In this document: positions 1 through 64,000 of the stretch, one piece after another
Numbering within the stretch: position 1 is the first letter of the stretch
Layout: every line of letters begins with the position of its first letter
Assembly: GCF_012999535.1 (NCBI RefSeq)
Contig: NZ_JABBWV010000006.1
Coordinates: 186,001 to 250,000 of the forward strand
Direction of reading: 5' to 3'
Length of the DNA stretch: 64,000 nucleotides
From: Microbispora sp. H11081
GTDB lineage: Bacteria; Actinomycetota; Actinomycetes; Streptosporangiales; Streptosporangiaceae
The notes under the pieces: generated by a model
The model's input: only the letters and a program-made list of their open reading frames with translations
What the model was told of the DNA's origin: nothing
Database searches by the model: none
Made by a program: the position numbers and the translations under genes

Positions 1-1
1 G

Positions 2-100
2 CGAGGCTACGATCCTGTCTACAAAAAGCGCTATGGCGATGTCGCCATCGCCGAGTTTACGGACCGTCTGATGACTGTCGCGACACTTCTCGATTACTGA
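2..100 (+). CDS. 3' end of an unidentified gene (partial)
   Basis: Reading from base 2 gives 32 residues ending at TGA (98-100). The gene enters from outside the window. The tail is hydrophilic and then helical, ending LLDY, and its codon use is less GC-biased at third positions than that of its neighbours. I do not recognise the family. Confidence 0.5.
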   Translation, partial: RGYDPVYKKRYGDVAIAEFTDRLMTVATLLDY

Positions 101-173
101 CGGTGATTGTCTGAGTTTCCGGCCCCGGATAACCGGTTGCCCGGGTGGTGGGCCGCGCCGCTAGGGTCCGCGC

Positions 174-899
174 ATGGATCACGACGTGGCGTTGCTGCTC
201 ATCGGGGGAGTGGCGGTCTTCATCGGGGCGGTCGTGCAGGGCGGGGTCGGGTTCGGGCTCGGCCTGGTGGCGGCGCCGCTGATCACGCTGCTCGACCCCT
301 CGGTGATGCCTGGGGCGGTCCAGGTCGTCAACCTCGTGATGCCGATGTTCACGCTGGCCAGGGAGTGGCGCAGGGCCGAGTGGCGGGGGGCGGGGTTCGC
401 CCTGCTCGGCCGGTTGCCGGGCAGCGTGGCAGGCGCTCTCGTGGTCGTCTACGTGAGCACGGCGACGCTCGGCGTGCTGGTCGGCGTGATGGTGCTGGTC
501 GCGGTGGCGCTGACGGCCCGCGCTGTCGCGGTGCCGCGCAACGGCGCGACGCTGACCGTCGCGGGCTTCGTCTCGGGGATCACCGGCACGGCCACCGGGA
601 TCGGCGGCCCGCCGATCGCCCTGGTCTACCAGAGCGCCCGCGGCCCCCAGATCCGAGCGACGCTCGCGATGTTCTTCTGCGTGAGCGCGGCCCAGTCGCT
701 CGTCATCCTCGCCGCCCTCGACAGACTTCCGGGGCGGGCCCTGGCCGCAGGGGCGGCGCTGGTGCCCTTCGTCCTGCTCGGCTTCGCGGTGTCGGGACCG
801 CTGCGCCGCTATCTCGACGGCGGACGGGTCCGCGCGGGCGTCCTGACGGTGGCCGCCGTCTCCGCGTGCGTCCTGCTGGGGCAGGGTCTCGCCCCTTAA
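174..899 (+). CDS. TauE/SafE-family membrane permease
   Basis: A 241-residue integral membrane protein with about eight hydrophobic segments, arranged as two related halves separated near residue 120. The glycine-rich stretches GGVGFGLG (about 22-29) and TGTATGIGGPP (about 136-146) are the paired signatures of the TauE/SafE (DUF81) family. The family exports or imports sulfite, sulfoacetate or other small organic anions across the cytoplasmic membrane; the substrate cannot be read from sequence. The start is supported by a TAGGGT hexamer at 162-167 lying six bases before the ATG, the leaderless arrangement seen repeatedly in this window. It is a monocistronic gene with no obvious metabolic partner. 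Confidence 0.85.
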   Translation: MDHDVALLLIGGVAVFIGAVVQGGVGFGLGLVAAPLITLLDPSVMPGAVQVVNLVMPMFTLAREWRRAEWRGAGFALLGRLPGSVAGALVVVYVSTATLGVLVGVMVLVAVALTARAVAVPRNGATLTVAGFVSGITGTATGIGGPPIALVYQSARGPQIRATLAMFFCVSAAQSLVILAALDRLPGRALAAGAALVPFVLLGFAVSGPLRRYLDGGRVRAGVLTVAAVSACVLLGQGLAP

Positions 900-1264
900 C
901 GCGGTCCCCGCCGTACGCCCCGGGAGCGGGAAGCGGCGGTGTCCGGGCACGCACCGATCATGCGCCCAGCCGGGCCGGCGCGCGCCGGTGAACCGGCATC
1001 CCATGTTGATGCCGGGTTGATGCCGCGTTTCTTCATTGTTACCGCAGACAACAAACGTTACCGTCCTGTGTCTTTCACCACCTCCCCTTTGGGCTTACGT
1101 TGTCTCAAACAACATTCCTGGAGCGGTGAAAGCCGTGACCCGGCCCTGCCGTACCGGGTGGCCGAAGTGCCCTTGACCGACAGGATTCGCCCATACGGCG
1201 GGAGAGGCGCCGGCTCGGCCGCACCCCCTCATAGACCCCCAGCCAAAGAAAGGACCCACGCATC
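900..1264. other. Intergenic region carrying the sugar-operon promoter
   Basis: 365 bases with no convincing gene. Bases 1020-1125 are clearly richer in A+T than their surroundings and hold inverted repeats (listed separately) and a direct repeat of GTTACCG at 1038-1044 and 1057-1063. The latter half is the leader of the substrate-binding protein gene. Confidence 0.6.
1036..1113. promoter_or_regulatory. Candidate ROK-regulator operators of the xyl operon
   Basis: Two dyads lie upstream of the sugar-binding protein gene: TTGTT-N9-AACAA at 1036-1054 and GTTGT-N5-ACAAC at 1099-1113. Both share the word ACAACA. The ROK gene at 4690 is the natural candidate to bind them; this is inference from position and symmetry. 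Confidence 0.45.
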
Positions 1265-2386
1265 ATGCGCAAGGGGATCCTCAGCATCGGCGCCGCTGCC
1301 GCGGCGCTCACCCTCGGTCTCACCGCCTGCGGGGGCGAGAGCGGTGACACCTCGGCGGAGACCAGCAGCGCCCCGTCGGCCGCCGCCGGCGACGCCAAGC
1401 CCGGCAAGGTCGGCGTCATCCTGCCGGACAGCAAGTCCTCCGCCCGGTGGGAGACCGCCGACCGCAAGTACCTCGAGGAGGCCTTCAAGACGGCCGGCGT
1501 CGAGTACGACATCCAGAACGCCCAGGGCGACAAGACCGCGTTCCAGACGATCGCCGACCAGATGATCACCAACGGCGCGACCGTCCTGATGATCGTCAAC
1601 CTGGACAGCGGCACCGGCAAGGCCGTGCTGGACAAGGCGAAGTCGCAGGGCGTCGCGACGATCGACTACGACCGCCTCACGCTCGGCGGCAGCGCCTCCT
1701 ACTACGTGTCCTTCGACAACACCGCGGTCGGCAAGCTGCAGGGCGAGGGCCTGGTCAAGTGCCTGACCGACAAGAAGGCCGACAAGCCGATCGTGGCCGA
1801 GCTCAACGGCTCGCCGACCGACAACAACGCCACGCTGTTCAAGCAGGGCTACGACGGCGTGCTGCAGCCGAAGTACGACTCCGGCGAGTACAAGAAGGGC
1901 CCGGACCAGTCGGTTCCGGACTGGGACAACACGCAGGCCGGCACGATCTTCGAGCAGATGCTGACCCAGGAGCCGAAGATCGCCGGTGTCCTCGCGGCCA
2001 ACGACGGCCTCGGCAACGCCGCCATCTCCGTGCTGAAGAAGCAGAACCTGAACGGCAAGGTCCCGGTGACCGGCCAGGACGCCACCGTCCAGGGCCTGCA
2101 GAACATCCTCGCCGGCGACCAGTGCATGACGGTCTACAAGGCCATCAAGAAGGAGGCCGACGCCGCCGCGCAGCTCGCGGTCTCGCTGGCCAAGGGCGAG
2201 CAGCCGCAGGCCAGTGGCACGGTCAAGGACACCGAGGGCAACCGCGACGTCCCGTCCGTGCTGCTGGAGCCCCAGGCCATCTTCTTCGACAACGTCAAGG
2301 ACGTCGTGGCCGACGGCTTCGTGAGCAAGGACGAGCTGTGCACCGGCGAGTTCGCCGACAAGTGCACCGAGGCCGGTATCAGCTAA
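1265..2386 (+). CDS. xylF: Xylose-type ABC transporter substrate-binding lipoprotein
   Basis: A 373-residue lipoprotein. It has a short signal peptide with lipobox LTAC (cysteine about residue 21), then a Ser/Ala-rich linker and a type I periplasmic-binding fold starting KVGVILPDSKSSARWE. This opening and the motif IDYDRLTLGGSASYYVSFDN match D-xylose/multiple sugar binding proteins of the XylF/ChvE group. It captures the sugar outside the membrane and hands it to the permease at 3351. AAAGGA about ten bases before the ATG is a good ribosome site. It is first in an operon with an ATPase and a permease. A strong stem-loop separates it from them, which would let the binding protein be made in excess. 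Confidence 0.88.
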   Translation: MRKGILSIGAAAAALTLGLTACGGESGDTSAETSSAPSAAAGDAKPGKVGVILPDSKSSARWETADRKYLEEAFKTAGVEYDIQNAQGDKTAFQTIADQMITNGATVLMIVNLDSGTGKAVLDKAKSQGVATIDYDRLTLGGSASYYVSFDNTAVGKLQGEGLVKCLTDKKADKPIVAELNGSPTDNNATLFKQGYDGVLQPKYDSGEYKKGPDQSVPDWDNTQAGTIFEQMLTQEPKIAGVLAANDGLGNAAISVLKKQNLNGKVPVTGQDATVQGLQNILAGDQCMTVYKAIKKEADAAAQLAVSLAKGEQPQASGTVKDTEGNRDVPSVLLEPQAIFFDNVKDVVADGFVSKDELCTGEFADKCTEAGIS

Positions 2387-2464
2387 CCCATCAATCCACC
2401 GGGTGCGTACGGTGACGCGGACCCCCTGAGCGGGTGACGTGCTGAGCCGCGACGAGCACGGTGC

Positions 2465-2500
2465 GGGGCGCCCGGTCCCGGAAAGGGACCGGGCGGCCCC
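2465..2500 (+). terminator. Intercistronic stem-loop between xylF and xylG
   Basis: CGCCCGGTCCC (2469-2479) pairs perfectly with GGGACCGGGCG (2485-2495) around a GGAAA loop. GGGG and CCCC outside it extend the stem with one bulged G. There is no T-run. It probably attenuates transcription or protects the upstream mRNA. Confidence 0.7.
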
Positions 2501-2577
2501 CACACCGCCCGGAGCGACGAGTGGCGGCCCGGAGAACGGCGCCGTACCGGCCCCATCGATCTACGGAGTAGCCCATC

Positions 2578-3354
2578 GTGTCCCAGGGACCGATCCTGGA
2601 ACTGCGCGGCATCAACAAGAGCTTCGGCCCCGTGCAGGTCCTTCACGACGTCGCCTTCTCGGCTTACCCGGGTGAGGTGACAGCACTGGTCGGCGACAAC
2701 GGCGCCGGCAAGTCGACGCTGGTCAAGTGCATCGGCGGCATCCACCCGATCGACTCGGGCGAGTACTTCTTCGAGGGCGAGCGGGTCCACGTCAGCGGGC
2801 CCAGGGACGCGGCGACGCTGGGCGTCGAGATCGTCTACCAGGACCTCGCCCTCTGCGACAACCTCGACATCGTGCAGAACATGTTCCTCGGCCGCGAGCG
2901 CCGCAGCGGGCTGGTCCTCGACGAGGACACGATGGAGGAGATGGCGGCCAAGACCCTGGCCGGGCTGTCGGTCCGCACCGTCAAGTCGCTGCGCCAGCAC
3001 GTCTCCAGCCTGTCCGGCGGTCAGCGGCAGACGGTCGCGATCGCCAAGGCCGTGCTGTGGAACAGCAAGGTCGTCATCCTGGACGAGCCGACCGCCGCCC
3101 TCGGCGTCGCGCAGACCGCCCAGGTGCTTGAGCTGGTCCGCCGCCTGGCCGACAGGGGCCTCGCGGTGGTGCTCATCTCCCACAACATGAACGACGTCTT
3201 CGCCGTGTCCGACCGTATCGCGGCGCTGTACCTGGGCCGGATGGCGGCTCAGGTCAAGGCCTCCGAGGTGACCCACTCGCAGGTCGTGGAACTCATCACC
3301 TCCGGGCGGAGCGGGGAGCTCGGGCTCAGGAACGGCAACGGAGCGGCATCATGA
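2578..3354 (+). CDS. xylG: Sugar ABC transporter ATP-binding protein
   Basis: A 258-residue cytoplasmic ATPase with Walker A GDNGAGKST (about residues 40-48), Q-loop VYQDLALC, signature LSGGQRQ, Walker B VVILDEPTAAL and H-loop ISHNM. It energises uptake of the sugar bound by the upstream lipoprotein. Enterobacterial XylG/RbsA proteins have two tandem ATPase domains in about 500 residues; this one has a single domain, so it must act as a homodimer, the usual actinomycete form. It starts with GTG behind ACGGAG. The stop overlaps the permease start by four bases (ATGA), implying translational coupling. Confidence 0.88.
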   Translation: MSQGPILELRGINKSFGPVQVLHDVAFSAYPGEVTALVGDNGAGKSTLVKCIGGIHPIDSGEYFFEGERVHVSGPRDAATLGVEIVYQDLALCDNLDIVQNMFLGRERRSGLVLDEDTMEEMAAKTLAGLSVRTVKSLRQHVSSLSGGQRQTVAIAKAVLWNSKVVILDEPTAALGVAQTAQVLELVRRLADRGLAVVLISHNMNDVFAVSDRIAALYLGRMAAQVKASEVTHSQVVELITSGRSGELGLRNGNGAAS

Positions 3355-4598
3355 CAACCGAAACGCTCCCGAAGCAGGAGAACACCGAGTCCTCGATCGG
3401 CACGCACGTCAAGGGCTACCTCGAGCGCGTGAAGGGCGGTGAGCTGGGCGCGCTGCCCGCGGTCTTCGGCCTCGTCATCCTCTGCGTGGTCTTCTCCGTC
3501 CTGCGCCCGGCGTTCCTGTCGGCGGTCAACTTCGCCAACCTGTTCACCCAGGGCGCGGCGGTCGCCGTCATCGCCATGGGCCTGATCTTCGTGCTGCTCC
3601 TCGGCGAGATCGACCTGTCCGCCGGGTTCGCGAGCGGCGTCTGCGCGGCGGTGCTCGCCGTGCTGCTCACCCTCCAGGGCTGGCCCTGGTATCTCGCGGT
3701 CCTGGCCGCGATGGTCACCGGCGCCGTCATCGGCATGGTCCTCGGATCACTGGTGGCCAAGCTCGGCATCCCGTCCTTCGTGGTCACGCTGGCGGCGTTC
3801 CTGGCCTTCCAGGGCGTCGTGCTGCTGCTGGTGAAGGACGGCACCAACATCTCGATCCGCGACGAGACCATCCTCGCGATCGCGAACAAGAACGTCCCCC
3901 CGGTCGCCGGCTGGGTGGCGCTGGTCGTGGGCGTCGCCGCGTACGCCGCGCTGCAGTTCGTGCAGGCGCGCCGGCGCCTGTCCCGCGGCCTGGTCGCCAC
4001 CCCGATCGCGGTCATCGCCGCCCGTGTCCTGACGCTCGCCGTGGTCGCCGGGGCGGCGGTGTGGGTGCTCAACCTGGAGCGCAGCCGCAATGCGGTGATC
4101 GTGTCGCTCAAGGGCGTGCCGATCGTCGTCCCGCTGATCGTGATCCTGCTGATCGTCTGGACCTTCGTGCTGCGGCGCACGGCGTACGGACGGCACATCT
4201 ACGCGGTCGGCGGCAACGCCGAGGCCGCCCGCCGGGCCGGCATCAACGTGGACCGCATCCGCATCTCCGCCTTCGTCATCTGCTCCTTCATGGCCTCGAT
4301 CGGCGGCATCATCGCGGCGTCGCGGGCCAACTCGGTCGACCCCAACACCGGCGGCAGCAACGTGCTGCTGTTCGCGGTCGGCGCGGCCGTCATCGGCGGC
4401 ACCAGCCTCTTCGGCGGCAAGGGCCGGGCGCTCGACGCGGTGCTCGGCGGCGCGGTGGTCGCGGTCATCGAGAACGGCATGGGCCTCATGGGCTACAGCG
4501 CCGGCGTCAAGTTCGTCGTCACCGGACTGGTGCTCCTGCTCGCCGCGGGCGTGGACGCGCTGTCGAGGAAGCGTGCGGCGGCTACCGGCAGAAGATGA
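3351..4598 (+). CDS. xylH: Sugar ABC transporter permease
   Basis: A 415-residue membrane protein of the BPD_transp_2 (XylH/RbsC) family. The signature GEIDLSAG lies at about residues 84-91, and a second conserved region, AVGGNAEAARRAGI followed by GTSLFGGKG, lies towards the C terminus. About ten membrane segments form the translocation path for a pentose or related sugar. The start ATG overlaps the ATPase stop. Together 1265-4598 forms a complete importer. With the ROK gene next door and dxs nearby, the layout matches the xylFGH-rok7B7 region known from Streptomyces, so D-xylose is the best substrate guess, though not proven. Confidence 0.87.
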   Translation: MTTETLPKQENTESSIGTHVKGYLERVKGGELGALPAVFGLVILCVVFSVLRPAFLSAVNFANLFTQGAAVAVIAMGLIFVLLLGEIDLSAGFASGVCAAVLAVLLTLQGWPWYLAVLAAMVTGAVIGMVLGSLVAKLGIPSFVVTLAAFLAFQGVVLLLVKDGTNISIRDETILAIANKNVPPVAGWVALVVGVAAYAALQFVQARRRLSRGLVATPIAVIAARVLTLAVVAGAAVWVLNLERSRNAVIVSLKGVPIVVPLIVILLIVWTFVLRRTAYGRHIYAVGGNAEAARRAGINVDRIRISAFVICSFMASIGGIIAASRANSVDPNTGGSNVLLFAVGAAVIGGTSLFGGKGRALDAVLGGAVVAVIENGMGLMGYSAGVKFVVTGLVLLLAAGVDALSRKRAAATGRR

Positions 4599-4689
4599 CC
4601 AGATCGGGACCGCTAAGGTGATCCCGGCCCGTTGAGTTCTCTCTCGGGCGCCCCCTACCGCCCCCCACGGAATCCGCGAGGCTGCCCCG

Positions 4690-5895
4690 ATGATGCGCGC
4701 CGGTCCCTCACAGGAGGAGATCCGCAAGCACAACCTCGGGACGCTTCTGCGGCACGTCCACCTGGGCGGGCCGACCTCGCGGGCCGAGCTGACCGCGCTG
4801 ATGGGGCTGAACCGCAGCACCATCATGGCGCTCACGGCGGACCTCACGGCGGCCGGCCTCGTCAGGGAGGAACTGCCCAAGGACACCGGCCGGGCGGGAC
4901 GGCCCTCGCTGGTCGTCCGCCCGGAGACGGCCCGCGTCTACGTGCTCGCCTTCGAGGTGGGGGTGGACCGGCTGGCCGCCGCGCGCATCGGGCTCGGCGG
5001 CGTGATCCTCGACCGCCGTGAGACCGTGCGGGACCGCCGGCCCTTCGACCTGGCCCAGGTCGTGGGGACGCTGGCGGGCTTCACCCGGCAGATGCGGCGC
5101 CGTACGCGTGAGGACACGATCTGTGTCGGCGCGGCGGCGGCGGTCTCCGGCGTGGTCCGCGCCTCGGACGGCGTGGTCAGGATCGGCCCCAACATCGGCG
5201 CGTTCGAGGTGCCGCTGGGGGAGGAGCTGACCAAGCGGCTCGCGCTCGGGCTTCCGGTGGCGGTGGGGAACGAGGCCAACCTGGGCGCGCTCGCCGAGCA
5301 CACCCGCGGAATCGGCGCCGGCTGCCGCGACATGGTCTACCTGCACGGCGACGTGGGCATCGGCGGCGGCATCATCGTCAACGGCCAGCTCCTCGGGGGA
5401 TACGGCGGGTACGGCGGCGAGGTGGGCCACATGGTGGTCAACCCGGACGGCCGCCGGTGCGCCTGCGGCTCGCGCGGCTGCCTGGAGGCCGAGGTGGGGG
5501 AGCCCGCCCTCATGGAGCACGCCGGCCGGTACGGCGAGATCATCGGACGCGACGCGGTCCGCGCCGTCGTCGACGCCGCCGACCGCGGCGACGTGATGGC
5601 ACAGGAGGCCCTCGCGCGCGTGGGGAACTGGCTCGGGCTCGGCGTGGCCAGCCTGGTGAACGTCTTCAATCCCGAGATGGTCGTCTTCGGCGGCATCCTG
5701 CGGGAGATCTATCTCGGCTCGGCCGCCCAGGTGCGCAGCCGGATCGCGACCGGCACCCTGCGCGCGACGCGGGAGCAGGTGCGGCTGCGCACCTCGGCCC
5801 TGGGCGACGACGCGACCCTGATGGGGGCCGCCGAGCTGGCCTTCGCCCGGGTGCTCGCCGACCCCCTCGAAGCGCTGTCCCGGGTCGCTCCCTGA
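4690..5895 (+). CDS. ROK-family transcriptional regulator (Rok7B7/XylR-like)
   Basis: A 401-residue protein. Residues 1-70 form a winged helix (SRAELTALMGLNRSTIMALTADL). The rest is an ROK sugar-kinase fold with the zinc motif CACGSRGCLE and GHMVVNPDG. The kinase active site is damaged: the catalytic aspartate region reads VGNEANLGALAE (Glu for Asp) and the phosphate-binding motif after residue 80 is degenerate, so it is a sensor and not a kinase. Rok7B7 in Streptomyces controls the adjacent xylFGH genes and carbon control more widely; by analogy it acts on the operon at 1265. It begins with two ATG codons behind GAGG. A TAAGGT at 4614-4619 could be its -10 box. Confidence 0.85.
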   Translation: MMRAGPSQEEIRKHNLGTLLRHVHLGGPTSRAELTALMGLNRSTIMALTADLTAAGLVREELPKDTGRAGRPSLVVRPETARVYVLAFEVGVDRLAAARIGLGGVILDRRETVRDRRPFDLAQVVGTLAGFTRQMRRRTREDTICVGAAAAVSGVVRASDGVVRIGPNIGAFEVPLGEELTKRLALGLPVAVGNEANLGALAEHTRGIGAGCRDMVYLHGDVGIGGGIIVNGQLLGGYGGYGGEVGHMVVNPDGRRCACGSRGCLEAEVGEPALMEHAGRYGEIIGRDAVRAVVDAADRGDVMAQEALARVGNWLGLGVASLVNVFNPEMVVFGGILREIYLGSAAQVRSRIATGTLRATREQVRLRTSALGDDATLMGAAELAFARVLADPLEALSRVAP

Positions 5896-5967
5896 GAGCC
5901 TCGCGGTTCTTCCCCGGGTGCGGAACGCTCCACGGATCACCGTGACCCCGGACCGCCTCGCGAAAAG

Positions 5968-6019
5968 TTGCTGCGCGTGGCGCCGCCGGGCAGAATTTGT
6001 ACCACTTGATTGGTACAAA
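5968..6019 (+). promoter_or_regulatory. Promoter with GntR operator for the membrane protein/GntR pair
   Basis: TTGCTG (5968-5973), a 17-base spacer and CAGAAT (5991-5996) form a sigma-A-like promoter. A perfect inverted repeat, TTTGTACCA-N6-TGGTACAAA (5996-6019), begins at the last base of the -10 and covers the expected start of transcription. This is the position of a classical repressor operator. The GntR gene at 6908 is the likely binder. Confidence 0.75.
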
Positions 6020-6035
6020 GAAGATTGTGGGCCCC

Positions 6036-6911
6036 GTGACAATCCTCGCCCTCGCGGTGCCGCTGGTGCCGGTCGTCGCTCTCCTCGCCGTGCTGACGTC
6101 GCTGAGGCGCGCGGTCTCGGTGCCTGCCCCCGCCGATCTGCCGGTGCCGCGTGTGATCACGGCACGGCTCCTCTGGGCCCGGCTCGCCGGGCTGGGGATC
6201 GGCCTCGCGGCCTCCTGGTCCGTGCTGAGCCGGGACGACCTCGGCAGGGGCCCGATGCTGGCCGCCCCTGTCCTCGGCATCGGCCTGCTGCTCGGCACAC
6301 TGGCGGGAGAGCTCGCCGCACCCCGCCCCCACGGGCCGATCCGGGGAGCGTCGCTGGAGATCAGAAGAGCGCGCGACTACCTTCCCGGGTTCTCGGCGCG
6401 GCTGGCCGGCGCGCTGACGGTGGTGACCGTCCTGCTGCTGTCGATCACGTCCGTCACCGCGAGCGCCGACGACCTGGGGCGCGCGGGCCGGGTGCTCGCC
6501 ATGACCAGCGCCGACGGCACGGTGCGCGGCGCGACCGGTCCGTGGCCTGGCTGGTTCTACGCGTGGCCCCTGCTGGCCGCGCTCGCGGCCGCGTTCCTGC
6601 TCTCCTCGTCGGTGGTGCATCGCGTCGTGCGGCGTGGCCGCCCGGGTCTGGACGCGGTGGCGAGAGCGGTGGACGACGTGCGGCGCGCCCACACCGCTCG
6701 CGTGGTCACCGCGGCCTACGGACTCTGCGTGGCCCTGCCGCTGACCGGCGTCGCGGTCGTCGCCGCGGGGGTTCTCCGCCGGCAGGGCGAATTCGCCGGG
6801 TGGGCGGTGCCCGCGGCGTCCGGTCTCCTGGGGATCGCGGTCGTCGCCGCGGGTTCGGCTGTCTGGTACCTGGCCGAGTTGCTCTACCGGCCGGTCGTCA
6901 GAGCGTCATGA
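6036..6911 (+). CDS. Multi-pass membrane protein partnered with a GntR regulator
   Basis: About 291 residues with seven or so hydrophobic segments, beginning VTILALAVPLVPVV. It resembles the DUF1648/SdpI-like membrane proteins that commonly precede YtrA-type GntR genes in actinomycetes and Bacillus. Its own activity is unknown. An upstream TTG at 5997 is in frame but lies inside the operator. GTG at 6036 (or 6027), behind AAAGAAG, is the more credible start. The stop overlaps the GntR start by four bases, so both are made from one mRNA. It could be part of an envelope-stress or antibiotic-response pair. Confidence 0.7.
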   Translation: MTILALAVPLVPVVALLAVLTSLRRAVSVPAPADLPVPRVITARLLWARLAGLGIGLAASWSVLSRDDLGRGPMLAAPVLGIGLLLGTLAGELAAPRPHGPIRGASLEIRRARDYLPGFSARLAGALTVVTVLLLSITSVTASADDLGRAGRVLAMTSADGTVRGATGPWPGWFYAWPLLAALAAAFLLSSSVVHRVVRRGRPGLDAVARAVDDVRRAHTARVVTAAYGLCVALPLTGVAVVAAGVLRRQGEFAGWAVPAASGLLGIAVVAAGSAVWYLAELLYRPVVRAS

Positions 6912-7303
6912 TCGAGGTCGACGTCACCGGTCCCACACCGCCGTACGAGCAGATCCGGGCGCAGCTGGCGGAGCTGATCGCGTGCGGGGCGCTGGCCGCC
7001 GGGGCCAGGCTCCCTCCGGTACGCCAGCTCGCCGCCGACCTCGGCCTGGCGGCGGGCACGGTGGCGCGAGCGTACAAGGAGCTGGAGCAGGCCGGATACG
7101 TGTCGGGGAGACGCGGCGGCGGCACCCGGGTCCTCCCGCGATCGGAACCCGGGACGGCGCGGACGGAGCTGATCAGGGGCCACGCCCGCGCCTATCTCGC
7201 CGCGGTGGTCCGCCTTGGCGGATCCGCCGAGGAGGCGATCGCCGCCCTGTCCGAGGCCGCCCGCCCGGGGGAGGGATCGGAGCAGGGGCGGCGTGACCGC
7301 TAG
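6908..7303 (+). CDS. GntR-family regulator, YtrA subfamily
   Basis: A 131-residue cytoplasmic DNA-binding protein. It has an N-terminal winged helix with the GntR signature PPYEQIRAQLAELI and LPPVRQLAADLGLAAGTVARAYKELE. The C terminus is only about 55 residues, the short helical dimerisation segment typical of the YtrA subfamily, with no effector domain. It is coupled to the preceding membrane protein gene by an ATGA overlap and probably represses both genes through the palindrome at 5996-6019. Its TAG stop overlaps the stop of the convergent peptidase gene within CTAG. Confidence 0.85.
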   Translation: MIEVDVTGPTPPYEQIRAQLAELIACGALAAGARLPPVRQLAADLGLAAGTVARAYKELEQAGYVSGRRGGGTRVLPRSEPGTARTELIRGHARAYLAAVVRLGGSAEEAIAALSEAARPGEGSEQGRRDR

Positions 7304-8160
7304 GCCGTCCGCGCCGCGGAAGCGGAGAAGGTGTTGCACACCTTCGGGCCGTTGCCGTACCAGCCGCGCTTGAGCCAGTAGCGGATGTTGGACGCCTTGC
7401 CGTGCCACTTGTCGCCGATGATCCACTTGAGCTGGTCGTCCCAGTCGACCTGGTCGCGGCCGAGCGAACGCCAGACGCTGCCGATGAACGCGCCGGAGAA
7501 GCACTCGGCCTGCAGTTCGATGCGGCGGTTGAGATCGTCGATGCGCTTCTTGCTCAGCCTGGGGTACTGCCGGGCGTACTCGAGCAGGATGCCGGCGCGG
7601 TCCTGCGCGTGGTGGCCGTACTCGTGGGCGATGACGGTGAAGAGGCCGAACTCGTTGGGGTCGGACAGCTGCCACTTGGACAGCATGATCCACATCGTCC
7701 CGTTCCTGGGGCAGTAGAGGCCCGCCGCGTAGCCGGCCGGGTACTTGCCACAGCCCGTCGCGACGCTCTTGGTGATGTAACGCACCTTGGGCGGGGAGAA
7801 CTTCAGTCCGGCCTGCCGGAACTCCTCGGTCCAGGTCCGGTTGAGGCAGTCGAGCAGATTGTCCAGGTAAATGCGGTAGGTATCGATGTCTCCAGGCCTG
7901 CGGCTCAGCTCACTGCACGCGAAGAACTCGAACTCGCCGGTGCTGTAGAGGGGGTTTCTCGTCAGCGCCCCCGGGCCCCTGGGAACAGGCCGCGCCGCCG
8001 CCGTGACCGGCGAGGTGACCGGCGATACGACGGGCGACGAGACCGGTGACGCGGCCGGCGTCGCCGTCGCGGCGGCCGTGGCCGCCGTGCCGGTGAGGGA
8101 CAGGACTCCGGCCACCGCCGTGACCGCGACGGCCACCGAACGGAGGCTTATGTGAATCAT
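7300..8160 (-). CDS. Secreted neutral zinc metallopeptidase
   Basis: About 286 residues. A signal peptide covers about the first 30 residues, followed by a Thr/Ala/Pro/Val-rich linker with repeats of the type SPVxSPV. The catalytic domain has the HExxH motif AHEYGHHAQD, with EAQCF-like AECFSGAF downstream supplying the third zinc ligand. Six or more cysteines suggest disulfides in the exported form. It belongs to the putative neutral zinc metallopeptidase (YpfJ-like) family, which cleaves proteins outside the cell. I prefer ATG 8160, just before the signal peptide; an in-frame ATG lies five codons upstream at 8175. Confidence 0.8.
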   Translation of the reverse strand: MIHISLRSVAVAVTAVAGVLSLTGTAATAAATATPAASPVSSPVVSPVTSPVTAAARPVPRGPGALTRNPLYSTGEFEFFACSELSRRPGDIDTYRIYLDNLLDCLNRTWTEEFRQAGLKFSPPKVRYITKSVATGCGKYPAGYAAGLYCPRNGTMWIMLSKWQLSDPNEFGLFTVIAHEYGHHAQDRAGILLEYARQYPRLSKKRIDDLNRRIELQAECFSGAFIGSVWRSLGRDQVDWDDQLKWIIGDKWHGKASNIRYWLKRGWYGNGPKVCNTFSASAARTA

Positions 8161-8359
8161 GAGTGGGCATCCCAAGCGGACAGAGAGATAGTCAGGAATG
8201 TGGCGAGGGGCCCGAAGGCACAGTAATGCGGATTTTCCCCGCGCGGATCATGAGGGTAGGGCAGGGGGCGGTCACCGGTAAAGCGGATTCGATGTCGTCA
8301 CGGAAAAGGTCTTGTGGAGGTTGGGCGCCACCCCTGATACCCACAGGCCTACCTAGAAC

Positions 8360-8365
8360 TAGACT
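8360..8365 (+). promoter_or_regulatory. Possible -10 box of dxs
   Basis: TAGACT at 8360-8365 lies about 30 bases before the dxs start, within a short CTAGAACTAG palindrome. No good -35 hexamer is visible. Confidence 0.35.
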
Positions 8366-8395
8366 CGATCCGTTCAATGGCGAGCGGAAGGATGA

Positions 8396-10312
8396 GTGGT
8401 GGGGATTCTGGAGACGATCAAGGACCCGCTCGACGTTAAGCGTCTTGAGACCGGAGAGCTGCCCGAACTGGCGGCGGAGATCCGCGAGCTGCTGGTGTCC
8501 TCCGTCGCGAGGAGTGGCGGCCACCTCGGGCCCAACCTGGGCGTCGTCGAGCTGACCATCGCCCTCCACCGGGTCTTCGACTCACCGCGCGACCCCATCC
8601 TGTTCGACACCGGCCACCAGGCGTACGTCCACAAGATGCTGACCGGGCGGGCCGGGGAGTTCGGCACGCTGCGCCAGGAGGGCGGCCTGTCGGGGTATCC
8701 CAGCCGGTCCGAGTCGGAGCACGACTTCATCGAGAACTCCCACGCCTCCACCGTCCTGTCGTACGCCGACGGGCTGGCCAAGGCCATGGTGCTGCGCGGT
8801 GAGACGGACCGCACGGTGGTCGGGGTGATCGGCGACGGCGCGCTGACCGGCGGCATGGCCTGGGAGGCGCTGAACAACATCGCCGGGCGCAAGGACCTGC
8901 CGCTGATCATCGTGGTCAACGACAACGGCCGCTCCTACTCGCCGACCATCGGCGGCCTCGCCTCCCACCTGTCGTCCCTGCGGATGACCCAGGGCTACGA
9001 GCACGTGCTCGAACTGGTGAAGACCAACCTCGCCAGGGTTCCGGTCGTCGGGACGCCCCTTTACGACACGCTGCACGGCATCAAGAAGGGCCTGAAGGAC
9101 ATCCTGACCCCGCAGGCGATGTTCGAGGACCTCGGGATGAAGTACGTCGGCCCGATCGACGGGCACGACGAGGGAGCGGTGGAGGCGGCCCTGCGCCGCG
9201 CCAGGGCCTTCCGCGGACCCGTCATCGTGCACGTGCTCACCCGCAAGGGCAACGGCTACACGCACGCGGAGAACCACGACGAGGACTGCTTCCACTCGCC
9301 GCAGCCCTTCGACATCGAGACCGGCGAGGAGCGGCCCAGGCCGCACAGCTGGACCAACGTGTTCAGCGACGAGATGGTCAAGCTCGGCGCCGAGCGGAAG
9401 GACGTCGTCGCGATCACGGCGGCGATGCTCCACCCCACCGGCCTGGCGGCGTTCGCCGAGGCGTACCCGGACCGGATCTACGACGTGGGCATCGCGGAGC
9501 AGCACGCCCTGACCAGCGCCGCGGGGCTCGCGATGGGCGGTGTCCACCCGGTCGTGGCGGTCTACGCGACGTTCCTCAACCGGGCCTTCGACCAGCTCCT
9601 GATGGACGTGGCGCTGCACCGGCAGCCGGTCACCGTCGTGCTCGACCGGGCCGGGGTCACCGGCGACGACGGGCCGAGCCACAACGGCATGTGGGACCTG
9701 TCGATCCTCCAGGTGATCCCCGGGCTGTCGGTCGCCGTCCCCCGCGACGGCGCGCGGCTGCGCGAACTGCTGGCCGAGGCGGTCGCGATCGAGGACGGCC
9801 CGTCGGTGGTCCGTTTCCCCAAGGGCGCGCTGCCCGCGGACGTCGAGGCCGTCGGCAAGCTCGGCGAGATGGACGTGCTCCGCGCGGGCGACGCCGACGT
9901 GCTGCTGGTCGCGGTCGGCCCGATGGCCGAGATCTGCATGGAGGCCGCGACCCTCCTCGACGCGCAGGGCATCTCGGCCACGGTGGTGGACCCGCGCTGG
10001 GTGAAGCCGCTGGACAAGGCTCTCGTGCTGGCCGCCGCGGCGCACAAGCTGGTCGTGGTGGTGGAGGACAACGGCAGGGTCGGCGGCGTCGGCGACGCCG
10101 TGGCGCGCCTGCTGCGCGACGCCGACGTGGACGTGCCGGTGCGCACCTACGGCATCCCGCAGCGCTTCCTCGACCACGCCAAGCGGGCGAAGATCCTCTC
10201 CGAGATCGGCCTCACCGGGCAGGACCTCGCCCGTCAGATCACCGAGGCGGTGGCGCGCAGGTCGCCGGTGATGGAGAGCCATCCGGCGCGGCTGGCCCAG
10301 CCCACCGATTGA
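8396..10312 (+). CDS. dxs: 1-deoxy-D-xylulose-5-phosphate synthase
   Basis: A 638-residue thiamine-diphosphate enzyme that condenses pyruvate and glyceraldehyde 3-phosphate, the first step of the MEP isoprenoid pathway. The N-terminal half has the ThDP-binding motif [16 protein letters not shown] (about residues 143-158) and the conserved [10 protein letters not shown]. The central transketolase pyrimidine domain has DVGIAEQHA with the catalytic glutamate, and the C-terminal domain has [11 protein letters not shown]. Length is normal for the family. It starts at a GTG pair after GGAAGG. It is monocistronic, next to sugar-uptake genes, as in related actinomycetes. Confidence 0.95.
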
Positions 10313-10325
10313 CAACCAGGAGTAA

Positions 10326-10342
10326 TCCCGGTGTGACCGGGA
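10326..10342 (+). terminator. Short hairpin after dxs
   Basis: TCCCGGT (10326-10332) pairs with ACCGGGA (10336-10342) around a GTG loop, 13 bases after the dxs stop. It is a modest terminator or a leader hairpin of the next gene. Confidence 0.5.
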
Positions 10343-10378
10343 AGTCTGCAGGTCATCGACGTGACGAGGAGCCTGCGG

Positions 10379-11860
10379 ATGCACCTGTTCAGGACGAAGC
10401 CGGTTGAGCAGTCGATCGCGGACGCCGAGGGCGGCGAGCATCGGCTGAAGCGCAGTCTGAGCGCTCTCGACCTGACCGTCTTCGGCGTCGGTGTCGTCGT
10501 GGGCACCGGGATCTTCGTCCTGACCGGCGTGGCGGCGCGCAACACGGCCGGCCCGGCCGTCGCGATCTCCTTCGTGATCGCCGGGGTCGTGTGCGCGCTC
10601 GCGGCCCTGTGCTACGCCGAGTTCGCCGCCACGGTTCCGGTGGCGGGCTCCGCCTACACCTACGCGTACGCCACGATCGGCGAGTTCCCCGCCTGGATCA
10701 TCGGCTGGGACCTGATGCTGGAACTCGCCCTGGGCGCGGCGGTGGTCGCGTCGGGCTGGTCGGGCTACTTCGCGTCGCTGCTGAAGAACTTCGGCATCCA
10801 CCTGCCGCCGTCCATCGCCGGTGACGAGGCCGTCTTCAACATCCCCGCGGCGCTGGTCGTGCTCCTGCTGACCGGGGTGCTGGTGGCCGGGATCAAGATG
10901 TCGGCCCGGTTCAACAGCGCCATGGTGGCGGTCAAGCTGGCCGTGGTGCTGCTCGTGATCGTCGCCGGGCTGTTCTTCGTCAAGGGGGCCAACTACCGGC
11001 CGTTCGTCCCGCCGTCCCAGGCCATGCCCGCGACCGAGGGCATGAAGGCGCCGCTCATCCAGATGCTGTTCGGCGTGCAGCCGGTCGCGTACGGCGTCTT
11101 CGGCGTCTTCACGGCCGCCGCCCTGGTGTTCTTCGCCTTCATCGGGTTCGACGTCGTGGCGACCGCGGCGGAGGAGACCCGCCGCCCCCAGCGCGACCTG
11201 CCGATCGGGATCATCGCCTCGCTGGTCGTCTGCACGATCCTCTACGTGGCGGTCTCGCTCGTGGTCGTCGGCATGCAGCACTACTCCAGGCTGAGCGAGA
11301 CGGCCCCCCTCGCCGACGCGTTCCGGGAGGTGGGCCAGACATGGGTGGCGACCCTGATCAGCATCGGGGCCATCGCCGGGCTCACCACGGTCGTCATGAT
11401 CCTCATGCTCGGCCAGAGCCGGGTGCTGTTCGCGATGTGCCGCGACAACCTGCTGCCCCGCTCCCTCGCCAAGGTCCACCCCGTGTTCCGCACGCCGTAC
11501 CGGATCACGATCGTCATCGGCGTGGCCACCGCGCTGCTGGCGGCGCTGATCCCGCTCAGCGCCATCGCCGAACTGGTGAACATCGGCACGCTGTTCGCGT
11601 TCGTGATCGTCGCGCTGGCGGTGATGATCCTGCGCAGGACCCGCCCCGACCTGCCCCGCTCCTTCCGCACGCCGCTGGTGCCGCTGGTGCCGATCCTGTC
11701 GGTGCTGGCGTCGATCTACCTGATGCTGAACCTGCCCGTGGAGACCTGGATCCGGTTCCTGGTCTGGATGGCCGTCGGCTCGGCCGTCTACTTCCTGTAC
11801 GGCCACCGCCGCAGCAGGGTGGCGGCTACAACGCCCGGGGAAGCAGTCCTCGGACGGTGA
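10379..11860 (+). CDS. APC-family amino acid permease (YfnA-like)
   Basis: About 493 residues with 12 predicted membrane segments. The opening MHLFRTKPVEQS, the charged EHRLKRSLSALDLTVFGVGVVVGTGIF region (in pieces) and FIGFDVVATAAEETRRPQRD are typical of the cationic/branched amino acid permeases of the YfnA type. It moves amino acids across the cytoplasmic membrane, probably with protons. An upstream in-frame GTG at 10361 exists, but AGGAG at 10367-10371 sits seven bases before ATG 10379, so I chose the latter. Its last 35 bases overlap the end of the convergent LysE gene. Confidence 0.85.
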   Translation: MHLFRTKPVEQSIADAEGGEHRLKRSLSALDLTVFGVGVVVGTGIFVLTGVAARNTAGPAVAISFVIAGVVCALAALCYAEFAATVPVAGSAYTYAYATIGEFPAWIIGWDLMLELALGAAVVASGWSGYFASLLKNFGIHLPPSIAGDEAVFNIPAALVVLLLTGVLVAGIKMSARFNSAMVAVKLAVVLLVIVAGLFFVKGANYRPFVPPSQAMPATEGMKAPLIQMLFGVQPVAYGVFGVFTAAALVFFAFIGFDVVATAAEETRRPQRDLPIGIIASLVVCTILYVAVSLVVVGMQHYSRLSETAPLADAFREVGQTWVATLISIGAIAGLTTVVMILMLGQSRVLFAMCRDNLLPRSLAKVHPVFRTPYRITIVIGVATALLAALIPLSAIAELVNIGTLFAFVIVALAVMILRRTRPDLPRSFRTPLVPLVPILSVLASIYLMLNLPVETWIRFLVWMAVGSAVYFLYGHRRSRVAATTPGEAVLGR

Positions 11861-12446
11861 GCACGGCGCCGACGGCGGCCAGCAGCACGCCGCTCGCCCC
11901 GAGCAGCAGGCGGTAGCCGCGTGCGGTCAGCCGGTGCCGGCCGGCCCCCACGGCTCCCGCCAGCACAACCTTGGACCCCACCAGGACCAGGTAGAAGCCG
12001 CCGACGAACGCCAGCGCGTATGCCGGGGCCTGGTCCCACGCCGACACGAAGATCGGGGAGCCCACGGCGATCCAGAACAGCCAGGGGTGCGGGTTGAGCA
12101 GGTTCACCACGACGCCGCGCAGGACCTCCCGCGCCGAGGAGGGCGCGTCGTCGCTGGGCCGGGGCGGCAGTGCCGTACGGGCCTCGCGCAGCGTCTCCAC
12201 GCCCAGGTAGACGACGTAGAGCCCGCCGCAGACCGCCAGGCCGCGCAGGAGCGCCTGCGGCAGCGCCCCGACGGCCGTCACGGCGATCAGCACCACGGGC
12301 AGATCGGACAGCAGCGGCACGCAGGCCAGGCGAACCCCGGCGCGGAAGCCGCCGCGCAGGCTGGCCGTGATGACGAGCGTCAGCAGCGCCCCGGGGGTGA
12401 CTCCCGCCCCCAGGCCGAGGCTGAGCCCCATGAGCAATTCCGGCAC
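11826..12446 (-). CDS. LysE-family translocator
   Basis: A 206-residue membrane protein with about six hydrophobic segments. It opens VPELLMGLSLGLGAGVTPGALL and has the conserved NLLNPHPWLFW loop of the LysE/RhtB amino-acid exporter family. It probably exports an amino acid or a toxic analogue. GTG 12446 is preceded by GGGAGG at good spacing; the longer open frame upstream has no support. Its end overlaps the convergent permease gene by 35 bases, so no terminator can lie between them. Confidence 0.82.
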   Translation of the reverse strand: MPELLMGLSLGLGAGVTPGALLTLVITASLRGGFRAGVRLACVPLLSDLPVVLIAVTAVGALPQALLRGLAVCGGLYVVYLGVETLREARTALPPRPSDDAPSSAREVLRGVVVNLLNPHPWLFWIAVGSPIFVSAWDQAPAYALAFVGGFYLVLVGSKVVLAGAVGAGRHRLTARGYRLLLGASGVLLAAVGAVLTVRGLLPRAL

Positions 12447-12559
12447 AGAACCTCCCGCTTTGTCCGCACGAGAGGTTACTTGAACCCGATCGGGAGGACG
12501 TCGGCCTGGTCCTTGGGCTGACGTTAGACCCGGCCCGAGGTACGCGAGGCGCCGCCTGT

Positions 12560-12565
12560 TAGCCT
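12560..12565 (+). promoter_or_regulatory. Leaderless -10 box of the MFS gene
   Basis: TAGCCT ends seven bases before the GTG start at 12573, with no ribosome site in between. Transcription would begin at or next to the start codon. Confidence 0.55.
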
Positions 12566-12572
12566 GATCGAC

Positions 12573-13838
12573 GTGATCGGGAAGGGGGCCTGGCGACGGA
12601 CGCCCGGCGGCCCCGAATCCGGTCCGCAGCGAGCGCTGATCGTCGCCAGTTTCGTCAGCAGGGTGGGCAACGGCCTCTTCAACACCGCGGCGATCCTCTA
12701 CTTCACGCTCGTGGTGCACCTGCCCGCCGCGCAGGTGGGAGCGGGCCTGACGATCGCCGGCCTCAGCGGCCTGGCGGCCGGCATTCCGGCCGGGAACCTG
12801 GCCGACCGGTACGGGCCGCGCACGATCTGGCTGACGACCCTCGCCCTGCAGGCCGCCACGATGGCGGCCTTCGTCTTCGTGGACAGCTGGCTAGCGTTCA
12901 CGCTCGTCGCCACCCTGGACCGGCTGGCCGCCACGGCGAGCGCCGCCGCGGGCGGCGCCCTCATCGCCAGAGTCGGCGGTGAACGTCCCGCCGCCTTCCG
13001 GGCCAGGCTCCGCACCTTCGTCAATCTCGGCGTCGTCGTGGGCACCCTGGGCGCGGCCTTCGCCATCCAGATCGACACCCGACCCGCCTACACCGCGCTG
13101 ATCCTCGCGAACGCCGCCAGCTTCGCCTGCGCCGGGCTGATCGCGCTCCTGGGCGTCCCGCGCTACCGGCCGCTGGCCAGGCCCGCGGAACACCGTCACT
13201 GGTCCGTCCTGGCCGACCGGCCGTACGTGTCCTTCGTCGCGCTCCACAGCGCCATGGGCCTGCAGTACCAGACCATCTCCCTGCTGCTGCCGATCTGGCT
13301 CACCGCGCACACCGACGCACCGCGCTGGACCGTGGCGGCGGTCTACGCGGTGAACAGCGGCGTCTGCGTGCTGCTGCAGAGCAGGCTCGGCTCCACGGTG
13401 GAGACCCCCCTGCAGGGCGGACGGGCGTTCCGCCGCGCCGGGCTCCTGTTCCTCGTCAGCTGTCCGTTGATGGCGCTGACGGCCGACGTGCCCACGTGGG
13501 TCGCACCGGCGCTCGCCGTCCTCGCCGTGTGCGTCCACAGCGTCGGAGAGGTGTGGGAGTCGTCGGCCGGCTTCGCGCTCGGCTTCGGCCTCGCCCCGGA
13601 GCATGCCCAAGGGCAGTATCAGGGCCTCGCCGGCATCGGTTTCGACGCGGGCCAGGCACTCGCCCCCGTGCTCCTGACCGGAGCGGTCCTCGCGCTCGGG
13701 CACGCGGGATGGCTGACACTCGGCGCGTTGTTCGCGGGCCTGGGAGCGGCCGGGCCTCCGGTGGCCGCGTGGGCGGAGCGGACCCGCTCCGTACGCCGGG
13801 GGCGCACGCTTCCGCGCGACGCGGCCACCCCCGGCTGA
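12573..13838 (+). CDS. MFS transporter
   Basis: A 421-residue permease with 12 hydrophobic segments. The loop after segment 2 reads GNLADRYGPRTIW, the MFS G-x3-D-R-x-G-R motif. It lacks features that identify a substrate; close families are drug or metabolite exporters. The start is set by the leaderless -10 arrangement. It is divergent from the LysE gene across 126 bases, and the two may share control. Confidence 0.8.
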   Translation: MIGKGAWRRTPGGPESGPQRALIVASFVSRVGNGLFNTAAILYFTLVVHLPAAQVGAGLTIAGLSGLAAGIPAGNLADRYGPRTIWLTTLALQAATMAAFVFVDSWLAFTLVATLDRLAATASAAAGGALIARVGGERPAAFRARLRTFVNLGVVVGTLGAAFAIQIDTRPAYTALILANAASFACAGLIALLGVPRYRPLARPAEHRHWSVLADRPYVSFVALHSAMGLQYQTISLLLPIWLTAHTDAPRWTVAAVYAVNSGVCVLLQSRLGSTVETPLQGGRAFRRAGLLFLVSCPLMALTADVPTWVAPALAVLAVCVHSVGEVWESSAGFALGFGLAPEHAQGQYQGLAGIGFDAGQALAPVLLTGAVLALGHAGWLTLGALFAGLGAAGPPVAAWAERTRSVRRGRTLPRDAATPG

Positions 13839-14383
13839 GGATCGTGACGAAGACAGGGCCTCCTGGCGGGCCGCCGATGCGGCGGCAGCGGGACCGGTCG
13901 AACACCGGCGCGATTACGCCGTAAGAATTACGGGTCGCCTTTCCGGTGAAAACATTTTCTGCCGCCGGATGCGGCGCTCGCCGAACACCGGCCCGCCCGA
14001 CGCCGGCCGCCGCCGGTAGGTGGGCGGGTGCGAGGCCGATTTCGCGTCCGCCATTCCGTGCCGCATTCGCCGTGCTCCCGTGACGCGACAGATCCCCATC
14101 CGGCGTCGTCTGAGCCGCCCTGTCCTGGTCGTACGGTGTGATTACGCGGTGCCGTTCCGGCGTGCGCGCCGGCGGGCCGAGACGCCGAGACGGGGCTTGT
14201 GCCGCCAAAGGGTATCAATTACCTTGACTTGGTGAAATCGCGACCGGTAACGCTCGCCGCGAAAAGACGGCGAATGCACCCCATGGCAGGGGAGGGTCGG
14301 GCGCGGAATTCGCGGCACATTCACCGGATGAGTCGGGCCGGTTGGCCGGGGCGGCCACTGCCGGTCATCAAGGGGGTTTCGGA
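13839..14383. other. Long intergenic region before the tandem esterase
   Basis: 545 bases without a credible gene. It holds a short hairpin, CCGTAA-GAA-TTACGG (13919-13933), an AT-rich GAAAACATTTTC palindrome (13948-13959), and TTGACT (14224-14229) with TAACGC 18 bases further on, a possible promoter for the esterase about 130 bases upstream of its start. Confidence 0.45.
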
Positions 14384-16594
14384 ATGACGTTGTTCCAGCA
14401 CGGCGGCCCGCACCCCAGGGGCGTGCGCCGGCTCTCGGCGGTGGTCGCCGTCGGGGCCATGGCGATCGCGGCGGTGTCGTCGGCGCCGCGGCCGGCGGCG
14501 GCGGACACGCCGTGGCTGACCGTTTCCGACGACGGCTACGTGTCGATCAGCATCCCGGCGGCCTCCGTCGAGGCCGAGGTCGGCCCGGTGTCGGAGGTGA
14601 TGGTCGAGGGGAACTTCGGCCCCTCGTCCGCCTGGGCGGAGTACGGCCTGACCCGCAGGGGCGACGTCTGGTGGGGGGCGCTCGGCCCGCTCAAGCCGGG
14701 GCTGTACTCCTATCAGGTCACGGGTGACGACACCAAGGGTCTGAAGGATCCGACGAACGGCGCCGGCGTGGCGTCCAAGCCCCTGTGGAGCACGTTCCTC
14801 GTCGCGGGTGATTCCGCGCGTCTGCTGGCGGACGTGCCGCAGGGGCAGGGTGGCAGCGTCGAGACCCTGACCTACCGGGCGGGCAAGCAGGAGCGGTCGG
14901 CGCTGGTGTGGACGCCGCCGGGCTACCGGGCCAAGGACCCCAAGGGCCCGGCCGGTCCCAAGGGGCCGAAGGATCCCAAGGGTTATCCGGTGCTGTTCCT
15001 GCGGTCCGGCGAGGGACAGAGCGCCACCGACTGGCTGGACCTCGGCAGGGCCCATCAGATCCTCGACAACCTCTCGGCCCAGGGCTCCATCGAGCCGATG
15101 GTGGTCGTGATCGGCGGGGGCGGACCGGCCCGCGACGGGGAGTTGAAGGACCTGCGCAAGGCGGTCGCGGACAACTACCGGGTGCTGCGCGATCCGGCGC
15201 ACCAGGCGATCGCCGGGGTGGCGGAGGGCGGGTCGCAGGCGTTGCGCGCCGCGCTGGCCAAGCCGGGCGAGTTCGCGTACGCCGGGTCGTTCTCCGGCCT
15301 CCTCACGGAAGTCGCCGGCGGGAAGCCCGGCCCCGGGCCGAACCCCGGTGTCAAGCTGCTGCGGCTTTACACCGGGAACGTGACCGATCCCGCGTACAAC
15401 GCGACGGTCCGCCTGACGAAGGCGCTGGACCGCGCGCACGTCACGTACGAGTTCGACGGGGTCAACCCGGACGGCGGGGCGAACTGGACCGCCTGGCAGG
15501 AGAACCTGGCCGATTTCCTGCCGCGGCTGTTCCGCACGACGCCGGAGCATGGTCCGAGCGCCGGGCACGGGCCGCTGAAGGGCGAGTTCAAGCCACCGGC
15601 GGCAGGCACCACCCCGACGCCGTTCGTGCGGGACGGTTTCGTCACCTTCGAGACCACGACGGACTTCAAGGACGCCAAGCACGTCACGGTGTGGGCGAAC
15701 GACGCTCCCGGCGGAAGCTGGCTGCGCATTCCGATGTCCCGTGCGGGGGACCGGTGGCGGGTGACCGTGGGTCCGCTGGACCCGTGGTTCTACTACTACC
15801 AGTGGATCGTGGACCGGGTCGCGTTCAAGGACACCTCGAACCCCACGAAGGTGACCTCCGAGCCCAACTGGAGCTCCTTCTTCATCCCGGGTGAGAGGTC
15901 GCGCCTGCTGTCCGACGTTCCTGCCGGTCAGGGCGGGAAGGTCGAGAGCCTGACGTACCCGAGCACGGTGGCGAACCAGGACAGGACCGCGCTGGTGTGG
16001 ACCCCGCCCGGCTACGACGCCGAGCGCGCCGAGCCCTATCCCGTCCTCTACCTCCAGCACGGCAGCGGCCAGAGCTACACGGACTGGGTCGAGATGGGCC
16101 GAGCCAAGCAGATCCTCGACCACCAGTTCCTCGACGGGGATCTGGTGCCGATGGTCGTCGTGATGGGCAACGGCAACGTGCCCGATTTCAACAAGGAACT
16201 GCTGGAGAACATCGTCCCGGCCGCCCGCGCCCGCTACAACATCTCAAGCGACCCGTCGCAGCAGGCGCTCGCCGGTCTCTCGATGGGCGGCGTGCAGACG
16301 CTCGGGGTGCTCAAGGCGTACCCGGGCCGGTTCGCCTACGTCGCGGCGTTCTCGGCCTGGTTCGGCGACGGCGCCGGGGTCGACGCGGCGGCGATCAACA
16401 GCGGGACGAAGATGCTGCGCCTGTACGTCGGCGACCAGACCGACTTCGTGCAGCCGTTCTTCATGGGGTCGCTGACCACGCTGAACGATCTCGGCATCCG
16501 CTATGAGTTCGACGGGGTCACCCCCGGGCCGCACGGCTGGGACGTGTGGCAGAAGAACCTCATCGACCTGGCGCCGCGCCTGTTCAAGCGCTGA
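14384..16594 (+). CDS. Secreted tandem-domain esterase, first half catalytically dead
   Basis: A 736-residue exported protein: signal peptide to about residue 42 (cut after AAA), then two homologous halves. Each half is an immunoglobulin-like E-set segment followed by an esterase D/feruloyl-esterase alpha-beta hydrolase. In the second half the nucleophile elbow is GLSMGG and the late histidine sits in GPHGWDVW, as in active enzymes. In the first half the same places read GVAEGG and GGANWTAW, so both serine and histidine are gone. The family cleaves acetyl or feruloyl esters from plant polysaccharides. The first half may bind carbohydrate. AAGGGGG precedes ATG 14384; an upstream in-frame start lacks this. 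Confidence 0.82.
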   Translation: MTLFQHGGPHPRGVRRLSAVVAVGAMAIAAVSSAPRPAAADTPWLTVSDDGYVSISIPAASVEAEVGPVSEVMVEGNFGPSSAWAEYGLTRRGDVWWGALGPLKPGLYSYQVTGDDTKGLKDPTNGAGVASKPLWSTFLVAGDSARLLADVPQGQGGSVETLTYRAGKQERSALVWTPPGYRAKDPKGPAGPKGPKDPKGYPVLFLRSGEGQSATDWLDLGRAHQILDNLSAQGSIEPMVVVIGGGGPARDGELKDLRKAVADNYRVLRDPAHQAIAGVAEGGSQALRAALAKPGEFAYAGSFSGLLTEVAGGKPGPGPNPGVKLLRLYTGNVTDPAYNATVRLTKALDRAHVTYEFDGVNPDGGANWTAWQENLADFLPRLFRTTPEHGPSAGHGPLKGEFKPPAAGTTPTPFVRDGFVTFETTTDFKDAKHVTVWANDAPGGSWLRIPMSRAGDRWRVTVGPLDPWFYYYQWIVDRVAFKDTSNPTKVTSEPNWSSFFIPGERSRLLSDVPAGQGGKVESLTYPSTVANQDRTALVWTPPGYDAERAEPYPVLYLQHGSGQSYTDWVEMGRAKQILDHQFLDGDLVPMVVVMGNGNVPDFNKELLENIVPAARARYNISSDPSQQALAGLSMGGVQTLGVLKAYPGRFAYVAAFSAWFGDGAGVDAAAINSGTKMLRLYVGDQTDFVQPFFMGSLTTLNDLGIRYEFDGVTPGPHGWDVWQKNLIDLAPRLFKR

Positions 16595-16612
16595 CCCCGG
16601 TCTACGCGGCGG

Positions 16613-16636
16613 CCCTCCCGTGCGTGCGCGGGAGGG
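16613..16636 (+). terminator. Hairpin between the esterase and MerR genes
   Basis: CCCTCCCG (16613-16620) pairs with CGGGAGGG (16629-16636). It lies between two convergent genes and could serve both. Confidence 0.6.
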
Positions 16637-16656
16637 TCGTGGCGTGCTGTCCGAGG

Positions 16657-17043
16657 TCAGCCGCGCGTCAGGTGGGCATGATCGGCGCTGCGGGCGCGGT
16701 GGGCGCGGTTGGTGGCGATGATCAGGTCGAGGGCGGTGCGGGCCTGGGCGAGCTCGTCGATGTGCCGGCTGATCCGGTCACGCTCCTGGACCAGCCGCTC
16801 GAACGCCTCGTCGGAGTTGCGCTCGCTCGGCGTGTCGACGCACGGCATGACCTCGGCGATCGTACGGCTCGACAACCCCGCGCCGTACAGGCGCTGGATG
16901 AGCCGCACCCGCTCGACCTCGTCCTCGGTGTAGTGGCGCTGGCCGCTCGGGCTGCGCGTGCTCGTGAGCAGGCCCTGCTCCTCGTAGTAGCGCAGGGAGC
17001 GGACGCTCACCCCCGCCTGCGACGCCAACTCGCCAATCCGCAT
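16657..17043 (-). CDS. MerR-family transcriptional regulator
   Basis: A 128-residue protein. The first 70 residues are the MerR winged helix (MRIGELASQAGVSVRSLRYYEEQGLL, shown in part by SVRSLRYYEEQ and QRHYTEDEVERV), followed by a long dimerisation helix. There are no metal-binding cysteines in the C-terminal segment apart from PCVDT, so it is not a classical metal sensor. GGAGG stands four bases before ATG 17043; the longer open frame upstream is spurious. It is divergent from the old yellow enzyme gene and very probably activates it through the long-spacer promoter at 17078-17109. Confidence 0.88.
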   Translation of the reverse strand: MRIGELASQAGVSVRSLRYYEEQGLLTSTRSPSGQRHYTEDEVERVRLIQRLYGAGLSSRTIAEVMPCVDTPSERNSDEAFERLVQERDRISRHIDELAQARTALDLIIATNRAHRARSADHAHLTRG

Positions 17044-17077
17044 CGCGCCTCCTTCCGGAAAATCTCGCCTCAAACGC

Positions 17078-17109
17078 TTGCATCTGACGTCAATGTCAGG
17101 TCTTAGCGT
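17078..17109 (+). promoter_or_regulatory. MerR-type promoter with 20-bp spacer and internal operator
   Basis: TTGCAT (17078-17083) and TAGCGT (17104-17109) are 20 bases apart, too long for normal sigma-A use. The spacer starts with the dyad CTGAC-N6-GTCAG (17084-17099). This is the hallmark of promoters that MerR proteins untwist to activate. Confidence 0.75.
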
Positions 17110-17168
17110 AGTCGCGTGTCCAGCCGGCGGGCACGCCCATCGCAGAGAACTCCGAAAGGCGTCCAGAA

Positions 17169-18242
17169 ATGACGACCCTCTTCGACCGCTACCGGCTCGG
17201 CGCGCTGACCCTGCCCAACCGTGTGGTGATGGCCCCGATGACCCGGGTCCGCGCCGCAGCGGGCGGCCTGGCGACACCGTCGATGGCGGCCTACTACGCC
17301 CAGCGCGCCACCGCCGGGCTCATCGTGACGGAAGGAGTGCAGCCGAGCCTCGTGGGGCAGTCCAACCCGGGCACTCCGGGGCTGCACACCGACGAGCAGG
17401 TCGCGTCGTGGCGGCCGGTCACCGACGCGGTCCACGCCAACGGCGGTCGCGTCTTCGCCCAGCTCATGCACGGGGGCCGCGTATCCCACCCCGACACCAC
17501 GGGGACGCGGCCGGTGGGCCCGTCGGCCGTCCCCGCTCCCGGTGAGGTGTTCACCCCGTCAGGACCCAAGCCACCGCCCGTGCCGAGGGCGCTGGAGACC
17601 GCCGAGGTGCCCGAACACGCCCTGTCCTACGCGCGGGCCGCGCTCAGGGCCGTCGACGCCGGCTTCGACGGCGTGGAACTGCACGGCGCGAACGGATATC
17701 TCATCTCCCAGTTCCTGTCGAGCACCGCCAACCTGCGCACCGACGCCTACGGCGGGTCGATCGCGGGCCGCATCCGCTTCGCCGTGGAGGCCGTGACGGC
17801 GACGGCCGAGGCGGTGGGAGGCGACCGTACGGGCATCCGGCTATCGCCGGGCGCGGCCTTCTGGGGCGCGGAGGAGAGCGACGTCCCCGAGCTGTACGGC
17901 GCGCTGCTCGCCGAGCTGGCCCCCCTGGACCTGGCCTACATTCACCTTGAGGCCACTACGGACGAGGACGTGCTCGTCGAACTCCGCAAGGCATGGCCCG
18001 GCACGCTCGTCGTCAACCCGGTCCTCCCGATGGGTCCCCGGAAGGCGGACAAGGCGGCGGCCGATCACTGGCTGGCGCTCGGCGCCGACCTGATCAGCTT
18101 CGGCCGCGCGTTCATCGCCAACCCCGACCTCGTGGAGCGGCTGCGCCAGGGGCTCCCCATCGCGCCGGACGACGAGTCCACCTGGTATCAGGGCGGCGAC
18201 GCGGGCTATCTCACCTACCCCGCCTACCGCCACGCGGCCTGA
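17169..18242 (+). CDS. Old yellow enzyme family alkene reductase
   Basis: A 357-residue FMN/NAD(P)H oxidoreductase of the NemA/OYE class. It opens with LFDRYRLGALTLPNRVVMAPMTRVRA, the usual flavin-binding start. It has QLMHGGRVSHP, the substrate-binding pair in ELHGANGYLISQFLS, and the SFGRAFIANPDL phosphate-binding end. It reduces activated C=C bonds such as those of enones, maleimides or nitroesters, a detoxification role that fits induction by a MerR regulator. The canonical HxxN ligand pair is present as HGAN. It begins with ATG 17169, preceded by GAAAGGCGTCCAGAA. Confidence 0.9.
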   Translation: MTTLFDRYRLGALTLPNRVVMAPMTRVRAAAGGLATPSMAAYYAQRATAGLIVTEGVQPSLVGQSNPGTPGLHTDEQVASWRPVTDAVHANGGRVFAQLMHGGRVSHPDTTGTRPVGPSAVPAPGEVFTPSGPKPPPVPRALETAEVPEHALSYARAALRAVDAGFDGVELHGANGYLISQFLSSTANLRTDAYGGSIAGRIRFAVEAVTATAEAVGGDRTGIRLSPGAAFWGAEESDVPELYGALLAELAPLDLAYIHLEATTDEDVLVELRKAWPGTLVVNPVLPMGPRKADKAAADHWLALGADLISFGRAFIANPDLVERLRQGLPIAPDDESTWYQGGDAGYLTYPAYRHAA

Positions 18243-18260
18243 ACCCTCCTGGGCGTCCAG

Positions 18261-18289
18261 GGCCGCCGCGCCGGGTGTGGCGCGGCGGC
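18261..18289. repeat. 29-bp hairpin repeat, copy 1
   Basis: GCCGCCGCGCC, loop GGGTGT, then GGCGCGGCGGC: an 11-bp perfect stem 20 bases after the old yellow enzyme stop. An identical 29-base sequence recurs at 18998-19026. It probably works as a terminator. Confidence 0.8.
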
Positions 18290-18341
18290 TCGCTTCGCGG
18301 CCCGGTGTTTCCGGCTCAGGAGCTTCTGGAGGGCCGAGTAG

Positions 18342-18520
18342 AAGGCCGTCCTCGCCGCGCTTGCGGCTCGCCCGGCGCATGCGGTGCCCGTCGCGTCCAC
18401 GGCCGGGAACGAGCCGCTTGCCCGCCAGGCCGCCGCCCTGGCCCTGGCTGAGCGCATCACGGGCGAACGCCTCACCGAGGAATGGCTCCTGGACACGAAC
18501 CATGTCCGCCTGCTGGTCTC
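18342..18520 (+). other. Possible remnant of an unknown gene
   Basis: This frame is open from 18342 and reads like genuine protein (PVASTAGNEPLARQAAAL, then ERITGERLTEEWLL), but it has a TAG immediately upstream at 18339, no convincing start except GTG 18384, and loses coding character near 18520. I do not recognise it. It may be a fragment dropped in by recombination. Confidence 0.3.
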
Positions 18521-18571
18521 TACAGCTGCGATCTGCTCTTCGGCTATGGGATCGAGGGCGAGCTTGTACAC
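18521..18571 (-). pseudogene. Truncated start of a RelE-like toxin gene
   Basis: A GTG directly after the DUF6247 stop begins VYKLALDPIAEEQIAA, which resembles the opening strand and helix of small RelE-like toxins that follow DUF6247-type genes. After about 17 codons the frame turns into low-complexity Arg/Ala/Ser sequence with no toxin features, so the partner appears to be cut off. The family assignment rests on a short stretch and is tentative. Confidence 0.4.
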
Positions 18572-18904
18572 CTACACATCGATCCCGCGAGCGGCGAGAA
18601 TCTCGCGCCACGGCTTCCCCTCGGAACGGGGTCCGCCGGCAAGGACCTGTTCGGCCCGCTCGTGCATCCGCCGGCGGCCCTCGGGATCGCGCACCGAGTC
18701 GCAGGCGGAGATCCACCACCGGTGTATGAAGGCGTTCAGCGCACCCAGGTCCAGGTCGACCCTGACCTCGTCGAGCACCGCCTTCAGCCCTGCGTCGAAC
18801 GCCTCGCGGTCCTGAGAGATGATCAACGCGGCGCGTATGGCCCGCAGGTTCTTCTCCGGCAACGGCGTCTCGCCGGACACGAAGTCGTGCGGTTGCGCTG
18901 TCAT
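18572..18904 (-). CDS. DUF6247-like small protein (possible orphan antitoxin)
   Basis: A 110-residue hydrophilic protein, mostly helical: LPEKNLRAIRAALIISQDREAFDAGLK and a C-terminal WREILAARGIDV (in parts). Such proteins are common in Streptosporangiaceae and are often followed by a RelE/ParE-like gene, which suggests an antitoxin role; here that gene is broken, so the protein may be an orphan. ATG 18904 is preceded by GGGAAGGGAG. Function is not established for the family. Confidence 0.6.
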   Translation of the reverse strand: MTAQPHDFVSGETPLPEKNLRAIRAALIISQDREAFDAGLKAVLDEVRVDLDLGALNAFIHRWWISACDSVRDPEGRRRMHERAEQVLAGGPRSEGKPWREILAARGIDV

Positions 18905-18997
18905 GGCCTGCTCCCTTCCCGCTTATAGAGCGTACAGAGAAGGGACGACATCTTCCGGCCTGGCAGAGCAGGAATGCCGCCGCCACTCGTGACGCCG

Positions 18998-19026
18998 GGC
19001 CGCCGCGCCGGGTGTGGCGCGGCGGC
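18998..19026. repeat. 29-bp hairpin repeat, copy 2
   Basis: Identical to 18261-18289. Here flanking CCGG and CCGG bases extend the stem to about 15 bp (18995-19030). Confidence 0.8.
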
Positions 19027-19181
19027 CCGGGTGAGGTCCGGTGGTGCGGGACCGGGTGTTCCGCGCGGCCCTGGATGAAGGGCTTTGGTGGATCCGCGGT
19101 CTTCGTGGTTCGCGGGTCCGTGGCGGAAGGCTCAGGAAAGCCGTCCGCACGCGGCAGGGCCGCCGGACGGCATTCGGGTGT

Positions 19182-19216
19182 CGGCCCGGGCCGCCCCTGT
19201 AGCAGGGCCCGGGCCG
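19182..19216 (-). terminator. fadB terminator
   Basis: CGGCCCGGGC (19182-19191) pairs with GCCCGGGCCG (19207-19216), 14 bases beyond the fadB stop. Confidence 0.7.
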
Positions 19217-19230
19217 TTCTCACCCGTGTG

Positions 19231-21336
19231 TCAGGCCGGTACGGAGGCGACGCCCGGCTCCAGGAAGCGGGAGCCGGTGACCTCCTCGGAGATGCCCGTC
19301 CTGTCGAGGTACGGCGTGATGCCGCCGGTGTGGAACGGCCAGCCCGCGCCGAGGATCATGCACAGGTCGATGTCCTGCGGCGCGGCGACCACGCCCTCGT
19401 CGAGCATGAGCCTGATCTCCTGGGCGAGGGCCCGCAGCGCGCGCAGCCGCACCTCGTCGGCGGTCGAGGGGGACGAGCCGCCCTCGAACAGCGCCCGCGC
19501 CTCCGGGTCGATCTGGAAGTCCGGGCCGTAGAGGCCGGGCTTGCCCGCCGCGACCAGCTTGGCGAGGTTCTCCGAGACGCCGAAGCGGTCGGGGAACGCC
19601 GCGTGCATGGTCTCGGCGACGTGCAGCGCGACGGCGGGGCCGACGAGCTGGAGCAGCGCGAACGGCGTCATCGGCAGGCCGAGCGAGTCGACCGCGTGGT
19701 CGGCCACCTCCAGCGGGGTGCCCTCGTCGGCGGCCGCGGTGACCTCGCCCATGAAGCGGGTCAGCAGCCGGTTGACGACGAACGCGGGGGCGTCCTTGAC
19801 CAGCACGCACGACTTCTTCAGCGACTTGCCGACCGCGAAGGCCGTGGCCAGCGTCGCGTCGTCGGTGGCGTCGCCGCGGACGATCTCCAGCAGCGGCAGC
19901 ACCGCGACCGGGTTGAAGAAGTGGAACCCGACCACCCGCTCCGGGTGCCGCAGCCCGGCCGCCATGTCGGTGACCGACAGCGAGGAGGTGTTGGTGGCGA
20001 GCACGCAGGTCTCGGAGACGACCTCCTCGACCTCGGCGAACACCTTCCGCTTCACGCCGAGGTCCTCGAACACCGCCTCGATCACGAAGTCGGCGTCGGC
20101 GAAGGCGTCCTTGGTCAGCGACCCGGTCACCAGCCCCTTCAGCCGGTTGGCCTGGTCGGCGGAGATCCGGCCCTTGCCCAGCAGCTTGTCCACCTCGGCG
20201 TGGACGTAGCCGACGCCCTTGTCGAGCCGGGCCTGGTCGAGGTCGGTCAGCACGACCGGGACCTCCAGGCGGCGGGCGAACAGCAGCGCGAGCTGCGAGG
20301 CCATCAGCCCCGCGCCCACCACGCCGACCTTGGTGACCGGACGGGCCAGCGACCTGTCCGGCGCGCCGGCCGGCCGCTTGGCCCGCCGCTGCACCAGGTC
20401 GAAGGCGTACAGCCCCGCCCGCAGTTCGTCGCCCATGAGCAGGTCGGCCAGCGCCTCGTCCTCCGCGGCGAAGCCCTCGTCGCGCGACGCCGTACGGGCC
20501 AGGGCCATGAGGTCGAGCGCCCGGTAGGGCGCGGGGGAGGCGCCCCGCAGCTTGAGGTCGACGAGGGTCCTGGCCTGGTCGATCACCGGCGTCCAGTCCT
20601 CCGCGGCGTGGTCGGGCCGCTCGACGGTCACCTCGCCGCGCAGCACCTGGGCCGCCCACCGCAGCGACTCCTCCAGGAAGTCGGCGGGCTCGAACATCGC
20701 GTCGGCGACCCCGAGCGCGTACGCGTCGCGGCCCTTGATCATGCGGTTCTGCGACAGCGGGTTCTCGATGACGAGCTTGAGCGCCTTCTCCGGGCCGACC
20801 AGGCGGGGGAGAAGCTGGGTGCCGCCCCAGCCGGGCACCAGGCCGAGGAAGCACTCGGGCAGCGCGATCGCCGGGACGCCGGACGACACGGTGCGGTAGG
20901 TGCAGTGCAGGGCGATCTCCAGCCCGCCGCCCATCGCCGCGCCGTTGACGAACGCGAACGACGGCACGTCCAGCTCGCCCAGACGGCGGAACACGTGGTG
21001 CCCGAGCCGCCCGATGGCCAGCGCCTCCTCGCGGGAGGACACCGCCGCGGCGCCGTTGAGGTCGGCCCCGACGGCGAAGATGAACGGCTTGCCGACGACG
21101 CCGACGGCCGCCAGGTCGGATCTGGCCGCGACCGCGTCGAGCACGTCGTTCAGCGCGAGCAGGCCGCGCGGGCCGAAGGTGTTCGGCTTGGTGTGGTCGA
21201 GGCCGTTGTCGAGCGTGATCAGCGCCATCGTGCCCGCGCCGTACGGCAGTTCGACGTCGCGCACGAGCGCCTTGGTCACGACCTCGTCGGCGTTCTTGCC
21301 CTCCAGGAGGGCCCTGCTGGTCTCGATCGTGCTCAT
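19231..21336 (-). CDS. fadB: Fatty-acid oxidation complex alpha subunit (enoyl-CoA hydratase/3-hydroxyacyl-CoA dehydrogenase)
   Basis: A 701-residue bifunctional enzyme. Residues about 1-300 form a crotonase domain (VGADLNGAAAVSSREEA, GAAMGGGLEIALHC, ECFLGLVPGWGGT). Residues about 325-500 form an NAD-binding domain with VGVVGAGLMASQLALLFARR, and the rest are 3-hydroxyacyl-CoA dehydrogenase C-terminal domains with GFHFFNPV and DAPAFVVNRLL. It performs hydration and oxidation in beta-oxidation and works with the thiolase next to it. Its start ATG overlaps the thiolase stop by four bases (ATGA), so the two are translationally coupled; a longer open frame runs back inside the thiolase and is not real. 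Confidence 0.93.
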   Translation of the reverse strand: MSTIETSRALLEGKNADEVVTKALVRDVELPYGAGTMALITLDNGLDHTKPNTFGPRGLLALNDVLDAVAARSDLAAVGVVGKPFIFAVGADLNGAAAVSSREEALAIGRLGHHVFRRLGELDVPSFAFVNGAAMGGGLEIALHCTYRTVSSGVPAIALPECFLGLVPGWGGTQLLPRLVGPEKALKLVIENPLSQNRMIKGRDAYALGVADAMFEPADFLEESLRWAAQVLRGEVTVERPDHAAEDWTPVIDQARTLVDLKLRGASPAPYRALDLMALARTASRDEGFAAEDEALADLLMGDELRAGLYAFDLVQRRAKRPAGAPDRSLARPVTKVGVVGAGLMASQLALLFARRLEVPVVLTDLDQARLDKGVGYVHAEVDKLLGKGRISADQANRLKGLVTGSLTKDAFADADFVIEAVFEDLGVKRKVFAEVEEVVSETCVLATNTSSLSVTDMAAGLRHPERVVGFHFFNPVAVLPLLEIVRGDATDDATLATAFAVGKSLKKSCVLVKDAPAFVVNRLLTRFMGEVTAAADEGTPLEVADHAVDSLGLPMTPFALLQLVGPAVALHVAETMHAAFPDRFGVSENLAKLVAAGKPGLYGPDFQIDPEARALFEGGSSPSTADEVRLRALRALAQEIRLMLDEGVVAAPQDIDLCMILGAGWPFHTGGITPYLDRTGISEEVTGSRFLEPGVASVPA

Positions 21337-22517
21337 GCGAGGTTCTCCCAGATGACCGTGCCGCCCATGCCCATGCCGACGCACATCGTGGTGATCCCGT
21401 ACCGGACGTCCGGCTGCTCGGCGAACTCGCGCGACAGCTGCGTCATCAGCCGCACGCCGGAGGAGGCCAGCGGGTGGCCGAAGGCGATCGCGCCGCCGTA
21501 CGGGTTCACCCGGGGGTCGTCGTCGGCGATGCCGAAGTGTTCGAGGAAGGCCAGCACCTGTACGGCGAACGCCTCGTTGATCTCGAACAGGCCGATGTCG
21601 CCGATGGACAGCCCGGCGAGGCGCAGCGCGCGCTCGGTGGAGGGGATCGGGCCGACGCCCATGACCTCGGGGTCGACGCCGGCGAACGCGTAGGACACCA
21701 GCCGCATGCGCGGGGTCAGGCCCAGTTCCCGCGCGACGTCCTCGGCGGCCACGATGCAGCCGGTCGCGCCGTCGTTGATGCCGGAGGCGTTGCCCGCGGT
21801 GACCCGGCCGTGCGCGCGGAACGGCGTCTTGAGCGTGCGCAGGCCCTCCAGCGTCGTGCCGGGGCGCGGCCCCTCGTCCGCGGTGGCCAGTCCCCAGCCC
21901 TCGGCGGCCTTGCGGGTGGCCATCGGCACCAGGTCGCGCTGGATCTTGCCGTCGGCGTAGGCCTTGGCGACCTTCTCCTGGGACGCCACGGCGAAGGCGT
22001 CGGCGCGGTCCTTGGTGATGGACGGGTAGCGGTCGTGCAGGTTCTCCGCGGTCATGCCCATGACCAGTGCCGAGCCGTCGACGAGCTGCTCGGACAGGAA
22101 CCGGGGGTTGGGGTCGACTCCTTCGCCCATGGGGTGGCGGCCCATGTGCTCGACGCCGCCGGCGATGGCCACGTCGTACGCGCCGAAGGAGATGCCGCCC
22201 GCCACCGTCGTCACGGCGGTCATCGCGCCGGCGCACATGCGGTCGATGGCGTAGCCGGGGACCGACTTCGGCAGGCCGGCGAGCACCGCCGCGGACCTGC
22301 CGATGGTCAGGCCCTGGTCGCCGATCTGGGTGGTGGCCGCGACGGCCACCTCGTCCACCCGCTCCGGGGGGAGGCCGGGGTTGCGCCGCATCAGCTCGCG
22401 GATGACGCGGACAACCAGGTCGTCGGCACGCGTCTCGGCGTACAGGCCCTTGGGGCCCGACTTGCCGAAAGGCGTCCGAACGCCGTCGACGAAGACGACT
22501 TCACGGGACGCAGGCAC
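21333..22517 (-). CDS. fadA: Acetyl-CoA C-acyltransferase (thiolase)
   Basis: A 394-residue thiolase for the last step of beta-oxidation. The acylated cysteine is in DRMCAGAMTAV (about residue 92), the catalytic histidine in FGHPLASSG and the second cysteine in TTMCVGMGMGG near the C terminus, so the active site is intact. It begins with GTG 22517 behind TAGGAG. It is first in a two-gene operon with fadB. Two nearly identical 12-bp pseudo-palindromes lie 13 and 43 bases upstream and probably bind a TetR-type fatty-acid regulator encoded elsewhere. Confidence 0.93.
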   Translation of the reverse strand: MPASREVVFVDGVRTPFGKSGPKGLYAETRADDLVVRVIRELMRRNPGLPPERVDEVAVAATTQIGDQGLTIGRSAAVLAGLPKSVPGYAIDRMCAGAMTAVTTVAGGISFGAYDVAIAGGVEHMGRHPMGEGVDPNPRFLSEQLVDGSALVMGMTAENLHDRYPSITKDRADAFAVASQEKVAKAYADGKIQRDLVPMATRKAAEGWGLATADEGPRPGTTLEGLRTLKTPFRAHGRVTAGNASGINDGATGCIVAAEDVARELGLTPRMRLVSYAFAGVDPEVMGVGPIPSTERALRLAGLSIGDIGLFEINEAFAVQVLAFLEHFGIADDDPRVNPYGGAIAFGHPLASSGVRLMTQLSREFAEQPDVRYGITTMCVGMGMGGTVIWENLA

Positions 22518-22529
22518 GGGGTTCGCTCC

Positions 22530-22571
22530 TACTTGTCGGTAGCTTCCGGCATCCCATGCTACTGGTCGGTA
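22530..22571 (-). promoter_or_regulatory. Twin TetR-type operators of fadAB
   Basis: TACTTGTCGGTA (22530-22541) and TACTGGTCGGTA (22560-22571) differ at one base and are spaced 30 bases apart. Each is a pseudo-palindrome of the TACyGrycrGTA type, similar to sites of FadR/PaaR-like TetR regulators of acyl-CoA metabolism. Confidence 0.7.
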
Positions 22572-22660
22572 ACCGGTTCTGGATCGGTGGGGCCTTTGAA
22601 TGATCGTCCACCGGCGAAAAATCGATCAACACGATCGGGCGGAGTTGTTAGGGTGCCCGA

Positions 22661-24091
22661 ATGGCTGCGCAGCGCCCCCTGCTGCCGCGCTCGACACCGG
22701 CCGCCTCGGGGATCTCGTCCCGTTCGATCGCCGCGCTGATCGACCGGCTCGAAGCGCGATCCGTCGAGTGTCACTCCCTCATGGTCGTACGCCACGGTCA
22801 CGTCGTCGCCGAAGGCTGGTGGGCGCCGTACTCGGCCGAACGCCCGCACCTTCTCTACTCGCTGACCAAGTCGTTCACCTCGGTCGCGGTGGGGCTCGCG
22901 ATCGCCGACGGGCTGCTCTCGCCGGACGACCGGGTGGTGGACGTGTTGCCCGACCACGTTCCGGCCGACCTCTCGGAGCAGGGACGCCGCCTCACTGTTC
23001 ACCACCTGCTGTCCATGACGTGCGGGCACGGTACGGACAGCCTCGCCGAGGCCTGGCGACTGGAACCGGGCGACCTGGTGAAGGGCTTCCTGCGCGTACC
23101 GTTCGCCCAGGCCGAGGGCACTCGGCACACCTACGACAATTCGACCACCTTCATCCTGGCCCGGATGGTGGAGCGGGTCACGGGCCGCGGCCTCCCGGAA
23201 CTGCTCGACGAGCGCCTCTTCACGCCGATGGGCATCGACCACGCCGAATGGGACCGGGTGGCGAGCGGTGCCGCCTTCGGATTCCACGGACTGCACCTCA
23301 CGACCGAGGCCGTGGCCGCCTTCGGCGAACTGCTGCTGCGCGGAGGGCTCTGGGGCGACCGGCGGCTCGTGTCGCGCGAATGGGTGGAACTCGCCACCAG
23401 GCGGCACATCGACACCCTGCCGTTCGAGGACGGATCGGGGAACGCCGACTACCTGTGCGGTTACGGTTACCAGTTCTGGATGTCGCGGCACGGATACCAC
23501 GGTGACGGCTCCTTCGGCCAGCAGTGCGTGGTCGTCCCGTCGCATGATCTCGTGGTCGTCGTGACCGGCGCCCACAGGCAGGCGCAGACCGTGTTCGACG
23601 CGATGTGGGAGTGCCTGATGCCCGGCATGGACCGCGCGGAAAGCGCCGGGGACGACGAGATCCTCGCCGATCGGCTGCGGCGGCTGTCATTGGCGCCGGT
23701 GCCGGGTTCGGCCGTCCCGGAGCGTGCCGTCAAGGCGAGGCTCGGCGCCTCCGCCGGGGATTCGGCTCTGCCCGACGGGACCACGGTGATCGTCGATCCC
23801 GTGGACGGCGGATGGCTCCTGCGGTTCGGGTCGTTCCTCGACGTCGAGGTCGGCCACGGCGAATGGCGGGAGAGCTCACCGCTCGGCCGCCCCGTCGTCG
23901 CGGCCGGCGCCTGGCAGGGCGGCACGTTCGTCGCCGAGCTTTACGTCATCACCACCCCGCACCGGGTCCGGCTGGTGGTCGACGCCGACGCGGGGACAGC
24001 GGTGGCGACGTGGAACATCGTGCCCCTGACCGGCCCCAGCCTGGCGGTTCACCTGTGGTCGCCGCTGATGACACGGCCCGACGTCGCGTGA
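22661..24091 (+). CDS. Serine hydrolase of the beta-lactamase/class C esterase fold
   Basis: A 476-residue protein with the SxxK motif in YSLTKSFTS (about residue 68), the second motif YDN (about residue 160) and a GSFGQQC segment near the third motif. Residues about 15-330 form the penicillin-binding/beta-lactamase-like domain and the last 130 a beta-rich extra domain. There is no clear signal peptide, so it may be a cytoplasmic esterase or amidase and not a resistance enzyme. TAGGGT (22649-22654) six bases before the ATG marks a leaderless start. It diverges from fadA across 143 bases containing the twin operators. Confidence 0.83.
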   Translation: MAAQRPLLPRSTPAASGISSRSIAALIDRLEARSVECHSLMVVRHGHVVAEGWWAPYSAERPHLLYSLTKSFTSVAVGLAIADGLLSPDDRVVDVLPDHVPADLSEQGRRLTVHHLLSMTCGHGTDSLAEAWRLEPGDLVKGFLRVPFAQAEGTRHTYDNSTTFILARMVERVTGRGLPELLDERLFTPMGIDHAEWDRVASGAAFGFHGLHLTTEAVAAFGELLLRGGLWGDRRLVSREWVELATRRHIDTLPFEDGSGNADYLCGYGYQFWMSRHGYHGDGSFGQQCVVVPSHDLVVVVTGAHRQAQTVFDAMWECLMPGMDRAESAGDDEILADRLRRLSLAPVPGSAVPERAVKARLGASAGDSALPDGTTVIVDPVDGGWLLRFGSFLDVEVGHGEWRESSPLGRPVVAAGAWQGGTFVAELYVITTPHRVRLVVDADAGTAVATWNIVPLTGPSLAVHLWSPLMTRPDVA

Positions 24092-24560
24092 CGCGGAACT
24101 CCGGGCGGTCGCCGACGAGGGACTCGGCGTCCGGGCCGTGACCCCGCAGTTCACACCTCGCCTTTGATCTCCAGCCGTTCGAGCGCCTTGGTCAGCGGGT
24201 GGACGGTCAGGCTCATCTGCCACTTGCGCACACCCGGCTCGCGCAGCCGGTCGGCTGCGGTCTCCTCGGTGATCGGCACCGCGGCTCCCAGGTCAGCCTG
24301 CGTACGGAGTCGGGCTGGAGCAGGTTCTCGTCGGCATGCGGTGCTCGTCGGCGAGCGCGGCTCCGGCGCGAGTTCCGGACGGCCCCGAACGGTGCTTCCG
24401 CCGAGCCTGTGATTGATCGTTAACTGATCAGAAACTGGCGCGAATCAGTGCATGTCCCCGATCGCGATCTTATTCGGGATGTAACCCCTCAAACCTCAGG
24501 AATCACTCCTCTAGCTCTCGCAAGCGGATTTCTTGGGGCATTGCACTCGGAGATGAACCA
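24092..24560. other. Intergenic region: RNase D gene remnant and esterase promoter
   Basis: Besides the pseudogene at 24151-24361, bases 24410-24555 are AT-richer than the surroundings (TTAACTGATCAGAAACT and ATCTTATTCGGGATG) and must hold the promoter and leader of the secreted hydrolase gene. I could not pick a single promoter. Confidence 0.5.
24151..24361 (-). pseudogene. Degraded copy of the 3' end of the RNase D gene
   Basis: About 210 bases closely match, base for base, the 3' end of the RNase D gene at 28807-29018, including the stop codon (TGA, 24153-24151). Long identical blocks such as CAGCCGTTCGAGCGCCTTGG are kept. Relative to the intact gene it has single-base deletions near 24277 and 24330 that break the frame, and the upstream 1 kb of the gene is missing. 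It is a partial duplication that has decayed. Confidence 0.85.
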
Positions 24561-27008
24561 ATGCGCTCCCCTGTGCGCGCCTTGACCAAGGCGCTCGCCG
24601 CGGCCGTGACGGCCGCGACCCTGTCCACCCCCCTCCTCGCGGGACCCGCGTACGCGGAGCCGCCCGGCCCGGCCGCCTCGGCGGGCCCGGACGGCACCTG
24701 GACCGTGGAACCCGTGGGCGGCGGCCACCGGGTCACCCTTCATCTCAAGACGCCGCTGCCGGTCCGCGCCGCCGTCCCGGAGCTCGCGGCGGACGGCCGG
24801 TCGCTCGGCCCGGCCGAGGAGTCTCCCGACGGCATGACTCTCACCCTCGTCACCCCCGACCCCTCCGTCGCCACGGCGGCGTCCGTCGAGGTGGCCTGGA
24901 ACGGAGAGGTGCCCGAGACCGTCGCCGCGGCCCTCGGCAAGGCCGCGCCGACGCCCCCCAAGCCGCCCGCCGATCCGCCGGCCAAGCCGCCGCTCAAGCC
25001 TCCCGTCAAGCCGGGTTCCGGGCCCGTCGACCCCGCCACGCCCGGTCCGTACGCCGTGACCCACGACGAGTACGACCTCGGCGACACCGCCATCACCTTG
25101 GAGGGGCTCGGAGGCCGTCAGGCCGAGATCCGGGCGAAGGTCTACCTGCCGGAAGGTGCCCGCGGCAAGCGCCCGCTGGTCGTCTTCCTGCACGGCCGCC
25201 ACTCGGCCTGCTACAACCCGACGGCCTGGACGTCGTCCAACACGCAGTGGCCCTGTCCGGCGGGGCAGCAGCCCATCGCCAGCTACGCGGGCTACGACGG
25301 CCCCGCCGACGTGCTCGCGAGCAACGGCTACGTCGTCGTGTCGGTCAGCGCCAACGGCGTCAACGCCGCCGACAACCCCTACAGCGAGGACCGGGGCGCC
25401 CTCGCCCGGGGCGAGGTCGTGATGCGTCACCTCGACCTCCTCGCCGACGCCGACAGGGGAGTGGGCGACGCGAAGCTGGTGAGCCTGTTCAAGGGCCGCC
25501 TCGACATGGCCGACGTCGGCCTGATGGGCCACTCGCGCGGAGGCGAGGGCGTCGTCAAGGCCGCGCTGATGAACGCGGGCCGGCCCAGGCCGTACGGGAT
25601 CAGGGCGGTGCTCCCGCTCGCGCCGACGGACTTCGCGCGGGCGACCCTGCCCGGCACGCCGATGGCCGTCATCCTGCCCTACTGCGACGGGGACGTCTCC
25701 AACCAGCAGGGCCAGCACTTCTACGACGACTCCCGGTACGCCGTGGACGACGACCCGGCCTTCCGCTCCTCGCTCATGGTCATGGGCGCCGACCACAACT
25801 TCTTCAACACCGAGTGGACCCCGGGCGTGGCGCACGCGCCCGCGTCCGACGACTGGTCGAACCGCAACGACCCGGTCTGCGGCGGCACCGCGCCGTCGCG
25901 GCTGACCGCCGCCGAGCAGTACGCCGTCGGCACCGCGTACATCGCGGGCTTCTTCCGCCTGGTGCAGGGCGGTGAGCGGGGCCTGATGCCGCTGTTCGAC
26001 GGCAGCGGCGCCATCCCCGCCTCCGCCGGGCGGGCCGTCGTGCACGCCGTCGCCCAGGCACCCACCGGCAAGCGCCTCGACGTGGCCTCCTTCACCTCGC
26101 TCGCGCCGTCCACGCGGGTCTCCGGCTCGGCCACCGCGGTCGTCTGCGCCGGGATGCTCGACCGCTCGCCGCAGAGCGGCCTGCCGTCCTGCGCCTCCAG
26201 GCTGACCACCGCGCAGGCGCCGTCCTGGACGCCCGCGACGTACGCGGGCAACGTCGCCTCGACGCCGGTGCTGCGGTTCTCCTGGAACGACCCCACGGGC
26301 ACGGTGACGGTGCCGCTCGACAAGCGGGACCAGAACGTCTCCCGCTATGACGCGCTCACCTTCCGCGCCGCGAGGGACGAGACGGCGACCGGTGACGTGG
26401 ACCTCGCGGTCACGATCGTCGACAAGCACGGCGCGTCCCAGACGGTCAAGGTGTCCGAGATCAGCGACGCGCTCACGGCGTTCCCCGGCACGGCCTCGCC
26501 GCTGCCCAAGACCTGGCTGCGCACGGTGCGCGTCCCGCTGAGCTCGCTCACCGGCGTCAAGCCGCAGCAGATCAGCGAGATCCGGATCTCGGGCGCCGGC
26601 CAGCAGGGGGCGGTCTACCTCGCCGATCTCGCGTTCACCACGGCGGCCGCGGGTGAGGCCCGCACCGAAAGGCTGCCGCAGGTGTCGGTGGAGGGCGTCA
26701 CCGTGGACGAGGGCGACGGCCCGGGCACGGCCACGATGACGGTGCGGCTGTCGAGGAAGAGCGTCACGCCGGTGACCGTCCAGATCCAGACGATCGCGAC
26801 CGGGGCCGCCCCGGTGGTCGCCTCGGCGGCGCAGGAGGTCGTCATCCCGGCGGGGTCGGTCCAGGCGGCCTTCCAGGTGCCGATCGCCGGCGACACCGCG
26901 GTGGCGTCCGCGCCGCAGTCCTACCAGGTGGTCGCCTCGGTGCCGGTCAACGCGACGATCGGCGGCGGCTTCACCCGGCTCGTCGTGAACGACGACGACG
27001 CGGTCTGA
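24561..27008 (+). CDS. Large secreted alpha/beta hydrolase with Calx-beta-like C terminus
   Basis: An 815-residue exported protein. It has a signal peptide ending AYA (about residue 31), a beta-rich N-terminal segment, and a Pro/Lys linker with repeats like KPPxxPP (about 134-158). The alpha/beta-hydrolase domain has HGRHSAC, nucleophile elbow GHSRGGEG (about 322-329) and DHNFFN near the catalytic histidine. A jelly-roll-like region follows, and the C terminus (VSVEGVTVDEGDG to VVNDDDA) is Calx-beta-like. Paired cysteines around 215-235 and 438 suggest disulfides. It probably hydrolyses an extracellular ester or polymer; the substrate is unknown. ATG 24561 follows CGGAG. Confidence 0.8.
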   Translation: MRSPVRALTKALAAAVTAATLSTPLLAGPAYAEPPGPAASAGPDGTWTVEPVGGGHRVTLHLKTPLPVRAAVPELAADGRSLGPAEESPDGMTLTLVTPDPSVATAASVEVAWNGEVPETVAAALGKAAPTPPKPPADPPAKPPLKPPVKPGSGPVDPATPGPYAVTHDEYDLGDTAITLEGLGGRQAEIRAKVYLPEGARGKRPLVVFLHGRHSACYNPTAWTSSNTQWPCPAGQQPIASYAGYDGPADVLASNGYVVVSVSANGVNAADNPYSEDRGALARGEVVMRHLDLLADADRGVGDAKLVSLFKGRLDMADVGLMGHSRGGEGVVKAALMNAGRPRPYGIRAVLPLAPTDFARATLPGTPMAVILPYCDGDVSNQQGQHFYDDSRYAVDDDPAFRSSLMVMGADHNFFNTEWTPGVAHAPASDDWSNRNDPVCGGTAPSRLTAAEQYAVGTAYIAGFFRLVQGGERGLMPLFDGSGAIPASAGRAVVHAVAQAPTGKRLDVASFTSLAPSTRVSGSATAVVCAGMLDRSPQSGLPSCASRLTTAQAPSWTPATYAGNVASTPVLRFSWNDPTGTVTVPLDKRDQNVSRYDALTFRAARDETATGDVDLAVTIVDKHGASQTVKVSEISDALTAFPGTASPLPKTWLRTVRVPLSSLTGVKPQQISEIRISGAGQQGAVYLADLAFTTAAAGEARTERLPQVSVEGVTVDEGDGPGTATMTVRLSRKSVTPVTVQIQTIATGAAPVVASAAQEVVIPAGSVQAAFQVPIAGDTAVASAPQSYQVVASVPVNATIGGGFTRLVVNDDDAV

Positions 27009-27030
27009 TCACGACGCCCCTGCAGCGAGA

Positions 27031-27085
27031 GGAGGCTCCCGGACGTACGCCGGCCACCGCCGGTCGCGTACGTCCGGGAGCCTCC
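27031..27085. terminator. 20-bp perfect-stem bidirectional terminator
   Basis: Bases 27031-27050 are the exact reverse complement of 27066-27085 (stem begins GGAGGCTCCCGG). The 15-base loop can itself form CGGC/GCCG. It lies between two convergent genes. Confidence 0.85.
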
Positions 27086-27113
27086 GGCCGTACCGGGGAA
27101 GGCGCGGGCGGGT

Positions 27114-27752
27114 TCAGCCGGCGTCAGGGACGGGTGCGCAGGGCTTCACGGGCGAGCCGGTCCTGGCCAGCCAGGCGCCGAGCCGCCAGGGCCGCCGCGC
27201 GTCCTGGTTGTCGCGGAACTCCAGGACGAGCGTCTCGCCCGGCCGGATGAACTCCGGCCGGATCCTGATCTCGCGGACGTCGACCACCTGGGCCGCCTCG
27301 AACGAGCGCCACCGTTCCACGCCCTTCCGCAACCGCGCCTCCGAGTGGCCCCGCGACCCGTACGAAGGGTCCACGCCCTCGAACCGGGAGTCGGCGCACC
27401 GCGTGTGCGGCGCCAGGAACGACACGTCGGCCGTGACACCGGCCGCCGCCAGATCGGCCCGCAGGCCCTCCGGGTCGCGCATCTCGTTGAGAGCCACCGT
27501 GATCGTGCCGTCGGGGTTCTCCGTCACGGCGTACGCCGGGGTCCCGCCGCCGGCGACCAGCGGCGCGGTGACGGCCGCCGCCGCGACGCCGGCCGCGATC
27601 AGCAGCCGGGGAGCGGTGACGACCCGCCGCCGGGAGGTGGCGAGGACGGGCCGCGGGGCGTGCATCCCCTCCAGCAGCCGCCGTCTGGCCCCGGCGAGGT
27701 CGTCCTGCGAGGCCGCGGGTACGGCCTGCCACATGCTGGTGAGCGCGTTCAC
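27114..27752 (-). CDS. Membrane-anchored partner of the ECF sigma factor (CU044_5270-like)
   Basis: A 212-residue protein with a cytoplasmic N terminus (about 45 residues), one membrane segment (LLIAAGVAAAAVTAPLVAGG) and an exported domain of about 135 residues with two cysteines. Its start GTG overlaps the sigma factor stop by four bases, and AAGGAG stands in front. The layout is that of an anti-sigma factor, but the zinc anti-sigma motif HxxxCxxC is absent. It resembles the CU044_5270 proteins that follow many actinomycete ECF genes, of unproven function. Confidence 0.7.
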   Translation of the reverse strand: MNALTSMWQAVPAASQDDLAGARRRLLEGMHAPRPVLATSRRRVVTAPRLLIAAGVAAAAVTAPLVAGGGTPAYAVTENPDGTITVALNEMRDPEGLRADLAAAGVTADVSFLAPHTRCADSRFEGVDPSYGSRGHSEARLRKGVERWRSFEAAQVVDVREIRIRPEFIRPGETLVLEFRDNQDARRPWRLGAWLARTGSPVKPCAPVPDAG

Positions 27753-28318
27753 TGCCGTTCTCCTTCTGGTAGATCCCGGCGAATCTGGTTGCGGGCCCGG
27801 TTGAGCCGCGAGGCGACCGTGCCCTGGGGGATGGCGAGCGCCTCGGCGACCTCCTGGTAGCTCAGCCCGGCCCAGGCGACGAGCAGCAGCACGTCGCGGT
27901 CGGCCCGTTTGAGCCGCAGCAGGGCCCGCGCCAGCGGCCGGTTGACGGCCAGGGTGTTGACTCCGTCCTCCACCTGCGCGCCCGGTATCTCCCCCGGGTG
28001 GACGCCGCTGCGGAGGTACGCGCGGTAGAGACCGGCCTCGGCGCGCCGCCGTTTCCCGATCATGTTGGAGGCGATGCCGTACAGCCACGGGCGGGCGTCG
28101 GGGCGGCCCAGGTCGTAGCCGTCCCGGCTCTGGAAGGCGGCCAGGAAGGTGTCGGCCACGACGTCCTCCGCCTCGCCGGGCCCCAGCCGCCTGGTCACAT
28201 AGCGGTGGAGGAGTGGTGCGTGCCGGTCGAACAGGACGGCGAAGACCTCCGGCTCGTGCAGCGATCTCCCGATGAGAGTCGCATCATCCGCCGCGACGAC
28301 TTCGCGGGTAGTTGTCAT
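27749..28318 (-). CDS. ECF-type RNA polymerase sigma factor
   Basis: A 189-residue sigma-70 family protein. Region 2 has FDRHAPLLHRYVTRRLG and EAEDVVADTFLAAFQSRDGYD (about 25-70) with the -10-recognition part RPWLYGIASN. Region 4 has LSYQEVAEALAIPQGTVASRLNRARN near the C terminus, the helix-turn-helix for the -35 element. It has no extra C-terminal domain. It redirects RNA polymerase to a small regulon, probably in response to an envelope signal relayed by the coupled membrane partner. Its own promoter is likely within the 91 bases upstream. Confidence 0.9.
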   Translation of the reverse strand: MTTTREVVAADDATLIGRSLHEPEVFAVLFDRHAPLLHRYVTRRLGPGEAEDVVADTFLAAFQSRDGYDLGRPDARPWLYGIASNMIGKRRRAEAGLYRAYLRSGVHPGEIPGAQVEDGVNTLAVNRPLARALLRLKRADRDVLLLVAWAGLSYQEVAEALAIPQGTVASRLNRARNQIRRDLPEGERQ

Positions 28319-28409
28319 GCATCTCGGCCTTTCCTGGCGGCTGCGGTCACCTGTACTTACCGAGCCAGGCCGAAATGCTTCATTTCCAATCGCCGGTCGT
28401 ACGCGCCGG

Positions 28410-28805
28410 TCAGGTCTCCGGGGAAAGGAACTCGAGCCGGTTGCCGACGTTGTCGTGGGCGTAGAAGCGACGATGGCCGGGGAAGTGCGGATCCCAGGCG
28501 ACCTCGACTCCGGCGGTCTCCAGACGCGCGGCGAGGTCGTCCAGGCCGGTCACCAGGATGCCCGGGTGCGCCTTGCGCGCGGGGCGGAAGTCCTCCTCCA
28601 CACCGAGGTGGATCTCCAGGGCACCGGCCCGCACCCACAGGCCGCCGCGCGCGGCGAGCGCGGGGGGCTTGCCGATCTCGGTCATGCCGAGCAGGCCCAC
28701 GTAGAAGCCGCGGCAGTCGTCCTCCACGCCGGGCGGGATGGCGAGCTGCACGTGGTGAAGGACGTAGGCGAAGGGGGGCTCCACGTCCGGGCCGCATCTC
28801 CGCAT
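28410..28805 (-). CDS. VOC-superfamily protein (glyoxalase/dioxygenase fold)
   Basis: A 131-residue single-domain protein with paired beta-alpha-beta-beta-beta units: HHVQLAIPPG at the start, FYVGLLGMTEIGKPP, then FYAHDNVGNRLEFL at the end. The H...E metal ligand pattern of vicinal-oxygen-chelate enzymes is plausible (HVQLAI and RLEFL). The reaction is unknown. It begins one base after the RNase D stop, so it is cotranscribed as the last gene of DUF3000-rnd-VOC. Confidence 0.78.
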   Translation of the reverse strand: MRRCGPDVEPPFAYVLHHVQLAIPPGVEDDCRGFYVGLLGMTEIGKPPALAARGGLWVRAGALEIHLGVEEDFRPARKAHPGILVTGLDDLAARLETAGVEVAWDPHFPGHRRFYAHDNVGNRLEFLSPET

Positions 28806-28806
28806 G

Positions 28807-30030
28807 TCAGACCTCGCCCTTGATCTCCAGCCGTTCGAGCGCCTTGGTCAGCGGATGCACGGTCAGGCCGAGCTGCCAGTCACGCGCGCCCAGCTCGCGC
28901 AGCCGGTCGCCGATCGTCTCCTCGCTGATCGGCGTCGGCGGCTCCCAGGTCAGCCTGCGTACGGCGTCGGGCTGGAGCAGGTTCTCCGTCGGCATGCGGT
29001 GCTCGTCGGCGAGCGCGGCCACGACGGCCCGCGCCGCGGCGAGGCGCTTGGCGGCGGCGGGGTCCCTGTCGGCCCACCGGTTGGCCGGGGGAGGGCCGTC
29101 GCCCGGCCCCACGGGCTGCGGCAGGGACTCCTCCGGCATCGTGCGGGCCCGGTTCACCGCCGCCAGCCAGTCGTTGAGGTGGCGGCGGGCGCTGCGGCCG
29201 ACGAACTGGGTGATCTCGGTGAGGGCCTTGGTCGTGCGCGGCTGGTCGAGGGCGGCCTGGACGATCGCCGAGTCGGGCAGCACCCGTCCGGGCGCGAGGT
29301 CGGCCTCCCGCGCGACCTGGTCGCGCAGCGTCCACAGCTCCCGCACCACCGCGAGCCCGCGCAGCGTGCGCACGCGGTGGATGCCCGAGGTGCGCCGCCA
29401 CGGGTCGGTGCGCGGGGGAAGCGCGGGGGCGGCCAGGATCGCCGCGAACTCCTCCATCGCCCAGCCCAGCTTGCCGGTGGCGGTCAGCTCCGCGTGCAGG
29501 ACGTCGCGCAGCTCGACCAGCACCTCCACGTCGAGCGCCGCGTAACGCAGCCAGGCCTCCGGCAGCGGGCGGGTCGACCAGTCGGCCGCGGAGTGCCCCT
29601 TCTCCAGCCGGAGGCCGAGGACGAGCTCGACCATGGTCCCGAGGCCCACCCGCTCATAGCCGAGCAGCCGCCCGGCCAGCTCGGTGTCGAACAGCCGCCG
29701 CGGGCGGAAGCCCACTTCGGCCAGGCACGGCAGGTCCTGGTTCGCGGCGTGCAGGACGACCTCGGCGTCGCTCACGGCCTCGTCCAGCGCGGACAGGTCT
29801 CGGCAGGCGACGGGGTCGATCAGCGCGGTGCCCGCGCCGGCCCGGCGCACCTGCACCAGGTAGGCGCGGCCGCTGTAGCGGTATCCGGAGGCGCGCTCGG
29901 CGTCGACGGCGACCGGTCCCGTCCCGCGGGCGAAGGCGTCCACGGCTGCCGCGAGCGCGGCGGAGTCCTCGATGACCGGCGGGATGCCCTCACGCGGCTC
30001 CAACAATGGCTGGACTACGGGTTCTGTCAC
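28807..30030 (-). CDS. rnd: Ribonuclease D-like 3'-5' exonuclease with HRDC domain
   Basis: A 407-residue protein. The DEDD exonuclease domain (about 25-190) has VAVDAERASG (motif I), HAANQDLPCL (motif II) and the third motif around RYAALDVEVLVEL. HRDC (about 215-295) follows, and a second HRDC-like region lies at the C terminus. It trims tRNA or other RNA 3' ends. Motif I reads DAE, the expected D-x-E. It starts at GTG 30030, three bases after the DUF3000 stop. Its 3' end has a decayed duplicate at 24151-24361. Confidence 0.88.
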   Translation of the reverse strand: MTEPVVQPLLEPREGIPPVIEDSAALAAAVDAFARGTGPVAVDAERASGYRYSGRAYLVQVRRAGAGTALIDPVACRDLSALDEAVSDAEVVLHAANQDLPCLAEVGFRPRRLFDTELAGRLLGYERVGLGTMVELVLGLRLEKGHSAADWSTRPLPEAWLRYAALDVEVLVELRDVLHAELTATGKLGWAMEEFAAILAAPALPPRTDPWRRTSGIHRVRTLRGLAVVRELWTLRDQVAREADLAPGRVLPDSAIVQAALDQPRTTKALTEITQFVGRSARRHLNDWLAAVNRARTMPEESLPQPVGPGDGPPPANRWADRDPAAAKRLAAARAVVAALADEHRMPTENLLQPDAVRRLTWEPPTPISEETIGDRLRELGARDWQLGLTVHPLTKALERLEIKGEV

Positions 30031-30033
30031 GGG

Positions 30034-30630
30034 CTACGGAACTTTCGGATCATCTCGGCGGGCGGGACGCGGATGCAGCGTCGCGACGTCGGGCGGCAAT
30101 GGGGGGATGCCCGCGGCCAGGCACATGAGGTCGCACCACGCGGCCGCGTGCGGCGACAAATCCTCGTCGAGCGGGGACCACGAGGCGCGTAGCTCGATCT
30201 CGGTGGTGACGGGGTCGTCCGCCTTGCCGCCGAACCCCTCGGAGACGGCGCGGGTGACCGTGCCGCCCACCGCGGCGTACCGCGCGCCGTGGGCGTCGAG
30301 CGCCTCGGTCAGCCAGCTCCATGCCACCGGCCCCAGCAGTGGGTCGGTGGTCATCTCCGGCTCCATGTCGGCGCGTACGTAGGCGACGAGGCGGAACGGT
30401 CCCTCCCAGCCGCGCTGGCCCTCGGGGTCGAACAGCATGATCAGACGGCCGACGGCGAGTTCGTCGTCCTCACGGTACACGGACGCCCCGACCGCTCCGG
30501 AGTACGGCGCGAGCCGCTGGGGTGCGGGAATGTCCTCCAGCTCGATCTCCGGCCGTACCCCGGCAGGGCGCAGCGTCTCCAGCGCACGCCTGAAGGCGGC
30601 TGGAGGCGCCGGCGGTTCACCGAGGGTCAT
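30034..30630 (-). CDS. DUF3000 family protein
   Basis: A 198-residue soluble protein found throughout actinomycetes between hemE and the RNase D gene. It has the conserved LAPYSGAVGASVYREDDE and a C-terminal DLMCLAAGIPPLPPDVATL segment. No function has been assigned to the family. I set the start at ATG 30630 and not the longer frame, because TACTCT (30637-30642) lies exactly six bases before it, a leaderless promoter; the protein then begins MTLGEPPAPP. It leads the operon with rnd and the VOC gene and diverges from hemE. Confidence 0.85.
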   Translation of the reverse strand: MTLGEPPAPPAAFRRALETLRPAGVRPEIELEDIPAPQRLAPYSGAVGASVYREDDELAVGRLIMLFDPEGQRGWEGPFRLVAYVRADMEPEMTTDPLLGPVAWSWLTEALDAHGARYAAVGGTVTRAVSEGFGGKADDPVTTEIELRASWSPLDEDLSPHAAAWCDLMCLAAGIPPLPPDVATLHPRPARRDDPKVP

Positions 30631-31176
30631 GACGGAAGAGTAGGTCGGATTCGGGAGAGCGCGAAGCAGGGGGGTGGCTGTGGGGGGCATCGCAGGTCGT
30701 CACACCGTCGCCGCCAGTCGAGCCGTCACGGGGCCGGACGTGCGTGCCGGGGCGCGTCCGATCGTGCGATCCCGGCGGTCGCGCGGTCCCGTCGCGCGTG
30801 CCGCGCGACTCGGGCGGGCGGGGCGCGCGGCGTCACTGCCGGCACAGTGCTCAGTGCGGCGTTCGGGGGAACTCCACATCGAAGTCATCGCTCCGGGGCC
30901 TCTCGTCGGATCCACGGTCGTGGCGGTCGCTCGGGACTGATCCGACGTTGGCACGTCCCGGCGACATTTCCCCGCATCGCACTCGGCGTGTCTCGAAAGT
31001 GGTATTGGAATCGATGCCGGATGGCCGATTGGCGAACACATTGCCGAGCTGTGAGATGACTCACGGGAGGGGATGGGATTCACCTTACGCGATCAGCGGC
31101 CTTTCTCGCGTCGTTCTGGAACCCCAGGTAGTGGGTCCGGGCGCCGGGCGGCTGTGGGACATGGCAGGCTGGTGCC
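30631..31176. other. Divergent control region between DUF3000 and hemE
   Basis: 546 bases with leaderless promoter boxes at both ends (30637-30642 and 31165-31170). The middle contains open frames of biased composition but no start, ribosome site or recognisable protein; I see no gene. Bases 30960-31080 are relatively AT-rich. Confidence 0.5.
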
Positions 31177-32214
31177 GTGAAACCCCAGCTCGCCGATTCC
31201 GCTTTCATCCGCGCCTGCCGGCGCCAGCCCGTTCCGCACACGCCGGTGTGGTACATGCGCCAGGCCGGGCGGTCGCTGCCCGAGTACCGCAGGGTGCGCG
31301 CGGGCGTCGAGATGCTGACCGCCTGCGCCACGCCCGACCTCGTGGTCGAGATCACCATGCAGCCGGTCCGCAGGTACGGCACGGACGCGGCGATCTTCTT
31401 CAGCGACATCGTGGTGCCGCTCAAGGCCATCGGCGTCGACCTCGACATCAAGCCGGGCGTCGGCCCCGTCGTCGGGAGCCCCATCCGCGACAAGTCCGGC
31501 ATGGAGGTCCTGCGCCCCCTGGAGCCGGACGACGTCCCGTACGTGACCGAGGCGATCGGCGCGCTCACGGGGGAGCTGGGCGGGACCCCGCTGATCGGCT
31601 TCGCCGGAGGGCCCTTCACGCTCGCGTCGTATCTGATCGAGGGCGGCCCCTCCAAGAACCACGACCGCACCAAGGCCATGATGTACGGCGAGCCCGAGCT
31701 GTGGCACGAGCTGATGGAGCGGCTCGGCGCGATCACGCTCGCCTTCCTGCGCGTCCAGGTGGCGGCGGGCGCCTCGGCCGTCCAGCTCTTCGACTCGTGG
31801 GTGGGCGCGGTCGCGCCGCAGGACTACCGCTCGTACGTCCTGCCGCACACCAGCAGGATCTTCGCCGGTCTCGCGGATCTCGGCGTGCCGCGGATCCACT
31901 TCGGCGTCGGCACCGGCGAGCTGCTCGGCATCATGGGCGAGGCCGGCGCCGACGTGGTGGGCGTCGACTGGCGGGTGCCGCTCGACGAGGCGGCGCTCCG
32001 CGTGGGCGCGGGCAAGGCACTGCAGGGCAACCTCGACCCCGCGATCCTGCTGGCGCCCTGGGAGGTCGTCGAGCGGCGGGCCAGGGACGTGCTCGAACGC
32101 GGCCGCGTGGCCGAGGGACACGTGTTCAACCTCGGCCACGGCGTGCTTCCCTCGACCGACCCCGACCAGCTCGCCCGCCTCACCGACTTCGTCCACGAGT
32201 CGTCGGCCCGATGA
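31177..32214 (+). CDS. hemE: Uroporphyrinogen decarboxylase
   Basis: A 345-residue enzyme that converts uroporphyrinogen III to coproporphyrinogen III in heme synthesis. It has [16 protein letters not shown] with the conserved active-site arginine, the [16 protein letters not shown] region, LFDSWVG, and GNLDPAILL near the C terminus. Length is normal. The GTG start is six bases after CAGGCT (31165-31170) with no ribosome site, suggesting a leaderless mRNA. The product feeds the coproporphyrin branch completed by the genes at 46612 and 48198. Confidence 0.96.
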
Positions 32215-32235
32215 GGTCCCGCCTCCGCGTGCTCC

Positions 32236-32259
32236 CGGCCCGCGCCTCGGCGCGGGCCG
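32236..32259. terminator. Terminator between hemE and the DUF4349 gene
   Basis: GGCCCGCGCC (32237-32246) pairs with GGCGCGGGCC (32249-32258) in a tight hairpin, with one more C-G pair outside. It lies 22 bases after the hemE stop, between convergent genes. Confidence 0.75.
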
Positions 32260-32282
32260 AAAGCATCGCCGCGTCGGTGCCG

Positions 32283-33404
32283 TCAGGGGGCGTCGTCAGA
32301 GTCCGGTGAGCGCGTCACGGGCGGTCCCGTGGGCTCGCCTCCCGGCCCGTGCGGCGCCACGGGGACCGGAGCGCCCACGGGGGAGCCGGGCCCGTGTCCT
32401 TGCGGCACGGGGCCCGGTGGCATGGCTCCCGGTGGCATGGCTCCCGGTGGTACGGGACCGGGTGGCACGGCTCCTGGTGACACGGCACCCGGCGGCGGAC
32501 CGGTGCGGCGGCGCATCCGGCGCACGACTGTCCGTACGGCCAGCCACACCAGCGCGGCCACGACGAGCCAGGGCAGCAGGGCGCCCAGCACGGTCAGCGC
32601 GACCACGGTCGACGTGGTGAGGGCGTTCCATCCGGTCCGCAGCCCGCCGAGGAAGCCGGACGGGTCCTCCTTCCCCGTGTTCGTGGCCGAGCGCTCCGGC
32701 GGGAGCACGAGGGTGAGGGTGACGGTGGCCATGCCGGTCTGCGCCTCCAGCGCCTTCTGCCTGGCCTGCAGCGACTCGAGTTCGGCCTCGCGGTTGGCGA
32801 TCTCCCGCTCGATCTCCAGGATCTCGCCGATCTTGTTCGCCTTGGTCAGCAGCGTGCGGAACTGCCCGAGCGTGGCCTCGGCCGACTTCACCCGGCTGGC
32901 GACGTCGGCGACCTCCTCGGTGACGTCCTGCGCGTTCTGCCGCATCGACCTGCGTTTGCCGAGGTCGCGTCCGAGTTGGGCCAGCACGTCGGCGTAACGG
33001 GCCGGGGGCACCTTGAAGGTGAGCACCGACAGGTCGCCCCGGGAGGCGTACTCCCCGCGCTCCTCGGCGACGTACCCGCCCGCGCCTGTCACGATCGCCT
33101 TCGCCCGGTCGGCCGCCGCGGTGACGTCCTTGGCCTCGACGGTGACCTCGGCCTGGTAGATGATCGCGCGCTCGGTGGGGTCGATCCTGAGTTTCCGCTG
33201 CCCGCCGCTTCCGCCGTCGGCGTCGCTTCCCCGCTCCGCGCTCTGATCCTGAGCCCTGGCAGTGGCGGGCTCCGCGGCCTGTGCCGCGGGTGCGGGGGCG
33301 CTGTCGGCCGCCCCGCCGCTCGACAGGTCAGCCGAGCCGCCGCAACCCGTCAACAGAAAAGCGACGGCCGCCAGGGCCGTCGCGCTGTACCGGATTCGCT
33401 TCAT
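32283..33404 (-). CDS. DUF4349 membrane lipoprotein
   Basis: About 373 residues. It has a lipoprotein signal with lipobox LLTGC, then an Ala/Pro-rich linker. The DUF4349 domain (about 75-260) has YQAEVTVEAKDVTAAADRA and a long coiled coil with repeated Glu/Arg/Leu (EIEREIANREAELESLQARQ). One membrane segment (about 275-300) follows, and the tail is proline-rich with repeats of the type PPGxMPPGxVP. The fold suggests a membrane-tethered extracytoplasmic scaffold; no function is assigned. ATG 33404 gives a standard signal peptide; a GTG two codons earlier (33410) is possible. Confidence 0.8.
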   Translation of the reverse strand: MKRIRYSATALAAVAFLLTGCGGSADLSSGGAADSAPAPAAQAAEPATARAQDQSAERGSDADGGSGGQRKLRIDPTERAIIYQAEVTVEAKDVTAAADRAKAIVTGAGGYVAEERGEYASRGDLSVLTFKVPPARYADVLAQLGRDLGKRRSMRQNAQDVTEEVADVASRVKSAEATLGQFRTLLTKANKIGEILEIEREIANREAELESLQARQKALEAQTGMATVTLTLVLPPERSATNTGKEDPSGFLGGLRTGWNALTTSTVVALTVLGALLPWLVVAALVWLAVRTVVRRMRRRTGPPPGAVSPGAVPPGPVPPGAMPPGAMPPGPVPQGHGPGSPVGAPVPVAPHGPGGEPTGPPVTRSPDSDDAP

Positions 33405-33502
33405 ACCCACTACATCGGATCCCCGGCGGGCGGAGTTCGGCGCCGGCGATCACGATGGCGTCACGATGCCGCCGTGTTCGCCGGCGCCTCGCCGGGATGG
33501 GA

Positions 33503-33542
33503 TCCCGTGGGTTCCGGCCGGGCCGGGCCGGAACCCACGGGA
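33503..33542 (-). terminator. 17-bp perfect-stem terminator
   Basis: Bases 33503-33519 pair perfectly with 33526-33542 (TCCCGTGGGTTCC against GGAACCCACGGGA inside the stem) around a six-base loop, eight bases after the stop of the secreted PQQ-type protein gene. Confidence 0.85.
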
Positions 33543-33549
33543 CGTCTTG

Positions 33550-36500
33550 CTAGTCGCGCAGCTGCTCGATCATCCCCTCGGCGGCGCGGATGAGCGCGGC
33601 GGCGACGGCCGGGTCGGTCACCCGGTTGGTGTCGCCGGCGAATCCGACGAACCGCTCCAGGGCCTTGATCGCGTCGTCCTTCTTGCCCTTGCCTGCCTCC
33701 TTGACCGCCTGGTCGAACTGGGCGATCAGGACGTTGCCCGTGTTGCTCGTCACGGTGCCGGCGGCCTGGAAGGCCTCGAGCAGGGCGTCCAGGTCGTCGA
33801 AGGAGGTCGTGACCGTGAAGGCCGACTTCTTCTCCGTGACGTGGCCCGCGTTGTCCTTGGCGGTCACGACCAGCTCGTTCTCGCCGAGCGGCAGCTTCCA
33901 GAGCGGGAGCGGCTCACCCGAGGTGACCTGCAGGTCGCCGATCGCGGCGGTCACGCTCGCCACCCCGGACGTGGCGTCCGTGGCGGAGAACACCGGCGTG
34001 ATCGAGGCCGAGTTGCCGTAGTCGCCGGGCTCGACACCGCTCACGGTCAGCGCGGGCGCGGCCTTGTCGATCTTCACCGTGATGGTGCCGATCTGCGAGA
34101 CGTTGCCGGCGCTGTCGGTCGCGCGGTAGCGCACCTCGGTGGTGCCCTCGGTGCTCAGCGTCACCGCGTTGTTGGCGTTCGCCCAGGTGGTGCCGCCGTT
34201 GACCGAGTACTGCCGGCTCGCCACCGTGCCGTTGTCGGTCGCGGTGACCGTCATCGACACGTTGCCCTGGTACCAGCCGTTCTCACCGGTCGGCTGGGCC
34301 GGGTTGAGGGTGGCGGTCACGGTCGGCGGGGTCTTGTCGGCGACGCCGTCGCCCACGAACGTGAACGCGTCCACGTCCACGCCGCCCGTGGAGGTGACGT
34401 AGAGCTTGCCGGTGCCGGTGGGGGCGTTCGACAGGGGGGTGGTCACCGTCTGCCAGCCCGAGCCGGCCGGGATCGCGACGGTCGCGAACGGGGTCGCGGT
34501 CGCCGAGTTCCAGCGCAGCGACAGGGTGCCCGCGCCGCTGGCCTGGGTCTTCACCGCGGTGATGCCGGCGAAGTTGACCGGGTCGTAGGCGATGTAGTCG
34601 CCCGCGTCGAACGAGGTGATCTTGCTGAGCCCAGAGGCGGTCTCGTCCTGGGTCTTGGTGACGCCCTCGCTGTCGTCCCCGTGCTCGGCCTGCATGAGCT
34701 TGGGGTTGAGGATCAAGCTCGCGTCGCTGGAGGCGCCGGGGATGCCGCTGGCGCCGTTGTCGCGGTAGCTGACCACGACGACGCCGAAGATGTTCTCGGT
34801 CACGCCGTGCTCGGGAGCGTCGGCCGGGGTCGCCCAGGTGACGGTGCAGCCCGTGCCGGTGGTGATCGGGTGGGCGTGCGTGTCGTGGCCGAGTCCGAAG
34901 GTCCACTGCACCCGGCTGCAGGTCGGGTTGTCGCCGTCCTCCGCGTCGGTCACCTTGACCGTCAGCGGAACCGCGTTGCCCCAGTCGATGAAACTGCCGT
35001 CACCGGGAGTCTCGATGCTGACCACGGGGGCGGTGTTGCCGACGGTGATCTCGATGGTGGCGAGACCGTACCTGCCGCCCGCGTCGGTGACGCGGAGCCG
35101 GGCGGTGTACTGCCCGCGCTCGGTGTAGGTGTGGGTCGCCGTCACGCCCGTGGCGTCGAAGGAGCCGTTGCCGTCGAAGTCCCACTGGTAGGTCAGGGCG
35201 CCGGGCTCGGCGTCGGTGGACTTGGCGCCGCTGAACTCGACGGTGAGCGGCGCGTTGCTGCCCGACGTCTTGTCCACGGTGATCTTCGCCTGCGGGGCCT
35301 TGTTGCCGGGCGAGTAGTCGATGCGGTAGAGGCCCGAGTCGGGGTTGGCGCGGAAGAAGCCGTCGCCGTAGTCGAGCACGTACAGCGCGCCGTCGGGGCC
35401 GAACTCGATGTCGATCGGGTTGTCCGTGATGGGCATCGCCATCTTGGTCAGCTCGGCGTTCGGCAGGAAGTGCTCGAGCTTGGTCACCGGCCCGTCGGAG
35501 CCCGTCACCGTGAACGCCGCCAGGTAGTCCTGGGAGAACTCCGCGAAGAAGAACTTCTTGTCCCAGTACGCGGGGAACTTGATGGGCGAGGGGTTGTCGG
35601 CGTCGTAGTGGTAGACCGGACCACCCATCGGGCCCTGGCCGCCCTGCGCATCCCACTCGGTCAGCCCGGCCCACTCCGCGGGCTGGTCGGCCGCGCGGTC
35701 GCCGTAGTACAGGTCGGCGGGAACCGCGGGCGGCAGTTGGGCCAGGCCGGTGTTCCACCGGGAGGTGTTCGCCGGGCCCGCGTCGCAGTCGAACCACTCA
35801 CGCGGCTTCGAGGTCGCGTAGTCCCAGTTGTTGTAGTTGAAGTTGCCGCCGTGGCAGTACGGCCAGCCGGCGTTGATCGGCTTGGTGATCGGGGTGACGT
35901 TCCACTCGACGTAGCCCATGGGGCCGCGGTCGGGGTTGGCGGCGCCGGCGTCCGGGCCGTAGTCGCCCCACGACACCGTCCCGGTCGCCGAGTCGACGTC
36001 GATGCGGAACGGGTTCCGCGCGCCCATGACGAAGATCTCCGGCCGGGTCTTGGCCGTGCCCTCCGGGAACAAGTTGCCCTCGGGGATCGTGTAGGAGCCG
36101 TCCTCCTGCACCTTGATCCGCAGGATCTTGCCGCGCAGGTCGTTGGAGTTGCCCGCGCCGCGCCGCGCGTCGAAGCCGGGGTTCATCCCGGGCGCGTCGT
36201 TGTTGGGAGCCATGCCGCTGGCGCCGGGCGTGCTGGCCGGGGTGTTGTCACCGGTGGCCAGGTAGAGGTTGCCCTCGTCGTCCCAGTCGAAGTCGCCGGC
36301 GACGTGGCAGCACTGGCCGCGGTTGGTCTCGACCTTGATGATGACCTGCTCGGTGGACAGGTCGAGCTTGTCGCCGTCCCACTTGAACCGGGAGAGCTGG
36401 TTGTAGCCCTTCCACTGGTCCCAGTAGGACTCGTCCGCGCCGGCCGGCAGGGAGTTGGGCGCCGAGCCCGTCGGAGTGGTCGCCGGATACGGCGCGGTCA

Positions 36501-36867
36501 TCGTCTTGGGCGCGTAGTAGACGTAGACCCACTTGTTGCTCGCGAAGCCGGGGTCGACGCCGATCGTCTGCAGGCCGTCTTCCGAGTTGTTGTAGACGTC
36601 GAGCTTGTTAATGATCTTGGTCACGCCGGAGGCCGGGTCGGTCATCCGGATGTCGCCGTTGCGGGCGGTGTGCAGGACACGGCCGTCCGGCAGGATCGCC
36701 ATGTCGATCGGCTCGCCGACGTCCTTGGTGAGCGTGACCTTCTCGTAGTTCTCCCAGTGCAGCGCGTCTTCGTGCGCCTGCGCGGGTGCGGCGGTGAGCG
36801 CCGCCGTGAACGGCAGTGCCAGGGCGACGGCGAGCCCGCCGATGAATGTGCGAGTAGTACGATTCAA
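33550..36867 (-). CDS. Secreted PQQ-dependent sugar dehydrogenase-like protein with PKD, CBM6-like and FIMAH domains
   Basis: A 1105-residue exported protein. It has a signal peptide to AQA (about residue 31). A glucose/sorbosone dehydrogenase-type beta-propeller (about 40-520) has GLQTIGVDPGF, GDFDWDDEGNLYLATGDN, MGARNPFRIDVD and DIEFGPDGALYVLDYGDG. A PKD domain (YQWDFDGNGSFDATG) follows, then a sugar-binding-like jelly roll (DAGDYIAYDPVNFAG), Ig-like/OmpL47-type repeats (YSVNGGTTWANANN) and a helical FIMAH domain at the C terminus. It probably oxidises or binds extracellular carbohydrate. It is second in an operon behind the TIM-barrel gene and ends at the strong terminator at 33503-33542. 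Confidence 0.85.
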   Translation of the reverse strand: MNRTTRTFIGGLAVALALPFTAALTAAPAQAHEDALHWENYEKVTLTKDVGEPIDMAILPDGRVLHTARNGDIRMTDPASGVTKIINKLDVYNNSEDGLQTIGVDPGFASNKWVYVYYAPKTMTAPYPATTPTGSAPNSLPAGADESYWDQWKGYNQLSRFKWDGDKLDLSTEQVIIKVETNRGQCCHVAGDFDWDDEGNLYLATGDNTPASTPGASGMAPNNDAPGMNPGFDARRGAGNSNDLRGKILRIKVQEDGSYTIPEGNLFPEGTAKTRPEIFVMGARNPFRIDVDSATGTVSWGDYGPDAGAANPDRGPMGYVEWNVTPITKPINAGWPYCHGGNFNYNNWDYATSKPREWFDCDAGPANTSRWNTGLAQLPPAVPADLYYGDRAADQPAEWAGLTEWDAQGGQGPMGGPVYHYDADNPSPIKFPAYWDKKFFFAEFSQDYLAAFTVTGSDGPVTKLEHFLPNAELTKMAMPITDNPIDIEFGPDGALYVLDYGDGFFRANPDSGLYRIDYSPGNKAPQAKITVDKTSGSNAPLTVEFSGAKSTDAEPGALTYQWDFDGNGSFDATGVTATHTYTERGQYTARLRVTDAGGRYGLATIEITVGNTAPVVSIETPGDGSFIDWGNAVPLTVKVTDAEDGDNPTCSRVQWTFGLGHDTHAHPITTGTGCTVTWATPADAPEHGVTENIFGVVVVSYRDNGASGIPGASSDASLILNPKLMQAEHGDDSEGVTKTQDETASGLSKITSFDAGDYIAYDPVNFAGITAVKTQASGAGTLSLRWNSATATPFATVAIPAGSGWQTVTTPLSNAPTGTGKLYVTSTGGVDVDAFTFVGDGVADKTPPTVTATLNPAQPTGENGWYQGNVSMTVTATDNGTVASRQYSVNGGTTWANANNAVTLSTEGTTEVRYRATDSAGNVSQIGTITVKIDKAAPALTVSGVEPGDYGNSASITPVFSATDATSGVASVTAAIGDLQVTSGEPLPLWKLPLGENELVVTAKDNAGHVTEKKSAFTVTTSFDDLDALLEAFQAAGTVTSNTGNVLIAQFDQAVKEAGKGKKDDAIKALERFVGFAGDTNRVTDPAVAAALIRAAEGMIEQLRD

Positions 36868-36973
36868 CTCTGCTGCGCCTCTTCTGTCAGGGGGTGGCAG
36901 GGGGAAAGGTGGACCGCCGCGTGCCGCTGGAACGGGTCAAACGCGTGGCGGTCCGCCCTACTCGTCGAAGTCG

Positions 36974-38122
36974 TCAGCCGCGCAGAGCGGACATGTTGTC
37001 GTAGCTCAGCGCCGCGTACTGCAGCGACTGCGCGGGGTTGGCGTTGCCGCCGGGCGCGGTGTCCTGCTCGTACATCGGGTGGTGGTAGCCCTTGGCGCCC
37101 ATGCCGCGGAAGAACTTGGCGTAGTCGATGTCGCCGGTGCCGAACGGAACCATGTCGTAGCCGTTGGCCGTGCCGGTGTTGATCTTGCCGTCCTTGGCGT
37201 GGAACAGCGGGAACCGCTTGGTCTGCGCGCGCACGACGGCGAGCGGGTCGAAGATCTGCGTCTGGGTGGACCCGTCGGGCGCGGTGAAGGTCTTGTGCTT
37301 GTACTGCGCGACGTGGGCCCAGTAGATGTCCATCTCGAGCCACACGTGCTTGGGATCGGTGATCTGGAGGAAGTACTCCAGGCGGCGGATGCCGGAGGAG
37401 CGGGTGGGCCGGCCCTGGGCGTCGAGCGGGCCGCTGTCGAGCAGGAAGCTGTAGGCCACGTCGTGGTTGTGCGTGTACAGCTTGAGGCCCGCGGCGGTGG
37501 CGAGCTCGCCCAGCGCGTTCCACTTCTCCGCGGCCCGGTCCCAGTCGGCCTTGTACGCGGTGCCGGTCGGGTCGCTGCCGGTGCCCACGTGACCCATGCC
37601 GAGGATGTTGGCGATCTCCAGGTGGAGCTTGAAGCGGTCCAGGTCGGCCTGGGTCAGCGGCCAGGAGCTGGGGATGAAGCCGTGGTTGCCCTGGGCGACC
37701 AGGCCGTTGTCGTCCAGCCAGCTGCGCAGCAGCCTGGCGCCCTCGACGTTCTCCAGGCTGGCGCCGCCCTCGGCGTTGGGGTGCTGGCTGTAGCCGGCGA
37801 ACTCGATCTGCGCGTAGCCGATCCTGGCGAGCTCCTCGAACACGGCGCGGAAGCCGGAGGGGAGGTTGCTGGACAGGGGGTCACGGGAGATGGCGTCGCG
37901 CACCGTGTAAAGGATGATGCCGCGCCGCGGCGGCGGGATGAGGAGGCCGTTCGGGCCCGGCCCCGAGGGCGCCGCCTGCGCGGCCGACTTCATCGGGCCG
38001 GCGGCCGTGATGGCGGCGGCCGCCGCCATGCCGGTCGTGGCGGCGAGCAGCTGCCGGCGGCTGAGCCCCAGCCGGCGCCCCAGCTTGCCCGCTGATTCCA
38101 TCTCTTCTTCGTACACACTCAT
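36974..38122 (-). CDS. Tat-exported sugar phosphate isomerase/epimerase-like TIM barrel
   Basis: About 382 residues. The N terminus (LGLSRRQLLAATTG) is a twin-arginine signal, so the folded protein, probably with a bound metal, is exported. The barrel is the xylose-isomerase-like AP endonuclease-2 family: IILYTVRDAI at the first strand, IEFAGYSQH, YTHNHDVAYSF, WLEMDIYWAH and FHAKDG carry the usual metal-binding His, Glu and Asp. Extracytoplasmic members are often paired with ThuA or PQQ-dehydrogenase genes for sugar breakdown, as here. I place the start at ATG 38122 behind GGAG; ATG 38101 is an alternative. Confidence 0.83.
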   Translation of the reverse strand: MSVYEEEMESAGKLGRRLGLSRRQLLAATTGMAAAAAITAAGPMKSAAQAAPSGPGPNGLLIPPPRRGIILYTVRDAISRDPLSSNLPSGFRAVFEELARIGYAQIEFAGYSQHPNAEGGASLENVEGARLLRSWLDDNGLVAQGNHGFIPSSWPLTQADLDRFKLHLEIANILGMGHVGTGSDPTGTAYKADWDRAAEKWNALGELATAAGLKLYTHNHDVAYSFLLDSGPLDAQGRPTRSSGIRRLEYFLQITDPKHVWLEMDIYWAHVAQYKHKTFTAPDGSTQTQIFDPLAVVRAQTKRFPLFHAKDGKINTGTANGYDMVPFGTGDIDYAKFFRGMGAKGYHHPMYEQDTAPGGNANPAQSLQYAALSYDNMSALRG

Positions 38123-38493
38123 CGTCTGCCAACTCCATCTGCCTGAAGAACGTGATCCCCCGATGACGCGGCTGGGCCGCTGGTGCACTTGTCCAGCAAG
38201 CTACGACACTTTTGTCGCATTGGAAAGAAGTTCGGTCGTGATCGTTTTAACTTTGTTATCACGCAGGACAAAGTGGCTGTGAGGGAGAGGGAAAGGCAGC
38301 GTGGGCGCGGTGGCGCGCGGCGGCGCTCCCTGGGTGCCCGGGCGGTCGGTGCCGGGGCTGACGCTCCAGGAGCGGCGCGATTGAACTTTCCGTAGCCTGT
38401 TAGAAACTTTTTCTTGTCAGCGACGAAAGATGCCTCTTAGTATCCGAATGTTCCGGGGTCATCCTTCATACCCGAGTTGACGGGAGAGTTACA
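38123..38493. promoter_or_regulatory. Divergent control region of the secreted-sugar operon and ebo-type operon
   Basis: 371 bases with two AT-rich islands in a GC-rich background. Island one (38205-38275) has GGAAAGAAGTTC and TTAACTTTGTTA (38247-38258). Island two (38390-38425) has the perfect dyad AGAAA-CTT-TTTCT (38402-38414). Similar elements lie upstream of the ROK gene at 46346: TCAACTTTATTA (46411-46422) and GAAA-AG-TTTC (46453-46462). These are candidate ROK operators serving both operons. Confidence 0.55.
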
Positions 38494-39636
38494 GTGCCCA
38501 TCGGTGTCTGGCTGGTCGGCGCCCGGGGGTCCGTCGCGACCACGGCGGTGGTCGGGGCGGCGGCGGTTCGGGCGGGAGCGGCTCCGCCCACCGGATGCGT
38601 CATCGAGACCACCGGTTTCCCCTCGGGCTTCGCGCCCCTGGGCGACCTCGTGTTCGGCGGTCACGACGTAGTGGGAACCCCGCTGCGCAAGAGGGCCGAG
38701 ATGCTCGCCCAGGCGGGTGTGGTCCCTCCCTTCCTGACGACCCTGCTCGCCGCGGATCTCGACGCCGCGGAGGCGGAGATCAGGCACGGCTACCTGCCCG
38801 GCGAGGAGAGCCAGGCCGACGCCGCGCGGCGGCTGGCGGGCGACATCGCGGACTTCAGGGAGCGGCGCGGCCTGTCCCATGTCGTCGTGGTGGACCTGTC
38901 GTCGACCGAGCCCCCCGCCGAGGTGCCGTACGTGAGGCTCGCCGAGCTGGAGGAGGCGCTCGCCTCCGGGCAGGACCCGCTGCCCGCCAGCTCCCTGTAC
39001 GCCTACGCGGCCTTCACCGCCGGCTGCGGCTACGTGGCCTTCACTCCTTCCGCGGGCCCGACGCCGCCCGCCCTGGACGAGCTGGCGCGGCGCAACGGCG
39101 TACCGTACGCGGGGCGTGACGGCAAGACCGGCGAGACGCTGGTCAAGAGCGCGCTCGCGCCGATGTTCGCCGGGCGGGCGCTGCGCGTGCGCTCGTGGTC
39201 GGGGCTCAACCTGCTCGGCGGCGGCGACGGCGCCACGCTGGCCGACCCGGCCGCGCGGGCGAGCAAGTCGGCGAGCAAGGCGCGTGCCGTCCCCGCGATC
39301 GTCGGCGAGGACGTCGAAGGCCTGACGCACATCGACTACGTCGCCGACCTCGGCGAGTGGAAGACCGCCTGGGACCACATCACGTTCGAGGGCTTCCTCG
39401 GCGTCCGCATGACCATGCAGTTCACCTGGCAGGGCTGCGACTCGACGCTGGCCGCCCCGCTCATCCTCGACCTCGCCCGCCTCGTCGCGCGGGCCCACGA
39501 GGCGGGCCACGGCGGCGTGCTTCCCGAGCTCGGCTACTTCTTCAAGGACCCGCTGGGCGGGGCGGGCCACGACCTGCCCACGCAGTACGCCCGGCTGGTG
39601 GACTTCGCACGGTCACTGACGGGTGAACGGCCGTGA
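38494..39636 (+). CDS. Inositol-3-phosphate synthase-like NAD-dependent cyclase
   Basis: A 380-residue protein of the myo-inositol-1-phosphate synthase family. The NAD-binding start is IGVWLVGARGSVATTAVVG. Active-site regions include FTPSAGPTPPALDEL, GRDGKTGETLVKSALAPMF (conserved lysine) and GLNLLGGGDGATLADP. The family turns glucose 6-phosphate into inositol 3-phosphate. In actinomycetes a canonical ino1 usually serves phosphatidylinositol and mycothiol elsewhere, so this copy is probably specialised. It opens a seven-gene ebo-type operon, where it takes the place of the sugar phosphate cyclase (EboD) of classical clusters. The GTG start follows GGGAGAG and the stop overlaps the next gene by GTGA. 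Confidence 0.85.
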   Translation: MPIGVWLVGARGSVATTAVVGAAAVRAGAAPPTGCVIETTGFPSGFAPLGDLVFGGHDVVGTPLRKRAEMLAQAGVVPPFLTTLLAADLDAAEAEIRHGYLPGEESQADAARRLAGDIADFRERRGLSHVVVVDLSSTEPPAEVPYVRLAELEEALASGQDPLPASSLYAYAAFTAGCGYVAFTPSAGPTPPALDELARRNGVPYAGRDGKTGETLVKSALAPMFAGRALRVRSWSGLNLLGGGDGATLADPAARASKSASKARAVPAIVGEDVEGLTHIDYVADLGEWKTAWDHITFEGFLGVRMTMQFTWQGCDSTLAAPLILDLARLVARAHEAGHGGVLPELGYFFKDPLGGAGHDLPTQYARLVDFARSLTGERP

Positions 39637-40478
39637 GGGCCTGGCTGGAGCTGGTCCGCGCGCCCGCCGCGCTGTCCGTCCCGGGTGACACGCTCGCGGG
39701 CGCGGCGGCGGCGGCGAGGCCGGCCCGGCCCGGCCTCGCCGCCGCGTCCGTGCTGCTCTACTGGGCCGGGATGGCGCTGAACGACTGGTCGGACCGGAAG
39801 CTCGACGCGAAGGAGCGCCCGGAACGGCCCATCCCCTCCGGCCGGATCAGCCCGGAGGGGGCGCTCGGCCTCGCCGTCGCCCTGACCGGCGCGGGGGTGG
39901 CCACCGCCGCGATCTCCGGCGGACGGCGCGGGTTCGCGATCGCCGGCCTGCTCGCCGGCGCGGCGTGGGCCTACGACCTGCGTCTGAAGCACACCGCGGC
40001 GGGCCCGGCCGCGATGGCGGCCTGCCGCGCGCTCGACGTGCTGCTCGGGGCGGGACCGGGGACGCGGGCGGCCGCCCCCATGGCGCTGGCCGTCGGCGCC
40101 CACACCTACGGCATCACCCTGCTCGGCCGGGCCGAGGTGGACGGCGCCACCCCCGCGACCATCGCCCAGTCGCTGACCGCGACCGGCGCGTCCGCGGCGC
40201 TGGCCGCCGTCGCCTGCCGGCACGGCGACACGGGCGGGCGGCTCGGCGCGGCCGCCATGATCGCCGGTTACCTCGCCACGGCGGGCCGGGCCCAGCTGGC
40301 GCTGCGCGCCGACCCCGACCCCGAGCAGGTGCGGCAGGCGGTGCGGATGAGCATCCTCGGCCTGATCCCGCTGCAGGCGGCGGGGGTGGCCGGACGGGGC
40401 AGGTTCGCCCAGGCGGCGGCGCTGCTGGCCGCGCTGCCGGCCGGCCGCTGGCTGTCGGCGAAGGTGGCCACGTCGTGA
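39633..40478 (+). CDS. eboC: UbiA-like prenyltransferase, EboC type
   Basis: A 281-residue polytopic membrane protein of the UbiA superfamily. The magnesium/diphosphate-binding motif NDWSDRKLD (about 50-58) is intact, followed by ERPIPSGRIS. The second aspartate region reads YDLRLKHTAAGP (about 111), the form seen in EboC proteins. It would transfer a polyprenyl chain to an acceptor; next to an inositol-phosphate synthase the acceptor may be a cyclitol. This is inference from context. It overlaps both neighbours by four bases (GTGA), indicating tight coupling. Confidence 0.8.
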   Translation: MRAWLELVRAPAALSVPGDTLAGAAAAARPARPGLAAASVLLYWAGMALNDWSDRKLDAKERPERPIPSGRISPEGALGLAVALTGAGVATAAISGGRRGFAIAGLLAGAAWAYDLRLKHTAAGPAAMAACRALDVLLGAGPGTRAAAPMALAVGAHTYGITLLGRAEVDGATPATIAQSLTATGASAALAAVACRHGDTGGRLGAAAMIAGYLATAGRAQLALRADPDPEQVRQAVRMSILGLIPLQAAGVAGRGRFAQAAALLAALPAGRWLSAKVATS

Positions 40479-41326
40479 GCGTGCTCATGAACTGGGCCTA
40501 CTGCACCAACGGCTTCCGCGACCATCCGCTCGACCAGACGCTGGAGGTGCTCGCCGACCTCGGCTACACGGGCGCGGCGGTCACCCTCGACCACGGGCAT
40601 CTCATGCCGGGGGCCTCTCCCGCGGAGGTCGGGCGGATCGCGGCGCTGGCGCGGCGGCTCGGCCTGGCCCTCGTCGTCGAGACGGGCGGCAGGTACACGC
40701 TCGACCCCCGGCGCAAGCACTTCCCCACGCTGCTGCACGACGAGGCCGAGGCCCGCGTGCGCTTCGTGGGCGAGGCCATGCGGATCGCGGCCGACCTCGG
40801 CGCCCCCGTGGTGCACCTGTGGAGCGGCATCCGGCCGCCGGAGGTGCCGGAGGCCGAGGCGTGGGACCGGCTCGTCCGCCACTGCGAGCGCCTGCTCGCC
40901 GAGGCGGACGAGGTGGGCGTCACGCTCGGGTTCGAGCCGGAGCCGGGGATGCTCGTGGCCGACCTGGCCGGATACGAACGGCTGCGCGGCCTGCTCGGCG
41001 GGCACCCGAGGTTCGGCCTCACTCTGGACATCGGGCACTGCCGCTGCCTTGAGCCGTACGACGTGCCCGAATGCGTCGAGCGGGCGCTGCCGCACCTCGT
41101 GCACGTGCAGATCGAGGACATGCGGCGGGGCGTACACGAGCATCTCGAGTTCGGCGAGGGCGAGATCGACTTCCCGCCCGCGCTCGCCGCGCTCGACGGC
41201 TTCGGCGGGCTGGTCGCCGTCGAACTGGCCAGGCACAGCCATGCGGCGCCCGACGTGGCGCGAAGGTCGATCGAATTCCTGAGGAGGGCACATGACCTGG
41301 CTGGCGCGGGCCGTAGCCGACGTTGA
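40475..41326 (+). CDS. Sugar phosphate isomerase/epimerase-fold protein of the ebo-type operon
   Basis: A 283-residue cytoplasmic TIM barrel (xylose-isomerase-like). It opens SVLMNWAYCTNGFRDH, has FEPEPGMLVADL, LTLDIGHCRCLEP and HVQIEDMRRGVHEHL, which supply metal-binding Glu, Asp, His and Glu. The AYCTN opening and FEPEPG also occur in EboE three genes on, so the two are probably paralogues. It likely isomerises or epimerises a sugar or cyclitol intermediate. The 3' end overlaps eboA by 35 bases. It has no counterpart in the minimal ebo set that I know. Confidence 0.8.
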   Translation: MSVLMNWAYCTNGFRDHPLDQTLEVLADLGYTGAAVTLDHGHLMPGASPAEVGRIAALARRLGLALVVETGGRYTLDPRRKHFPTLLHDEAEARVRFVGEAMRIAADLGAPVVHLWSGIRPPEVPEAEAWDRLVRHCERLLAEADEVGVTLGFEPEPGMLVADLAGYERLRGLLGGHPRFGLTLDIGHCRCLEPYDVPECVERALPHLVHVQIEDMRRGVHEHLEFGEGEIDFPPALAALDGFGGLVAVELARHSHAAPDVARRSIEFLRRAHDLAGAGRSRR

Positions 41327-41795
41327 GCGCGACCCCGAGACCGTCTACGCGCTGTTCCCGCGGGCCGTGCGCGAGGGTGGTCCCGGCGCGCGCGCGGAGC
41401 TGCTGAGAGCGCTCACAACGGCCCTGCCCGACCCGGTGGCGGCCATCACGAAGCTCTACTGGCAGGGCGACGCCGGGGAGCGGCTGGAGATCCTCGAGGC
41501 GCTCGCGCGGCTCGACCTCGGCCCTGAGGCTCTCCCGCTCGTCCACGACGCCCTGCGCACCAACGACACCCGGCTGGTCGCCGCCGCGCTCGGCGCGTAC
41601 GGCTCGACCTGGCTGGACGACCACGCCTTCCGCCAGGGCGTGCTCAAGTGTGTCTTCATGTCCGTTCCGCTGGCGTCCGTCGAGGGCCTCGACCGGCGTA
41701 TCGACGACGAACTGCGGCGCATGCTCGCCGACTTCGCCGCCGAGCGCCGCGCGGCCGGACGGCCCGTACCCCCCGACGTTCTCGAGAGGCTCTGA
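41292..41795 (+). CDS. eboA: EboA domain protein
   Basis: A 167-residue soluble, largely helical protein (HEAT-like short repeats: LEILEALARLDLGPEALPL and RLVAAALGAYGSTWL). The conserved GVLKCVFMSVPLASVEGLDRR (in parts) is the EboA signature. EboA proteins occur only in ebo clusters and have no known activity; a scaffold or carrier role has been proposed. GAGGAGGG eight bases before the ATG supports the start, which lies inside the preceding gene. Confidence 0.8.
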   Translation: MTWLARAVADVERDPETVYALFPRAVREGGPGARAELLRALTTALPDPVAAITKLYWQGDAGERLEILEALARLDLGPEALPLVHDALRTNDTRLVAAALGAYGSTWLDDHAFRQGVLKCVFMSVPLASVEGLDRRIDDELRRMLADFAAERRAAGRPVPPDVLERL

Positions 41796-41801
41796 TTCCG
41801 G

Positions 41802-42644
41802 ATGAGGATCTTCGACCCCCACGTCCACATGACGTCCCGCACGACGGACGACTACGAGCGCATGTACGCCGCCGGGGTCCGCGCCGTCGTGGAGCCCGCC
41901 TTCTGGCTCGGCCAGCCGCGCACGAACGTCGGCAGCTTCCTCGACTACTTCGACGCGCTGCTGGGCTGGGAGCCGTACCGGGCCGCGCAGTACGGCATCC
42001 GCCACCACTGCACGCTCGCGCTCAACCCCAAGGAGGCCAACGACCCGCGCTGCGCGGGCGTGCTGGACGAGCTGCCCCGCTACCTGCTGAAGGACTCCGT
42101 CGTGGCGGTCGGCGAGGTGGGTTACGACTCGGTGACGCCGGAGGAGGACCGCGTCTTCGAGGCCCAGCTCGCGCTCGCCGAGGAGCACGGCCTGCCGGTG
42201 CTGGTGCACACGCCGCACCGCGACAAGGCCGCGGGGACCCGCCGCACGCTCGACGTGGTCAAGGGCATGGACCCGGGCAAGGTGCTCGTCGACCACCTCA
42301 ACGAGCTCACCGTCGGCATGGTCCGCGACGCCGGGTGCTGGGCGGGCTTCTCGATCTACCCGGACACCAAGATGGACCCGGACCGCATGGTGGCGATACT
42401 CAAGGAGTACGGCACCGAGCGGATGATCGTTAACTCCGCCGCCGACTGGGGACGCAGCGACGTGCTCAAGACCCGGCAGGTCGGCGATGCCATGCTCGCG
42501 GCCGGGTTCTCCGACGACGACGTCGACCAGGTGCTGTGGCGCAACCCGGTCGCCTTCTACGGCCAGAGCGGGCGGCTGCGCCTGGACGACGTCGAGTCCG
42601 GCGGCGACTTCGAGGGCAACACGATCCTGCGCGGGACGCGCTGA
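41802..42644 (+). CDS. eboB: TatD-family metal-dependent hydrolase, EboB type
   Basis: A 280-residue amidohydrolase-fold protein. It has the metal motif DPHVHM (residues 4-9), GEVGYDS with the bridging glutamate (about 106), LVHTPHRDK, VDHLNE and NSAADWG supplying the remaining His and Asp ligands. All expected ligands are present, so it should be an active hydrolase, of unknown substrate. It lies six bases after eboA and two before eboE. Confidence 0.85.
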   Translation: MRIFDPHVHMTSRTTDDYERMYAAGVRAVVEPAFWLGQPRTNVGSFLDYFDALLGWEPYRAAQYGIRHHCTLALNPKEANDPRCAGVLDELPRYLLKDSVVAVGEVGYDSVTPEEDRVFEAQLALAEEHGLPVLVHTPHRDKAAGTRRTLDVVKGMDPGKVLVDHLNELTVGMVRDAGCWAGFSIYPDTKMDPDRMVAILKEYGTERMIVNSAADWGRSDVLKTRQVGDAMLAAGFSDDDVDQVLWRNPVAFYGQSGRLRLDDVESGGDFEGNTILRGTR

Positions 42645-42646
42645 CC

Positions 42647-43765
42647 ATGCGCCTGCTGCATCCCTCCGGTGCCGTGGTCCACCTGGCCTACTGCACCAAC
42701 GTCCATCCGGCCGAGGACCTCGAAGGCATCCACGGGCAGCTGTCCGGGGTCGCGGCCCGGGTGCGGGAGCTGACCGGCGCGCCGGTCCTCGGCCTCGGGC
42801 TGTGGCTGTCGTCGCGCGCCGCGCGGGCGCTGCGGGCCGACCCCGCCGAGCTGGCCCGGCTGCGCGCCCGGCTGGACGAGCTGGGGCTGGAGGTCGTCAC
42901 CCTCAACGGATTCCCCTACCAGGGCTTCCACGACCAGGTCGTCAAGCTCCGGGTGTACCGGCCCGACTGGGCCGGGACCGAACGGCTCGCCTACACCCTC
43001 GACCTGGCCGAGATCCTCACCGCGCTGCTGCCCGACGACGTTCAGGAGGGCTCGATCTCGACGCTGCCCCTCGCCTGGCGCACGGAGTGGACGCCGGACA
43101 AGGCCGCGGCCGTCGACGCCAACCTCGACGCGCTCGCCCGCGGCCTGCGGGCGCTGGCGGAGCGCACGGGGAAGACGATCCGCGTCGGCTTCGAGCCGGA
43201 ACCGGGCTGCGTCGTGGAGACCACCCCGCAGGCCGTCGCGCTGCTCGGCCGGGCCGACCCTGAGTATCTCGGCGTCTGCCTGGACGCCTGCCACCTGGCA
43301 GTAGGCCTCGAGGAGCCCGCCGACGCCGCCGCGCTTGGGCTGCCGATCGTGAAGCTCCAGGTGTCGGCCGCCGTCGAGGCGCCGCCGGGCGCCCAGGCCG
43401 CTCTGGCGGCGTACGAGGAGGAGCGGTACCTCCACCAGACCCGCTGCGCGGCCGGGTACGCGGACGACCTGCCCGAGGCGCTGGCCGGGGGACTCCCGGC
43501 GGACCTGCCGTGGCGCACGCACTTCCACATGCCGCTGCACGCCCCGGCGCCGCCGCCGCTCACCACGACGGCTCCGTACCTGGAGGACCTGCTGGGACGG
43601 ATCCTGACCCCGGACGGGCGGACCGCGCCCCTCACGCGGCACCTCGAGGTGGAGACCTACACCTGGAGCGTGCTGCCCGGCGAGGTCGACGTCGCCGAGG
43701 GCGTCGCGGCCGAGCTGGACTGGACCCGGCGGCGGCTCGCCGCCCTCGGACTTAAGGAGATCTGA
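42647..43765 (+). CDS. eboE: EboE metabolite traffic protein (TIM barrel)
   Basis: A 372-residue protein, longer than the typical sugar isomerase. It opens RLLHPSGAVVHLAYCTNVHPAEDLEG (AYCTNVHPAED is the EboE signature), then LNGFPYQGFH, GSISTLPLAWR, FEPEPGCVVET, LDACHLAVG and the late FHMPLHAP and LEVETYTW motifs. These carry the metal-binding His/Glu set. The family name reflects the export defect of cyanobacterial ebo mutants, not a known reaction. It is translationally coupled on both sides. Confidence 0.85.
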   Translation: MRLLHPSGAVVHLAYCTNVHPAEDLEGIHGQLSGVAARVRELTGAPVLGLGLWLSSRAARALRADPAELARLRARLDELGLEVVTLNGFPYQGFHDQVVKLRVYRPDWAGTERLAYTLDLAEILTALLPDDVQEGSISTLPLAWRTEWTPDKAAAVDANLDALARGLRALAERTGKTIRVGFEPEPGCVVETTPQAVALLGRADPEYLGVCLDACHLAVGLEEPADAAALGLPIVKLQVSAAVEAPPGAQAALAAYEEERYLHQTRCAAGYADDLPEALAGGLPADLPWRTHFHMPLHAPAPPPLTTTAPYLEDLLGRILTPDGRTAPLTRHLEVETYTWSVLPGEVDVAEGVAAELDWTRRRLAALGLKEI

Positions 43766-45090
43766 TGGCGCCCGTCGTCGTCGTGAACGTCGTCGGCCTG
43801 ACCCCGCGCCTGCTGGCGCACATGCCGAACGTGGCCAAGGTGGGGACCGCCGCGTCCCTGAAACCCGTACTGCCCGCCGTGACGTGCTCTATGCAGGCCA
43901 CGCTGCTGACCGGCTCGATGCCGCGCGACCACGGCATCGTGGGCAACGGCTGGTACTTCAGGGACCTGGGCGAGGTCTTCCTGTGGCGGCAGCACAACCG
44001 GCTCATCCAGGGCGAGCAGCTGTGGGACGCGGTGCCGGGGACCCGCACGGCCAACGTCTGCTGGTGGTACGCCATGGGCGGCACCAGCGACTTCATCGTC
44101 ACCCCGCGCCCGATCTACTACGCCGACGGGCGCAAGGAGCCCGACTGCTACACCAGGCCGCCGTCCCTGCGCGACGACCTGGTGGCCGAGCTGGGCGAGT
44201 TCCCGCTGTTCACCTACTGGGGGCCGAACGCGGGCATCACCTCGTCCAAGTGGATCATCGCGGCGGCCCGGCGGATCCTCGCCAAGGAGCGGCCCGACCT
44301 GCTCATGGTCTACATCCCGCACCTCGACTACGACCTGCAGCGCTTCGGGCCGGACGCGCCGCAGGCCGTCGCGGCGGCCCGGGAGGTCGACGCCGCGCTC
44401 GCGCCGCTGCTGCGTGAGGACGCCACGGTGGTCGTGCTGTCGGAGTACGGCATCACCAACGCGTCCCGCCCGGTCGACATCAACCGGGCGCTGCGCAGGG
44501 CCGGGCTGCTCGAGGTCTACACCCAGGACGGCATGGAGTATCTCGACCCCTGGGCCTCGCGGGCCTTCGCGGTCGCCGACCACCAGGTCGCCCATGTCTA
44601 CGTCAACGACTCGGCCGACCTGCCGCGCGTACGCGACGTCGTGGCGGAACTGCCGGGCGTGGACGAGGTCCTGGGCCAGGAGGGCAAGGCGAGGTACGGC
44701 CTCGACCACGAGCGGGCCGGCGACCTGGTCGCCGTGGCGGAGCCGGACGCCTGGTTCACGTACTACTACTGGCTGTCCGGCGACCGGGCGCCCGACTTCG
44801 CGAAGCTCGTGGAGATCCACCGCAAGCCCGGCTACGACCCGGCTGAGCTGTTCATGGATCCCGAAGACCCGCTCGTGAAGCTGCGGGCCGGCACCGCGCT
44901 CGCCCGCAAGAAGCTGGGCTTCCGCTACAGCATGTCCGTGGTGCCGCTCGACCCCGCCCCGGTGCGCGGCAGCCACGGCCGCCTGCCCGACTCCACGGCG
45001 GACGGGCCGGTGCTGCTGGGCCCGTTCGACAAGGACGCCTACGCGGCGACCGAGGTGAAGGGCCTGCTCACGCAGTTGCTGAAGCGCTGA
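43765..45090 (+). CDS. eboF: EboF-like nucleotide pyrophosphatase/phosphodiesterase (alkaline phosphatase superfamily)
   Basis: A 441-residue metal-dependent phosphoesterase. The nucleophile is the threonine of LPAVTCSMQATLLTG (about 34-48), followed by MPRDHGIVGNGWYF. Further metal ligands lie in YIPHLDYDLQRFGPDA, VLSEYGITN and ADHQVAHVYV. No signal peptide is visible, so it acts in the cytoplasm. It would cleave a phosphodiester or phosphate monoester on the pathway intermediate. Its ATG overlaps the eboE stop (TGATG). It is the last gene of the operon, ending before the hairpins at 45103-45151. Confidence 0.82.
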   Translation: MAPVVVVNVVGLTPRLLAHMPNVAKVGTAASLKPVLPAVTCSMQATLLTGSMPRDHGIVGNGWYFRDLGEVFLWRQHNRLIQGEQLWDAVPGTRTANVCWWYAMGGTSDFIVTPRPIYYADGRKEPDCYTRPPSLRDDLVAELGEFPLFTYWGPNAGITSSKWIIAAARRILAKERPDLLMVYIPHLDYDLQRFGPDAPQAVAAAREVDAALAPLLREDATVVVLSEYGITNASRPVDINRALRRAGLLEVYTQDGMEYLDPWASRAFAVADHQVAHVYVNDSADLPRVRDVVAELPGVDEVLGQEGKARYGLDHERAGDLVAVAEPDAWFTYYYWLSGDRAPDFAKLVEIHRKPGYDPAELFMDPEDPLVKLRAGTALARKKLGFRYSMSVVPLDPAPVRGSHGRLPDSTADGPVLLGPFDKDAYAATEVKGLLTQLLKR

Positions 45091-45102
45091 AGGCGTTGCT
45101 CA

Positions 45103-45151
45103 GGCCGGCCGCCGTCCCGTGGGGGCGGCGGCCGGCCCGCGTTGGCGGGCC
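45103..45151. terminator. Double hairpin terminator between the ebo-type operon and the ROK gene
   Basis: GGCCGGCCGCC (45103-45113) pairs with GGCGGCCGGCC (45127-45137), extended inward by G-C, T-G and CCC/GGG. An overlapping alternative, GGCCCGC-GTTG-GCGGGCC, lies at 45134-45151. It serves two convergent genes. Confidence 0.8.
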
Positions 45152-45158
45152 GCGCGGC

Positions 45159-46346
45159 TCACTCGACGGAGAAGACGTGGTCGCTGATCAGGCGGGTGGC
45201 CCCGACGATCCCGGCCGTCTCGCCGAGCTCGGACAAGACGATGGGCAGGTTGCCGGTCGCCAGCGGCAGCGAGCGCTGGTAGACGACGCTGCGGATCTCC
45301 GCGAGCAGCGTGTGGCCAAGGCCGGCGACCCCGCCTCCTATGATCACCAGGCCGGGGTTGAAGAAGCTCACGAGCGACGCGAGCACCAGGCCGACGTGCC
45401 TGCCGCCCTCGCGGACCATCCGTACGGCGGTGGCGTCGCCCGAGGCGGCGGCGGCCGCGACGTCCTCGGCCGTCAGCGTGCCCTCGTGCGTGAGCCGTTC
45501 CGCGAGGAAGGGGGACTCGCCGGACTCCGCCGCGGCCATGGCGTCACGGGCCAGCGCCGCGCCGCCGAAGTAGGCCTCGAGGCAGCCGGTGTTGCCGCAC
45601 GTGCACACGGGGCCTTCGTCCGACACCCGGATGTGGCCGATGTCGCCGGCGCTGCCGGTCACCCCCCGGTAGATCTCGCCGTCGACCACGATGCCGCAGC
45701 CGATGCCGGTGCCGATCTTCACGAGGAGGAAGTCGCCGACGGACCTGGCGAGCCCTGCGTGCAGTTCGCCGAGCGCCATGATGTTGACGTCGTTGTCCAC
45801 GAGCACGGGGCAGCCGAACTCCCGGCTCAGCGTCTCGCGCACCGGGAAGCGGTCCCAGCCGGGCATGATCGGGGGAGAGACCGGCGTCCTGTCGAGGAAG
45901 CTCACCGGGCCAGGCACCCCGACCCCGACGCCGTGGATCTCGGTCGTCTCGCCGGTGAGCAGCTTGCCGACGAGGTCGAGGGCCTGCTCAAGCACCGCCT
46001 CGGGGCCGTCCCGCACGTCGGCCGGCCTCGACAGGTGGCCGAGCACCTCAAGCTGGCCGTTCGTCACCCCGACGTCGATGGACGTGGCGCCGACGTCGAT
46101 GCCGACGAAACGCAGGTGTGAGGCGATCCGCACGATGCCCGACCGCCGGCCGCCGCGCGAGGCCGCGAGACCGCCGGTCTCTATGAGACCAAGCTTGGTC
46201 AGCCGGTCGAGCTCCAGCGCGAGTTTCGACGGTGACAGACGGGCCACCTCGCCCAGCTCGGCGCGTGAGCGCGCGCCGTCCTGACGCAGGAGGCGCAGGA
46301 GCCGCGCCTGGTGCGGGTTCTCGGGGCGAGCCGTCATACGCTTCAT
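45159..46346 (-). CDS. ROK-family regulator with intact kinase-like site
   Basis: A 395-residue protein: N-terminal winged helix (LRLLRQDGARSRAELGEVA, LSPSKLALELDRL) and an ROK domain. Unlike the ROK protein at 4690, the sugar-kinase features are complete: phosphate loop DVGATSIDVG, catalytic aspartate in LVDNDVNIMALGE, GTGIGCG, and zinc cluster CTCGNTGCLEA. It may bind a sugar or cyclitol and could even phosphorylate it. I place the start at ATG 46346 behind GAAGAG; upstream open frame crosses the operators. It is convergent with the ebo-type operon and is its likely regulator, judging by shared dyads. Confidence 0.85.
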   Translation of the reverse strand: MKRMTARPENPHQARLLRLLRQDGARSRAELGEVARLSPSKLALELDRLTKLGLIETGGLAASRGGRRSGIVRIASHLRFVGIDVGATSIDVGVTNGQLEVLGHLSRPADVRDGPEAVLEQALDLVGKLLTGETTEIHGVGVGVPGPVSFLDRTPVSPPIMPGWDRFPVRETLSREFGCPVLVDNDVNIMALGELHAGLARSVGDFLLVKIGTGIGCGIVVDGEIYRGVTGSAGDIGHIRVSDEGPVCTCGNTGCLEAYFGGAALARDAMAAAESGESPFLAERLTHEGTLTAEDVAAAAASGDATAVRMVREGGRHVGLVLASLVSFFNPGLVIIGGGVAGLGHTLLAEIRSVVYQRSLPLATGNLPIVLSELGETAGIVGATRLISDHVFSVE

Positions 46347-46380
46347 GCCGCTCTTCGGGTCGGGGACTTGGGTGCGTACC

Positions 46381-46462
46381 AGAAGTGACTCTACTTCTGC
46401 TCCGACACCGTCAACTTTATTACAGTGATCCCTTACTTTTTGCCCGACAGGTGAAAAGTTTC
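46381..46462 (-). promoter_or_regulatory. Candidate ROK autoregulatory operators
   Basis: AGAAGT-N6-ACTTCT (46381-46398) is a perfect dyad 35 bases upstream of the ROK start. TCAACTTTATTA (46411-46422) and GAAA-AG-TTTC (46453-46462) follow. The last two resemble elements in 38247-38258 and 38402-38414. Confidence 0.6.
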
Positions 46463-46611
46463 TGAGAATCTTGCTTACCGGACCGCTTTGTCGAGCAATG
46501 TGACAGTAGGTGACTGCCTGTGCGCTTCTGGCGGCGGGGTTCCCCGCTTTCCCGGGCGGGACACGCCGCGCCGGTGCGGAACCCGCCCGTACGGGCCGGT
46601 AGCTTTTCCCC

Positions 46612-48039
46612 ATGGACGGGATCGCGGGTGGTCATGTAGTCGTCGTCGGCGGGGGCATCGCGGGTCTGGCCGCGGCGCTGCACCTCAACCGGGCCGACGC
46701 CGGCCTGCGGATCACGGTGCTCGAGGCGGCGCCCAGGGTCGGCGGCAAACTGTACGCCTCCCAGGTGGCGGGGGTGGAGGTCGACGCCGGCGCCGAGTCG
46801 ATGCTGGCGCGGCGGCCCGAGGGCAAGGAGCTGGCCCGGCTGGCCGGTCTCGGCGACGACCTGGTCGACCCGGGCACGACCAGGGCCGCGGTCCTGTCGC
46901 GCGGGTCGCTGCGCCCGCTGCCCAGGCAGCAGGTGATGGGCGTCCCCTCGGACGTGGTCGCCCTCGCGCGCTCGGGCGTCCTGTCACCGGCCGGGCTCGC
47001 CCGGGTGCCCCTCGACCAGTTCCTGCCGCCCACGCTCGTGACCGGCGACGTCTCCGTGGCGGCCTACATCCGGGCGCGCATGGGGAGCGAGGTCGTCGAC
47101 CGGCTGGTCGAGCCGCTGCTCGGCGGCGTCTACGCGGGCCGGGCCGACATGCTGTCGCTGGACGCGACCATGCCGCGGATCGCGGCCGTCGCCCGCACCG
47201 AGCGGTCGCTGCTGCAGGCGGCGAGGAGCATCGCCGCCGAGGCGCCCGCGGACGCCGGGCCGGTGTTCACCACGCTGCGGAACGGCCTGGGCTCGCTGCC
47301 CCCCGCCGTGGCGAAGGAGTCGGGCGCGCAGATCCGCACCGGCGTCACCGTACGCGACCTGATCAGGACGCAGGACGGCTGGCGGCTGGTCACCGGTCCC
47401 ACCAGGGACGAGGAGGTGATCGACGCCGACGCCGTCGTGCTCGCGGTCCCCGCGCGGCCCGCCTCCCGCCTGCTGCGGCGCGAGGTGCCGAAGGCGGCGG
47501 CTGAGCTGGCCGCGATCGAGTACGCCAGCATGGCGATCGTCACCCTCGCCTATCCCAGGTCGGCCTTCCCCGAGGCCCCGGAGGGCAGCGGCTACCTGGT
47601 GCCGCCTGTCGAGGGCAGGCCGGTCAAGGCCGCGACGTTCAGCAGCGTCAAGTGGCCGCACCTGGCCGAGGCCGGCCGCGACGTCGTCATCGTGCGGTGC
47701 TCGGTCGGCCGCCTCGGCGAGGAACTCGTGCTCCAGCGCGACGACGCCGAGCTGACCGCCATCGCGATGAACGAGATGGCCGAGACGATGGGTGTGCGCG
47801 GCCTGCCGCTGGACACCCGGGTGACGCGTTGGGGCGGCGCGCTCCCGCAGTACGAGGTGGGCCACCTCGACCGGGTCGCCCGCGTGCGCGCAGCGATCGC
47901 CGGACAGCCCGGCCTAGCGGTCTGCGGAGCCGCGTACGACGGCCTGGGCATCCCGGCCTGCGTCGCGACCGCACGCACCGCCGCGAAGCTCGTGGTGGAG
48001 CACCTGCGGGCCGTCCGTGAGGCGGCCTCCGGCGCCTGA
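46612..48039 (+). CDS. hemY: Coproporphyrinogen III oxidase / protoporphyrinogen oxidase-type flavoenzyme
   Basis: A 475-residue FAD protein. The dinucleotide-binding motif [16 protein letters not shown] is at residues 8-23, followed by [26 protein letters not shown] and the C-terminal [15 protein letters not shown] are HemY/CgoX signatures. In actinomycetes this enzyme oxidises coproporphyrinogen III to coproporphyrin III with oxygen, at the membrane surface. TAGCTT (46600-46605) six bases before ATG 46612 marks a leaderless start. The next gene, hemQ, finishes the pathway; the 158-base gap holds a separate promoter for it. Confidence 0.93.
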
Positions 48040-48197
48040 GCGGCGTCCGACCGGCCGGGGGCGCTGCCGGGGGCCGTTCGCGGGCCTCCCGGCGGCGTCG
48101 CGGAGCCGTCAGAGGGTCGTCCGGGAGCCGCCCGGGAGGCGTGCGTGAGAAGGCACCCGGCGGCCGGACCACCCGGTGGTACCGGCAGAATGGAGCC

Positions 48198-48899
48198 ATG
48201 ACGGAGCCTGCCCCGCGGCCCAAGGCGCGCGATCTCAACCTGGTCATCCGATACACCATGTGGTCGGTCTTCCGGCTGCGCGACCAGCTTCCCGCCGCCC
48301 GCGACGGCGTGGCCGACGAGGTCGGGGAAGTGCTCGCGCAGGCGGCCGGCAAGGACGTGACGACCCGCGGCTGCTACGACGTGGCCGGGTTCCGCGCCGA
48401 CGCCGACTACATGTTCTGGTGGCACGCTCTCACGCCCGAGGACCTGCAGGAGACCTACACGCGCTTCCGCCGCACCACGCTCGGCCGCGCGAGCGAGCCG
48501 GTGTGGTCGGCCATGGCCCTGCACCGCCCGGCCGAGTTCAACAAGTCCCACATCCCGGCCTTCCTCGCCGAGGAGGAGCCCAGGGGCTTCGTCTGCGTCT
48601 ACCCCTTCGTACGGTCCCTGGAGTGGTACCTGCTGGAGGACTCCGAGCGCCGGGCGATGCTCGCCGAGCACGGGAAGATGGCTCGCGACTACCCCGACGT
48701 GCGGGCCAACACGGTCGCGTGCTTCGCGCTCAACGACTACGAGTGGATGCTGGCCTTCGAAGCGGACGAGCTGCACCGCATCGTCGACCTGATGCGCCAC
48801 CTGCGCGGAGCCGAGGCGAGGCGGCACACCAGGGTCGAGATCCCCTTCTACACGGGCACCCGCAAGCCGGTCAGCGAACTCGTCGCCGCGCTGCCCTGA
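48198..48899 (+). CDS. hemQ: Coproheme decarboxylase (chlorite dismutase-like)
   Basis: A 233-residue protein of the HemQ/ChdC family, which decarboxylates iron-coproporphyrin to heme b with peroxide. It has [14 protein letters not shown] at the start, the conserved tyrosine region [16 protein letters not shown] and the [26 protein letters not shown] dimer region (in parts). I use ATG 48198 and not a longer frame, because CAGAAT (48186-48191) ends six bases before it. Its end overlaps a convergent membrane protein gene by 29 bases. Confidence 0.94.
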
Positions 48900-49491
48900 C
48901 GATCGCGAACGCCAGGACGGCCCAGGTCAGGGCCTCGACCAGGGGGCCCGCCGCGCCCAGGGCCATCGTCAGCGGCAGCGTCGCCGGGAGGACGACGGCG
49001 ACCGCACGGGGGACCAGCGCGCAGCGGAAGACCGCGACCGCGAGCAGGACCAGGCCGGCCAGCCACAGCACGATCCCCGGCATGAACAGCACGCCGAGCG
49101 GGTCCGGCGGGTTCGTGGCGAGGACGAAGGTGGTGGTCACCGGGACCGCCACGACCGCGTGGCCGAGGCCGTACAGGAGCGCCCCGGCGTCGCCGGTCCG
49201 CCCCCAGCCCCGCGCCGGGCGGTGGACGCGGCGCAGGGCCAGGACGGCCCCGATCGCCGCGACCAGGTAGAGGGCGTACGCGCCCTCGACGAGGTAGTCG
49301 CCCGCCGAGGCGAACGGCACCGTCTGCGTGTGCAGGAGCTGCGTCACACCGAGCGCCAGCGACGCCGCGGCGGCGACGAGCGGTGCGGCGACGAGCGGTG
49401 CGGCGGCGGGCCTCCCGCCCGCCGGGTCGTCCGTACGCGCGGCCCGAGGGTGCGCGGTGGCGGGGGTGTGGGGCGACGCGGTGGCGTCCAT
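48871..49491 (-). CDS. Hypothetical multi-pass membrane protein
   Basis: A 206-residue protein with an Ala/Pro-rich cytoplasmic N terminus of about 30 residues and about six hydrophobic segments. Conserved-looking loops include [12 protein letters not shown] and [15 protein letters not shown] do not recognise the family. GGAGAACCTC precedes the ATG. It is convergent with, and overlaps, hemQ. Confidence 0.65.
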
Positions 49492-49611
49492 GAGGTTCTC
49501 CTCCGGAGGGTGATGTCGTTGCCCGTCCAGATTCGGGCCGCGACGTTCCCGGCCGGAGGAGCCGATGGTCCCGCGGACCCGGGAACGCCTCCCGGCCCCG
49601 CGGGAACGGGC

Positions 49612-50253
49612 TCAGCCCGGCGCGAGTCCCGCCGCCCGCGCGGCGGCGACCGCCTCGGCGCGGTCGCGTACGCCGAGCTTGACCAGGACGCCGGACACGG
49701 CGTTGGCCACGGTCTTCGGGCTGACGCCCAGGCGTGCCGCGACCGCCTGGTTGCCCAGGCCCTGCGCGACGAGTTCGAGGATCTCGTACTCCCGCTCGGT
49801 GAGCGCGGGGAACGGCCGGGAGGACACCCGGGGCGGCGCGTGCAGCAGCTTGATCACGGCCTCGGCGGCGCCGGTCCCGAAGACGGCCTGCCCCCGGGCC
49901 GCCGCGCGCACGGCGGCGACCACGTCGTCCTGGGCGGCGTTCTTGAGCAGATAACCCCTCGCCCCCGCGCGGACGGCCGCCAGCAGCGACAGGTCGTCGT
50001 CCGACATCGTGAGCATGATCACGCTGGGCGGGCGGGGCCCGGCGGACAGGCGCCGGGTCGCCTCGATGCCGTCCATGTCCGGCATCGCGATGTCCATCAG
50101 CACGACGTCGGGGGAGTGCTCGCGGACGGCCGCGAGCGCCCGGCGGCCGTCCTCGGCCACCGCGACGACCTCGATGCCCTCCACGGTCGACATCAGCGCC
50201 CCGAGACCGTCACGGACCACGGGGTGGTCGTCGACGACGAGCAGCCTGATCAC
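49612..50253 (-). CDS. NarL/LuxR-family response regulator
   Basis: A 213-residue regulator. The receiver domain (1-120) has acidic pocket DDH, phosphoacceptor aspartate in VVLMDIAMPDMDG (about residue 54) and the switch lysine in YLLKNA. The C-terminal LuxR helix-turn-helix has LTEREYEILELVAQGLGNQAVA and LGVSPKTVANAVSGVLVKLG (in parts). It is phosphorylated by the kinase encoded just upstream; the GTG start overlaps the kinase stop by four bases. Confidence 0.9.
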   Translation of the reverse strand: MIRLLVVDDHPVVRDGLGALMSTVEGIEVVAVAEDGRRALAAVREHSPDVVLMDIAMPDMDGIEATRRLSAGPRPPSVIMLTMSDDDLSLLAAVRAGARGYLLKNAAQDDVVAAVRAAARGQAVFGTGAAEAVIKLLHAPPRVSSRPFPALTEREYEILELVAQGLGNQAVAARLGVSPKTVANAVSGVLVKLGVRDRAEAVAAARAAGLAPG

Positions 50254-52097
50254 AGGGGAATCCACGCGGTCACCACCGTTCCGCCGCCCGGGGCGGCGTC
50301 GATCGTCAGCTTTCCGTCCAGCTCCTCCACCCGCTCCCGCATCGAGGTCAGGCCGACTCCCGGGACGGCCTCCGGCCCGAGTCCCCGCCCGTCGTCGCGC
50401 ACGCTCAGCTCGAACCCGCCCGCGACCCGGCCCAGCCGTACGGCGCAGCGGCGGGGCGCGCCGTGGCGCACCGCGTTCGTGAGCGCCTCGCGGGCCACCA
50501 GGTAGGCCGTGACCTCCACGGCGGCCGGCAGGCCGCCCACGTCCTCCGAGGTGATCTCGATCTCGACCCCGCCGTCGCCCAGCGTGGCCGCCGTGTGCTC
50601 CACGGCGCCGGTGAGGCCCAGCTGGGCCAGCTCGGGCGGCCTCAGCCCCCGCACCAGGCGGCGTACGCCCGCGCCCGCCTCGGCGACCTGGGTCCTGATC
50701 TGGGTGAGCAGGTTCCGCGCCCGATCCGGGTCGGCCCTGAGCGCGTTGCCCGCGGCGTCGACGGTGAAGCCGATGCCCGCGAGGAAGGCGCCCAGCCCGT
50801 CGTGCAGGTCCCTGCTGATCCGCCGCCGCTCCTCTTCCCTGGCCGTGACCAGCAGCGTCCGCGAACGCTGCAGCGCCGCGGCGCGGTGGGCGGCGGCGAG
50901 CGCGGCCCCGGCGTGCGACGCGAGCGGGGCGAGCACCCGTGAGTCGCCTCCCGACGCGCCCAGAGCGCCCAGGTCCTCGTTCTGGAAGCGCAGCGGCACC
51001 GACACGCCGAGCGGGGCGGGCGCTCCCCGCTCGACGACCTTCAGCGGCTCGCCCGGCGTGCCCAGTTCGGCCCGTACGTACGTGGCCCGGGTCGCCTCGG
51101 CCACGGCGTCGGCGACGGCGGCGAGGATCTCCCCGGGCTCCGAGGTCGCGGCCAGCCGGGCGCCCAGCCGGGCGTGGACGGCCTCGGGGTCGGGCCCGCC
51201 GCCGTACAGGATGCGGCCGGAGGCCCGGCGCAGCCAGCGGTGCAGCGGCTCGACCGCGACCGCCACGGCCGCCGCGGCGGCGACGTGCGCCCCGGTGAGC
51301 CCGTCGACGGTGAAGTACAGCAGGGCCAGCGCCCCCGCCAGCAGCCCCAGGGTCAGCGCGCGGCGCAGCCACGGGCCGGTCCCGTACAGGTCGTGGCGGA
51401 GCATCGCCACGCCGACGCAGGCCGGCAGGGCCAGGATGAACGGCACGCCGGCGGCGGGCAGCCGGACGACGGCAGGCAGGAAGACTCCCGCCACGAACGC
51501 GGCGGCGCCGAGGCAGATCCACAGCAGCTGGGTGCGCTGCTCGCCCTGCGCCCGCGCCGTACGGACGACGAGCCCGGCCGCGCAGGCGAGCGAGGTCGCG
51601 GCCAGGATCACGATGACCGCCGGCAGCGCGTCGCGCACCGGCGCGAGGGCCTCGACGGAGAACGGCCGCGCCACGTCCTCCGGCACCAGCGCGGCCACGA
51701 CCGTGAACGCCGCGGTGGCGGCCACTCCCGTCGCCGCCACCGGCACCCAGGCCCGGCCGGGCAGGCGGCCGTCCGGCACGAGCAGCAGCAGGACGCCGCT
51801 CACGGTCAGCAGGGCGGGGGCCCAGACCCAGGCGCCCACCCAGGCGGCCCACGGGGTGCCGGGAAGATCCGGCCGCGAGGCGTAGGAGTCCGCGAAATAG
51901 GCCGCCGCGCCGAGCACGGTCACCAGGCAGCACGGCCCCACCGCCCCGCCCTCGCGGCGGGACAGGAGGTAGGCGCCGAGCGGGGTGAAACCGAGCGCGA
52001 GCGCCGCGTCCATCGGGTCGGCGCCGCCCAGCGCCCCGCCTGCCGCGACAAGGACGCAGGCCAGCCCGAACACGAGCCAGGACATGACGGCCGGCAC
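50250..52097 (-). CDS. Membrane sensor histidine kinase
   Basis: About 615 residues. Eight or nine hydrophobic segments occupy about 1-320, with no large external loop, so it probably senses something in the membrane. A GAF-like region (about 330-430) follows, then HisKA_3 with the phosphorylated histidine in RRRISRDLHDGLGAFLAGIG, and an ATPase domain with EALTNAVRHG and RDDGRGLGPE. It is first in a two-gene operon with the response regulator. GTG 52097, behind GGAGGG, is preferred; the longer frame upstream is not supported. Confidence 0.87.
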   Translation of the reverse strand: MPAVMSWLVFGLACVLVAAGGALGGADPMDAALALGFTPLGAYLLSRREGGAVGPCCLVTVLGAAAYFADSYASRPDLPGTPWAAWVGAWVWAPALLTVSGVLLLLVPDGRLPGRAWVPVAATGVAATAAFTVVAALVPEDVARPFSVEALAPVRDALPAVIVILAATSLACAAGLVVRTARAQGEQRTQLLWICLGAAAFVAGVFLPAVVRLPAAGVPFILALPACVGVAMLRHDLYGTGPWLRRALTLGLLAGALALLYFTVDGLTGAHVAAAAAVAVAVEPLHRWLRRASGRILYGGGPDPEAVHARLGARLAATSEPGEILAAVADAVAEATRATYVRAELGTPGEPLKVVERGAPAPLGVSVPLRFQNEDLGALGASGGDSRVLAPLASHAGAALAAAHRAAALQRSRTLLVTAREEERRRISRDLHDGLGAFLAGIGFTVDAAGNALRADPDRARNLLTQIRTQVAEAGAGVRRLVRGLRPPELAQLGLTGAVEHTAATLGDGGVEIEITSEDVGGLPAAVEVTAYLVAREALTNAVRHGAPRRCAVRLGRVAGGFELSVRDDGRGLGPEAVPGVGLTSMRERVEELDGKLTIDAAPGGGTVVTAWIPL

Positions 52098-52241
52098 GCA
52101 CCCTCCCTCCGAACGGCGGGCACCACTGACCCGTTCAGAAAGGACATTCTGGCGGATCCTGTACGAAGCGTCGGAAACGGTCTTGGCGGCCGGAAGACTT
52201 TGCCATACTGTGACGAAGGATCGACGTCCATGTGAGGCAGA

Positions 52242-52844
52242 GTGACAAGCGGGCTGGCACGTTCCAGGGGGCGCCGCCGCAAGAGGCGGGCCCGTTCGCA
52301 CGTCGTCGAGGTGTCGCTGGGGGTGGCGGCCTTCGCCGCCGGGGCCGTTGTGATCGCCTGGCCTGCGTCCCGTTCCGACGAGGCTCTCCCCGAGCGCGCG
52401 GTCGCCGCGCCCGCGCCACAGGCGTCCCCGGCGGGGGAGCTGACCGTCGCCAGCGTCGACACCGGCGAGAAGGCCGACGCCAAGGACAAGAAGGACAAGA
52501 AGGCGGCCGAGCACAAGGCGTCGGGACCGTCGAAGTACACCGACACGAAGGCGGAGGCCTACTTCCGCAGCAGGTGGAACGACAAGACCGTTAAGCGGGT
52601 CAAGGACATCCGCACCGAGGGCGGCTACCTGCGCATCTACACGAACCTGCCGGAGAACGCCGACAACTCCAAGACCGCGATCACGCTGTGCAAGCGCGGC
52701 CTGGAGTACCTGGCCGAGCGGGGGGAGGCCAACCCCGTGGTGTTCGTCCAGTCCCGGTTCGGCGAGAACGGCAATCCCGTTCTCGCCAACATCCTCGGCC
52801 CGGACGACGACGACTGCCGGGTCACCTACCCCAGGCCGAAGTGA
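52242..52844 (+). CDS. Hypothetical membrane-anchored protein
   Basis: A 200-residue protein. It has a basic N terminus (RSRGRRRKRRARSH), a membrane segment (VSLGVAAFAAGAVVIAWPA), a low-complexity Lys/Asp/Ala linker (KADAKDKKDKKAAEHK) and a globular C-terminal domain of about 105 residues with two cysteines (TLCKRG and DDDCRV). The family is unknown. GAGG stands five bases before the GTG start, and TACTGT (52206-52211) could be a -10 box. Confidence 0.65.
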   Translation: MTSGLARSRGRRRKRRARSHVVEVSLGVAAFAAGAVVIAWPASRSDEALPERAVAAPAPQASPAGELTVASVDTGEKADAKDKKDKKAAEHKASGPSKYTDTKAEAYFRSRWNDKTVKRVKDIRTEGGYLRIYTNLPENADNSKTAITLCKRGLEYLAERGEANPVVFVQSRFGENGNPVLANILGPDDDDCRVTYPRPK

Positions 52845-52847
52845 TCG

Positions 52848-53249
52848 TCACTCGGCCGGCCGCAGCGTCAGGCTGACGGAGTTGATGCAGTACCTGTCGT
52901 CGGTCGGCGTGGGATAACCCTCACCGTGGAACACGTGCCCCAGATGCGAGTCGCAGCGGGCGCAGCGCACCTCCACCCTGCGCATGCCGAGCGAGTCGTC
53001 CTCGTGCAGCGTGACGGCGTCCGACCCGGACGGTTCGTAGAACGACGGCCAGCCGCAGTGCGACTCGAACTTGGTCTCCGACCTGAACAGCTCCGTCCCG
53101 CAGGCCCGGCAGGAGTAGACGCCCACGGTCTTGGTGTCGACGTACTCGCCGCTGAACGGCCGCTCCGTCCCCGCCTGCCTGAGCACCCGGTACTCCTCGG
53201 GGGAAAGCTGCACGCGCCACTCGGCGTCGCTCTTGACGACCTTCTCCAT
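52848..53249 (-). CDS. msrB: Peptide-methionine (R)-S-oxide reductase
   Basis: A 133-residue repair enzyme that reduces methionine-R-sulfoxide in proteins. The zinc site is formed by CRAC and CARC, the substrate region is HCGWPSFYEP, and the nucleophilic cysteine lies in DRYCINSVSL. It is complete, with no fused MsrA domain. I chose ATG 53249; CAGGGT (53257-53262) seven bases upstream could be a leaderless -10. Its stop is three bases from that of the convergent gene. Confidence 0.93.
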   Translation of the reverse strand: MEKVVKSDAEWRVQLSPEEYRVLRQAGTERPFSGEYVDTKTVGVYSCRACGTELFRSETKFESHCGWPSFYEPSGSDAVTLHEDDSLGMRRVEVRCARCDSHLGHVFHGEGYPTPTDDRYCINSVSLTLRPAE

Positions 53250-53653
53250 GCTCACCACCCTGCTTCTCGCGGCCCCTCGCGGGGCTTACGAACTGAGGAA
53301 CTCCACGGAGGCCCGGGATCTTCCCCGCAGATGTTCGCGGGCCGAGGCATCCTTTCCGCGGTCTTCCTGCGTCTTCACTAACGAGGGGCTGATCGCCGCA
53401 CCCGCGGGGGCGGTCCGCCCGCACCACCGTCAGGGCAGCGAAGCACCCGACCCGTGCTGGACGCCGCCGGACGGTGAGGAGGAGGCCGCCCTCGGGCGGC
53501 CGTCGTGGTCCGTCCCGTCGCGTGCGGCGCAGTCCGAACGCGAGCGCCGTACGCGACCACGCGCCTGCGCCGATGGGCGCGGCCGTGGGAGCGCGCGGTC
53601 CGGCCGCCGTCGGCAGCCCGGGACGGACCCCCTCCTCCCTATAGGGTCGGTCC
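53250..53653. other. Intergenic region between msrB and the LigD-type polymerase gene
   Basis: 404 bases with divergent promoters at both ends. Open frames inside are composition artefacts without starts or ribosome sites. I see no gene. Confidence 0.5.
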
Positions 53654-54661
53654 ATGGCTTCGCCGTACATCGAGATAGAGGTGGGTGGCCGCACGGTCAA
53701 GGTCACCAATCCCGACAAGGTCTACTTCCCGGAGATCGGCGCCACCAAGCGCGACCTGGTGGAGTACTACGTGAGCGTGGGGGACGGCGTGCTGCGCGCC
53801 CTGCGGGAGCGGCCGACCTACCTCAAGCGGCACCCCGACGGCGTCGGCACCGACGCGATCTACCAGAAGCGGATGCCCCGGCATCCCGACTGGATCGAGA
53901 CCGTCACGGTGCGCTTCCCGAGCGGTCGCACGGCCGACGCGTTCTGCCCGACCGAGGTGGCGGCCATCGCGTGGTGCGCCAACCTCGGCACGATCGACTT
54001 CCACCCGTGGCACGCGCGCCGCGCCGACCTCGACCACCCCGACGAACTGCGCATCGACATCGACCCGCAGCCCGGCACCTCGTTCGAGCAGGCCCGTACG
54101 GTGGCCTTCACGGCCAAGGAGATCCTCGACGAACTCGGCATGACGGGCTTTCCGAAGACCTCGGGCAGCCGCGGCATCCACGTGAACGTGCGAATCGAGC
54201 CGCGCTGGACCTTCACGGAGGTGCGGCACGCCGCGATCGCCTTCGCCCGGGAGGTCGAGCGGCGCTCGCCTCTCGCGACGAGCGCCTGGTGGAAGGAGGA
54301 GCGGGGGGAGAAGGTCTTCATCGACTACAACCAGAACGCCCGCGACCGCACGGTGGTGGCCGCCTACTCGGTCAGGGCGCGGCCCGACGCCCGCGTCTCC
54401 GCCCCGGTCACCTGGGAGGAACTGGCGGGCTGCGACCCGCGTGACTTCGACATCAGGACGATGCCGGAGCGGTTCGCCAGGCTGGGCGACGTGCAGCGGG
54501 CGATCGACGACCGGTCCTGCGACATCGGCACGCTGCTGGAGTGGTACGACGCCGACCACCGGGGCGACATGCCCTATCCGCCCAACTACCCGAAGATGCC
54601 CGGCGAGCCGAGGCGGGTGCAGCCCAGCAAGGCCAGGCCGTCCGGCGAGGCGGCCGGCTGA
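53654..54661 (+). CDS. ligD: LigD-type polymerase/primase domain protein
   Basis: A 335-residue stand-alone archaeo-eukaryotic primase-like polymerase domain (NHEJ polymerase). It opens KVTNPDKVYFPEIGATKRDLVEYY. It has the catalytic DID motif in LRIDIDPQPGTSFEQ, FPKTSGSRGIHVNVRI, and the third aspartate in VFIDYNQNARDRTVVAAYSVR (in parts). It adds ribonucleotides at broken DNA ends. Ligase and nuclease domains are absent; a separate ATP-dependent ligase is at 61820. TAGGGT (53642-53647) six bases before the ATG indicates a leaderless mRNA. Confidence 0.9.
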   Translation: MASPYIEIEVGGRTVKVTNPDKVYFPEIGATKRDLVEYYVSVGDGVLRALRERPTYLKRHPDGVGTDAIYQKRMPRHPDWIETVTVRFPSGRTADAFCPTEVAAIAWCANLGTIDFHPWHARRADLDHPDELRIDIDPQPGTSFEQARTVAFTAKEILDELGMTGFPKTSGSRGIHVNVRIEPRWTFTEVRHAAIAFAREVERRSPLATSAWWKEERGEKVFIDYNQNARDRTVVAAYSVRARPDARVSAPVTWEELAGCDPRDFDIRTMPERFARLGDVQRAIDDRSCDIGTLLEWYDADHRGDMPYPPNYPKMPGEPRRVQPSKARPSGEAAG

Positions 54662-54839
54662 TCGCGACCGGGACGATCTGGCTTTTGTCCGCCTGTCTCC
54701 GCTCTTGATCGGCTCTTGCATCTCCGTCCGGTGTCCCTGGAGGCGGGCGCGGGGATGGTCCCGGTGAGCGCTCGCGACGGGGGAGCGGGCGCTCGTCCCC
54801 GGGCAAGACCGCGTACGGACGAACCTGGAACACCCAAGA

Positions 54840-54873
54840 GCCCCGCCTCCGGCGACGCTGCCGGTGGCGGGGC
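54840..54873 (+). terminator. Hairpin downstream of the polymerase gene
   Basis: GCCCCGCC (54840-54847) pairs with GGCGGGGC (54866-54873), with inner CCGG/CCGG pairing. Its left arm shares the 17-mer CCCGCCTCCGGCGACGC with 55631-55647. Confidence 0.55.
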
Positions 54874-54908
54874 CGCCTTGTACGAGAGCGAGCGGGGGAG
54901 ACATCCGG

Positions 54909-55076
54909 ATGTGCCTGAGCTGCGGCTGCGGCGAGCCTGACGACGACCACGGGAATCCCGGCCACACCACGGGGACGGACCCGCGGGAGGCCTCGACGGG
55001 CGGGGACACCGGCCCGGCGCGGGCCGGTGACGACGTCAGGCCGGGGACGGAACCGGACGGCACGCCACCTTCCTGA
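54909..55076 (+). CDS. Small cysteine-rich acidic protein
   Basis: A 55-residue protein beginning MCLSCGCGEPDDDHGNPG. Small actinobacterial proteins with this CxxCxCG-x3-DDHG opening are widespread and unassigned; the cysteines and histidine could bind a metal. GGGGGAG about nine bases before the ATG supports translation. A longer in-frame start at 54864 would add 15 residues without a ribosome site. Confidence 0.6.
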   Translation: MCLSCGCGEPDDDHGNPGHTTGTDPREASTGGDTGPARAGDDVRPGTEPDGTPPS

Positions 55077-55220
55077 CGCCGGGTCCCGGTCCCGCGTCAG
55101 GCGTGGACGCGGGGACGGCCCGGGGCGGGGCCGCGCGAGGTGTGAGCCCGGAGAACGCGTCACCCCTGACTGGAACAGGTGGAAGCCGCCGCCAGACCGA
55201 TATGTATGGAGAGTGACCAA

Positions 55221-55532
55221 GTGACAACACCGGTCAAGAGGATCACGATGTCCAAGCCGTTCTGCGCCCTCGCCGGCGTCGGCCCCTACGCCCTGGCCAA
55301 GGCGGGCGAGGTGTACGAGGACATGGCCGTCCGCGGCCGCAGGCTTGTCAGCAAGATGAGCAGGGAGGCCGCGCAGGAGTTCGAGGAGACCGCGCACGAG
55401 CTGGAGGATCTGTCCAGGTCCGCTCGCCAGGCGCAGGATCGCCAGGCGCAGGAGAGGCAGGCGCAGGAGAGGGAGCGGGAGACCGCCGGCCAGACGGCGG
55501 GCCGGGCCCGCGCCGCGGCGTCCAGGGCCTGA
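55221..55532 (+). CDS. Small helical protein with Gln/Arg repeats
   Basis: About 103 residues: KPFCALAGVGPYALAKAGEVYED, a helical middle, then a coiled-coil-like tail with repeats of RQAQD/RQAQE (DNA unit CGCCAGGCGCAGGA at about 55428-55470). It resembles phasin- or HbhA-like helical proteins in general build only. GTG 55221 follows GGAG by nine bases; ATG 55248 behind AGAGG is an alternative. Function unknown. Confidence 0.55.
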   Translation: MTTPVKRITMSKPFCALAGVGPYALAKAGEVYEDMAVRGRRLVSKMSREAAQEFEETAHELEDLSRSARQAQDRQAQERQAQERERETAGQTAGRARAAASRA

Positions 55533-55570
55533 GGCGCCGGCCGCGGTCCGGGGGGACTGAGGCGCCAGCC

Positions 55571-55622
55571 GCGTCCGCCGGGGGCCGCGTCCGCCGGGGG
55601 CCGTGTGTGTCCGCCGGGGGCC
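55571..55622. repeat. Three copies of a 14-16-bp GC-rich repeat
   Basis: GTCCGCCGGGGGCC occurs at about 55573-55586, 55589-55602 and 55609-55622, preceded in the first two by GC. It lies between the small helical protein gene and the gad terminator. Confidence 0.6.
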
Positions 55623-55679
55623 GTGAGGCGCCCGCCTCCGGCGACGCCGGACACGGCGGACACACCGAACACGCGACGG

Positions 55680-55711
55680 CCCCGCCTCTCCCGGTCCCGG
55701 GAGAGGCGGGG
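55680..55711. terminator. 15-bp stem terminator between convergent genes
   Basis: CCCCGCCTCTCCCGG (55680-55694) pairs perfectly with CCGGGAGAGGCGGGG (55697-55711), ten bases beyond the glutamate decarboxylase stop. Confidence 0.8.
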
Positions 55712-55721
55712 ACGCTCGGGG

Positions 55722-57131
55722 TCAGGGGCAGTGGTGGAAGCTCGTCGCGGCCTCCGGGCCGAACATGGGGGCGGGCTGTCTGCGCAGCCAGGGCAGCAGG
55801 CCGCGGAGGTCGTCCGCCAGGCGGTCGGCCAGGTCGAGGGAGAAGCCGTTGCGGCACACCACTCTCAGCACGTGCAGGTCGGCGCGGTTGGGCGGGAAGG
55901 GGTAGGCGGGCACCAGCCAGCCCCACTCCCGCAGCCGCCTGGACACGTCGTAGACGTTGAACCGGGTGACGTCGTCGCCCGTGGTGAAGGCGAAGACCGG
56001 CAGCTGGTCGCCCCGCGTGAGGAGCCGGAAGCAGCCGATGCCCTCGATCCGCTCGGCGAGGTGGGTCGCCACCCGCCGCAGGGCCCCCTGCACCTCGCGG
56101 AACCCTTCGTAACCGAGTCGGAGGAAGTTGTAGTACTGCGCGACGACCTGCGATCCGGACCGGGAGAAGTTGAGCGTGAACGTCGCGACGTCTCCGCCGA
56201 GGTAGTCCACGTGCTCCACCAGGTCGCGGGGGAGCGCGTCCCTGTCCCGCCACAGGATCCACCCGAGCCCGGGGTAGACCATGCCGTACTTGTGCCCGGA
56301 GACGTTGATGGACGCGACCCGCGGAAGGCGGAAGTCCCACACCAGGTCAGGTTCGAGGAAGGGAGCGATCATCCCGCCCGATGCGGCGTCCACGTGCACG
56401 GGCACGGACCACCCGGTGCGTTCCTCCAGCTCGTCGAGCGCCGCGCAGATGCCGGCGACCGGCTCGTAGCTTCCGTCCATGGTGGAGCCCAGGACGGCGA
56501 CGACGCCGATGGTGTTCTCGTCGCACTGGCCGGCGGCCTCCTCGGCGCCCAGGTGGAAGCGGTCGCCCTCCATGGGGACCATGCGGGGCTCCACCTCCCA
56601 GTAGTTGCAGAACTTCTGCCAGCACACCTGGGTGTTGACGCCCATGACCAGGTTGGGCCGCGTCCCGGCGTCGTAGCGGGCGGCGTTGCGCCGCGCCCAG
56701 CGGCGTTTGAGCGCCATCCCGCCGAGCATGCACGCCTCGCTGGACCCGACGGTGGACGTTCCCACCGACGCGTCGGGGTCCGGGGCGTTCCACAGGTGGC
56801 CGAGCATCGGGATGCAGCGCTGCTCGAGCTCCGCGGTCGCGGGGTACTCGTCCCTGTCGACGAGGTTCCTGTCGGCCATGTCGCCCATCAGCGCGTGCGC
56901 CTCGGGCTCCATCCAGGTGCTCACGAACGTGGCGAGGTTCAGCCGCGGGTTCCCGTCCAGCATCAGCTCGTCGCGGATGATCCGGGCCACGGTGGCGGGC
57001 GCCGTCGGCTCCTCCGGCAGCCTGCGCCGGGGAGGGACCGCCGTGATGCCGGAGGCGGGGTCGGTCGCCCCGAACAGCGGATTGACCCATAACGGACGCT
57101 GCCCGGCCTGCCTGCATTCCTCTGAAGTCAC
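55722..57131 (-). CDS. gadB: Glutamate decarboxylase
   Basis: A 469-residue PLP enzyme that converts glutamate to GABA, consuming a proton. It has the early signature STWMEPEAHALM, GTSTVGSSEACMLGG, the substrate-side HVDAASGGMIAPF and the PLP lysine in SINVSGHKYGMVYPG (about residue 277). Length is that of bacterial GadB. The GTG start lies eight bases after GAAGGAG. It sits beside a class II glutamine amidotransferase gene in the same orientation, a pairing that could channel glutamate. Confidence 0.92.
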   Translation of the reverse strand: MTSEECRQAGQRPLWVNPLFGATDPASGITAVPPRRRLPEEPTAPATVARIIRDELMLDGNPRLNLATFVSTWMEPEAHALMGDMADRNLVDRDEYPATAELEQRCIPMLGHLWNAPDPDASVGTSTVGSSEACMLGGMALKRRWARRNAARYDAGTRPNLVMGVNTQVCWQKFCNYWEVEPRMVPMEGDRFHLGAEEAAGQCDENTIGVVAVLGSTMDGSYEPVAGICAALDELEERTGWSVPVHVDAASGGMIAPFLEPDLVWDFRLPRVASINVSGHKYGMVYPGLGWILWRDRDALPRDLVEHVDYLGGDVATFTLNFSRSGSQVVAQYYNFLRLGYEGFREVQGALRRVATHLAERIEGIGCFRLLTRGDQLPVFAFTTGDDVTRFNVYDVSRRLREWGWLVPAYPFPPNRADLHVLRVVCRNGFSLDLADRLADDLRGLLPWLRRQPAPMFGPEAATSFHHCP

Positions 57132-57234
57132 CGGTCCGCTCCTTCCGCCGCCCCCTCGAACGAGTCTCGCAGGCCGCGACTACAGGCGGGGCAGGCGATG
57201 GCCAAAGGCGCATTTACCCGGCATCTCGCTTCAT

Positions 57235-58068
57235 TTATGGAGCAACTGGTTTGAACGGGTGCATATCGAAGAAGCTCGGCTTGACGATCGTGTACGTCGA
57301 CTCGGGCACCTCCACCCACAGGCCGGGCAGGTCGCGCAGGGGCTCGGACACGACGATCCGGGCGTCGTCCGAGAGCTCCATCGCCCCGAACACCTCCGGA
57401 TGCAGGTGGCGGAGCGTCTGCGTGTTCGCGCTGTGGAACAGCGACCGCGAGCGACCGTCGCTGGAGTAGCGGAACGACCACACGGACTCGCCGTTCGACA
57501 TGGACAGCGACATCTGGAGCGGGTCGTCCACGCCGTGGACGCCGGCCGTCCGCTCCACCAGCCCGACCATCCGCGCCACCGCCCCCGGCGGGTCCTCGCG
57601 CAGCCCCAGCGTGAGCGCAAGGAAGAACATGACCTCCGAGTCCGTGGACCCCTCGATCGACGGGAACAGGTCCGGGTCGACGGCCAGGACGAGGTCCCGT
57701 TTGAGTAGGCCGAAGCCGCGGATCGCGCCGTTGTGCATCCACAGCCAGGAGCCGTACCTGAAGGGATGGCAGTTCGTCTGCTGTATCGCCGTTCCCGAGG
57801 AGGCCCGCACGTGCGCCATGAACAGCGACGACCGGACGTGGCGGGCGAGCTCACGGAGGTTGCGGTCGCCCCACGCGGGCTTGGTGTCCTTGAACACGGC
57901 GGGCGTGAGGGCGCCGTCGCCGTAGTAACCGACGCCGAACCCGTCGCCGTTCACCGTCTCCTCGCCGTACCTGGCGTGGAGACTCTGGTCGATCAGTGAG
58001 TTCTCCGGCTCGTAGAGCAGCCTCTCCAGGGCGATCGGCGAGCCGGTGTAGGTCAGCCAGCGGCACAT
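57235..58068 (-). CDS. Class II glutamine amidotransferase (YafJ/EgtC-like)
   Basis: A 277-residue Ntn-type amidotransferase. After removal of the initiator methionine, cysteine 2 of MCRWLTYTG is the nucleophile. GDGFGVGYY, MAHVRASSG and HPFRYGSWLWMHNGAI are the conserved glutamine-site motifs. The acceptor domain is short, so the enzyme may be a general glutaminase or act with a partner. ATG 58068 must be the start for cysteine to be at position 2, and GGGGGCAGG precedes it; longer frames are wrong. It lies upstream of gadB with a 103-base gap. Confidence 0.88.
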   Translation of the reverse strand: MCRWLTYTGSPIALERLLYEPENSLIDQSLHARYGEETVNGDGFGVGYYGDGALTPAVFKDTKPAWGDRNLRELARHVRSSLFMAHVRASSGTAIQQTNCHPFRYGSWLWMHNGAIRGFGLLKRDLVLAVDPDLFPSIEGSTDSEVMFFLALTLGLREDPPGAVARMVGLVERTAGVHGVDDPLQMSLSMSNGESVWSFRYSSDGRSRSLFHSANTQTLRHLHPEVFGAMELSDDARIVVSEPLRDLPGLWVEVPESTYTIVKPSFFDMHPFKPVAP

Positions 58069-58268
58069 GTGTCCTGCCCCCCGTCGCGTCGGCGCGCCCG
58101 GCGTCCCGTGCCGGTGGAGCCGCGGCGGTACGACCCGCTGATCACCGGGCCGGCTCGCGGGCTTGCCGACCGCCGCCGGCCTGGCTTCACCGCCACGGCC
58201 CCGATGTCTGCCGTTCCCATCCGCGCCCGGTTGTACGCGCCCCGGCGACCTGGGGGAGTGGCCGGGCG

Positions 58269-59135
58269 TCACCGCGGGCGCGGCCACGCCTCGGCGTAGC
58301 GGTAACCCAGCTTCTCGATGTCAAGGACGCCCGCGACGGTGTCGCCGTACCGCGGCAGCCGGCTCTGCTCGGTCACGTTCCCGTACGCCGACCGGACCGG
58401 GGCCCCGGGATGGCGGGAGCGCCACATCTGCCACAGCAGGTCGCCGAAGCAGGCGATGACCCAGTAGAGCGGGTCGTTCGGGGCGGTGGTCTGGGCCAGG
58501 TCGCCCCCGACGCCCATCAGCACCGCGCCGATGTGGATCTCCAGTTGCATGTTGAATGTCTGGAAATCCGGAGTTCTCAGCATGTTCGCGACGAGCTCGG
58601 GGGTGGCCCACGAGGGAATCCTGTCGCCGTCGGCGTAGGAACGCCGGAGCGGATGAGCCCGCGGGACCCCGGCGGTCCAGCCGGCGAACGCGCCGTCGAG
58701 CACGGCCTGATCGCGCCCGGCGGTTCCGTTGCCCCCGAAGAAGGCCTTCGACAGCACCGCCGAGCGCTCCGGCGCCCGGCCGTCGAGGGGCCAGTCCCAG
58801 TAGGGCACGGACACGGCGGGATCGACGCGCTGGAGCTCCCGCTCGAAGTGCAGGAGGTGCCTGCGCTGCCACGGCAGGAAGAAGCCGTTGGCGTGGGTCG
58901 CGGCGAAGCCGTCCGCGTAGGTCCTGACCAGCACGTCGTAGGTCCCCCGCACCTTGAGCGCGCGCACCGCCCGGACGAACGCGGCCCACTGCTCCTTGGT
59001 CAGGTCGCCGACCCTCCGGCGGGCCTGCGGCCCGGCCGGGGCCGCGTACGCCGCCGTCCCGCCCGCCCCGAGCACCAGCGCCGCCGTGCCCCACATCGCC
59101 GACGCCAGCATCTCCCGCCTGCTCGGCCCCCGCAT
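58269..59135 (-). CDS. Tat-exported tyrosinase-fold protein lacking most copper ligands
   Basis: About 288 residues. A Tat-type signal (PSRREMLASAMWG) is followed by the tyrosinase scaffold: LKVRGTYDVLVRTYADGF, FFLPWQRRHLLHFERELQ, VPYWDWPLDG and NDPLYWVIACFGDLLWQMW. In active tyrosinases these places read TTH, FLPWHR, LHNRVH and FWLHH; here they are RTY, PWQR, QLEIH and YWVIA, so four or more of six copper-binding histidines are missing. It cannot be an ordinary copper oxidase. The fold and length are otherwise complete. An in-frame ATG at 59207 would add 24 residues encoded by 12-bp repeats; I prefer ATG 59135. Confidence 0.75.
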   Translation of the reverse strand: MRGPSRREMLASAMWGTAALVLGAGGTAAYAAPAGPQARRRVGDLTKEQWAAFVRAVRALKVRGTYDVLVRTYADGFAATHANGFFLPWQRRHLLHFERELQRVDPAVSVPYWDWPLDGRAPERSAVLSKAFFGGNGTAGRDQAVLDGAFAGWTAGVPRAHPLRRSYADGDRIPSWATPELVANMLRTPDFQTFNMQLEIHIGAVLMGVGGDLAQTTAPNDPLYWVIACFGDLLWQMWRSRHPGAPVRSAYGNVTEQSRLPRYGDTVAGVLDIEKLGYRYAEAWPRPR

Positions 59136-59163
59136 CGCCGCCCCCGCTCGTCGTCGCGTCCCT

Positions 59164-59199
59164 GTTCCGATCGGCGTTCCGATCGGCGTTCCGATCGGC
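59164..59199. repeat. Three tandem 12-bp repeats upstream of the tyrosinase-fold gene
   Basis: GTTCCGATCGGC is repeated exactly at 59164-59175, 59176-59187 and 59188-59199. Each unit contains the 8-bp palindrome CCGATCGG. They may be operators, or code for Ile-Gly-Thr-Pro repeats if the upstream ATG 59207 is used. Confidence 0.85.
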
Positions 59200-59298
59200 G
59201 CAAACACTAGAACGAGGAGGCCGCCGTGCCGCGGATTTCGGCCCGTGTCGGCGGCGCCGGTGACGGCGGAGGCGGGCCGCCGGGCCGGGGAGTGGTGA

Positions 59299-59883
59299 TC
59301 ACTCGGCGGAGAGCGCGTGGACGAGCCGGGCGACCAGGCGGCGCGTCTGCTCGAACGATGCCTCGCTGAGCGCGGGTGAGCCCACGATCGAGCGCATCAC
59401 TCCCATGCCGAGTAGCAGTGCGCCGATCAGCTCGGCACGCAGCGCGGCGTCCTGGCCCTTGAGACGGCCGGCGAAGTCCCGCAGGTAGCCCTCGCACAGC
59501 TGAATGTGCAACTGGTCGCGTACGGCGGGATTGCCGGAGGACCGCAGCATCACCAGGAACGGATGCTCGCCGTGGAACATCTCCCAGTCGCCGAAGACCA
59601 CCTCGCGCAGCAGGGCGTCGGCGATGTGGGGGACCGGACGGTGCGGATCGGCGGTCAGGCCCGCGGGGATGTCGACGCGCACCGCCTCGGCGTACAGCTT
59701 CCTCTTCGAGCCGAAGTAGCGAGAGATCAGGGCCGGGTCGACGCCGACGTCGGCGGCGATCTCACGGATGCCGGTGCCGTCGTAGCCCTGCCGGGAGAAC
59801 CGCAGCCGCGCGGCGTCCAGGAGCGCGGCACGGGTGGCGGCGCGGTCGCGACGCCGCGGGTCTGGTGGGGGCTTCTCGGTCAT
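59299..59883 (-). CDS. TetR-family transcriptional regulator
   Basis: A 194-residue repressor. The DNA-binding domain (about 10-60) has LLDAARLRFSRQGYDGTGIREIA and VDPALISRYFGSKRKLYAEAV (in parts). The C-terminal helical domain binds an unknown ligand. TATGCT (59890-59895) ends six bases before ATG 59883, so the mRNA is leaderless and the ATG six codons upstream is unlikely. Two matching 18-bp operators in the divergent promoter region (59896-59913 and 59942-59959) are its probable targets, controlling itself and the SDR gene. Confidence 0.88.
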   Translation of the reverse strand: MTEKPPPDPRRRDRAATRAALLDAARLRFSRQGYDGTGIREIAADVGVDPALISRYFGSKRKLYAEAVRVDIPAGLTADPHRPVPHIADALLREVVFGDWEMFHGEHPFLVMLRSSGNPAVRDQLHIQLCEGYLRDFAGRLKGQDAALRAELIGALLLGMGVMRSIVGSPALSEASFEQTRRLVARLVHALSAE

Positions 59884-59895
59884 GCGGTCAGCATA

Positions 59896-59959
59896 AGTCA
59901 TCAGTTGTTGACTTATCTGCTGAGGGCCTTCTAGCGTCTTCAGTCATCGGTCGATGACT
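59896..59959. promoter_or_regulatory. Two TetR operators with the SDR promoter
   Basis: O1 (59896-59913) and O2 (59942-59959) match at 15 of 18 bases: consensus AGTCATCrGTyGwTGACT. O2 is a perfect dyad, AGTCATCG-GT-CGATGACT. O1 lies in the wider dyad ATAAGTCA-N8-TGACTTAT (59893-59916). TTGACT (59908-59913), 18 bases, TAGCGT (59932-59937) is the SDR promoter, bracketed by the two sites. Confidence 0.82.
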
Positions 59960-59985
59960 TAGTGGCGAACCCGGGAGGGAGACCG

Positions 59986-60834
59986 ATGCGCACCTTTGTG
60001 ATCACTGGTGGCACCGACGGAATGGGGAAAGGGCTGGCGCTGCGGCTTCTCGGCCGGGGCGATCGCGTGATCGCCGTGGCCGACGGCGCGCCCAAGGGGC
60101 GGCTTCTGCTCGCCGAGGCGGAGCGGATGGCCGCCGCCGACCGGGCGGTCTTCGTACGCGCCGACCTCAGCACGCTGGCGGGGATGCGCGCGGCCCTGGC
60201 TGAGATCGCGACGGTCACGGACTCCGTCGACGGGCTGGTCTTCGGAGCCCAGCGGTTCCGTCCCCGGCGCGAGGAGACAGAGGACGGGTTCGAGTTCACC
60301 TTCGCGCTGGGCTACCTCAGCCGGTATGTGCTCGGACACGGGCTGGTCCCGGCCCTCGAACGGGCCGAGGCGCCGGTCATCGTCAACATCGCCGGTCCCG
60401 GCGGCCTGCCCGGCGTCGTCTACTGGGACGACCTGCAACTGCGTGAGGGTTACCGGGGCAGACGGGCCGCGATGCAGTCGTCGCGATGCAACGACCTGCT
60501 GGGCGTGGACTTCCCGCGCCGCCATCCCGGGGCGCGCACCCATTATGTGCTCTACAACCCGGGATTCGTCCGGACGGGCATGGCCGACCCATTGCCCTGG
60601 CACCAGCGGCTGCTCACCAAATCGCTGGCGACGGTCTTCGCACAATCGGTGGACAAGGCGATCCCGCCCATCATCCGGCTGCTGGACCGGCCACCCGCCG
60701 AACCGGTCACGGCCTTCATGCGCGGCAGGCCGCTGCCTCTCGAAGGGGAGGACTTCGACCCCGGCCGCGCCCGGCGTCTGCGCGAGGTGACCTCGCGGCT
60801 GCTGGGTACGGAGGCGGCCGAGGCCCGTCATTGA
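59986..60834 (+). CDS. Short-chain dehydrogenase-fold protein with altered catalytic residues
   Basis: A 282-residue Rossmann protein of the retinol-dehydrogenase-like SDR type. The cofactor motif TGGTDGMGKG (about 7-16) is intact. The catalytic YxxxK expected in the A-Y-x-x-S-K-x-A-N segment reads AMQSSRCND, with Met for Tyr and Arg for Lys, so normal SDR chemistry is doubtful. It may bind NADP without catalysis or use other residues. GGGAGGGAG precedes ATG 59986. It is controlled by the divergent TetR regulator. Confidence 0.8.
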   Translation: MRTFVITGGTDGMGKGLALRLLGRGDRVIAVADGAPKGRLLLAEAERMAAADRAVFVRADLSTLAGMRAALAEIATVTDSVDGLVFGAQRFRPRREETEDGFEFTFALGYLSRYVLGHGLVPALERAEAPVIVNIAGPGGLPGVVYWDDLQLREGYRGRRAAMQSSRCNDLLGVDFPRRHPGARTHYVLYNPGFVRTGMADPLPWHQRLLTKSLATVFAQSVDKAIPPIIRLLDRPPAEPVTAFMRGRPLPLEGEDFDPGRARRLREVTSRLLGTEAAEARH

Positions 60835-60840
60835 CAGTCG

Positions 60841-60907
60841 GCTCATCCAGACGGACGGCTCATCCAGACGGACGGCTCATCCAGGCGGACGGCTTGTCCG
60901 GCCGACG
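60841..60907. repeat. 17-bp tandem repeat
   Basis: GCTCATCCAGACGGACG stands at 60841-60857 and 60858-60874. GCTCATCCAGGCGGACG follows at 60875-60891, and a degenerate fourth copy at 60892-60907. It begins seven bases after the SDR stop. Confidence 0.85.
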
Positions 60908-61098
60908 GATCGCCGCCCGCGTGTTGCCGGTGCCGCCCGGGGGCGCTGGTGGCGCCGGGTGGTGCCGGTGGCGCCCGTCCGACGAACGTGGCGCGCCGCA
61001 CCGTCCGCCTGCAGGGCCACCGGGACAGGGGGCCGTGGCGGCGGGGCCCCGGGGCGTCGTGGGCGGTCCTGTCGGTGGGGTGTGCCACTGTAGGAGGC

Positions 61099-61836
61099 GT
61101 GCGTCGCATCCACCCCTGCTTCGAGGACGATCCGGACATCCCCGCTGCCTACGCCTATCCCCGCGATCACTGGCTGCGCCTCAACATGGTGGCCAGCGCC
61201 GACGGCGCGGCCTGGGTGGAGGGCCATTCTGAGGGCCTGTCCGGCCGGGCCGACAAGCGGATCTTCGGACTGCTGCGCGGCCTGGCCGACGTGGTGCTCG
61301 CGGGCGCCGCGACGGTCCGCACGGAGGGATACCGCCCGGCCCGCCCCCGGGAGTCGTGGCGGGCGCTGCGCGAGGGCAGGCCCCCCGCGCCGCCCATCGC
61401 CGTGGTCACCCGCCGTCTCGACCTCGACCTGGAGGCCCCGCTGTTCGCGGAGGCCGAGCCGTACGCGAGGACGATCGTGATCACGACGGAGTCCGCGCCC
61501 AGGGATCTCCGCGAGGCGGCGGCGGCGAAGGCCGACCTGATCGTCGCGGGCGACGAGTTCGTCGACCTCGCGACCGCCATGGGCGAACTGCGTGCCCGGG
61601 GGCTCGGCCGCGTCCTGTGCGAGGGCGGCCCCCGGGTGAACGCGCAGCTCGCCGCCGCCGGGCTGGTCGACGAACTGGCGCTGACCGTGAGTCCGCTGCT
61701 GGTCGGCGGCGACGCGGCGCGCATACTGGACGGCGTCGCGTCGCGCACGCCGCTGACCCTCGCCCAGGTGCTCGAAGAGGACGGCTTCCTCTTCTGCCGA
61801 TACGTCAGGGAGGCGCAGGATGAAGCTTCCGGTTGA
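61099..61836 (+). CDS. RibD C-terminal/dihydrofolate-reductase-like reductase
   Basis: A 245-residue single-domain NADPH reductase related to the C-terminal half of RibD. It has LRLNMVASADGAAWVEG at the start, RADKRIFGLLRGLADVVLAGAATVRTEGY (in parts), VLCEGGPRVNAQLAAAGLVDELALTVSPLLVGG and a C-terminal LEEDGFLFCRYV. There is no deaminase domain, so it is not a full RibD; the family includes pyrimidine reductases and deazaflavin-related enzymes. GTG 61099 follows CACTGT by seven bases, another leaderless pattern. Its end overlaps the ligase gene by 17 bases. Confidence 0.85.
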   Translation: MRRIHPCFEDDPDIPAAYAYPRDHWLRLNMVASADGAAWVEGHSEGLSGRADKRIFGLLRGLADVVLAGAATVRTEGYRPARPRESWRALREGRPPAPPIAVVTRRLDLDLEAPLFAEAEPYARTIVITTESAPRDLREAAAAKADLIVAGDEFVDLATAMGELRARGLGRVLCEGGPRVNAQLAAAGLVDELALTVSPLLVGGDAARILDGVASRTPLTLAQVLEEDGFLFCRYVREAQDEASG

Positions 61837-62929
61837 TCCGCAGGTCCCCGACCTGGAGCTGCCGGTCGTGCCGCCGGTCGCGCCGATGCTCGCCAAGGCC
61901 GTGAAGGGCCTGCCGAAGCAGGACGGCACGCTCTACTACGAGCCGAAGTGGGACGGCTTCCGCTGCATCGTCTTCCGCGACGGTGACGAGGTGTTCCTGG
62001 GCAGCAGGAACGAGCGGCCCTTCACCCGCTACTTCCCCGAGCTTGTCGAGGCCGTGAGGCGGGAGTTGCCGCCCAAGTGCGTCGTGGACGGCGAGATCGT
62101 CCTGATCAGGGGGCAGTCGCTCGACTTCGACGCTTTGCAGCAGCGCATCCACCCCGCGCAGTCCCGGGTGCGGCTGCTGGCCGAGAACACGCCCGCGTCG
62201 TTCGTCGCCTTCGACCTGCTCGCTACCGGGACGGAGGACCTCATGGAGGCGCCGTTCTCCGAGCGGCGGGCCCGGCTGGAGGAGGCGCTGTCGGGCGCGG
62301 GCCGGTCCGTACGGCTCACGCCGGTCACCCGGGACGAGGGCAGGGCCGCCGAGTGGTTCGACGCGTTCGAGGGCGCGGGGCTCGACGGCATCGTCGTGAA
62401 GCCGGGCGACCAGCCGTACGCGCCGGACAAGCGCGTCATGTTCAAGGTCAAGCACGAGCGGACGGCCGACTGCGTGGTGGCGGGTTACCGCGAGCACAAG
62501 TCGGGGCCGATCGTCGGTTCGCTGCTCCTCGGGCTCTACTCGCCCGACGGCCGGCTGCACCATGTGGGCGTGGCGGCGTCGTTCCCGATGAAGCGCAGGG
62601 AGGAGCTCGTCGACGAGCTCGCGCCGTACCGGGTGGAGGACCCGCGCGAGCACCCGTGGGGACACTGGGCCGAGGTCGCGGGCGGCGGCGCCGAGGGCCA
62701 GCGCCTGCCAGGCGCCGTGTCGCGGTGGAACGCCAAGAAGGACCTGTCGTTCATCCCGCTGCGGCCTGAACGGGTCGTCGAGGTGGCCTACGACCACATG
62801 GAGGGCGACCGGTTCCGCCACACCGCCCAGTTCCGCCGGTGGCGCCCGGACCGCACGCCGTCGTCCTGCACCTACGAGCAGCTCGACCGCCCGGTGAGCT
62901 ACGACCTCGACGAGATCCTCGCCCGCTGA
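61820..62929 (+). CDS. ATP-dependent DNA ligase
   Basis: A 369-residue ligase. The adenylated lysine is in YEPKWDGFRCIVF (motif I, about residue 36). Further motifs are VVDGEIVL (III), SFVAFDLLA, DGIVVKPGDQPY (IV) and MFKVKHERTADCVVAGYR (V). The C-terminal OB fold ends YDLDEILAR. It resembles LigC or the ligase part of LigD and would seal DNA breaks, possibly with the polymerase at 53654; no Ku gene is in the window. It overlaps the upstream reductase gene by 17 bases, so they form one transcript. Confidence 0.92.
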   Translation: MKLPVDPQVPDLELPVVPPVAPMLAKAVKGLPKQDGTLYYEPKWDGFRCIVFRDGDEVFLGSRNERPFTRYFPELVEAVRRELPPKCVVDGEIVLIRGQSLDFDALQQRIHPAQSRVRLLAENTPASFVAFDLLATGTEDLMEAPFSERRARLEEALSGAGRSVRLTPVTRDEGRAAEWFDAFEGAGLDGIVVKPGDQPYAPDKRVMFKVKHERTADCVVAGYREHKSGPIVGSLLLGLYSPDGRLHHVGVAASFPMKRREELVDELAPYRVEDPREHPWGHWAEVAGGGAEGQRLPGAVSRWNAKKDLSFIPLRPERVVEVAYDHMEGDRFRHTAQFRRWRPDRTPSSCTYEQLDRPVSYDLDEILAR

Positions 62930-63048
62930 CGTCCCGCCCCGGCGCCGGCGCGCCACGGCAGCGGCCCGGTCACGGCAGGGCAGGTGTCGGCCCGGTGCCG
63001 GCATACGCGGTCCCGGCAGGCCCGTCAGGTCCCGGCCGGGGCGGCGGG

Positions 63049-63354
63049 TCAGCCGGTGAGGGCGCGGACCGCGGCGGTGACGACCACGGCGACCGCGACG
63101 ATCACCAGGAACGGCGCGCGCAGCAGCAGAGCGACGGCTGCCGCCGCGAGCCCGGCGGCCCGGGCGTCGACGACCAGCGTGGGGCCGTCGGCGAAGGTCT
63201 GCAGGGCGATCAGCGCGGCCAGCGCCGCGATGGGCACCAGCGCGGCCAGCCTGCGCACGAGCGGCCGTTCGAGCACCGCGGCGGGGACCGACAGCCCGAG
63301 CAGCTTAACCGCGTAGCATCCGGCTGCGGTGATCACGATCGCGGCCCAGATCAT
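63049..63354 (-). CDS. azlD: AzlD-family branched-chain amino acid export subunit
   Basis: A 101-residue membrane protein with about four hydrophobic segments (WAAIVITAAGCYAVKLLGL, LAALVPIAALAALIAL and so on). It is the small partner of AzlC in branched-chain amino acid efflux. Its ATG overlaps the AzlC stop by four bases, the standard azlCD layout. Confidence 0.85.
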   Translation of the reverse strand: MIWAAIVITAAGCYAVKLLGLSVPAAVLERPLVRRLAALVPIAALAALIALQTFADGPTLVVDARAAGLAAAAVALLLRAPFLVIVAVAVVVTAAVRALTG

Positions 63355-64000
63355 CGGCGGCCTTCCCTGGTCGAGCGGGCGGCACTGAGGCGGGCCACGG
63401 CGAGCACGGCCGGGGCGGCGAGCACGGCCACCAGCACCGGCACGCCCGCGGGCACGAACGGCACGCAGGCGAGCGCCAGCACGACGGCCAGCGCCGCCAC
63501 CGCCGCCTCCTGGCGGGGAAAGCCCGCCTCCCCGGACGTCACCGCGCCGGCATCGCCCGTCCTCGTGACCGGCTCCCGGCCGGAGACGCCGCCGGGCCGG
63601 GACCCCGCGGCGCCGTTCCTCGCGGCTTCGGCCCCGGCGGCGGACACTCCGGTCTCGGCGGCCCCGGTCCCCGATGCTCCGGTCCCCGATGCTCCGGTCC
63701 CCCCGGCTCCGGGACCGGCGGTGCGGGCCCGGAGCATCGGCACGAGCAGGGCGAGGAAGACGGCGGGACCCGCGACGTCGAGGCCCCACGCCGCCGGGTC
63801 GCCGAGCGCGGACGCGCCGAGCGCGCCGAGGAGCGTGGTGATGTTCCAGCCGGCGTAGAGGCTGACCCCGGTGATCGTGAACCCGAGCCTGGCCAGCCGC
63901 CGGTCGGGCTGGGCGAGGGCCACGGCGGAGGTCTCGTCGATCACCCACTGCGCGGCGAACGGGCGGACCGCCCTGGGGAGCCCGAGCAACTGCGACAGCC
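63351..64000 (-). CDS. azlC: AzlC-family permease with a long low-complexity insertion (partial)
   Basis: The gene runs off the right end, so its N terminus is missing. The visible part has AAQWVIDETSAVALAQ and VSLYAGWNITTLLGALG, typical of AzlC. Between the two following membrane segments lies a loop of about 70 residues of Gly, Ala, Ser and Thr (units like GASGTGAS), absent from ordinary AzlC. The DNA there contains 15-bp repeats around CCGGTCCCCGATGCT (63663-63700). The frame stays open, so the gene may still be functional. Confidence 0.8.
   Translation of the reverse strand, partial: LSQLLGLPRAVRPFAAQWVIDETSAVALAQPDRRLARLGFTITGVSLYAGWNITTLLGALGASALGDPAAWGLDVAGPAVFLALLVPMLRARTAGPGAGGTGASGTGASGTGAAETGVSAAGAEAARNGAAGSRPGGVSGREPVTRTGDAGAVTSGEAGFPRQEAAVAALAVVLALACVPFVPAGVPVLVAVLAAPAVLAVARLSAARSTREGRR

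Follow-up and report, generated by a model that had tools for sequence, protein, structure and literature searches.

The ebo operon (eboABCDEF) has been described in cyanobacteria, Bacteroidetes, pseudomonads and the plastids of eustigmatophyte algae (PMC5133447, PMC6282210), and the study of ebo mutants of Nostoc revealed that it is needed for the export of scytonemin precursors (PMC6282210). Its prenyltransferase, EboC, is represented by UbiA-297 of marine Flavobacteria, which farnesylates quinolines in vitro; the text consulted places this prenyltransferase group in ebo neighbourhoods, including that of the actinomycete Saccharomonospora, and names EboD as the cyclase, with no mention there of MIPS, the inositol-1-phosphate synthase family (PMC9235831). 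Sedoheptulose-7-phosphate has been proposed as the substrate of EboD, and two planctomycetes without eboD have been reported in published work. In Streptomyces coelicolor, SCO3242 and SCO3243, the latter annotated as myo-inositol phosphate synthase, are listed in the CDA antibiotic cluster (PMC3610822); no functional account of this pair was found in the open-access literature. The ebo genes are widespread, and a repeated swap between two unrelated cyclases points to the chemistry that the variants of the pathway share. No earlier description of MIPS in ebo clusters was found in open-access papers.

The window analysed here is a stretch of 64,000 nucleotides from Microbispora sp. H11081. Seven + strand genes fill positions 38494-45090 exactly, in the order MIPS, EboC, ISO, EboA, EboB, EboE, EboF (Table 1), and neighbouring genes share 1-35 bp or stand a few bp apart, as the original prediction of seven touching or overlapping genes had stated. 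These overlaps and short gaps, together with a hairpin past the last stop (16-nt arms, 94% complementary, with a loop of 3 nt between them), fit a single operon. The classical ebo operon shares EboA, EboB, an EboC-like protein, EboE and EboF, likewise adjacent, with this locus, whereas the window lacks EboD in both its cluster and its genome, possesses MIPS and an additional barrel protein (ISO), and carries an EboC of the SCO3242 subfamily.

Table 1. Features of the MIPS-type ebo locus and its flanks (positions in the window)
Feature	Position	Strand	Evidence and remarks
Flanking secreted glucose/sorbosone-dehydrogenase-like protein with PKD, CBM6 and FIMAH	33550..36867	-	PF07995 and others
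Flanking divergent xylose-isomerase-like TIM barrel with twin-arginine-type signal	36974..38188	-	PF01261; signal read from sequence
MIPS-like cyclase, archaeal-type inositol-1-phosphate synthase family	38494..39636	+	PF07994, PF01658; 1u1i; conserved catalytic residues
EboC-like UbiA-superfamily prenyltransferase, SCO3242 family	39633..40478	+	NF045897; NDxxDxxxD motif conserved
ISO, extra xylose-isomerase/3-epimerase-like TIM barrel	40475..41326	+	PF01261; GTG start at 40475 or 40481
EboA	41292..41795	+	NF035938; confident all-helical model
EboB, TatD-like metal-dependent hydrolase	41802..42644	+	PF01026; 3guw; EboB profile and synteny
EboE, TIM barrel	42641..43765	+	NF035939; ATG at 42647 is the likely start
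EboF, type I phosphodiesterase / nucleotide pyrophosphatase family	43765..45090	+	PF01663; 3szy
Strong inverted repeat 3' of the last stop	45103..45137	.	Probable transcript end

A Pfam search of the operon detected both MIPS domains, UbiA, AP_endonuc_2 twice, TatD and Phosphodiest. The assignment as an ebo-type operon was borne out by the curated NCBIfam models, as both EboA (NF035938, EboA_domain; 153 bits, cut-off 50) and EboE (NF035939, TIM_EboE; 383 bits, cut-off 250) score well above their cut-offs. The predicted structure of EboA is all-helical (pLDDT 97), and a fold search with this model returned no significant match in the PDB. The prenyltransferase exceeds the cut-off of NF045897 (SCO3242_trans; 337 bits, cut-off 260), a family named after the S. 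coelicolor protein, and falls below that of the EboC equivalog model NF035940 (132 bits, cut-off 250), and is therefore regarded as a sister subfamily of EboC; SCO3242/SCO3243 may themselves represent an ebo variant. The predicted identities of EboB and EboF, for which there is no curated model, are based on cross-phylum profiles and synteny; their nearest solved relatives are AF_1765 (3guw) and phosphonoacetate hydrolase (3szy; PF01663, 200 bits), respectively, and the same profiles match seven plasmid EboD-type clusters at 346-443 bits for EboB and 585-682 bits for EboF.

The genome containing the window was searched for eboD, which encodes a DHQS-like sugar phosphate cyclase (SPC), using a profile built from seven EboDs, each of which scores >600 bits. 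No eboD was found; the only DHQ synthase of the genome is aroB, which lies within a row of aro genes and scores 158 bits, and the genome is therefore considered to lack eboD. An EboD-like protein was likewise absent from all 14 EboE-positive actinobacterial genomes, in which the best SPC reached 193 bits on this profile; on this basis a hidden EboD elsewhere in these genomes was rejected. Thus, as originally predicted, a non-homologous NAD-type cyclase occupies the place expected for EboD.

A survey of 296 Actinomycetota genomes anchored on EboE identified a protein over the cut-off in 13, and 12 loci besides the window contain the same seven genes in identical order, indicating that the arrangement did not arise by chance. 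The L021 cluster has no adjacent MIPS, but a complete MIPS cluster is present in the same genome, and the L034 cluster is degenerate. On plasmids of Streptomyces, the operon adjoins genes for NRPS, type II PKS, ScyD/E or multicopper oxidase. The original prediction had placed this operon in actinomycetes, where it does recur, but its distribution is wider: MIPS-type sets were also found in haloarchaea, in Gemmatimonadota and in a gammaproteobacterial MAG, and the variant probably extends to planctomycetes. The haloarchaeal sets consist of EboB, ISO, EboC, a second ISO, MIPS and EboF, without EboA and EboE, and would give these archaea an apparent ebo pathway; in the gammaproteobacterial MAG, MIPS lies ~12 kb from ISO on one contig. 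EboD-type clusters with neither MIPS nor ISO were found in Azospirillum, Ketogulonicigenium, Salipiger, Roseivivax, Mycetohabitans, Deinococcus and Aureibacter, as well as in two Pseudomonadota and six Planctomycetota genomes.

Three or more core genes are present in 58 ebo regions (the window not counted, and one Gemmatirosa locus counted twice). Of these, 38 contain MIPS and ISO without EboD, 15 contain EboD without MIPS or ISO, and none contains EboD and MIPS together; the remaining five have neither cyclase (two with ISO only and three without EboD, MIPS and ISO). The MIPS-type sets were found partly via MIPS, which biases this count, whereas EboE served as the anchor in the surveys of actinobacteria, planctomycetes and proteobacteria. 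ISO is present in 38/38 MIPS-type regions and in 0/15 EboD-type regions. The original prediction of a replaced, non-homologous cyclase is supported and can be refined: judged from these gene contents, the unit of replacement is MIPS together with ISO, rather than MIPS alone.

In Planctomycetota, where EboE exceeded the cut-off in 155 of 246 genomes, both cyclases were sought genome-wide in 34 EboE-positive members. EboD was identified in 16 of these and an operon-type MIPS in another 16, whereas two have neither and none (0/34) holds both in intact form; one EboD genome (G853) retains a broken MIPS remnant. The corresponding Fisher exact p of 7e-8, or 2e-6 when the remnant is counted as both, is uncorrected for relatedness and overstates the case, since the 34 genomes are not independent lineages and clade structure may inflate it. 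In control Planctomycetota, MIPS was detected in 3 of 20 genomes that gave no EboE match at all and in 23 of 25 whose best EboE match was weak; MIPS is thus common in weak-EboE genomes and found in some EboE-free ones, and hence is not tied to EboE in this phylum. The weak match in Zavarzinella (L072) is an ISO-type barrel adjoining MIPS, and many planctomycete EboE genes are solitary. Provided that the two cyclases are equivalent in function, MIPS may explain the two published planctomycetes without eboD.

In each of three trees, of EboF, of EboB and of the two joined, well-supported branches demand no fewer than four changes between the MIPS-type and EboD-type states, and none of the three supports the view that the MIPS-type state arose only once. 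The mutual exclusion of the two cyclases and their repeated exchange suggest that MIPS plus ISO and EboD probably serve the same step of the pathway, in agreement with the original proposal of a non-homologous replacement; exchange beneath the same partner enzymes also favours functional equivalence, and clusters acquired horizontally, complete or in part, can add to the pattern.

The explanation that accounts best for these observations, and that we hold to be fairly probable as a whole, is a MIPS-type ebo cassette in which MIPS and ISO fill the EboD slot of a pathway leading to a prenylated cyclitol. As judged from the enzyme families, MIPS would convert glucose-6-phosphate to inositol phosphate, and ISO, a barrel of the metal-dependent isomerase/epimerase/dehydratase type, would turn the resulting cyclitol into the form obtained directly with EboD; EboC would then attach a polyprenyl chain within the membrane, EboF, EboB and EboE would trim or rearrange the phosphate and ring groups, and EboA may serve as a helical scaffold or adaptor. 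Bound to the membrane, the putative product, a prenylated cyclitol, would serve as a carrier or cofactor and help to move or modify secondary metabolites outside the cytoplasm. A role in export or extracellular modification is suggested by the phenotype of the Nostoc ebo mutants (PMC6282210) and by the neighbours of the operon on Streptomyces plasmids. More tentatively, with the balance slightly against it, EboD and MIPS plus ISO could be two interchangeable ring-forming modules, EboD making from a hexose phosphate the same C6 cyclitol that MIPS and ISO reach in two steps; under functional equivalence of the two modules, the better guess for the EboD substrate is a hexose phosphate rather than sedoheptulose-7-phosphate. 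Should MIPS and ISO be able to take the place of EboD, an inositol-derived prenylated cyclitol is the very likely identity of the ebo metabolite. The recurrence of the swap in several bacterial phyla and in haloarchaea limits the products that can be considered. Several observations weigh against the MIPS-type cassette explanation: the loose link between MIPS and EboE in Planctomycetota, the solitary state of most planctomycete EboE genes, the two EboE-positive planctomycete genomes and three further ebo regions with neither cyclase, and the partial reliance on MIPS in finding the MIPS-type sets.

It is also conceivable, although rather unlikely, that MIPS and EboD differ in their jobs and that the MIPS-type operon leads by pathway divergence to another final molecule, an inositol-based lipid. 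MIPS retains the phosphate and normally forms a C6 ring, whereas published reasoning assigns EboD a C7 substrate; moreover, MIPS is accompanied by the extra barrel ISO, and the actinobacterial EboC falls under the EboC model cut-off, within its own SCO3242 family. Against divergence of this kind stands the repeated exchange in the EboB and EboF trees, which contain no single MIPS-type clade and in which the sets of Gemmatimonadota and of the gammaproteobacterial MAG nest among EboD-type groups.

The two domains of the operon MIPS (PF07994 and PF01658) score 151 and 111 bits, over the cut-off, and its best solved relative is the mIPS of Archaeoglobus fulgidus (1u1i; E 3e-61), the mycobacterial enzyme being much farther away. 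Ten positions of the A. fulgidus enzyme, which we take to be its catalytic residues, were checked across 38 ebo-MIPS sequences: positions 225, 255, 261, 274, 278, 306, 332 and 367 are invariant, position 257 is kept in 37/38, and at position 310 Asp is found in 33 sequences, Asn in five. The operon MIPS and the A. fulgidus enzyme share the four lysines at positions 274, 278, 306 and 367, although the A. fulgidus protein was characterised as a stand-alone inositol-1-phosphate synthase, whereas the operon MIPS belongs to an ebo cluster. Inositol-1-phosphate synthase activity is the predicted function of the operon enzyme. That it instead makes an unusual ring, a cyclitol other than inositol, seems improbable: one characterised MIPS homologue (PDB 6k96), a five-membered-cyclitol-phosphate synthase, does yield a different ring, but the ebo protein is far nearer to the A. 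fulgidus mIPS than to this enzyme (E 2e-15) and keeps the mIPS active-site positions.

The genome containing the window carries a second MIPS elsewhere, which was identified as the canonical ino1, so that the operon MIPS is not its sole inositol synthase. With EboA and EboE over their curated cut-offs as well, neither of the two findings named as grounds for refuting the original prediction was obtained. Examination of the co-occurrence of MIPS with Ebo genes showed that all 14 actinobacterial genomes with an EboE match contain at least one MIPS and that 13 of them contain two copies; the exception, G268, has only the operon MIPS. An orphan-ino1 reading was rejected on the strength of these second copies. 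It is very hard to believe that the operon MIPS is a spare inositol-phosphate synthase for general supply whose operon position is meaningless, since, even though it is a MIPS-family protein with its catalytic residues in place and is the only MIPS of G268, a second MIPS exists in the other 13 genomes, its operon position is fixed across Actinomycetota, it is excluded in the presence of EboD, and it reaches only 38.6 bits on TIGR03450 (mycothiol_INO1, the canonical actinobacterial ino1), for which the cut-off is 638.

As for ISO, the AF2 model, computed from an alignment of loci outside plasmid records, has a pLDDT of 96.1, and its fold matches a D-tagatose 3-epimerase-like protein and UlaE, and also 'Art22'; epimerase, isomerase and xylose-isomerase members all gave Z values of 27-32 and were not separable, so that the fold matches do not fix the reaction of ISO. 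ISO also adjoins MIPS outside ebo clusters, at planctomycete and deltaproteobacterial loci and in a YcaO-containing cluster, and this pairing in the absence of ebo genes suggests that ISO probably acts on the product of MIPS. At one position of ISO, which aligns with a metal ligand, the actinobacterial proteins carry Gln in place of the His of the remaining members, a feature that counts against the best explanation.

The automatic names assigned by NCBI already place the genes of these clusters side by side. Upstream of the operon in the window, the divergent barrel with the twin-arginine-type signal and the secreted dehydrogenase-like protein were not counted as core genes; on the basis of profile matches, homologues of both adjoin several other MIPS-type clusters, including, in the case of the dehydrogenase-like protein, those of haloarchaea.

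Residue 209 of ISO, the xylose-isomerase-like TIM barrel that accompanies the MIPS-like cyclase, aligns with a metal-ligand His of sugar epimerases, and this residue is Gln in the actinobacterial ISO proteins and His in the haloarchaeal, planctomycete and other members. A single open frame in Catenulispora spans both ISO and EboA, which agrees with the barrel-EboA hybrid proteins already noted in print for Actinobacteria. MIPS and ISO were also identified together with YcaO, a Gfo/Idh oxidoreductase and a PIG-L deacetylase in a distinct cluster carried by plasmids of Roseomonas and Hymenobacter, with a GT4 glycosyltransferase as an additional member in Roseomonas; this cluster may represent an undescribed amino- or thio-cyclitol pathway. 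An unannotated Methylobacterium record (L039) shows MIPS-ISO spacing identical to that of these two plasmid clusters.

Coordinates of the features discussed
Feature	Location	Strand	Remarks
Dehydrogenase-like and TIM-barrel neighbours	window 33550-38188	-	also at L022, L024-L026, L030, L032, L037
ISO	window 40484-41323	+	
YcaO-containing MIPS-ISO cluster	L040:9851-20722		Roseomonas plasmid
YcaO-containing MIPS-ISO cluster	L042:9608-18309		Hymenobacter plasmid
ISO-EboA single frame	L111:10917-13682		Catenulispora
Broken MIPS remnant	G853:C3:127153-127978		planctomycete
Partial EboE-like gene	G000:C5:186999-187664		L033, close to contig end

Among the Planctomycetota, EboE exceeded the cut-off in 155 of 246 genomes, frequently as a solitary gene, suggesting that ebo-related functions may be near-core in this phylum. 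A planctomycete that has EboD also carries a broken MIPS, possibly the trace of an earlier swap between the two cyclases. The window's own genome contains a second, partial EboE-like gene, and no further ebo genes were found around it in the stretch read.

Repeated neighbours of MIPS-type ebo clusters, in a haloarchaeon as well, are a TIM barrel, whose window copy carries a twin-arginine-type signal, and a secreted protein that resembles glucose/sorbosone dehydrogenases. On Streptomyces plasmids (L124, L125, L126 and L041), the operon adjoins NRPS, type II PKS, aromatic prenyltransferase, ScyD/ScyE-family or multicopper-oxidase genes; in others, the set is reduced to EboB-EboE-EboF only (L128, L129), or EboE alone lies within a type II PKS cluster (L127).
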